A DNA stretch of 40,330 nt from an uncultured Wenzhouxiangella sp. Its GTDB lineage: Bacteria; Pseudomonadota; Gammaproteobacteria; Xanthomonadales; Wenzhouxiangellaceae. Positions 1-40,330 of the stretch are shown here, piece after piece. The DNA lies in NCBI GenBank assembly GCA_913057255.1, contig CAJXNU010000004.1, forward strand, positions 1 through 40,330. Direction: 5' to 3'. The notes beneath the pieces were generated by a model that did no database searches, was not told the origin of the DNA, and worked only from the letters and a program-made list of their open reading frames with translations. Positions within the stretch are counted from its first letter, which is position 1. Every line of letters starts with the position of its first letter. The position numbers and the translations under genes are program-made.

Positions 1-4
1 ATTT

Positions 5-38
5 GTGACTGGAGTTCAGACGTGTGCTCTTCCGATCT
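5..38 (+). other. Illumina TruSeq read-2/index adapter sequence retained at contig end
   Basis: Bases 5-38 read gtgactggagttcagacgtgtgctcttccgatct, identical to the standard TruSeq adapter/primer sequence; not genomic. Confidence 0.97.
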
Positions 39-1665
39 CATTGCTCGTCTGGATCCCGACGATCCGCTGGATTATCCGCTGATTACTCTACTGGCCGATG
101 TAGTAGATCGCTTAATGGAACAGGTTGCCGATCCACCAAGTGAAGAAGAGCCGGCCGGCCCAGTTGTCACTGAGGTCAGTGTGGAGGAGTATGAGTTAAT
201 TGGTATCGATGGTGCCACTGAAGAAAACATTGATGTTATCAATGATGCAATAAATCAAACCCCTGCGGACGGTACGGGTGTGGATGGCATCGATAAAGTC
301 CAGGAAATTGTCACGTCGGTTACAACGGATCCAGACCCCGAGGCGGTTGCTGACTTGGTGGACCTAGTCAGTTCGCCTGATCCAGCCCAGCCGCCAACGG
401 TCGAGGACTATAAGGATGCTGGCATCTATGGCGTGGTGGACGATCGCATCGTCACAGTCAATGATTTTATTGCCAATGTGCCACCGGGCGATGGCCTGGA
501 TCGCCAGAAAATTCAGGATATTGTAAACATCGTCAACAAAATTGTGGCCACTGCTGATGGGGATGCTGACAATGCTCCAGACCTCGACCAGGCAACGCTT
601 CAAGAACTGGGTCTAGAGGAAATAGAGACACCCGCCGAAGTTGACTTGATCAATGACATCATCTCGCGCATCGATCTGGCCGATTCGATTGATTATTCGC
701 TGATTAGTGAATTGGCGGATGTCGTGAATCGATTAACGGATCTGGCGGGTAACCAACCAGGAGACGGTGAGCCTTCCAGCCCGGATTTGCCAGCCATTTC
801 GCCGGACGATTACGAGCTCATCGGCATTGATGGAGTGACTGAAGACAATGTGAATGATGTGAACCAAGCCGTTGCTGAAACACCAGCAGATGGCACCGGC
901 GTGGATAGCATAGATAAAGTCCAAGAAGTTGTGACTGTGGTCACAACGGAGCCAGACCCGCAAGCTGTAGATGACCTAGTGAGTTCTGTCACCACGCCCG
1001 ATCCAGTGGATCCGCCGACGGCATCAGAATATCAAGCAGCCGGTATTTACGGTGTGCTGGATGATCGTGTGGAGTCTCTTAATGGCCTGTTGAATGATCT
1101 GCCACCGAGCTCAATCACGAGCCGAGAAGACATTCAGGCGGTGGTTAATATCATTAATGCGCTGATTTCAGCCGCCGATGGTAACCCAGAAACCATTCCT
1201 AACTTATCTTTAGAGCAGTTTGAGAGGCTGGGCCTAGATCAATGGCTAAGCGATTCAATGCGTCAGCAGTTCTTTAATACATCGTTGGGATCACAATCTG
1301 TTGGAGTGGCTTCGGAACTGGGCTCGCTTCAAGAAATTGCTTCTGTGGTAGATGCGCTGTTCCAAGCGGTGGAAACGGCGATTGTTCCAGAGCTGACGCC
1401 AGAAGATTATCAGCTCATCGGTATTGATGGTCTGGGCGAGAACAATGTGTCCATTGTGAATCAGGCCATTGCAGACGGAGAAGTCGATCTTAGTAGCTTG
1501 GCTACAGTGCAGTCAGGAGTTGATGACATCTTGCTGAAGGTCAGCATCCCAGTGCCTGTTCCAGTGAATCAGGCTGCAGCACTCGAGCTGTTGGTTTGGC
1601 TGATGTGGATGATGGGTCTTTGGCTGATTGCCAGAGATTCTCGTCGCCGACAGTCGATCAAGTAG
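39..1665 (+). CDS. Repeat-rich probable surface/exported protein, 5'-truncated at contig end, with C-terminal sorting-like tail
   Basis: Open frame continues through the adapter, so the GTG start at 22 is artefactual. (Y)ELIGIDG repeats begin at nt 190, 811 and 1408. The C-terminus VPVPVNQAAALELLVWLMWMMGLWLIARDSRRRQ is a hydrophobic helix followed by a basic cluster. Confidence 0.8.
190..1540 (+). repeat. Long in-frame tandem super-repeat (621 nt then 597 nt, then a partial copy)
   Basis: Protein repeats YELIGIDGATEENIDVINDAI.. / YELIGIDGVTEDNVNDVNQAV.. / YQLIGIDGLGENNVSIVNQAI.. start at nt 190, 811 and 1408. Confidence 0.85.
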
Positions 1666-1705
1666 CGACTGTTTGCTGAGCTGAGGAGTTTTTGTTGTTA
1701 AATGA

Positions 1706-1781
<76 letters not shown>

Positions 1782-1923
1782 CTCATTGACTTGACTAGGC
1801 CTGACTGGCGTAGGCAAGCGACTATTCTACCATGATCCATGGCGCCGTCTAGGGCCAGATCCCACAAATCCTCTGCTGAAGCCTTTCGATTGTCACCTTC
1901 AGATCATCAGTGCGGGAGGCAGC

Positions 1924-3357
1924 CTATTCAGATGTCGCTGGCGGTTGGATCGTGAGTTTCACTGCGGTGCCGGGAGTATTGGGTTCAATGGATAGCTCGC
2001 CACCGAGCTCCGCCGCTCTTTTTTTCATGTTCGCTAAGCCACGACCCGCTCGGAGCGGTTCTCCAAACCCCACGCCATCATCAATCACTTCAATATGCAG
2101 ATACCGATGTGGATCGCAGCGCGCGCCAATAGAAATATTGTTGGCGTTGGCATGCCGAAGAGCGTTGGTCAGGGCCTCTTGAATGATTCGCATGACCTGA
2201 ACTTGCTGGCGGCTTGAGAAGGCAGGACATCGCTCCAACGCAACATCCCAATGAATGGCAATGCCGGTGGCCTGTAATCGCTGCCGCGTCCGGTGTCGAA
2301 AGTTGGCCAATGCTTGATTCAGGCTAGAGCCCGTGATCTCTAAAGTGTCCGCCAGTAAATGAAGGTCCGCGAGGCATTGATCCAGCAATTCAGATAAGGC
2401 GTTTTGATCCAACGTTCCATGTTCAAGCGCCTGCTTGGCGATGATTAACTGCGAACCAAAGCCATCGTGCATATCTTGTAACAAAGCCTCACGCTCTTGG
2501 AGCCGTGACTGCCTCGCCGTACTTTGTAAGAGCTCCTCCTGCATGGCTTTTGCAGAAGCCTCGGCTTTTTTCTGTCGGCTGAGATCCATTAAGACACCTT
2601 CCCAGACCACGGTGCCATCGTCGAGCTCGCGCGGGATGGATTCTGCGCTGATCCACCGGACTTCACCATCGACAATCACGCGAGTCTCGCCATAAAACGG
2701 CACTCTTTCAGCAAACGTTTTGGCATTGAGTGCCACCCACTCATCGTAGTCATCAGGATGTACGCAGGCGAAACCTTTCAGAGGGTCGGATTCGGCCTCT
2801 TCGCGGCTCAGTCCAGTCAGTTCGAGAAAGCGAGTGCTCATAAACCGAAAGTTGGCCAGATCAGCACCGGGCTCTAACACCATGGTGTAGGTTCCAACCG
2901 GGATATTTTCAGTCAGCAAATAGGCTTCTTCCTTCAGGCGCTGTTCCGCAGATTCCAAGGCGCGTTCGGTCGAGCGCTGCTCTGTCTTATCCTGAAAGGC
3001 AGAAATCACAAGGCCATGCGTGACGGTGGGGTGAACCACCAGCTGACGATCTTGGCCCCACCGGTCAATCAAAAGAAATTCTTTTGGCTTGGCTGGCGCG
3101 CCTTGCTGTATGGCCTGCGTCAGCGCCTCAGTCCACCAAGCCATGGCCTCCAGTCGGGAAGGGCCCTTCGGCAATGCAAGCCTTGCGAATTCATCGAGAT
3201 TGGGGAGATCTTCTAGCGTGTAGCCAAACGCCTCTGTTAAAGCTCGATTGACAAAGAACACCTCACCACTTTTCTCCAAACTGGCAATGGAGATGGGTAT
3301 TGGAAGCTCAGAAAATAAATCAATGTAGGTGGCCACCCACTGCTTATGATCTGTCAT
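1924..3357 (-). CDS. PAS-domain sensor histidine kinase (HisKA_3/NarL-type), no transmembrane segment apparent
   Basis: PAS-like region FFVNRALTEAFGYTLEDLP and a second PAS/PAC region; H-box DMHDGFGSQLIIAKQ; ATPase NALRHANANN and DDGVGFGEP..GRGLANMKKRA. Confidence 0.88.
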   Translation of the reverse strand: MTDHKQWVATYIDLFSELPIPISIASLEKSGEVFFVNRALTEAFGYTLEDLPNLDEFARLALPKGPSRLEAMAWWTEALTQAIQQGAPAKPKEFLLIDRWGQDRQLVVHPTVTHGLVISAFQDKTEQRSTERALESAEQRLKEEAYLLTENIPVGTYTMVLEPGADLANFRFMSTRFLELTGLSREEAESDPLKGFACVHPDDYDEWVALNAKTFAERVPFYGETRVIVDGEVRWISAESIPRELDDGTVVWEGVLMDLSRQKKAEASAKAMQEELLQSTARQSRLQEREALLQDMHDGFGSQLIIAKQALEHGTLDQNALSELLDQCLADLHLLADTLEITGSSLNQALANFRHRTRQRLQATGIAIHWDVALERCPAFSSRQQVQVMRIIQEALTNALRHANANNISIGARCDPHRYLHIEVIDDGVGFGEPLRAGRGLANMKKRAAELGGELSIEPNTPGTAVKLTIQPPATSE

Positions 3358-3489
3358 TGAATATTCACCCCATGACTGGATAATCTATACGTGACTCAAT
3401 CCAAGCATGATTGTTTATGATCACGACCACTGGGATGACATGATAAACCTTACGGGGTCTGGATTGGAGAATACTGTAGGGCAGGGAGT

Positions 3490-3906
3490 GTGCGCATGTT
3501 CTTTCAACAAATCAAGGCTTTGCTCGTTGTATCTTGCTTGCTGGTATTGACCGCCTGCGCGGTGTCGCCGCGATCACAATCCATTGCAGATGATTCAGCG
3601 GATCCATTGGCCTCTTCTTTGGAGAGAGTCCGTTACAGCGAGCTCTCCGCCTGGTCTTTGCTGGCGGATGGGAGCTTATGGATTGAGCTGAACAATCCGA
3701 TTCGCACCTATCGGTTGGCGCTTCGGCCCTCATGCACTTTTGCTCTCAGAGAGGCGCTCACCATCGGTTTCAATGGGATGAGTCCTGACTTCATCGCTTT
3801 GGGTGACCGAGTGATCGTCGGTCGCAATCAATGCGAAATTGTGGGGATCTATGAGACAGACGACGAGCGCGCTACACGGGCCGCGGTGGAAAAAGCGCTA
3901 AATTAG
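3490..3906 (+). CDS. Small lipoprotein, DUF6491-like
   Basis: Lipobox LLVLTAC after an N-terminal hydrophobic segment; two further conserved-looking Cys; family assignment tentative. Confidence 0.7.
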   Translation: MRMFFQQIKALLVVSCLLVLTACAVSPRSQSIADDSADPLASSLERVRYSELSAWSLLADGSLWIELNNPIRTYRLALRPSCTFALREALTIGFNGMSPDFIALGDRVIVGRNQCEIVGIYETDDERATRAAVEKALN

Positions 3907-3917
3907 GTCAGGTCAAG

Positions 3918-4193
3918 TCAGGTGGTTTCAGGTGGGACATAGCCCACCGCCTGGTCTACTTCGCCACCAAACAAGAAAGCCTCTGCCTGCTCAATTAAGT
4001 ACTTGCGATGTTCTGGGTCAATGGGGCTTAGGCGGTTTTCATTGATCAACATGGTTTGATGCGCCAGCCACTGCTGCCAGGCTTCTTGACTGATTTCATT
4101 GAGAATGCGCTCCCCCAATGGCCCAGGCAGAGGCGCTCTTTTTAATCGAGTGCCGATTTGGCCGAGATACTGACAATGAACAGTTCCACTCAT
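3918..4193 (-). CDS. yggX: Probable Fe(2+)-trafficking protein YggX
   Basis: Motif EAWQQWLAHQTMLINENRLSPIDPEHRKYL; size 91 aa; located just downstream of mutY. Confidence 0.95.
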   Translation of the reverse strand: MSGTVHCQYLGQIGTRLKRAPLPGPLGERILNEISQEAWQQWLAHQTMLINENRLSPIDPEHRKYLIEQAEAFLFGGEVDQAVGYVPPETT

Positions 4194-5245
4194 GTGTCTA
4201 TTCTATCAAGAGCTTGACGGCAGAGCTCTGTAATCACCATCTCAATGGGTCTGGGGAGGCCAAGCATCAATGCTTTTTCAGGAGTCAACCAAGTCCACTC
4301 GCTGGCCGAGCTCCCATTGGCCGCTGCTGACTTTTCATCCACTAGGCAATGCTCAAAAGACAAGTGCAAGCGTCTGTGGGTGAGTAGATGCATCATGGGC
4401 TCAAGGTCCGGTCCTAAATCTTTGGTGACTCTAAAGCCACCCAGTGTCTGGGGTAAGCACCACAGGCCACCCCAAATGCCGTCTTCTTTGCGTCGCTCAA
4501 GCAAGAGCTCGTCTTTTTTGTTGCGGAGAATAAAAAAGTGCAGGGCCACGTCCAATTTTTCCCGCTTGGGCCTTGGGGTGGGCAGCTCATGCGTCCGGCC
4601 CAGCAACCTGGCTTGGCAGTCTTGATTCACTGGGCAATCGGTGCAATTGGGCCGGCTGCGACGGCACACCGTGGCACCAAGATCCATGATCGCTTGTGTG
4701 TAATCTCTCGCTGAGTCTTCGGGTGTGAGCCGATCGGCAGCGGCCCAAAGCGCTTTTTGCACCGAGGCTTTCCCCGCATAACCCTCAATCAGTTCATGCC
4801 GTGCCAACACCCTTTTGACATTGCCATCGAGAATGACGGCGCGTCGATTGTGTGCTTGGGCCACGATGGCATGAGCCGTCGAACGACCGATGCCGGGGAG
4901 TGCCTCAAGTTGACTGGGATCATCGGGTAGATGTCCCTTGTGCTCGAGCAGGCATTGTTTTGCGCACGCATGCAGGTTTCTAGCGCGTGCGTAATAACCT
5001 AATCCAGACCAGTGAGCCAGGACTTCATCTAAGTCTGCTCTGGCCAAGGTCTTGAGGTCTGGAAATCTCGCCATGAATCGATTGAAATAATCGATGACGG
5101 TGCTCACTTGGGTTTGCTGCAACATAATTTCTGAGACCCAAACCCGGTAGGGTGAGCGGTCGTGCTGCCAGGGAAGGTCATGCCGTCCTGATGATTGCCA
5201 CCAATTCAGAATTCGCGTTGCAAACGGGGCGATCGGTTCAGTCAA
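4190..5245 (-). CDS. mutY: Adenine DNA glycosylase MutY
   Basis: WVSEIMLQQTQVSTVIDYFNRFMARFP, LPGIGRSTAHAIVAQAHNRRAVILDGNVKRVLAR, C-terminal 4Fe-4S cysteines CRRSRPNCTDCPVNQDC. ORF extends to 5332 but a TTG at 5245 avoids overlapping ftsY. Confidence 0.95.
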   Translation of the reverse strand: MTEPIAPFATRILNWWQSSGRHDLPWQHDRSPYRVWVSEIMLQQTQVSTVIDYFNRFMARFPDLKTLARADLDEVLAHWSGLGYYARARNLHACAKQCLLEHKGHLPDDPSQLEALPGIGRSTAHAIVAQAHNRRAVILDGNVKRVLARHELIEGYAGKASVQKALWAAADRLTPEDSARDYTQAIMDLGATVCRRSRPNCTDCPVNQDCQARLLGRTHELPTPRPKREKLDVALHFFILRNKKDELLLERRKEDGIWGGLWCLPQTLGGFRVTKDLGPDLEPMMHLLTHRRLHLSFEHCLVDEKSAAANGSSASEWTWLTPEKALMLGLPRPIEMVITELCRQALDRIDT

Positions 5246-5252
5246 CGGGGCA

Positions 5253-6245
5253 TCAAGCCTCTTCGACAGGGAGTATGGCGTGGACAAACGTGCCCGCGTC
5301 AAAGGGTCGTAAGTCTTTGGCACTCTCACCAACGCCGATGAACCGAATCGGCAAGTTCAACTCTGAGGCCAAAGCAAACAAGACGCCACCACGGGCTGTG
5401 CCATCGAGTTTGGTCACCACTAGGCCTGTCAGTGAAGTGGCAGCATTAAATTCCTTGGCCTGCGCCAAGGCATTCTGGCCGGTGCCTGCATCGACCACCA
5501 GCAAGGTTTCATGTGGCGCACTCGGGTCAATCTTTTGCATCACCCGAGCCACTTTCTTGAGCTCTTGCATTAAATGATCTTGGGTATGCAGACGACCCGC
5601 GGTGTCACAAATCAATACATCCACACCACGGGCCGTGGCGGAGTGAATGGCATCATAGATCACCGCTGCAGAGTCGGCACCAGAGGCCTGTGCGATTACA
5701 GGGACGTCGTTTTGCTCGCCCCAGGCCTTGAGTTGGTCCACAGCCGCGGCTCGGAAGGTGTCACCGGCTGCAAGCATCACGCTCAATCCTTCATCGATGT
5801 AGCGTTTGGCCAACTTACCAATCGTTGTGGTCTTACCCACGCCATTGACGCCTACCATCAAGATGACAAATGGTTTTTTATCCCGATCAATACTCAAAAA
5901 TTGCTCTGCAGGCTCGATCAGGGCATAGAGCTCAGCTTGTACGGCAGGGAGCAACTGATCGGGGTGTTCAATGATGCGCTGATCGACGGCGTTCTTTAGC
6001 TGCGAGATGATGCGTTCGGTGGCCGTGACGCCCATATCGGCCATTAAAAGCGTGGTTTCGATTTCTTCAATGAGAACTTCATCGATTTGGGTGGCTTGGT
6101 TGAGCAAATCAAATAGATGCGATAGGCTCGATCGGGTGCGCTTGAGCCGAGATTCTAGGGGGTCTAGCCCACTTTGCTCGATGGGGCGGAGAGTGGTCGA
6201 TTCCACCCCTTGCCCTGATTTTTTGCGCCGAAAGATTGAAAACAT
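5253..6245 (-). CDS. ftsY: Signal recognition particle receptor FtsY
   Basis: GVNGVGKTTTIGKLAKRY, DTFRAAAVDQL, DTAGRLHTQDHLMQELKKV, TKLDGTARGG; likely start MFSIFRRKK. Confidence 0.97.
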   Translation of the reverse strand: MFSIFRRKKSGQGVESTTLRPIEQSGLDPLESRLKRTRSSLSHLFDLLNQATQIDEVLIEEIETTLLMADMGVTATERIISQLKNAVDQRIIEHPDQLLPAVQAELYALIEPAEQFLSIDRDKKPFVILMVGVNGVGKTTTIGKLAKRYIDEGLSVMLAAGDTFRAAAVDQLKAWGEQNDVPVIAQASGADSAAVIYDAIHSATARGVDVLICDTAGRLHTQDHLMQELKKVARVMQKIDPSAPHETLLVVDAGTGQNALAQAKEFNAATSLTGLVVTKLDGTARGGVLFALASELNLPIRFIGVGESAKDLRPFDAGTFVHAILPVEEA

Positions 6246-6281
6246 GGCCACAATCCAAATAAACGCTATCCTATCATTTCC

Positions 6282-6863
6282 ATGAGCCATAAAAAGCATA
6301 CAAACCAAGTCAGGATCATTGCCGGTGAGTGGCGCGGACGTCGTTTGCCAGTGATTGAAGCGCCCGGGTTAAGGCCCACCGGTGATCGGGTGCGGGAGAC
6401 GCTATTTAACTGGCTTGGACCCCACGTGATCGGCGCCCGATGTTTGGATCTATTTGCAGGGTCTGGCGCTTTGGGTCTAGAGTCCCTGTCTCGGGGCGCG
6501 GCATCGGTGATATTTGTGGAAAAATCTCAGGCCGTGTTGGATGGCCTCATTGAGGCCACTCGAGCTTGGCCGGGGATCGACAAAGCCGAGTTTGTGTGTG
6601 CCGATGCCAATGATTGGCTGATGCACGCGCATGCACCTTTTGATCTGGTGTTTCTAGACCCCCCATTTGAGAGCACGTGCATTGGCCAGTGGTGTCGTGC
6701 CTTAGTTCAGCAGGGTTTGGTTCGTGACGGTGGCCGCATTTATTTGGAGTCTGCCAAAGGGCAGGGCCTGAGTGAGGAGGCGCTGGATCCATCGCTGAGC
6801 ATGGAGCGACAGAAAGTGATCGGTCAGGTCGAGATTTCGCTGGTGCGTTATCATAGTGGCTGA
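6282..6863 (+). CDS. rsmD: 16S rRNA (guanine(966)-N(2))-methyltransferase RsmD
   Basis: RIIAGEWRGRRLPV, RPTGDRVRETLFNWL, LDLFAGSGALGLESLSRGA, FDLVFLDPPF; divergent from ftsY. Confidence 0.96.
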   Translation: MSHKKHTNQVRIIAGEWRGRRLPVIEAPGLRPTGDRVRETLFNWLGPHVIGARCLDLFAGSGALGLESLSRGAASVIFVEKSQAVLDGLIEATRAWPGIDKAEFVCADANDWLMHAHAPFDLVFLDPPFESTCIGQWCRALVQQGLVRDGGRIYLESAKGQGLSEEALDPSLSMERQKVIGQVEISLVRYHSG

Positions 6864-6870
6864 CGGTTAG

Positions 6871-9086
<2,216 letters not shown>

Positions 9087-9114
9087 AGCCCCCTAGCTCA
9101 CCTTTCCTAGATGA

Positions 9115-9141
9115 GGTGGCGAGACTTTCAGCCTCGCCACC
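9115..9141. terminator. Candidate bidirectional hairpin between convergent ggt and fadA-like genes
   Basis: 9-bp perfect inverted repeat GGTGGCGAG-N9-CTCGCCACC; only a weak T-run downstream on the + strand. Confidence 0.55.
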
Positions 9142-9166
9142 CAGCCTAAGACGATTTTCTCAAAGA

Positions 9167-10348
9167 CTATAAACGCTCAAAAATACCCGCGGCACCCATG
9201 CCGGTGCCAATACACATGGTGACCATGCCATAGCGGTCTCCGGTGCGTTTCATTCCGTGGAGCAGTTTGGCACCTAAAATGGCGCCTGTGGCGCCCAGTG
9301 GATGTCCTAAGGCGATGGCGCCACCAAGTGGGTTGACTCGCTCAGGGTCAATCTCTAGCTGCCTAATGACGGCCAGAGACTGTGCAGCGAATGCTTCGTT
9401 GAGCTCGATCCAATCCAAATCACTTTGGGCGATGCCGGTTTGTTTGAGTACCTTAGGAATGGCTTCAATGGGACCAATCCCCATGATTTCTGGCGGGACA
9501 CCGGCGACAGAAAAGCCTCTAAAGACGCCTAAGGGCTCAACGCCGAGTTCTTTGACAACGCGCTCTGAGACCAAAATCAGTGCCGCCGCGCCATCGGACA
9601 TCTGCGAGCTGTTGCCGGCGGTGACCGAGCCCTTGGCATTGAACACCGGTCTGAGTTTGGCCAGTGCTTCAAGTGTGGTGTCGCGTCTTGGTCCCTCATC
9701 GTGGGCGACCACCGTGTCTTTGGCTTTGATTTCGCCACTGGTAAAGTCAGGCCGGTGCGAGGTGACTGTCACTGGACGCACTTCTGGGAAAAGGCCCTGA
9801 TCAATGGCGGCCAAGGCCTTTTGGTGTGAGGCATAGGCAAAGGCATCTTGGTCTTCACGACTGATGTTCCATTGTTGGGCGACATTTTCGGCCGTGATGC
9901 CCATGCCATAGGCAATGCCCACATTGTCATCCTCGAAGACTTTTGGATTCATGGCCACTTTGTGACCCATCATGGGCACCATGGTCATGGTCTCTGTGCC
10001 TGCAGCGATCATGACATCGGCATCCCCTGTGCGAATTCGATCCGCGGCCATGGCGATGGTCTGTAGGCCCGATGAGCAAAAACGGTTGACGGTGACACCC
10101 GGCACGGTCTCTGGTAATCCGGCCAAGAGTGCGCCAATGCGGGCGACATTCATGCCTTGTTCCGCCTCTGGCATTGCACAGCCAACAATCACGTCTTCGA
10201 TGCGAGCGGGGTCTAGGCCGGGCACTTCTTTGAGTGCTTCTTTTAGTGCATGGGCCAGCAAATCATCGGGTCGATAATTGCGAAAGCCACCTTTGAAGGC
10301 ACGCCCGACGGGGGTACGAACGGCAGAAATTATGTATGCATCACTCAT
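9167..10348 (-). CDS. Acetyl-CoA C-acyltransferase (thiolase), FadA/FadI family
   Basis: VNRFCSSGLQTIAMAADRI active-site Cys; NPLGGAIALGHPLGATGA; MCIGTGMGAAGIFERL. Confidence 0.95.
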   Translation of the reverse strand: MSDAYIISAVRTPVGRAFKGGFRNYRPDDLLAHALKEALKEVPGLDPARIEDVIVGCAMPEAEQGMNVARIGALLAGLPETVPGVTVNRFCSSGLQTIAMAADRIRTGDADVMIAAGTETMTMVPMMGHKVAMNPKVFEDDNVGIAYGMGITAENVAQQWNISREDQDAFAYASHQKALAAIDQGLFPEVRPVTVTSHRPDFTSGEIKAKDTVVAHDEGPRRDTTLEALAKLRPVFNAKGSVTAGNSSQMSDGAAALILVSERVVKELGVEPLGVFRGFSVAGVPPEIMGIGPIEAIPKVLKQTGIAQSDLDWIELNEAFAAQSLAVIRQLEIDPERVNPLGGAIALGHPLGATGAILGAKLLHGMKRTGDRYGMVTMCIGTGMGAAGIFERL

Positions 10349-10369
10349 TGTTGTTGAGTCCTTTGAACT

Positions 10370-12739
10370 TTAATTGCGAAGGGGTTTGCCGGTTTTAAGC
10401 ATGTGAGCGATCCGCTCTTGGGTTTTTGGCATGTGCGCCAAAGCCACAAAATGCTCACGTTCGAGTTGATGTAACCAGCGTTCGGTGACGGGTGTGCCGC
10501 GATCGATGGCACCGCCACACATCACCGTTGCGATGCGTTGACCGATCTCCTCGTCATGTTCTGAAATAAAATGCCCGGATCGCATGTTGACCAGCAGCAT
10601 GCGAAGCGTGGCGATGCCGACATCTCCCGCTGCCATGATGGGTTGTTCCGGTAGGTTGGGGTGATGACCTCTAGCCTGCAGCGCATAGATCGCATGATGG
10701 GCGGCATGTAAGAGCTCATGCTCGTGCATAACGATGGCATCGTGCGGTCTGAGATAACCCATCTCGAGGGCCTCCATCGCAGAGCCAGAGACCTGACCCA
10801 TGGCCACTTGCTTGTAGCGTTTCTCCAGAAGCGCGTAGACATCGCCAGTGAGGCTGTCTTGTTGCGCTTGTAGCGCCAGCGTGGCTAAGCCGCCACCGCC
10901 AGGTAAAAGTCCAACGCCGGCCTCGACCAGTCCCATGTAACTTTCCAAATGAGCGACCCGCTGAGTGGTGTGCATGGCCAACTCCAAGCCACCCCCCAAG
11001 GCCAGGCCACGCATCGCAGCTACTGATGGCACTGAGGCGTAGCGCATGCGAAGATTCACTTCTTGGAAGTTGGCCACCAGTGCATGAACGCTGTCCCAGT
11101 CACCCGCTTCAATCCAGCCGGTGGCGGCTTTCAGGTTAGCGCCGGCAGAAAATGGGCCTTTGGGTTGCCAGATGACCAAGCCTTGGAAGCGATCTTCAAC
11201 CAAGTCGAGTGCTCGATGTAAGCCCTCGACCACGCCCTGATCAATCACCCCCATGGGGGTTTTCAAGCTCGCCACCAACACATCATCTTTGAGTGTGAAC
11301 AGACGAATGGCATCGGTCTCTTCTATCGTTTGTCCGTGCTCCACCGACTCGCCCAAAAGTCTTTCCGGTTGGTATTGACGCGAATAAACCGGCAGCTCAG
11401 AGCGTGGGCTTAAGCCCTGATCGGTCGCTGAGTATGAGCCTTTTGAGGTATGAGCCCGGTCAATGGCGGTGACCCAATCAGGCAGGCCTGCAGCAACCCC
11501 GGTTGTGCCCGCATCAATGTCTCTCTGGATCAGCTGGGCGACCTCACTCCAGCCTGCCGCTTGCCACTGCTCGAATGGACCGAGTTTCCAGCCATAGCCC
11601 CAACGCATGGCCAAATCAATTTCTCGGGTGCTGTTGGCGATGTCGGCAAGATGATAAGCACAATAGTGGAAGAGATCGCGGTGGATGCACCACAAAAACT
11701 CTGCCTCAGGTGTTTCGCACTCGGCGAATGCTTTGATTTTTTCAGCTGGGTCTTTGAGTTTTAAAAGCGCTTGAATGGACTCAGGCAAGCCATAGTCGGT
11801 GGCCCGATACTCGCCAGTCTCTGGGTCGAAGACCACAATCTCTTTGCCGACTTTTTTAAACACGCCGGCGCCGGATTTTTGACCCAGGGCGCCGTTGTCT
11901 AGGAGATGGTCCAGCCACTTGGGGGCTTGATAGAGGCCATGCCAAGGATCATCGGCAAGCTTGTCATGCATGGTTTTGATGACATTGCCCATCGTGTCTA
12001 AGCCAACGACATCGGCGAGACGGAAGGTCGCACTTTTCGGCCGTCCAATGGCCGGCCCGGTGAGGGCATCCACGGTATCAAAGCCGAGCCCCAAGCGTTG
12101 GGCATGATGCATGGTCGACCACATGGTGAATACACCGACTCGGTTGGCAATAAAGTTGGCGGTATCGCGCGCTCGCACCACGCCTTTGCCCAAGCCCCGT
12201 GTCAAGAAATCTTCTAACTGATCGAGAAGTTTGGCATCCGTCCCTGCGTGAGGAATGAGCTCGACCAAGTGCATGTAGCGGGGCGGATTAAAAAAGTGGA
12301 CTCCGCAAAATTGCGACTGCAGGGTTTCAGGCACCACGCCGGCGAGTTCGGTAATTGAAAGACCTGAGGTGTTACTGGCAAATATGGCTCCTGGCTTGAT
12401 GTGAGGTGTGACCTTGCCGTAGAGGTCTCTTTTAATGTCCATTCGCTCAGCGACGGCTTCAATGATTAAGTCACATTCACTGAGCTTGGCCAGATCCTCT
12501 TCGAAGTTCAGTGCTCGAATGCCATGGATCAGGCTTTTGCTCGCCAAGGGGGCTGGTTTTAACTTCAACAGTCGTTGTTTGCCTTGTTCTGCAACCCCGC
12601 TTTTCGGTCCTTCTTTGGCCGGTAGGTCATACAAATCAACGGGGATGCCAGCAGCGGTGAAGTGGGCCGCAATTTGTGCGCCCATCACGCCAGCGCCTAA
12701 GACGGCAGCACGCTGAACATGCAAAGTATGGTCGGTCAT
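10370..12739 (-). CDS. Bifunctional 3-hydroxyacyl-CoA dehydrogenase/enoyl-CoA hydratase with FadN-like domain order (dehydrogenase first, hydratase last)
   Basis: N-terminal AAVLGAGVMGAQIAAHFTAAG, GVHFFNPPRYMHLVELI; C-terminal crotonase MRGLALGGGLELAMH..VGLVEAGVGLLPGGGG; 789 aa. Confidence 0.93.
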   Translation of the reverse strand: MTDHTLHVQRAAVLGAGVMGAQIAAHFTAAGIPVDLYDLPAKEGPKSGVAEQGKQRLLKLKPAPLASKSLIHGIRALNFEEDLAKLSECDLIIEAVAERMDIKRDLYGKVTPHIKPGAIFASNTSGLSITELAGVVPETLQSQFCGVHFFNPPRYMHLVELIPHAGTDAKLLDQLEDFLTRGLGKGVVRARDTANFIANRVGVFTMWSTMHHAQRLGLGFDTVDALTGPAIGRPKSATFRLADVVGLDTMGNVIKTMHDKLADDPWHGLYQAPKWLDHLLDNGALGQKSGAGVFKKVGKEIVVFDPETGEYRATDYGLPESIQALLKLKDPAEKIKAFAECETPEAEFLWCIHRDLFHYCAYHLADIANSTREIDLAMRWGYGWKLGPFEQWQAAGWSEVAQLIQRDIDAGTTGVAAGLPDWVTAIDRAHTSKGSYSATDQGLSPRSELPVYSRQYQPERLLGESVEHGQTIEETDAIRLFTLKDDVLVASLKTPMGVIDQGVVEGLHRALDLVEDRFQGLVIWQPKGPFSAGANLKAATGWIEAGDWDSVHALVANFQEVNLRMRYASVPSVAAMRGLALGGGLELAMHTTQRVAHLESYMGLVEAGVGLLPGGGGLATLALQAQQDSLTGDVYALLEKRYKQVAMGQVSGSAMEALEMGYLRPHDAIVMHEHELLHAAHHAIYALQARGHHPNLPEQPIMAAGDVGIATLRMLLVNMRSGHFISEHDEEIGQRIATVMCGGAIDRGTPVTERWLHQLEREHFVALAHMPKTQERIAHMLKTGKPLRN

Positions 12740-12790
12740 GGTGTGTCCTTCACTAGTACAAATGGATAAACGTATTCAAATCGAGACAAC

Positions 12791-15235
12791 TCAACTCGCC
12801 TTGGCCAGTGTGGCTGGCTTGTGTGATGTGACTGGGTGCATCAAATCATCGGGGGCGAATTCATCCACCGCGACCACCAGCGCGCTCAATTGTTGAGCCA
12901 AGATCAGATCGCTGGCCTGGTCTTCTGAGATCACACCGGCTTCCACACCGCGTTTGGCCAAACGCTCAACATTGACTGGATTGGGCACGGCTTTGAGCGC
13001 ATTGCGAATGGCATGTTCAGCCGGTTCGGCTTTAAGTACCGCATCAAATGCCTGCAGCACCACGCCTACGGCATCGGCTTCTTTGGGCCGGTAGACGTCT
13101 CTGGTCAGGCGATCACGCGTGGCGGAGTGTGTCAGCAATTGTCGCGCAATTCGATGACCCACGCGGTCGGTGGCTTTGTGGTGGACTCGACCCCACGGAA
13201 AGCACAAGCGACCAATCACTCCACCCAACCCTCGGATGGGGAAGTTTTGATAGACCTCAAACAGGGCTTGTTCGACACGATGAAGGCTGTCTTGAACGGC
13301 GAAGTTCATGACATCGATGTCTTCTTTGGGTTGACCATCGTCGCTGAATCGACGCAGTGTGGTCGATGCCATGTAGAGATGGGCTAGCGCATCGGCAAAG
13401 CGCCCGGAGAGTTTTTCCTTGAACTTGAACTTGCCACCGAGAATTAACAAACACAAGTCGGCCGTGAGGCTAAAAGCGGCTGAGAGGCGATTGATGTCTT
13501 GATAATGCCGTTTAGTCACACCTGATGTTGGCGTTGCGGTGAAGCGTCCACGGGTCAAGCCCAACACGCTCGCTCTAAAGAAGTTGGAAATCACAAAGCC
13601 CACGTGTCCCCAAATGGCTTGGTCAAACGCTTTCAGATCTTTGTCGGCAGCCGACTGCATTTCTTTGAGTAGAAAAGGATGGCAACGAATCGCGCCTTGT
13701 CCAAAGACAATCATGGAGCGCGTCAAAATATTGGCGCCTTCTACCGTGATCGAGACAGGCAATCCTTGGTAGCCCAGGGATAAATAATTATTCGGGCCTT
13801 CGACTACGGCTTTACCGCCATGGACATCCATCGCATCATTGATGACGCGGCGGTTGGCTTCGGTGAGATAGGCCTTCAAGATGGCCGAAAGCACCACGGG
13901 CTTATCACCACGGTCTAGCGCTGAAAGGGTTAGCAGATGGGCTGCTTCCATTCGATAAGCTTCAGCGCCAATGCGAGCCAGCGGCTCTTCGATTCCTTCA
14001 AAATGACCAATGGGCTGTTTGAACTGATAGCGAATGCGTGCATAAGCGCCGGTTAAAAGGCTTGCCATCTTGCCACCCGCCACGCCTTGGGCAGGCAAAG
14101 AGATCGCGCGACCGGCGGCGAGACAATGCATCAACATGCGCCAGCCTTGGCCAATTCGGTCTTGTCCACCAATGATCCAATCCATGGGAATAAACACATC
14201 TTTACCGCTGGTGGTGCCGTTCATGAACACCGAGCCACCGGGCAGATGGCGATTGCCGATGTTGACTCCAGGTGTTTTGGTTGGAATGAGGGCACAGGTG
14301 ATGCCCAGATGCTCTTGATCACCCAGCAAATGATCGGGGTCTCTGGTTTTAAAAGCCAGGCCTAAGACGGTGGCGATGGGTGCCAGGGTGATGTAGCGCT
14401 TGTCCCAGCTCACGCGAAGACCGAGGACTTCTTCGCCATCAATGACTTCTTTACACACGACGCCCTCATCGGGCATGGAGGCTGCATCCGATCCCGCCAT
14501 GGGAGAGGTCAATGCAAAACATGGGATCTCATCACCAATCGCGAGCTTGGGCAGGTAATGATCTTTTTGGGCTTGGGTGCCAAAGTGCATCAACAGCTCG
14601 CCTGGACCCAAAGAGTTCGGCACCATCACAGAGACAGCGGCCGTTAATGAACGGGTTGAGATTTTGGTCACCACTGCGGCATTGCCTTGAGCGCTAAACC
14701 CGAGGCCCCCGTATTCTTTGGGGATGATCATGCTCAAAAAACGCTCTTTTTTGATGAAATCCCAAACGTGAGGAGGCAGGTCTTTTAGCTCGCGGTTGAT
14801 TTGCCAGTCATCAAGCATGTCGCAAAGCTTTTCTACAGGCCCATCGACAAATGCGCGCTCTTCTTCACTGATGGTGGGTGTGGGCACATCAAAGAGCGTT
14901 TTCCAGTTGGGTTTGCCACTAAAGAGCTCGGCATCCCACCAAACGCTGCCAGCATCCAAGGCTTCTTTTTCAGTATCAGACATGGCCGGCAACACACTCT
15001 GGAACCAACCAAACAAGGGTTTGGATATGAGGCTACGTCTGATGGGTGTGAGACTTAAAAATGCCAACACTAAGGTGGTCAGCCCATACAGGCCAACGGT
15101 GACGGCGCCAGCACCGATGAGATAGGTGCCTGCCAGGCCTGCTGCAATAACGACGGTGGCTAACCACAGAGGCGCTCTGGCAAAGGCCAATGCACCTAGG
15201 GCGATCAACAAACCCAAGATCAATAAAACAGTCAT
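12791..15235 (-). CDS. fadE: Acyl-CoA dehydrogenase, FadE family
   Basis: 814 aa; N-terminal membrane helices; IIPKEYGGLGFSAQGNAAVVTKISTRSLTAAVSVMVPNSLGPGELL; DVHGGKAVVEGPNNYLS. Confidence 0.94.
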   Translation of the reverse strand: MTVLLILGLLIALGALAFARAPLWLATVVIAAGLAGTYLIGAGAVTVGLYGLTTLVLAFLSLTPIRRSLISKPLFGWFQSVLPAMSDTEKEALDAGSVWWDAELFSGKPNWKTLFDVPTPTISEEERAFVDGPVEKLCDMLDDWQINRELKDLPPHVWDFIKKERFLSMIIPKEYGGLGFSAQGNAAVVTKISTRSLTAAVSVMVPNSLGPGELLMHFGTQAQKDHYLPKLAIGDEIPCFALTSPMAGSDAASMPDEGVVCKEVIDGEEVLGLRVSWDKRYITLAPIATVLGLAFKTRDPDHLLGDQEHLGITCALIPTKTPGVNIGNRHLPGGSVFMNGTTSGKDVFIPMDWIIGGQDRIGQGWRMLMHCLAAGRAISLPAQGVAGGKMASLLTGAYARIRYQFKQPIGHFEGIEEPLARIGAEAYRMEAAHLLTLSALDRGDKPVVLSAILKAYLTEANRRVINDAMDVHGGKAVVEGPNNYLSLGYQGLPVSITVEGANILTRSMIVFGQGAIRCHPFLLKEMQSAADKDLKAFDQAIWGHVGFVISNFFRASVLGLTRGRFTATPTSGVTKRHYQDINRLSAAFSLTADLCLLILGGKFKFKEKLSGRFADALAHLYMASTTLRRFSDDGQPKEDIDVMNFAVQDSLHRVEQALFEVYQNFPIRGLGGVIGRLCFPWGRVHHKATDRVGHRIARQLLTHSATRDRLTRDVYRPKEADAVGVVLQAFDAVLKAEPAEHAIRNALKAVPNPVNVERLAKRGVEAGVISEDQASDLILAQQLSALVVAVDEFAPDDLMHPVTSHKPATLAKAS

Positions 15236-15912
15236 GATGAGATGTCCTCTGTCGGTCGTGGTGTTGCATGAGTTGGGGCGTTTCCGCGGATGCCGGCAGC
15301 GGCGAAAGTCACCAGTGCCGAAGCGGTGGCCCGTGGATTTTTGAGTTTGGGCTCGGCCATTGTGTAGGTCAATGCGCCGACCAAAAAGTCGAGTTGCTGG
15401 CGGATCTTTGACGATGAGGGTGTCCTATCATCGCCTGCCTCTGCGCTCACGGCTTGGCCGATGGCTTGAGCAAAGCGTCGCATGATATAGCCGTACTCGT
15501 CTCGGATGGCGCTGTGCAGCGCTTCATCGTGATCGGCGTAAGCGCGCATGAGCAATTGCATGAAGCGGTGCCTACCGGCGGTTTGGTCGCCCATCAGTGC
15601 CATGGCGGGATAGACGAACGCATCCAATACATCTTCTAGGACCGGCGGTGTATGGCGCTGATGAGCGCGTTCCAATCGTGCCAAGCGTTCAGCGTTGAGC
15701 TCATCTAGGCGCCGCTTGAATACAGCGATGACTAGAGCTTGTTTGGAACCAAAATGGTAGTTGACCGCGGCGAGATTGACATCGGCGGTCTGGGTGATTT
15801 CTCTGAGCGTGGTGACATAAAAACCTTGCTCCGCAAACAGCTGCTCGGCCGCATCGAGAATGCGGTCAACGGTGCCTGTGGACTCCGAAACAAACGCTTG
15901 ATTTAAACGCAT
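15232..15912 (-). CDS. TetR-family regulator, PsrA-like
   Basis: HTH RILDAAEQLFAEQGFYVTTLREITQTADVNLAAVNYHFGSKQALVIAVF; ATGA overlap with fadE. Confidence 0.88.
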   Translation of the reverse strand: MRLNQAFVSESTGTVDRILDAAEQLFAEQGFYVTTLREITQTADVNLAAVNYHFGSKQALVIAVFKRRLDELNAERLARLERAHQRHTPPVLEDVLDAFVYPAMALMGDQTAGRHRFMQLLMRAYADHDEALHSAIRDEYGYIMRRFAQAIGQAVSAEAGDDRTPSSSKIRQQLDFLVGALTYTMAEPKLKNPRATASALVTFAAAGIRGNAPTHATPRPTEDISS

Positions 15913-15918
15913 GTTTGA
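15904..15918. promoter_or_regulatory. Candidate PsrA-type operator overlapping the tetR start codon
   Basis: Minus strand TCAAACATGCGTTTA; inverted half-sites CAAAC/GTTTA around ATGC. Confidence 0.5.
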
Positions 15919-15929
15919 ATCTTAGCACA

Positions 15930-17198
15930 TCAATCCTCTAAATCGGCACCTTCCATTAGTTTGCGTCGATAGGTTCTCAAGAGATACCAAATGCCCAGCA
16001 AAAGCAGGGGGGATATGATAGAAATCAGTAGTTTAAGATGTCCACTTGAGAACCAGCCTCCCATTAAATAACCCAATATGCCAATGGCGTAGTAGCTGAT
16101 CGCCATGACCGACAGGCCCTCGACGGTGCGTTGCAGCCGCAATTGCAGGCGGGCACGCCGCGCCATGGCCTCGAGTTGGGTGCGGTGCTGGGTCTGCAGA
16201 CTGACTTCGACCCGCGTTCTGGCCAAGCTCACGACGCGCGCGATTCGAGCGCTTAGATGGCCTTGCCGGCGCGTGATGTTGGCAGTCGTTCGAAGCGCCG
16301 GCTCAAAGCGCCGATCAAGAAACTCCGAGAGACGCTGTCGCGTGTCCACCGCCACCTCCCCAATTTCCGCCAGGCGATCATGGACAATTCGTCCATAGGC
16401 TTGGGTGGCTGAGAATCGATAGTCGGTATCGGCCATCAGCTGCTCGGATGACTGCGCCAAAGCAAATAGCTCATCGAGTAGGGCTTGATCGCCACTCAAA
16501 TCCTCCGTTGCTTCCAAGCGATCCACCAGATCCACCAAGCGCTGCTCGATCTGGTTGAGTGTGGCCCCCGTTTGTTTGGCCAAAGGCAGACCCAGAAGCG
16601 CCATCATGCGGTAGGTCTCGATTTCATAAATTCGCTGAGTGAGTCGGCCCATTCGCGCGTCGTCTAAGCCGCGGTTGATCACTCGATATTCCACCAGTCC
16701 TTGGTCATTGGGTTGCAGGGTGGTTGCAATTTCAGCCAGACCGGATAGAACGGATCCACCCACGGCACTGGGCCATTCGTTCATCCACTCAGCGAGGCGG
16801 GGATCGGCGCCATCGGACGCTGCTGATTTGACAGTAATGAGCGTGCCTGTTAATAGATTGGCAGCAATATCCGTGAGCCAATCGGTTGGGAAGAGTGGCG
16901 CCGTTTCGCTGAGCTGTCGGATGAGCACAACAGAACTAAACTCGGTGTGCTGTTCCCACCTGAGCTCTATGCCATTGAGATGGACATGGTGGTGGTTGTC
17001 GGCACTTGGGCCAGGCACGCCGGCTTGTTGGCACGCAGCAGCGATGACCTCCTTGATGGGTCGTTTGTCTGTTTCAGAGTCATCGAAGGGTATCAGCGCG
17101 AGTTGCAGAATCTCAGCAGGTGCTTCAACGGTTGGCGATGGTCGGCTGAGGAGCTCCTGGGCGAGCTCTTGAGATTTTGGGTGGCGGGCGAGTTCCAT
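15930..17198 (-). CDS. DUF3422 family protein with C-terminal membrane helices
   Basis: HHVHLNGIELRWEQHTEFSSVVLIRQ motif; two hydrophobic helices near the C-terminus. Confidence 0.85.
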   Translation of the reverse strand: MELARHPKSQELAQELLSRPSPTVEAPAEILQLALIPFDDSETDKRPIKEVIAAACQQAGVPGPSADNHHHVHLNGIELRWEQHTEFSSVVLIRQLSETAPLFPTDWLTDIAANLLTGTLITVKSAASDGADPRLAEWMNEWPSAVGGSVLSGLAEIATTLQPNDQGLVEYRVINRGLDDARMGRLTQRIYEIETYRMMALLGLPLAKQTGATLNQIEQRLVDLVDRLEATEDLSGDQALLDELFALAQSSEQLMADTDYRFSATQAYGRIVHDRLAEIGEVAVDTRQRLSEFLDRRFEPALRTTANITRRQGHLSARIARVVSLARTRVEVSLQTQHRTQLEAMARRARLQLRLQRTVEGLSVMAISYYAIGILGYLMGGWFSSGHLKLLISIISPLLLLGIWYLLRTYRRKLMEGADLED

Positions 17199-17244
17199 GG
17201 CCCCAATCTACGCCCTTTGGCACGCAAATTCAAAGCCGATATGC

Positions 17245-17802
17245 TCAGGCGCACTGAGACCCTTGTGTGAGGCGAATCCGACCCGGGTTTGAGACAACCA
17301 GTGCCGTGGCCTTGCCGGTTTGATGTCTGACACAAAACTCGATGGTTAAGTTGTTCCCATAGGCTGTCCCCTGGGGTTGAAAGCGGACTCGCTGGCGCCC
17401 ACCACTGGTGATTTCTAGCAAGGGTTGGGCCTCTCCATGGACCAAGATCGCGCTGGGTTCAACAGGCTGGCCAGTCTTGTCCGGATCAATAAACGCTATC
17501 CAACCCCAGTGCCACTGGTTGGTTGGGTCGCAACGCGTCCCAGAGCGACTGGGGCAGACCGTGAGATGGCGCTGCTGGGTGACGGCCGTGACCCGTGCCC
17601 GATGAAGCTCAGCGTAGAGTTGTTGGGCTGCGAAGAAGCGATCTCGTTGGGAGGCGTTGGCCGCTAGGGCGGGTGTGACCAAACCCATCATGACAGAGAG
17701 TAAAACCAAGACAACCATCAGCTCCAACAGAGAGAAGGCCGCCTGATTATCGCGGGATTTTCCGAAATTGGGGCGGGGTGGCCTTTCCGATTCGATACCC
17801 AT
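17245..17802 (-). CDS. GspH/FimT-like pseudopilin
   Basis: Prepilin-like N-terminus NQAAFSLLELMVVLVLLSVMMGLVTPALA followed by a GspH/FimT-like region; start MGIESERPP favoured (ORF runs to 17895). Confidence 0.8.
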   Translation of the reverse strand: MGIESERPPRPNFGKSRDNQAAFSLLELMVVLVLLSVMMGLVTPALAANASQRDRFFAAQQLYAELHRARVTAVTQQRHLTVCPSRSGTRCDPTNQWHWGWIAFIDPDKTGQPVEPSAILVHGEAQPLLEITSGGRQRVRFQPQGTAYGNNLTIEFCVRHQTGKATALVVSNPGRIRLTQGSQCA

Positions 17803-17906
17803 GCCACCAGCATAGAGGCCCACTGTTGGCTCACCGATCGGCATTTGGTTGGAGTTGATGTCAGAAATGGATATCAGACAATCCCTATCCGGCATCGAAC
17901 GCGGGT

Positions 17907-19094
17907 TTACTGGGCGATCAGTGTTTCTTTAATGCGCGCGACGGCTTTTTTGAGATCGTCCAAGCCCAACGCAAATGACAGCCTTAAATGGCCCGGTGCG
18001 CCAAAGGCGGTTCCCGGGACCGTGGCCACGCCAGCTTTTTCCAACAAATGCTCTGCCAAGGCCAAGTCATCTGAGAGACCAAGGCCTGCGATGGCTTCGT
18101 TGCAATCGACAAAAACGTAGAACGCGCCTTTGGCGGGGCGGCAAGAGAAACCTGGGCAATCATTTAAGGCGGGCACGATCCAGTCATGTCGCTCTTTAAA
18201 GGCTTGGGTCATCGTCTCAATGCAGGATTGATCACCATTGAGCGCGGCAGTGGCCGCCACCTGGCTAATCGAGCAAGGGTTCGAGGTGCTTTGGCCTTGG
18301 ACTTTTCGCATTTGGGTGATCAGCTCAGCCGGCCCCGCCGCATAGCCAATCCGCCAGCCTGTCATGGCATAGGCTTTGGATACGCCATTGACCAGCACCA
18401 TCCGGTCTTTGAGCTCAGGAACCACCTGAGCGATATTGTAGAAGGGCTCATCACCCCACCAGATGTGTTCATAGATGTCATCTGAGCAGATCATCACTCG
18501 AGGAAACTCCAGCAACACCTCACCGAGGGCTTGCAGTTGCTCGCGCCCATAGCTCATGCCGGTCGGATTGCTGGGCGCATTGAGGATCAACAGTCGGGTG
18601 TTTTCGTTGATGGCCGATCTGAGTTGCTGCTCGCCGATTAAATAATCATCATCAGCTTTCGTATGCAAGATCACAGGATCGGCATCTGCTAAACGGACCA
18701 TATCGGGATAAGAGACCCAGTAGGGTGCTGGTATCAGCACCTCATCGCCTTCGTTTAATAGCGCTTGGAGCATGTTGTAGATCGATTGCTTCGCACCTCC
18801 TGAGACCAAGATTTGATTGGGCTCATAGACCAGATCATTGTCCCGCTCAAGTTTGGCAATGATGGCTTTTTTTAGATCTGGCGTGCCATCCACCGCGGTG
18901 TAGCGGGTTTGTCCATTTTCGATGGCGTCAATGCCGGCTTGGCGGATGTGTGCGGGCGTATCAAAATCAGGTTCACCCATGCTCAGAGAAAAAATTTCGT
19001 GACCCTTTGCCCTGAGCTCGGCGGCTTTCATTGACATGGCAATGGTGGCGGAGGGTTTGACTTGAGATACGCGTGATGAGAATCGAATGGACAA
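17907..19094 (-). CDS. Pyridoxal-phosphate-dependent aspartate aminotransferase (class I)
   Basis: FSLSMGEPDFDTPAHIRQAGIDAIENGQTRYTAVDGTPDLK; SGGAKQSIYN; NAPSNPTGMSY; NGVSKAYAMTGWRIGYAAGP. Confidence 0.95.
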   Translation of the reverse strand: MSIRFSSRVSQVKPSATIAMSMKAAELRAKGHEIFSLSMGEPDFDTPAHIRQAGIDAIENGQTRYTAVDGTPDLKKAIIAKLERDNDLVYEPNQILVSGGAKQSIYNMLQALLNEGDEVLIPAPYWVSYPDMVRLADADPVILHTKADDDYLIGEQQLRSAINENTRLLILNAPSNPTGMSYGREQLQALGEVLLEFPRVMICSDDIYEHIWWGDEPFYNIAQVVPELKDRMVLVNGVSKAYAMTGWRIGYAAGPAELITQMRKVQGQSTSNPCSISQVAATAALNGDQSCIETMTQAFKERHDWIVPALNDCPGFSCRPAKGAFYVFVDCNEAIAGLGLSDDLALAEHLLEKAGVATVPGTAFGAPGHLRLSFALGLDDLKKAVARIKETLIAQ

Positions 19095-19105
19095 CGGACG
19101 CTTCC

Positions 19106-19133
19106 TTGTCAGGCAACAGACTACAATTATAAA
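19106..19133 (+). promoter_or_regulatory. Candidate sigma70 promoter for uvrB
   Basis: TTGTCA-N16-TATAAA about 90 nt upstream of the uvrB ATG. Confidence 0.4.
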
Positions 19134-19224
19134 TAAGGCCAGATGGCTTATGGGTCTCAGTGTAGCAAACCCTTCGGCGGTGTCCGTTTATAGCCGAATA
19201 ATCATTGGGTTAGAGTGACTTGGT

Positions 19225-21246
19225 ATGGAAAAGCGCTTCGAATTGGTGTCTAAGTATCAGCCAGCGGGTGATCAGCCCACTGCAATCGCCCAGCTGGTGG
19301 ATGGCTTGTCACAGGGCCACAGCCACCAGACTTTGCTGGGCGTGACCGGTTCAGGCAAGACATTCACCATGGCCAATGTGATCGCCAAGGCACAACGCCC
19401 CGCCTTGGTGATGGCGCCAAACAAAACCTTGGCTGCGCAATTGTATGGCGAGTTCAAGGCGTTCTTCCCCAACAATGCGGTGGAGTATTTTGTCTCTTAC
19501 TATGACTATTATCAGCCCGAGGCCTACGTGCCATCCACTGACACGTTCATTGAAAAAGATGCGGCCATCAATGAGCACATCGAGCAGATGCGATTGTCAG
19601 CCACCAAATCATTGCTCGAGCGTCCCGACAGTTTGATTGTCGCCACGGTCTCTGCCATTTATGGTTTGGGCGACCCCAGTTCTTTTTTGCAAATGACGCT
19701 GGCTCTCAATGTTGGAGACCACTTGCCGCAAAGAGCCATCCTTCGCCGGCTTGCTGAAATGCAATATGCCAGGAATGACTTTGAGCTGCGTCGCGGGACG
19801 TATCGAGTGCGTGGTGAGGTCATTGATATTTTTCCAGGCGACTCGGAGATTCAAGCCGTCCGCGTTGAGTTGTTTGACGACGAGATTGAAAAGATTGCCT
19901 ACTTCGATCCGCTCACAGGAGAGGTGCAACAAACGCTTGAGACATTGACCATCTTTCCAAAAACGCACTATGTCACCCCTCGCCAAGTGGTCCTCGATGC
20001 CGTCGATGCCATCAAAGCGGAGTTGAAGGAGCGTTTGGTGGTGTTGGAGCAGGCCAACAAATTGGTCGAGGCGCAGCGTCTTAGACAGCGAACGGAATAT
20101 GACATCGAGATGATGTTGGAGCTTGGTTATTGCCAAGGCATCGAGAACTATTCCAGACACCTCACAGGCAGACAGCCTGGTGAGGCGCCGCCCACTTTAT
20201 TTGATTACTTGCCAAAAGATGCGATTTTGATCGCCGATGAGTCCCATGTGACCATCCCCCAAATTGGCGGCATGTATCGGGGCGATCGATCGCGCAAAGA
20301 AACCCTAGTCGAGTTCGGCTTTCGCTTGCCATCGGCGCTGGATAATCGGCCATTGATGTTTGAAGAGTTTGCCGAGCGCGCCCCACAGATGATCTTGGTC
20401 TCGGCCACGCCAAGACAGTGGGAGGCTGATCACTCCCAACAAACTGTCGAGCAGGTGGTCCGGCCCACGGGCTTGGTCGACCCTGAGGTGGAAGTGCGGC
20501 CTGTGGCCAGCCAGGTGGACAATCTCTTATCTGAGATTCACAAGCGTGTGGCCCGCCAAGAGCGCGTCTTGGTGACGACTCTAACCAAGCGCATGGCAGA
20601 AAATCTGACCGAGTATTTGTCGGAGCATGATGTCAGGGTTCGCTATCTGCATTCCGATGTCGACACCGTTGAGCGGGTCGAGATTTTGCGTGATCTCCGT
20701 TTGGGTGCATTTGATGTGTTGGTGGGGATCAATTTGCTCAGAGAGGGGCTGGATTTGCCTGAGGTGTCCTTGGTCGCGATATTGGATGCTGACAAAGAGG
20801 GCTTTTTGCGCTCAACCGGGTCGCTGATTCAGACCATTGGCCGGGCTGCGAGGAATGTTCGGGGGAAGGCCATTTTGTATGCAGACCAGATCACCGATTC
20901 GATGGCCCGGGCAATCGAAGAGACGGAGCGACGTCGTACAAAACAAATCACCTTTAATGAAGAGCATGGCATCACGCCACAGACCATTTTAAAAAGTGTG
21001 GCTGACATCATGGCCGATGCGCACAACACGCCAGGCAAAAAGCCAGGCCAACGTCCAGGCCAAACCTCGAGCGCCCGTTCGGTGGTGTTGGAGTCGATGA
21101 GTCCTGAGCAAGCCGAGAAAGAAATTGCACGATTGGAAAAAGACATGCTCAAAGCGGCTGAGGCTTTAGAGTTTGAGACGGCGGCTCAGTTGCGTGACCA
21201 GATCGCTCAGCTCCGACGGGAGAGTCTTGGCCTAGTCCCTGCCTAA
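19225..21246 (+). CDS. uvrB: Excinuclease ABC subunit B
   Basis: [61 protein letters not shown]-terminal UVR motif. Confidence 0.99.
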
Positions 21247-21249
21247 TCT

Positions 21250-21816
21250 ATGAGGAAATGCACAGTGGCTTACATTCAACCCAAACCACTCAGTGAGTAT
21301 CCATGGCCGGTGCGCTGGGTGCTCAAACGCCAGATCAGAGTCTATGGAGAAGTCTTGCCACCGGCTTTTCTGTGGGGTCGGCGACCGGGGTTGTTCTTTG
21401 GCCTGTTGGCGATGCTGGGCGTGTTTTCCAGGCCTCGCTTTCCGATCCCAGCCGAGATGAGGGCATTGGCATCGATTCGCATTGCCCAGCTCAATGGCTG
21501 TCATTTTTGTGTGGATCTCAATGCCCACTTGTATCTGGAAGCGAAAGGGCAGGCAGATAAAGCCAAGCAAGTCGCCGAGTGGGCATCAACTCAAGACGTG
21601 TTCAATGAAAAAGAAAAAGCCGTTTTGAGGTACGCCGAGGCCATGACCGAGAATTGCGCGAGCATCGATGCCTCATCGATTGAGGCGCTGCGCACTCATT
21701 TTTCCGACGATGAAATCACTGCACTGACGGCTTGGGTCGCCTTTCAAAACATGAGTGCGAAATTCAACACCGCCTTGGGTGCGGAGCCGCATGGATTTTG
21801 TGAGATTCCTCAGTAA
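21250..21816 (+). CDS. Carboxymuconolactone decarboxylase/AhpD-like protein
   Basis: RIAQLNGCHFCVDLNAHLYLEAKG, CxxC plus downstream His as in AhpD-like families. Confidence 0.85.
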   Translation: MRKCTVAYIQPKPLSEYPWPVRWVLKRQIRVYGEVLPPAFLWGRRPGLFFGLLAMLGVFSRPRFPIPAEMRALASIRIAQLNGCHFCVDLNAHLYLEAKGQADKAKQVAEWASTQDVFNEKEKAVLRYAEAMTENCASIDASSIEALRTHFSDDEITALTAWVAFQNMSAKFNTALGAEPHGFCEIPQ

Positions 21817-22733
21817 CCTTTGCTGAGATCTACCCGACCCAATGGGGGCTTTCCGGCCATTACATCTCGATAGCTCTGGGCCACCAAATCAGCGGCCTCT
21901 GAAGGGTCGGTCAGCGCCGCTGAGTGCGGTGAGACCCTAATCTGAGGATGTGTCCAAAAGGGATGGTCTTGGGGCAGGGGCTCTGTAGAAAAGACATCTA
22001 AGATGGCGTGTTTGGGGTGCCCAAGGTCCAGTGCTTTGAGAAGATCGGCCTCGACCAAGTGCGCGCCTCGGCCGACATTGATCAACACGCTGTCTCGGGG
22101 CATGTTCGCCATCAAGTTTTTATCTAGAATTCCGCGGGTTTCATCAGTTAGCGGTAACAAACAAATCAAATAATCCGACTGAGAGGCCAGCGTCATTAGC
22201 CCCGTCTGGCCGGTGTGCATCTGGATCGACTCAGGGCCATCCCCGCTGATGCTGTAGCCGCCGACTTCAAAGCCAAGCGCTTGGAATGCATGAGCCGCTT
22301 CTCGGCCCATGGCACCCATGCCAAGAATACCCACGCGAGGCTGATGGGTCGGTGCCCATGCTTGCCACTGTTTGGCTCGCTGCTGATTGTCGAATCGATT
22401 AAAGTCTCGCCAATGGGCAATGACCTGACCCACCAACCAAGTGGCCATGTCCCTGGCCAATTTCGGGCCAGCCAGTCGTCCGATGGGGAGGGTCTTGGGT
22501 ATGTCTGGGTCATTGACCAGATGTTCAATGCCAGCGCCCAAGGAGCTGATCGCTTTGAGATTGGGTAGGGTTTTAACCAATCCCTCGGGGTGTTTCCACA
22601 ACAGGGCAAATTCGATGTCGGTTGGCTCGCCCACCGCGGGCCAAATGCGGACATCGACATCGGGCAGACGTTTTTTGAGATCAGCGGCCAACCGCTCGTT
22701 GGAGCGGTCGGGCGCACAAATTAGCAAAGCCAT
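21810..22733 (-). CDS. ghrA: Glyoxylate/hydroxypyruvate reductase A-like 2-hydroxyacid dehydrogenase
   Basis: SSLGAGIEHLV, GILGMGAMGREAAHAFQALGF, CLLPLTDETRGILDKNLMANMPRDSVLINVGRGAHLVEADL; start MALLICAPDRS. Confidence 0.9.
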   Translation of the reverse strand: MALLICAPDRSNERLAADLKKRLPDVDVRIWPAVGEPTDIEFALLWKHPEGLVKTLPNLKAISSLGAGIEHLVNDPDIPKTLPIGRLAGPKLARDMATWLVGQVIAHWRDFNRFDNQQRAKQWQAWAPTHQPRVGILGMGAMGREAAHAFQALGFEVGGYSISGDGPESIQMHTGQTGLMTLASQSDYLICLLPLTDETRGILDKNLMANMPRDSVLINVGRGAHLVEADLLKALDLGHPKHAILDVFSTEPLPQDHPFWTHPQIRVSPHSAALTDPSEAADLVAQSYRDVMAGKPPLGRVDLSKGY

Positions 22734-22764
22734 GACACCGACTCCATCAGGCCCGATCGAAGAC

Positions 22765-24027
22765 TTAGCGTGATTGCTGTCTTTGGCGATACCGCTCGTA
22801 GAGTGCTCGGCCCTTGACCGCACTGAGATCGTAGGCTTGGCCATCGATCCAGACATGCGTGATCTGTGTCATGGGTTCGAGTGGGTGGCCATTGGCAGCA
22901 AATAAACTGGCACGTTTTCCGACTTCAATGGAGCCCAGCTCCTCATCGACGCCAAGAATCTCGGCAGGCCACAGGGTCACTGACTTAATGGCTGTGTCTA
23001 CATCTAAGCCATGGGCCACTGCAGTACCTGCCTGAAAGGGGAGGTTTCTCGCGTTGGCCACATCCATGCCTCTGGTGGCATCAGCGATGGCAAACTTCAC
23101 ACCCGCCTCGGCCAAACGAGCAGGCGCCACAAAGCTTGAATCATAGGCCTCGTGCCGGCGCATGGGAAGGGCATAGACGTTTTTCAAAATCACTGGGATA
23201 TTGTCTTCGGCCAATCGAGGTGCAATGTGTTGCACATCCGGCGTGGCCACCAAGATGATGTTCTCAAAACCTTGGTCCTGGGCCCAATCAAGCGCTGCTT
23301 CCATCGCATCATAGCGATTGGCATGCAACATCAATGGGACTTCGCCAGCGAGCATTGGGCCGAGTGCTTCGAGCTGATCATTTCTTTTGGGGGCCGGTAA
23401 GCCATTGCTCAGGGAGGCTTCCATGGCTTGATGCCAATGCCGGGCTTGGTCGAGCGTCCGGTTGATGATTTTTAGATCTTCATTGTCAGCGTCATCGACC
23501 GCACCTGGCGGAAATGCGATGTGCATGCCAGCCTGTGGGCGAATCACCATGTCCTCCCAGATCCAGCCATCGAGGTTCATCACGGCAGAGTGGCCGCGGA
23601 TGAGGCCACCACCCGGGATGATATGGGCGCTCAACACGCCGCCGGCGATGCTCGCTGGTAAGAGTTGAGAATCATGGTTCACCGCCACTTCAACATTCAA
23701 GGCGGCGTTGATATTGCCCATCTCTGAGGTATCCACCGTCCCTGAGACCGAGCTGATTTCAGTCAGCCCAAGCTGAGTGGCTGGGTGGACGAAGCCGGGG
23801 TAGAGCTGATGGCCTGTCATATCCACCACCATGGCATCGGCTGGGATCTCAACATCTGTACCCACCGCCTCAATGAAGCCATCTCGAATCACAACGGTGG
23901 CATTGTCGATCGAAGGGGCAGCGATTGGATGGACGGTCGCACCCTGTAGAACAGTGATCTGGGCACTGGCCGACCACGACAAGGCCAGCCCAGTGGCCAA
24001 GAGCAGAGATGCGATTTTAGTTTGCAT
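22765..24027 (-). CDS. Exported amidohydrolase-family protein with degenerate metal site
   Basis: Signal peptide MQTKIASLLLATGLALSWSASA; amidohydrolase beginning and end (VVIRDGFIEAVG.., LYPGFVHPA.., LGSIEVGKRASLFAANGHPLE), but no HxH after YPGF. Confidence 0.88.
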   Translation of the reverse strand: MQTKIASLLLATGLALSWSASAQITVLQGATVHPIAAPSIDNATVVIRDGFIEAVGTDVEIPADAMVVDMTGHQLYPGFVHPATQLGLTEISSVSGTVDTSEMGNINAALNVEVAVNHDSQLLPASIAGGVLSAHIIPGGGLIRGHSAVMNLDGWIWEDMVIRPQAGMHIAFPPGAVDDADNEDLKIINRTLDQARHWHQAMEASLSNGLPAPKRNDQLEALGPMLAGEVPLMLHANRYDAMEAALDWAQDQGFENIILVATPDVQHIAPRLAEDNIPVILKNVYALPMRRHEAYDSSFVAPARLAEAGVKFAIADATRGMDVANARNLPFQAGTAVAHGLDVDTAIKSVTLWPAEILGVDEELGSIEVGKRASLFAANGHPLEPMTQITHVWIDGQAYDLSAVKGRALYERYRQRQQSR

Positions 24028-25516
24028 GGAAAACACAGTATTCATCATGGTCCAATTCCGATGGTCGGTAGCCTGTCAAGTGACGGGCAAAGTTGAAAGT
24101 TTGGCGTTTTGCGGTAGCCGGTGAGTCGGCTGGGTCAGTATCCGTTTCGGTAGCACCAGCGTCATCCTCACCTTGGTTTAGCACCATGGCCATGAGCTCG
24201 GCGCGTTCTGCTTCAAGTGCCTCCTGCATGCGCTGATCCGCTTCCCGATCAAAGTACAACCGACCATCCACCCAAGTTTGGGTGACTTTGCTAAAGGCGC
24301 TCAGTGGGTGCCCATCCCATAAAACCAAATCGGCATCATATCCTTCAGCGATTCGACCAATTTGGTCACCGGCGCCAATCTGATCTGCTGAATAAGCGGT
24401 GATCATTTTGAGCGCTTCATGCGGATCGACACCACCGTAGCGGACGGCTTTGGCAGCATCGAGATTCATGCGTCGAGCCAGCTCTGGGTTGTCAGAGTGC
24501 AGGGCGGTCAACACGCCAGCCTCGTGCATGAGCGCCGGGTTATAGCCAATCGCATCAGTGGCTTCGGCTTTAAAATTCCACCAGTCGATGAAGGTGGAGC
24601 CACCGGCGCCATGCTCGGCCATTTGTGGGGCGATCTTGTAGCCTTCTAAGATGTGCTGCAAGGTCTTAATCCGGAATCCAAAGGATTCGGCGGCTCGCAT
24701 GAGGGCCAAGGCCTCATCGGCGCGGTAGCCATGCGAATGGACGTCAAGTTGTCCATTGATGATCTCAACGATCGCCTCCATTTCGTGATCGGGTCGGGGT
24801 GGAATGCGATTTCTTGCTGCCCGCCCGGTTGGCATGGACTCTTTTGCTTTTTGGTAGTCCGCGGCGGTTTGAAACTTCTCGCGAATGACTTGCTCCACAC
24901 CGGGACGTGTTTGAGGATAGCGCGGTTCTGCAGGTCGCCAGTTGCTTTGCTTAGGGTTCTCGCCCAAAGCAAACTTAATGCCTGGCCGAGCGCCTTCAAA
25001 AATGAGCTCCTCGGGTGAGGCCCCCCAACGCATTTTGATGGTGGCCATTTGACCACCAATGGCATTGGCCGAGCCATGCAAGAGATTGATGGTGGTTACG
25101 CCACCGGCCAGTTGCCGATAGATATTGATCGACTCAGAATCCACCACATCACGAATTCTGACATCGGCGGTGCTGATGCGGGAGGCCTCATTGACGCCAC
25201 CAATAATCGCTGCATGTGAGTGGTTATCCACGATGCCGGGTGTGATGTGATGGTCCGTGCCATCAATTTCAATGGCGCCACGGGGGGCGTCGAGATCGAC
25301 ACCAATAGCGACAATCTTTCCGCGCCTAAAGAGCACATCGGCATTTTCAATGATATCGCCCTCGGTGGCTGGCCAGACCGTGACATTGCGAATGACCACA
25401 GCCTCAGGCTGAGGTGGTTCAGGGCTGTTCCAAGCTTCAATGTCCGGTGTCCATTCGGCAGCATGAGCCGTGACGATGAGACCACACGAAAGAATCAGTG
25501 TAAGTAGGTGTCGCAT
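24017..25516 (-). CDS. Exported amidohydrolase (imidazolonepropionase-like) with intact metal motifs
   Basis: ITPGIVDNHSHAAI, LDVHSHGYRADEAL, LQHILEG, LTALHSDNPELARR, GRIAEGYDADLVLWDGHPL; signal peptide. Confidence 0.93.
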   Translation of the reverse strand: MRHLLTLILSCGLIVTAHAAEWTPDIEAWNSPEPPQPEAVVIRNVTVWPATEGDIIENADVLFRRGKIVAIGVDLDAPRGAIEIDGTDHHITPGIVDNHSHAAIIGGVNEASRISTADVRIRDVVDSESINIYRQLAGGVTTINLLHGSANAIGGQMATIKMRWGASPEELIFEGARPGIKFALGENPKQSNWRPAEPRYPQTRPGVEQVIREKFQTAADYQKAKESMPTGRAARNRIPPRPDHEMEAIVEIINGQLDVHSHGYRADEALALMRAAESFGFRIKTLQHILEGYKIAPQMAEHGAGGSTFIDWWNFKAEATDAIGYNPALMHEAGVLTALHSDNPELARRMNLDAAKAVRYGGVDPHEALKMITAYSADQIGAGDQIGRIAEGYDADLVLWDGHPLSAFSKVTQTWVDGRLYFDREADQRMQEALEAERAELMAMVLNQGEDDAGATETDTDPADSPATAKRQTFNFARHLTGYRPSELDHDEYCVFHAN

Positions 25517-27255
25517 TATTGTGCCTCCCCGACTAGATTGGATGCGGTGGCTTGCTCTGGGCTCGCGGCCGCCACTTGTCTTTGTCCGCGCAACGTGAAC
25601 TCACCGAAAGGCCCCGACCCATTGCCTCGGGCCGAGTCACCATTGATGGTGAGCTTCAAGGTGATGGTGCCGGTGCCACCGAATCGGGAGGAGTCAATGG
25701 TGGCGATCAGTTGATCATCGCTGACTTCGGCGCTGGTTAATGGTGAATCATTGCCCATCACCGATAAAGTGCCTTGGATGTTTGAGGGTGTGCCGGTGAG
25801 AATGAGCTGTCCATCCACATCGCCCATGCCACCCAGCCCGAGCGTGAGCGCCCAAGTGCCGACAGGATCCACCGATGGGGGTTTGATGGCGGCCAATTCA
25901 TACCTCATCCCATCCACCCATACATCGGATATCTTCGGGCTTTCGGAAATTAACTCGCCTTCGGCGACAATCAGATTGGCCATCATCCCAGGTGCGACTT
26001 TGCCTGCCCGGTCGCTCAGCAACAGCCATTGGGCCGGTGCAGTGGTCACCGCGGCCAAAGCAACATCGGGATCGAGCCCTCTGTCGACCGCTTTGGCCAA
26101 GTTTTTTAGGAAGTCTCCGGGTTGGCTCGATCCATGACTGGTAAAAATCATATCCACTCCCGCCTCATGCAAGGTCTTGGGATTGTCTGGCGCTCGATGC
26201 CAATGCCTTAGCGCCTCCAAAGATACGTTCCGGTCGTTTTCATCTTTGACATCGGGGGCATCGGGGAAGTTGATTGGAATGATGTGCAAGACGTCAGTCC
26301 CTGTGATGTCATCGAGTCGTTGATACTCGGCACCATGGCCGACGATGGCCAGCTGCGTTTCATCGAATTGGACAAAGGAAAGAATGCGCAGGGTATCGAG
26401 TAGATCTTGTGACGAGAACACCAAAGGCGTTCCACCATTGAGCGACCGGCCCAGCTCATCCAATCCTTCAAACCATTGAGGGCGGGGTTGGGCGGGGTTG
26501 AGTGCCCAAGCGTTACGCGCCTCGGTTTGCCAAGCGGCATCCGAAAACGTTTGTCGAACCAAGGCCACAGCGCCCATCAGCGAGCTGGGAAATTGCCGGC
26601 GACCAGCACGACCTTCAAAACTGGCAAACTGGCCAAATTCAGGGTCAATGACGTTGTGCGACATGCCTCCTTCACCTAGGTTGGCCACCACGCCACTGCC
26701 ACGCAGCAGACCATGGCTGGGCGCAAATACAGCGGTGGTAAAGCCCGCCCGACGCAGTTGCTCGACCTGGTCTTGAGGCCAGTGTGTGGCACTGATTTTG
26801 GCATCGGGTTTGATGAGTGCATGCCGCCCAGCCGGCGTGGGCGAATCGCTTGAGTCCTCTTGAGGTGACGTGTCGATCTGAAAATGCGGCTCGATCAGTC
26901 CAGCGTAAATGGTGATGGGCGGCTGATCGTCGTCCCGTTCAAATCGGTGAATGCGCGCATCGGCGGGAACTTCGACATTAGCACCAACGGCCTCAATAAT
27001 TCCATCTCGAATCACGACCGTGCCAGATTCAATGATTTCTCCCGGCTCAGTGACAATCCTGACATCAATGATGGCATGTACATTTGGGGACGGTTGGCGA
27101 AGGTCAGCCAATGCAATGGAGCTGACGGCGAGCGATAAGACGGCCACTAACCACCATCGATGGCGAGGTGGCTGTTGGCTTCTATTGCGGTGGATGGTCT
27201 GCAAGACAATCTCCTGAAGTATCAGTCGTTCGGGTGTCGACTGACTATACAACAC
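25516..27255 (-). CDS. Exported amidohydrolase-family protein with degenerate metal site and C-terminal beta-rich extension
   Basis: Hydrophobic signal WWLVAVLSLAVSSIALA; IYAGLIEPHFQIDTS lacks HxH; DRAGKVAPGMMANLIVAEG; C-terminal VGTWALTLGLGGMGDVDGQLILTGTPSNIQGTL. Confidence 0.87.
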   Translation of the reverse strand: MLYSQSTPERLILQEIVLQTIHRNRSQQPPRHRWWLVAVLSLAVSSIALADLRQPSPNVHAIIDVRIVTEPGEIIESGTVVIRDGIIEAVGANVEVPADARIHRFERDDDQPPITIYAGLIEPHFQIDTSPQEDSSDSPTPAGRHALIKPDAKISATHWPQDQVEQLRRAGFTTAVFAPSHGLLRGSGVVANLGEGGMSHNVIDPEFGQFASFEGRAGRRQFPSSLMGAVALVRQTFSDAAWQTEARNAWALNPAQPRPQWFEGLDELGRSLNGGTPLVFSSQDLLDTLRILSFVQFDETQLAIVGHGAEYQRLDDITGTDVLHIIPINFPDAPDVKDENDRNVSLEALRHWHRAPDNPKTLHEAGVDMIFTSHGSSQPGDFLKNLAKAVDRGLDPDVALAAVTTAPAQWLLLSDRAGKVAPGMMANLIVAEGELISESPKISDVWVDGMRYELAAIKPPSVDPVGTWALTLGLGGMGDVDGQLILTGTPSNIQGTLSVMGNDSPLTSAEVSDDQLIATIDSSRFGGTGTITLKLTINGDSARGNGSGPFGEFTLRGQRQVAAASPEQATASNLVGEAQ

Positions 27256-27304
27256 CCAGTGAAAGAATTGCTACGGGAGGCCGGCTTTGCTTTAAGTTTG
27301 GCGC

Positions 27305-28234
27305 TTAAGCGGTTGCGCGTCGGCGCATCATCACTGCACCCCACAGGAGGGGTAGGGCAATCAACCACCCCAGCCACATCATTGGGGATACAAAGGTCTC
27401 AAGGATTTGTAGGATGCCGGTGCCATGACCCATGACCTCATTCGAATCTTCAATGCCCAGTTTAAGACTCAATGGCAATGGGCTCTCGCCAAAACGACGC
27501 GCTGCCCAGCCTAAAGGTTCAAACCCATTGAGCTGCCCAAAGTTAAGAAACCGCCATCCGCTGATGGTCATGCTGATGATGGCCAGTATAGCGATGGCGA
27601 CAAACAGTGGCGAGCGCGGGGCCCATGAAGAGCAAAATAGCAAATAGGCATACACAGGGAGTAACCAAAAGCCCTGAGCCATCAATGCAAGAAGAAAGGT
27701 GAAAGCATGACCCAGGACCAAATCAGCCCGAAATAAAAATGGCCAAATGGGCAGATCGGCCATCAGTCCATAAACCGAGATGATGGATAGGAATAGGAGC
27801 TGAGTGATGGATAGGAAGAACCAATAGCTCAATGGGAAGATCACAACCGCCATCACGATCTTGGAAATCACGGTGAGTCGATCAGACACCGGGAGGCTTT
27901 TCCAAAACAAGATGGAGCGATCTTTTCTTTCATCAAAAAGGGCGTGGCCCACATAAAAAATAATCACCAAGCTCAAAGGAATAAAAAAAGGTATGGTCAG
28001 GGCGGAGAGCACGGCGCGCGTGACCTGATATCGATCCTCAATGCTCATGTCCCCAGGAAGGGCAGCCAAGCCCGTCATGCCATCGCTGTTGAGACGAAAT
28101 GCGATGTCGTTGGAGAACAGCAGGGTACCCAGTACCAGGGCAATTAAGACGGTGCCGACAATAACCGGCAGCCAAAGGCAGGTGCCTTTGTTTTCTAGGA
28201 TCTCTTTCCTAAGTAATGTGATTAGTGCGCTCAT
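27305..28234 (-). CDS. ABC transporter permease (ABC-2 type)
   Basis: Multiple hydrophobic helices; coupled (ATGA-type overlap) to an ABC ATPase gene. Confidence 0.85.
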   Translation of the reverse strand: MSALITLLRKEILENKGTCLWLPVIVGTVLIALVLGTLLFSNDIAFRLNSDGMTGLAALPGDMSIEDRYQVTRAVLSALTIPFFIPLSLVIIFYVGHALFDERKDRSILFWKSLPVSDRLTVISKIVMAVVIFPLSYWFFLSITQLLFLSIISVYGLMADLPIWPFLFRADLVLGHAFTFLLALMAQGFWLLPVYAYLLFCSSWAPRSPLFVAIAILAIISMTISGWRFLNFGQLNGFEPLGWAARRFGESPLPLSLKLGIEDSNEVMGHGTGILQILETFVSPMMWLGWLIALPLLWGAVMMRRRATA

Positions 28235-29118
28235 GTGAGGCTCTCCTGATTGGGCTGGCCCATCAAGGCGACAAATAAATCCGCAATGCTGGGTTGGCGC
28301 ACATCACCGAGCGAGTGCAGGAGACTAGGATTCTTGTCCTGAAACAATAAAATGTGTCGGCCCATGACGACTCGCTCGGCAATAGGGTGATGCTCTTTGG
28401 CTGCCGCTAGCTGATCTGATTTGACTTCTAACTCAACATAGCGCGCGGCGATGTCTTCCATCGACGCATCCAAAACCAATTGGCCATTCTTAATAAAGAT
28501 CAAATCGGTCAGGATGTGCTCGATCTCCTCGGCCTGGTGTGTGGTGATTAAGATGGTGCGATGTTCGTTGAAATAGTCGTTGAGTAAATTCTCGTAAAAC
28601 TTCTTCCTAAACAACAAATCAAGGCCCAATGTAGGCTCATCTAAGACCAAGAGGTCGGCATCGATGGCCATGACCAAGGCCAAATGCAGTTGCACCACCA
28701 TGCCACGAGACAAGTTCCCAATTTTTGCATCCAGCCGGACATTGGATTGAGCCAGATAAGCCATGCATTTTTCTCGGCTGAATCGGGGATGCAGGCCCTG
28801 GGTGATGTCGATCATCTGAGAAACCTTGGCCCAGCGAGGCAATACGGCGACATCGGCAATAAAGCATACCCGCTCCATCAGCTGATCACGCTGAGTACTG
28901 GGGTCTAGACCGAGAACTTGGAGTTCGCCTTTGTAGGGTGTTAGTCCAAGAATTGATTTTAGGGCGGTGGTTTTGCCCGATCCATTGGGGCCAATGAGGC
29001 CCACGATTCGACCCGGTGCGATATCGAGTTGGATGCCGTCGAGTGCTTTGATTCGTCCACGCTGATAGTGGCGACTTAAGTCATTGGCCTTAATGATCGC
29101 TTGAGTGGCTGAGTTCAT
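28231..29118 (-). CDS. ABC transporter ATP-binding protein
   Basis: Walker A GLIGPNGSGKTTALKS; NLSRGMVVQLHLALVMAIDADLLVLDEPTLGLD. Confidence 0.96.
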   Translation of the reverse strand: MNSATQAIIKANDLSRHYQRGRIKALDGIQLDIAPGRIVGLIGPNGSGKTTALKSILGLTPYKGELQVLGLDPSTQRDQLMERVCFIADVAVLPRWAKVSQMIDITQGLHPRFSREKCMAYLAQSNVRLDAKIGNLSRGMVVQLHLALVMAIDADLLVLDEPTLGLDLLFRKKFYENLLNDYFNEHRTILITTHQAEEIEHILTDLIFIKNGQLVLDASMEDIAARYVELEVKSDQLAAAKEHHPIAERVVMGRHILLFQDKNPSLLHSLGDVRQPSIADLFVALMGQPNQESLT

Positions 29119-29489
29119 CCGTTTTGTGCCTTTTTCGTGGATGGGGGGAGGGGGAGCTCATCCCATGACAAATTCAATTGTTGGATTTGATCGACGATTT
29201 GTGGCCAAACAGTGGTTAAAAAGCGCGTGCGCTCATCGTGTAGCAATTGATCCTTCGCACCGATTTTGATCCGCATGCCGATGCCACGCTCGGCCGCGAC
29301 CAGGCCTTCATCCACAAGGATTTGGTAAGCCTTAGAGACAGTGATTGGGTTGACTTGCAGATCAATGGCCACCTGGCGAACGGAGGGCAACAGGTCGCCC
29401 TCATTGAGTTCACCGTCTAATATATTGGCCACCGTCCGATCACGGAGTTGCTGGTAAATCGGGGTGCTTTGATCCCAGGGCAGGCTCAC
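29115..29489 (-). CDS. GntR-family regulator, YtrA subfamily
   Basis: STPIYQQLRDRTVANILDGELNEGDLLPSVRQVAIDLQVNPITVSKAYQILVDEGLVAAERGIGMRI; short C-terminal domain; coupled to the ABC ATPase. Confidence 0.93.
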   Translation of the reverse strand: MSLPWDQSTPIYQQLRDRTVANILDGELNEGDLLPSVRQVAIDLQVNPITVSKAYQILVDEGLVAAERGIGMRIKIGAKDQLLHDERTRFLTTVWPQIVDQIQQLNLSWDELPLPPSTKKAQNG

Positions 29490-29524
29490 GTGCGCTTCAC
29501 TCTAGCAATGATCCATTTCAACGC

Positions 29525-29803
29525 TTATTCGCTGCGCGGCTCTGGCTTGGCCCAGGGCAACAGGCGGGGCAAGTCAAAGCGGATCCGAGATGGACTGACT
29601 GCTTTGGCGCTTTGCTGCTCAGTGTGGGTGAGTGCATCCGCTGTCTGTGACTGCTCAGTTTGAACATTGCCAAGCAACACTGGGGCCTCATCGCTGCCCT
29701 GATGCAGATCAACATAGAAAGCAAGCGCCATCGAGACGCCGGCTGCCAAGATCGCTAGATGATGCGGAATTCTCAGCTTTTTTCGAGTGGTGGCAGGCAA
29801 CAT
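29525..29803 (-). CDS. Small single-pass membrane protein, first gene of the GntR/ABC operon
   Basis: 92 aa, TM segment HLAILAAGVSMALAFYV; Shine-Dalgarno CAGGAG before ATG; predicted promoter/operator immediately upstream. Confidence 0.65.
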   Translation of the reverse strand: MLPATTRKKLRIPHHLAILAAGVSMALAFYVDLHQGSDEAPVLLGNVQTEQSQTADALTHTEQQSAKAVSPSRIRFDLPRLLPWAKPEPRSE

Positions 29804-29819
29804 GGTTGACTCCTGTACT

Positions 29820-29843
29820 GGTGTTGTAGTGAACTATAACACC
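29820..29843. promoter_or_regulatory. Candidate YtrA-type GntR operator
   Basis: GGTGTTGTAGTGAACTATAACACC, 24-bp inverted repeat with one mismatched pair; fits GGTG-N16-CACC. Confidence 0.75.
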
Positions 29844-29861
29844 GGGGCTCAGAAAAATCAA
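29833..29861 (-). promoter_or_regulatory. Candidate sigma70 promoter for the small protein/GntR/ABC operon
   Basis: Minus strand TTGATT-N17-TATAGT; -10 lies inside the palindrome. Confidence 0.6.
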
Positions 29862-29955
29862 CAGCAAAATCGATGGAACGCAAGCGCCATTTATTGATCT
29901 GATACACTGCGCGGTGTTGCCCGTATTCAATACATACAACTGTTAGGAGAAAGTA

Positions 29956-30660
29956 ATGTTTAAAAAGACGCAGCTGGCCCTCGCAACCGCTTTGGTGCTT
30001 GGCAGTGCCTCTACCTTGGTCTCGGCGAATGAGCTTGAGACACCAGAGGATCGTTTGAGCTACACCATTGGCATGGACATCGGTCAATCACTCGGTGAGC
30101 AGGACATGACACTCAATGTGGATCTCTTAGTGGCCGGCCTTCGTGCTGCTTATGCCGGTGAGGAGACTTTACTCACTCAAGAAGAGGCATTGGCTGAGCG
30201 CGAGGCGTTCATGGAGCGTCGCCAGGCCGAGATGGCACAAGCCATGAACCGCGAGGCAGAAGCGAATTTGGCCGAGGGTGAAGCGTTTTTGGCACAGAAC
30301 GCTCAAAATGAGGGTGTCCAAGTGACCGAATCGGGCCTTCAATACCGTGTGATTGAGCCAGGTGAGGGCGCGCAACCCAGCGAAACTGACCGCGTGACAG
30401 TGCATTATCGTGGCACTTTGATCAACGGCACAGAGTTTGATAGCTCGTATGCCCGCAATCAGCCGGCTACCTTTGCGCTCAATCAAGTCATCCCCGGTTG
30501 GACTGAGGGCGTGCAGTTGATGCGTGAAGGCGCAACCTATCAGTTTTTCATCCCAGCCGATTTGGCCTATGGCGCCGAAGGCCGCCCGGGCCCCATTGGC
30601 CCGAATGCCACCTTGATCTTTGATGTCGAATTGCTCGAAGTGGAATCGACCGATTCTTAA
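29956..30660 (+). CDS. FKBP-type peptidyl-prolyl cis-trans isomerase (FkpA/Mip-like, periplasmic)
   Basis: Signal peptide ending VSANE; LSYTIGMDIGQSL dimerisation region; VTVHYRGTLINGTEFDSSYARNQPATFALNQVIPGWTEGVQLM. Confidence 0.95.
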   Translation: MFKKTQLALATALVLGSASTLVSANELETPEDRLSYTIGMDIGQSLGEQDMTLNVDLLVAGLRAAYAGEETLLTQEEALAEREAFMERRQAEMAQAMNREAEANLAEGEAFLAQNAQNEGVQVTESGLQYRVIEPGEGAQPSETDRVTVHYRGTLINGTEFDSSYARNQPATFALNQVIPGWTEGVQLMREGATYQFFIPADLAYGAEGRPGPIGPNATLIFDVELLEVESTDS

Positions 30661-30702
30661 CTAAGACATCTTCGGGGTTTTGAGCGAAACACAGAGGCGG
30701 AT

Positions 30703-31263
30703 ATGGGCTCTTTGAAAGATGCCCTGCTCGAAGCAGGGCTGTCTTCTCCGAAAAAAGAGCGCCGTCGGCCAGCCACCAAGGCCCCGCACGCCAAATCGAA
30801 GTCGCAAGTAAGACACAAGCCGAAGCGTGATCTGGCCTCGGAAGAGGTCGATCTCGCTCAGGCTTATCGCGCACGTCAACAAGCAGAGATTCGGGAAGCC
30901 GAGCAAAAAAAGCAAGCCAAGTTGGCTGAGCAAGAGGCTCGTCGGCAACGCAATAGAGCGCTTGAGAATATTCTGAAAGATCAGATCCTTAATGATCCTG
31001 AGGCCGATTGTCCGAGATATTTCCAATACCGCAACCGCATCAGACGGGTGATGTGCACGCCAGAGCAGAGACAGGCGGTCAATGAGGGTGCGTTGGCGGT
31101 GGTGGTATTTAAAGGTGGGCCGAAGCTCGTCTCATTAGAAACGGCTAAGCAAGTGACCGAGCTGGCACCAGATTTGGTCCCAGATTTGAGTGCTGAGCTC
31201 AGCCAAACCGATGAATCGAGCCAAGATGACTACCCGCCCATCCCCGATGATCTGATGTGGTGA
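30703..31263 (+). CDS. DUF2058 family protein
   Basis: MGSLKDALLEAGL N-terminus, basic coiled linker, FQYRNRIRRVMCTPEQRQAVNEGALAVV region. Confidence 0.85.
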   Translation: MGSLKDALLEAGLSSPKKERRRPATKAPHAKSKSQVRHKPKRDLASEEVDLAQAYRARQQAEIREAEQKKQAKLAEQEARRQRNRALENILKDQILNDPEADCPRYFQYRNRIRRVMCTPEQRQAVNEGALAVVVFKGGPKLVSLETAKQVTELAPDLVPDLSAELSQTDESSQDDYPPIPDDLMW

Positions 31264-31290
31264 TCGGGTATAGGATTTTAATCATTCGTT

Positions 31291-33951
31291 TTAGTCAGTT
31301 AAGTTGGGTCGGAGATAAGTGCTGGCCTGCTCTAAGTCCACGCCTTTCCTTTCTGCGTAGTCTTCTAATTGATCTTCGCCCACTTTGCCCACCACAAAAT
31401 ACTGAGACTCGGGGTGTGAGAAGTAGTAACCACTCACCGCGGCCGTTGGCCACATGGCGAAGTTCTCAGTCAGCGTGAGACCGACCGTGTTGGGTGCATC
31501 CAAAAGATCAAAAATCTTGGTTTTTTCGCTGTGATCCGGGCAGGCAGGATAGCCAGGCGCGGGTCGGATGCCTTGATAGTCCTCGGCGATCAATTGCTCG
31601 GGTGAGAAGTCCTCATCGGGTGCATAGCCCCAAATCTCTCGTCGGACCTTCTCATGCAGCGCCTCTGCCAAAGCCTCTGCCAAGCGATCGGCTAGGGCTT
31701 TGAGCATGATGTCGGCATAATCATCGTCTTTTGGAAGCTTGGCCTGCGCGGTCTCAATGCCGAGACCGGTGGTGACGGCAAAGCAGCCCACGTAGTCTTC
31801 TTTCCCTGATCCAACGGGGGCGACGAAGTCTGACAAACACAAGTTCGCTGAGGGTTTGTCGGCTTGCTGTCGCAGGCCAATGAAACGCTCACGCTCTGTG
31901 CTTCGAGTCTCATCGGTGTAGATGATGATGTCATCGCCTTGGGCATTGGCAGGCATCAAGGCGCACACCGCTTTGGCCTCTAACCAGTCCTCATCAACAA
32001 TTTGTTTGAGCATCGCTTGGGCATCGGCCCACAGGGATCGGGCGGCTTCGCCAACCACGGCATCTTCAAGAATGTCTGGATAGCGTCCGGCCAACTCCCA
32101 GGTTCTAAAAAATGGTGTCCAGTCAATGTAGGAGACCAGATCAGCCAAGGGCCAGTCAATCACGTGATGACCCGGTGTTTTTGGAAGCGGTGGCGTGTAG
32201 CTGGCCCAGTCGATGTCTTTGGCATTTGCGCGGGCTTTGTCCAAACCAATCAACTGTTTTTTGGATTTCTTCTGGAGTGCGCGTTCACGAATCTCTGCAT
32301 AATCGGCTTGGCTGGCCTTGATAAATTCAGCTCGATGGGTGCGGCTGGTGAGCTTTCTGGCCACATCGACTGCTCTTGAGGCATCTTTGACCCAAGTCAC
32401 ACCGGATGGGTAGCAGGGATCAATTTTTAGGGCCGTGTGCGCACGGGAGGTCGTGGCGCCACCGATCATCAAAGGCAAATCGAATTGCTCTTTGTGCATC
32501 GCTTCAGCCACCGTGACCATCTCATCGAGTGATGGCGTGATCAATCCAGACAGGCCAATGGCATCCACATTGGCTTTTTTGGCCTCTTCGAGAATTTTCT
32601 CTGCAGGGACCATGACGCCTAAGTCATGAATATCAAAGCCGTTGCAAGCCAACACCACACCCACGATGTTCTTGCCAATGTCATGCACATCGCCTTTGAC
32701 AGTGGCCAACAAAATCTTGCCTTTTTTCTCGCCTTCCTTTTTCTCTTTTTCTAAGTAAGGCACGAGATAAGCCACGGCTTTTTTCATGACCCGCGCAGAT
32801 TTGACCACTTGTGGCAAGAACATCCGACCATCGCCGAACAAGTCACCCACATAGTTCATCCCATCCATCAATGGACCCTCGATGACCTCGAGTGCGCTGG
32901 GGTGTGCTTGGCGAGCTTCTTCAGTATCCTCGACAATATACTTATCGATGCCCTTGACCAAGGCATATTTGAGTCGCTCAGCCACCGATTTCTCTCGCCA
33001 AGCCTCGTCTTTGACCTGTTGTTTGCCTTCCCCTTTGAAGCGTTCTGCCGCCTCCAACAGTCTCTCAGTCCCATCTTCCCGTCGGTTTAAGACAACGTCT
33101 TCAACCAACTCGCGAAGTTCAGGGTCGATGTCGTCATACACAGCCAGCTGGCCAGCGTTGACAATGCCCATGTCCATTCCCGCCTTAGTGGCATGAAACA
33201 AAAATACCGAGTGCATGGCCTCGCGGACAACCTCGTTGCCTCTAAATGAGAACGACATGTTAGATACGCCGCCAGAGACGTGGCTCCAAGGGAATTTTTC
33301 TTTGAGGATGCGAGCCGCTTCGATGAACGCGATTGAGTAGTTGTCATGCTCAGCCATCCCAGTTGCGACAGGGAAAATATTTGGATCAAAAATAATGTCC
33401 TCAGGTGGGAAATCGGCTTGTTCGGTGAGCAGCTGATAGGCCCGACTGAGGCATTCAATCATCCGTTCCGTGGTATCGGCTTGGCCGGTTTCATCGAATG
33501 CCATGACCACCACAGCGGCCCCGTAGCGGCGAATGGTTCTGGCCTGTTCTAAAAATGCTTCTTCGCCTTCTTTGAGGCTGATTGAGTTGACAATGCCTTT
33601 GCCTTGCAAGCAGCGAAGGCCGGCCTCGATCACGCTGAATTTGCTCGAGTCAATCATGATGGGCACGCGAGCAATGTCGGGTTCTGCAGCAATCAAATTG
33701 AGAAACTCAACCATGACCGCTTCAGCATCAATCAGGCCATCGTCCATATTGACATCGATGATTTGAGCGCCATTTTGGACTTGATCGAGAGCGATCTCGA
33801 GTGCTTCATCGAAACGCTCTTCAACGATCAGGCGCTTAAATTTGGCTGAGCCAGTGACATTGGTGCGCTCGCCAATGTTGACGAATCCCAGATCCGGTGT
33901 AATGACCAACGGTTCAAGTCCGCTGAGGTGGGTGTAGCGGGGCTCACTCAT
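31291..33951 (-). CDS. metH: Methionine synthase, pterin/B12/activation-domain half of a split MetH
   Basis: [68 protein letters not shown], activation domain [15 protein letters not shown]. Confidence 0.96.
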
Positions 33952-34997
33952 GCGGCAACATCCAACGTAAAATCGGCTGGCAGTGGTCTGGGCTCGAATG
34001 GTTTGACGGCTTCAATGATGGCTTTTAGGTGGGCTGGGGTGGTCCCGCAACAGCCACCAATGATATTGATCAAACCATCGGATGCGAAAGTGGCAATGGT
34101 GCTGGCCATATCCTCTGGCGATTCATCGTATTCGCCCAGCTCATTGGGCAGTCCCGCGTTTGGGTGAGCGCTCACCAGTGACTTGGCGACACCGCTGAGC
34201 GCTTTGATGTGCGGTTTGAGTTGATCCGCGCCCAGTGCGCAATTGAAACCAATCGCAACGGGCTGGGCGTGTTCGACAGAGAAATAAAACGCCTCGGCAG
34301 TTTGTCCGGATAGGGTGCGGCCACTGGCATCGGTGATGGTGCCTGAGACCATTAGCGGCCATCGCTCACCCCGTGCTTTGAACTCTTCTTCCACAGCATA
34401 AATCGCGGCTTTGGCATTGAGGGTGTCAAAGACGGTCTCGATCATGATGACATCGGCGCCGCCATCCAAGAGACCGGCAACGGCTTCTTGGTAGGCGGTG
34501 GCCAGATCGGCAAAGGTGATGTTGCGATAGCCAGGTGAGGAGACATTTGGTGAAATGGAGGCGGTTCGATTGGTCGGGCCCAACACGCCGATCACAAACC
34601 TTGGCTGGTCAGGGGTTTGGGCACTGAACTCCTCACAGACCGCTTTGGCCAGTTTGGCGGAGGCCAAGTTCAACTCTTTCGATAAATCTTCAAGCGCATA
34701 GTCTGCTTGACTGATGCGGTTGGCATTAAAGGTGTTGGTCTCGACAAAATCACACCCTACGGCCAAGAAATCTCGATGAATGTCTGCAATTAATTTGGGC
34801 TGGGTGATGCTCAACAAGTCATTGTTGCCTTTCAAGTCGCTGGCATGGTCTTGAAAACGCTCCCCTCGATAATCGGCCTCACTTAAGCGATGTGATTGAA
34901 TCATGGTGCCCATCGCGCCATCGAGAACTAGGATGCGCTCACCCAGTGCTTTGAAGAGCTGCTCGACGCGTATCGGATCATGCCATTTCAACATCAT
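33948..34997 (-). CDS. Methionine synthase, homocysteine-binding half of a split MetH
   Basis: [60 protein letters not shown] (Zn ligands). Confidence 0.95.
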
Positions 34998-35956
34998 TTA
35001 TCTCCAGTGGTCGGGTGTTTGGATGGATGGGGCACATGCGCAAGTACCGTGATGACTTTAAAGTGAGGGGCTCTTCGCTCGATTGAGGTGACATCACAAA
35101 ATGAAACGTCCAGGCCGATTCGTTCAAACCATGTCCGCAAGCTCTCTGGCAAGAACCCAGGTTGAGAATGTCCATAGGCGCGAACATGGTCGGCATGGTC
35201 GTGCTGATGGAGGGTGGCGCACACCAGCCGTCCGCCCGGAGCCAGCACGCGAGCGGCTTCTTCTATGACTTTCTTTGGCTCAGCGCTGTAGGTCAAGGCA
35301 TGCAACAGCAAGACGGTATCGAAGGTGCCATCGGCAAAGGGCAGCGCGTGCATGTCGCCCAAATGAAAGTTCACGTTGGGCAAATGCGCACTCCGCTCAG
35401 TTCCGGCAGCGACCACCTTTTCTGAGACATCGAGACAATCAATTGACTTGGCTTGCTGTGCCAGCAAATCTGCCATGGCGCCGTCTCCGGAGGCGATGTC
35501 CAAGACTCTCCCGAGAGACAGCAGTTGCTTTAGGGCATGCGCGGTGGCCTCCCAAGTTCGGCCCGGGGAGTAGTGGCGCTCCATATCGCCTGCGACCGAA
35601 TCGACCCAACTCCGTCCGGTGGCGCGCTCGGCCAACACCCCAACCAAGCGTTCAGCGTCGGCATCGATCAAGGCATCATCAAGTCCAGCTTGGAAGGTTT
35701 GCCAGAGTCGAGACATATCCGGGTCTTGATCTTCTTCGGCCAAGCGGTAATAGACCGAGACCCCAGATCGTCGATCCATGACCATGCCCGCCTCACGAAG
35801 CTTGGCCAAATGCGTCGAGACTCTGGGCTGGGCCAGATGCGTGATGCTGGCCAGCTCGGCCACGGTCAGCTCTTCCCGCTCCAATAAAGCGAGGAGGCGC
35901 ACGCGCGTGGCATCGCCCAACAGGCTACAGTAGCGATTGATGAGCTCGAGGTCGAT
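34994..35956 (-). CDS. ArsR-family regulator fused to SAM-dependent methyltransferase (SahR-like)
   Basis: [46 protein letters not shown] plus [52 protein letters not shown]. Start placed at 35956 (ATC) by inference; first bacterial-type start in frame is TTG at 35920. Confidence 0.85.
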
Positions 35957-35969
35957 GACAATATCCTTC

Positions 35970-35987
35970 TATCGCGATTGAGCGATA
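35970..35987. promoter_or_regulatory. Candidate operator of the ArsR-methyltransferase/metH operon
   Basis: Perfect inverted repeat TATCGC-N6-GCGATA just downstream of a TATAAT -10 (minus strand, 35994..35989). Confidence 0.6.
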
Positions 35988-36051
35988 TATTATACGGCAG
36001 TCAATCGCGAACGTGTGAGATCGCTATGTCTCGAGGACCGAGCCGCAATCG

Positions 36052-36873
36052 CTAGGACTGTTGGTCTTTCCAGCCTCGCAGGATCGCAAACACGTCAGTG
36101 GCGGTCGTGCTCGCGTCGGGATCGTGCATTCTCACAGCCGCGATGATGCTGGGATCGCGCGTTCGTAAGAATGGATTGGTCTGAAGTTCCGTGGCCAGAG
36201 TCACCGGCAGCGTGGGTTCTCCATGGGCTCTGAGCTGGCTCACTGACTCCATGCGCTGGGCGAGTGCTGGGTTGTGCGTATCTACCAGCTGAGCAAAGTG
36301 GCCATTGGCCTGAGTGTACTCATGGCCACAGCACACTTGGGCATCTGGATGGAGTTTGGCCACCTTGTCTAGCGAGCTGAGCATCTGGGCGGCCGTGCCC
36401 TCGAACAGTCGCCCACAGCCCAGTGAAAATAGGGTATCTCCGGAAAAAATGAAGGCGTCGTTATAAAAGACCACGTGCGAGCGGGTATGCCCTGGGGTCT
36501 CAATGACATGAAAGTGAGTCTCTAATGCGTCGATGGATATTTGATCCCCCTCATGGACCGTTTGCGTGACCTGAGGGATGCGGTCATCATCAGGTCCCCA
36601 AACAGGGACCTTGTGTTTGTTCAAGATCTCATCCAAGCCGCCGATGTGGTCGTGGTGGTGATGGGTGATCAAAATCCCCACCAATTTCAAGCCATGCTCA
36701 GCCAATGCGGCCAAGGCGGCTTTGGCACAGCCTGGGTCGACCAACAGGGCGTTTGTATCATCGTGAACCATCCAGATGTAATTGGACTCAAGGGCTGGAA
36801 TTGCCTTCACACGTAGTCTCACAAGCACTCCTTCTGGTATCCTCATGGGCATGTCAATATCTTGCTCTGTCAC
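36052..36873 (-). CDS. gloB: Hydroxyacylglutathione hydrolase (glyoxalase II)
   Basis: ESNYIWMVHDDTNALLVDPG, ILITHHHHDHIGGLDEIL, TPGHTRSHVVFY, CCGHEYTQANGHFA; start may be at an internal Met. Confidence 0.96.
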   Translation of the reverse strand: MTEQDIDMPMRIPEGVLVRLRVKAIPALESNYIWMVHDDTNALLVDPGCAKAALAALAEHGLKLVGILITHHHHDHIGGLDEILNKHKVPVWGPDDDRIPQVTQTVHEGDQISIDALETHFHVIETPGHTRSHVVFYNDAFIFSGDTLFSLGCGRLFEGTAAQMLSSLDKVAKLHPDAQVCCGHEYTQANGHFAQLVDTHNPALAQRMESVSQLRAHGEPTLPVTLATELQTNPFLRTRDPSIIAAVRMHDPDASTTATDVFAILRGWKDQQS

Positions 36874-36890
36874 ATTCTAACGTGTCTGTC

Positions 36891-37508
36891 ATGCCGGCTG
36901 ATTTCTCCAGTCTTCAGGCGATTGAGAGCCGTCTCTTATCCGATCTGGCTCTCCTCACACAGGCGCTCAATCGAGTGGATTGGTTCGTCGAGGTGGCGCC
37001 TGTGATGGGCGCATCCCCTAAGCTCGATGTGACCGCCAAGCGCCATCGCATGTTGTTTGATCACACCGGCCTCGTGTGGCCATGTCAGGCCGTCCCAGAT
37101 GCTTTGCCATTCGATACCAACAGCGTGCCTGCGGTGTTGCTTCGCCACGCTTGGACGCCTGAGCAAACACAGTTCCCCATGGGCCAATGGGCTCGAGTCA
37201 TTAAGCCAGGCGGATTGTTAGTCTCGGTATCTGCCAACCCCTGGCATCCATCGGTTTGGAAGATCATGGGAAAACGCAGTTGGCGTCTGCCGAGTTGGCC
37301 ACATTTCTTATCCATTCATGCCCATCCCGACATTCAACTGGAGATGCACCCATTGACGCGATGGCGCGGTGGCTTGCCCAAGCTGAGTCCTGTGTTGGTG
37401 CTCGTCGGCCAAAAACGTTGTGAAATCGCGCCCATCCATTCAAGGCGATCTGGCCGACTGGCGCTCAAGCACGCGCCAGCGGTCCTTGCTCAGTGTCGTG
37501 CCGCATGA
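36891..37508 (+). CDS. Methyltransferase-domain protein, YafS-like
   Basis: [45 protein letters not shown]; position between gloB and rnhA. Confidence 0.75.
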
Positions 37509-37957
37509 GTGATCGAGTGGTCGAGATTTGGACCGATGGTGCCTGCTTGGGAAATCCTGGCCCGGGAGGCTGGGGCGTGTTGATGCGTTGGAATGGCCAC
37601 AGCAAAGAAGCATCGGGTGGTGTCTTGGATACCACCAACAATCGGATGGAGCTGAGCGCTGCGATTGAAGCCCTTCGCTTGTTAAAAAAACCATGCCAAG
37701 TGAAGCTCGTGACCGACTCAAAGTATGTTCGAGATGGCATCACTCAGTGGCTGCCCAAGTGGCGTGCCAATGGTTGGCGGACGGCCAACAAAAAACCGGT
37801 CAAGAATATGGACTTGTGGCAACAGCTCGATGAGTTGGTGGGCAGCCACCGCATCGAATGGGCCTGGGTCAAGGGGCACAGCGGGCATCCAGAAAATGAG
37901 CGGGTCGATGATTTGGCCAGAGAGGCGGCCATGGCCATTGCCCATGCCCCAGAATAG
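37505..37957 (+). CDS. rnhA: Ribonuclease HI
   Basis: [68 protein letters not shown]. Confidence 0.98.
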
Positions 37958-37997
37958 ACACATAAGATTCAGCCAATCATCTTAGGAAATCGATGGC

Positions 37998-38702
37998 ATG
38001 AAACGACAAATCGTTTTGGATACCGAGACCACGGGACTAGAGCCTGATCTCGGGCACCGCATTGTTGAGATTGGGTGTGTGGAGATCGATGATCGTCGCA
38101 TCACCGATCGGCATTTTCACTGCTACCTAAATCCCGACCGACTGGTGGAGGGCGGTGCCTTAGAGGTCCATGGCATCACCGATGCCTTTTTGGAAGATAA
38201 GCCGAGGTTCCGAGACATCGTCGATGATTTTTTGGCCTTTATCGAAGGAGCTGAGTTGATCATCCACAACGCGCCATTTGACGTGGGATTTCTCGATGCC
38301 GAATTGGCTCGGCTGGAGCGTTCACCAACGATTCAGATCGCTCAAGTGGCCGATATTCTGGATACCGTGGTCTTGGCTAGAGAGCTGCATCCAGGGCAGC
38401 GCGTGAGTTTGGATGCCCTGTGTAAGCGCTATGAGGTAGACAACTCCAACCGTCAGTTGCACGGCGCGTTGCTCGATGCGGAGCTACTCGCTGATGTCTA
38501 TCTCCTGATGACTGGCGGTCAGGTGGATTTGGGGCTCAGTATGCGCTCAGGCACGGAGCAGCATGCGGATCAAGCATCCAAGCAGGCGCTGGATTTATCT
38601 CAATTGGTTTGTCTGCGCGCGAATGAAGAAGAGCTGAGGGCGCATCAACAACAGCTCGACTCCATCAAGAACCAATCAGGGCGCTGCGTCTGGCTCGACT
38701 GA
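37998..38702 (+). CDS. dnaQ: DNA polymerase III epsilon subunit
   Basis: RQIVLDTETTGLEPDLGHRIVEIGCVEI, LIIHNAPFDVGFLDAEL, LHGALLDAELLADVYL. Confidence 0.98.
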   Translation: MKRQIVLDTETTGLEPDLGHRIVEIGCVEIDDRRITDRHFHCYLNPDRLVEGGALEVHGITDAFLEDKPRFRDIVDDFLAFIEGAELIIHNAPFDVGFLDAELARLERSPTIQIAQVADILDTVVLARELHPGQRVSLDALCKRYEVDNSNRQLHGALLDAELLADVYLLMTGGQVDLGLSMRSGTEQHADQASKQALDLSQLVCLRANEEELRAHQQQLDSIKNQSGRCVWLD

Positions 38703-40118
38703 TGTTTGCATGGATGTCAGCAGGGGATGCTCGCGCTGATCCATCCACAACAAAATCTCATAAAACGTCCGAATGTTGCTGACATAACTGACGGCTTCAT
38801 AGCCTCTTGCATAGCCATAGCGCGTTTGGCGATACCACCGCTCTTGCGTGAGGAGAGGCAGGTGCTCTTTGACATCTAGCCATCGATCGGGGTCTTTTCC
38901 TTGGCGCTGAGTGATGACGCGCGCATCTTCTAAGTGACCGAGTCCGATGTTATACGCGGCCAATGCCAAGTAGAGTCGATCGGGCATCTGAATTCTGTCT
39001 GGCAGCCGATCGAGCATCGATCGTAAGTAGCGGGCACCACCCAAAATACTTTGCTCAGGATCCAATCGGTTGTCCACGCCCAGCTGTCCGGCGGTCCGCT
39101 GGGTCAGCATCATCACCCCACGAACACCAGTGGGTGAAACTGCGCGGGGATCCCAGTGCGATTCTTGGTAGCCAACGGCAGCCAATAAGGCCCAGTCCAA
39201 GTCAACTTGTTCAGCGGCCTGCTTGAATAATGACTTGAGGGCAGGCAGGCGACTGGCGACCTGATCCATAAAAGTGAATGTGCCCACTGGCTCATAACCA
39301 TCATCCGCCTGGTAGTGGTGTGCTTTGATCTCAGCGAGTCGATTATTGCTTTGGATTTCATCAAAGAATGCCTGCAGCACTTTTATCAGACTTTCTCTCT
39401 TCTCCCTTCGTACCACCCAAGCCAAGTTCATCTGAGGCTCTAAATCAAAAGCGATGCCAATGGCTGGAAAGAATCGCCGATTGAGTTCAACCACGTTGGA
39501 ATCGGCCACTGTATAGGTGACTTCTTCTCGACTGATGGCATCAAACAAATCCTCGATGCTTGAGTCTTCGGCGACGAACCACTCTAAGCCCGCATTGGCT
39601 GCGCCATTGTCAATGAGTAGCGTCTCGTATCCTTTGCCATCAAGCAGTGCGATCGATCCCCCGCTAAGTTCTTCGATCGCATCAGGTTTCGCTGAGCCTT
39701 GCCGATAGACCACCATGGGCGCAACCGTTTCATAGACAGGGCCAGATGTCAGGCGCGCATCATCGACTGGCGAGGGCAGGCCGGCTGCGATAAAGTCACC
39801 TTGGCCCAAGGCCAGAGCCTGCTTGAGGGCTTGCGGGTGAGGCAGGGTGACCACCTCGAGAGGCACGCCAATGAAGTCAGCGAATGCGCGACCCAACTCA
39901 AACTCAAACCCCGTTTCTCCCTCGGCGCCCAGATAGTAGGTGGTCGCCCCGTTGAGGGTGAGCATGATGATGTGACCGCGGGCTTTAATTTTGTCGAGCT
40001 CTGAGATCTGGTCGTGTCCTGAGCTTGCCAACAACAAAACGGCCACAGCCAGCCACAGACGGGGTAACACAAAGTGCCGCCGACTCAGGAAATACCAAGA
40101 TGTCTTGAAGCTTTTCAT
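38676..40118 (-). CDS. mltF: Membrane-bound lytic murein transglycosylase F
   Basis: SBP_bac_3-like N-terminal domain; SLT domain AAVGYQESHWDPRAVSPTGVRGVMMLTQRTA, AAYNIGLGHLEDAR. Confidence 0.95.
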   Translation of the reverse strand: MKSFKTSWYFLSRRHFVLPRLWLAVAVLLLASSGHDQISELDKIKARGHIIMLTLNGATTYYLGAEGETGFEFELGRAFADFIGVPLEVVTLPHPQALKQALALGQGDFIAAGLPSPVDDARLTSGPVYETVAPMVVYRQGSAKPDAIEELSGGSIALLDGKGYETLLIDNGAANAGLEWFVAEDSSIEDLFDAISREEVTYTVADSNVVELNRRFFPAIGIAFDLEPQMNLAWVVRREKRESLIKVLQAFFDEIQSNNRLAEIKAHHYQADDGYEPVGTFTFMDQVASRLPALKSLFKQAAEQVDLDWALLAAVGYQESHWDPRAVSPTGVRGVMMLTQRTAGQLGVDNRLDPEQSILGGARYLRSMLDRLPDRIQMPDRLYLALAAYNIGLGHLEDARVITQRQGKDPDRWLDVKEHLPLLTQERWYRQTRYGYARGYEAVSYVSNIRTFYEILLWMDQREHPLLTSMQTSVEPDAAP

Positions 40119-40178
40119 GTTTCAGTCAGCAGTTATACACCAAACGCTGGCATGTATTTGAAAGCGGCTCTCTGGTAG

Positions 40179-40330
<152 letters not shown>

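Follow-up and report, generated by a model that had tools for sequence, protein, structure and literature searches.

Does the palindrome that stands before a gntR-ABC operon serve as the operator by which the GntR regulator controls its own synthesis, and which other genes may be controlled from the same kind of site? These questions are raised by a stretch of 40,330 nucleotides, here called the window, in which a minus-strand operon has the order small ORF, gntR, ABC ATPase gene and gene of a membrane subunit.

The palindrome and its chance expectation

The candidate operator is the 24-bp palindromic sequence GGTGTTGTAGTGAACTATAACACC at positions 29820 to 29843 (no strand assigned), which reads GGTGTTATAGTTCACTACAACACC on the minus strand (29843-29820) and for which an earlier note on this DNA had given sequence and coordinates exactly. 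Ten of the 12 position pairs of this dyad match, the mismatched ones being 7/18 and the central 12/13, so that the claim of arms matching at all but one pair is right when the centre is ignored and wrong otherwise. Between the end of the operator and the ATG of a 92-aa ORF lie 16 nt, which contain the Shine-Dalgarno sequence AGGAG (29810-29814, minus strand). The minus-strand promoter TTGATT-N17-TATAGT that had been proposed was found again by a mechanical promoter scan, with its -35 hexamer at 29856-29861 and its -10 hexamer at 29833-29838, i.e., inside the operator. Since the scan gives two promoters of this kind for the region where shuffled sequences lead one to expect 2.7, the promoter match is not significant by itself.

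The pattern GGTG-N16-CACC, to which the palindrome had been fitted, is indeed present and has a published precedent. In Xanthomonas citri it is the motif of a YtrA-like regulator (Zhou et al. 2017, quoted in PMC6746942), and to the extent of that quotation the Xanthomonas motif that the earlier note had named for a YtrA-subfamily regulator is confirmed. The bare pattern is, however, uninformative, being too loose to identify sites or to scan genomes: it has two matches in the window against 0.85 expected, and 162 genome-wide against 121 for a reversed control, which is a weak enrichment. When 12 bases are specified, as in GGTGTT-N12-AACACC, 0.002 matches are expected in the window, and there is exactly one exact match in the 2.09 Mb genome. 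Thirteen sites in the genome lie within one mismatch of this form, and the extended motif GGTGT-N2-TAnTnnAnTA-N2-ACACC fits the focal one only. In this genome, therefore, a single site is convincing by the scan that the earlier note had asked for, and on the comparative evidence the conserved inner half-sites TAnT and AnTA are needed to identify operator sites.

Operator and promoter among relatives

To see how the extended motif behaves outside the window, consider scans of whole genomes in which a control motif was run alongside and, in the family, up to one mismatch was allowed. Of 43 family genomes, 38 contain the extended motif, as a rule in one copy, and the control gave a single match; for the order the figures are 263 of 300 genomes and 78 of 85 genera, against three genomes with a control match. 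Relatives of gntR were found in 41 of the 43 family genomes, and the site lies about 250-360 bp before gntR in all 29 family loci that have upstream sequence. The five family genomes without a motif match comprise two without gntR (G039 and G042), one in which gntR stands at a contig end (G005), and two with sites that carry two mismatches (G007 and G008). The exact 24-mer of the window is found again in other families.

The tabulated sites give the form GGTGT-N2-TA[CG]TnnA[CG]TA-N2-ACACC, and 14 of the 24 columns are invariant among 39 of them; this invariance is partly by construction, because the pattern by which sites were picked fixes many of the columns. Judged by its comparative footprint, the candidate operator is far beyond chance. 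The motif of the earlier note has in this way been turned into a precise operator definition valid across a bacterial order, in which the inner TAnT/AnTA half-sites are newly defined and added to the published GGTG-N16-CACC form.

A sigma-70-like promoter with at least nine of 12 matches and with its -10 hexamer inside the operator is present at 27 of the 29 family loci, compared with 23 of 3000 random pseudo-sites, and the spacer is 17 nt in 27 family loci. For most of the family, the -10 hexamer begins at operator position 11; position 6 is its starting point in the window, in the nearest relative and in two others. The overlap is kept though the register differs, and this fits occlusion of the -10 hexamer. 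Most relatives have a stronger -35 hexamer than the TTGATT of the window, the aligned hexamers of relatives being TTGACT, TTGACA or TTGCAT, and this counts against the explanation that we prefer below.

A natural loss adds to the picture. In the genome G042, which is 98% complete, the isomerase and amidohydrolase genes of the flanks are present, but there is no gntR match genome-wide, the locus is devoid of ABC genes, and the operator is absent. What stands between the flanks is a homologue of the small ORF, 80 aa long, preceded by a TATACT hexamer that lacks the palindrome. G042 has thus lost operator and regulator together and retained the small gene.

The regulator and the proposed control

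The gntR gene (29115-29489, minus strand, GTG start) encodes a 124-aa protein with a GntR domain (PF00392) at residues 12-74, scoring 47.8 bits against a cut-off of 27, and 3TQN matches it over nearly its full length (E 1.5e-31). The predicted structure has a winged helix followed by one long helix (78-104) and little else, and the folds nearest to it are 3TQN, the Corynebacterium glutamicum structures 2EK5 and 2DU9, proteins from Oenococcus and Listeria, and the Sulfolobus YtrA 6SBS. The protein thus has the reduced helical C-terminal part of about 50 residues, and lacks a large effector domain, as expected of the YtrA subfamily. Another trait of this subfamily is an operon shared with ABC transporter genes, most YtrA regulons being one such operon with a single long palindrome (PMC4494728). 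In the window, gntR overlaps by 4 bp the gene of an ABC transporter ATPase (28231-29118, minus strand; Pfam ABC_tran), with synteny in relatives, and the ATPase gene overlaps by 4 bp the gene of a putative ABC membrane subunit of 309 aa (27305-28234, minus strand), which keeps its position after the ATPase and for which a Pfam search gave no match. Long palindromic sites with distant half-sites are a third trait of the subfamily (PMC4494728, PMC6746942), and a site of about 24 bp with distant GT/AC half-sites precedes the operon here. As would be expected of an orthologue of the X. citri regulator, GGTG-N16-CACC is present at the operon of the regulator itself. By sequence and structural model, the regulator is YtrA-type.

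The 24-mer is very probably the autorepression operator of a YtrA-type dimer, which is a known kind of control. Binding of the regulator, repression, the direction of control and the effector are what we infer, and the scheme would be as follows. A dimer of the 124-aa protein would bind GGTGT-N2-TAnT and the mirror image of it, half-sites that lie far apart, and so cover the -10 hexamer together with the predicted start point. RNA polymerase would then be unable to use the promoter, because the bound dimer covers both, and the whole operon from the small ORF through gntR and the ATPase gene to the permease gene would be repressed, the regulator's own gene included. A signal, probably a substrate of the exporter or envelope stress, would release the protein from the operator, and the transporter would be made. 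The design of the autorepression type that the earlier note had proposed stands up well: the operator over the operon's -10 hexamer is conserved in the family, the motif is conserved across the order, and the regulator is YtrA-type.

Repression alone is not guaranteed by these arguments, because HpaR1, a YtrA-subfamily regulator of Xanthomonas campestris, autorepresses and also activates other genes (PMC4730234). The regulator might accordingly bind here and control in both directions, or activate, having among its targets the FKBP-type isomerase gene that begins at 29956 and runs divergently; such a divergent arrangement of gene and operator holds in the window and at most of the family loci examined. 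The operator, however, covers the -10 hexamer of the gntR operon and is 112 bp away from the start of the isomerase gene, G042 keeps the isomerase gene without operator and regulator, and at four loci (L111, L102, L217 and L218) no isomerase gene was found adjoining the site. As divergent control is also very rare in YtrA regulons (PMC4494728), control of this kind is improbable. Alternatively, the palindrome could have no regulatory meaning and be a dyad arisen by chance or an RNA hairpin, and chance alone often yields the loose GGTG-N16-CACC pattern; but conservation is position-specific across the family and the motif is kept across the order, and by this footprint the idea is effectively refuted. 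Moreover, the predicted transcript starts downstream of most of the dyad, the scan called no terminator-like site at this place, and the probability left for a meaningless dyad is negligible.

The regulon might also be wider in this organism, with the amidohydrolase genes brought in by the second GGTG-N16-CACC match of the window (27233-27256, no strand assigned). A TATAGT hexamer overlaps this match, which differs from GGTGTT-N12-AACACC at one position but lacks the conserved inner half-sites (motif score -5.3), and a site is absent from all 30 amidohydrolase loci. G042, without gntR, shares only its -10 side GACTATACAACACC, the minus strand of which contains TATAGT. With this score and without conservation, the match was rejected as a shared operator and is taken as a decoy, and membership of the amidohydrolase genes in the regulon is very unlikely. 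Two amidohydrolase-like genes follow the operon at 24017-27204 (minus strand), with synteny in several relatives, even in G042 without the gntR-ABC cassette; the first of them probably starts at a TTG near 27204 rather than at the GTG that the ORF list gives.

Autorepression, the reading favoured here, has parallels in several characterised systems. The X. citri regulator shares motif, spacing and YtrA type, as far as it is described in PMC6746942, and the inner TAnT/AnTA half-sites are what the present analysis defines in addition. PmtR of Staphylococcus aureus, also YtrA-type, represses the exporter operon to which its gene belongs, by way of a site that overlaps the start point (PMC5080381). 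The likeness lies in a YtrA-type regulator and ABC exporter genes in one operon, with a site overlapping the transcript start, and the best NCBIfam matches of the window's proteins include PmtR and PmtA, though far below the equivalog cut-offs (54.5 against 200 bits for PmtR, 132.1 against 350 bits for PmtA). In contrast to the window operon, pmtR has no small ORF before it in the cited description, and the PSM peptides that are the effector of the S. aureus system are not to be assumed for the window regulator. YtrA of Bacillus subtilis and CGL2947 of C. glutamicum (2DU9/2EK5), from another species group, have the same winged helix with a short helical C-terminal fold and long dyads with distant half-sites; the inverted repeats of the B. 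subtilis dyads, 13 bp apart (PMC4730234), differ from the window operator. YtrASa of Sulfolobus acidocaldarius (6SBS), with a YtrA-type fold and a restricted regulon, represses its own operon, which encodes a membrane protein, but its site is a compact 14-bp core, whereas the window operator is a 24-bp dyad.

The small first gene and likely targets in relatives

The operon begins with the gene of a 92-aa small protein (29525-29803, minus strand), which has homologues at the same place in relatives and matched nothing in Pfam or NCBIfam. Because substitutions between close pairs fall mainly in third positions, the small ORF is coding (one row, L103, was left out of the alignment). The protein has one hydrophobic segment near the N-terminus, and on this sequence evidence the first gene of the operon is that of a conserved small membrane-type protein, a little-studied part to which the operator has led. 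That this gene survives the loss of regulator and transporter in G042 suggests a function of its own; in the relative without gntR, ABC genes and operator, the small membrane-type ORF, to be compared with 29525-29803 of the window, is at L144:5816-6058 (minus strand). In gammaproteobacterial loci from a separate collection (L086-L092), an operator-like dyad stands just before gntR, with no small ORF between.

In the window's genome the extended motif occurs at the focal site only, and as judged from the motif the regulon there seems to be one operon. The X. citri YtrA-like regulator reportedly has three directly regulated operons, and its motif is said to occur in Stenotrophomonas, Pseudoxanthomonas and Frateuria.

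In several genera the operator precedes the gene of a HlyD/CusB-type periplasmic adaptor (L094, L095, L098, L099, L101, L104, L212 and L154-L170). Downstream genes in the relatives were re-translated, as simple ORF picking in GC-rich genomes often took antisense frames, and where readable, the gene after the adaptor begins like an RND pump, as judged by a look at its sequence only. Adaptor relatives of at least 43% identity have the site in 17 of 17 cases, with scores of 6.3-28.8, and eight more distant adaptors of about 32% identity score -3.0 or less; at the 43% identity threshold, the window's genome has no adaptor of this type. An RND-efflux operon is thus a likely second target of the regulator in many relatives, to go by site and gene order, and forms another little-studied part to which the operator points. 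When these strands are put together, the small protein might be an unrecognised sensor or tuner of the YtrA response across the order, with the operator linking ABC operon and RND efflux pump as one envelope-export regulon; this joint reading is tentative, and we hold it to be somewhat doubtful.

Two minor observations concern other sites. In family f2 of the order (L206, L207, L209 and L210), second operator sites stand before genes for apparently exported proteins that contain repeats, e.g., VVDLPAVTVRPDA or TLAAVQVRPSADQ. A second gntR-ABC gene set, paralogous to the first, has an operator with one mismatch nearby in G001 (L097:3012-3035), a hint at shared regulation or cross-regulation.
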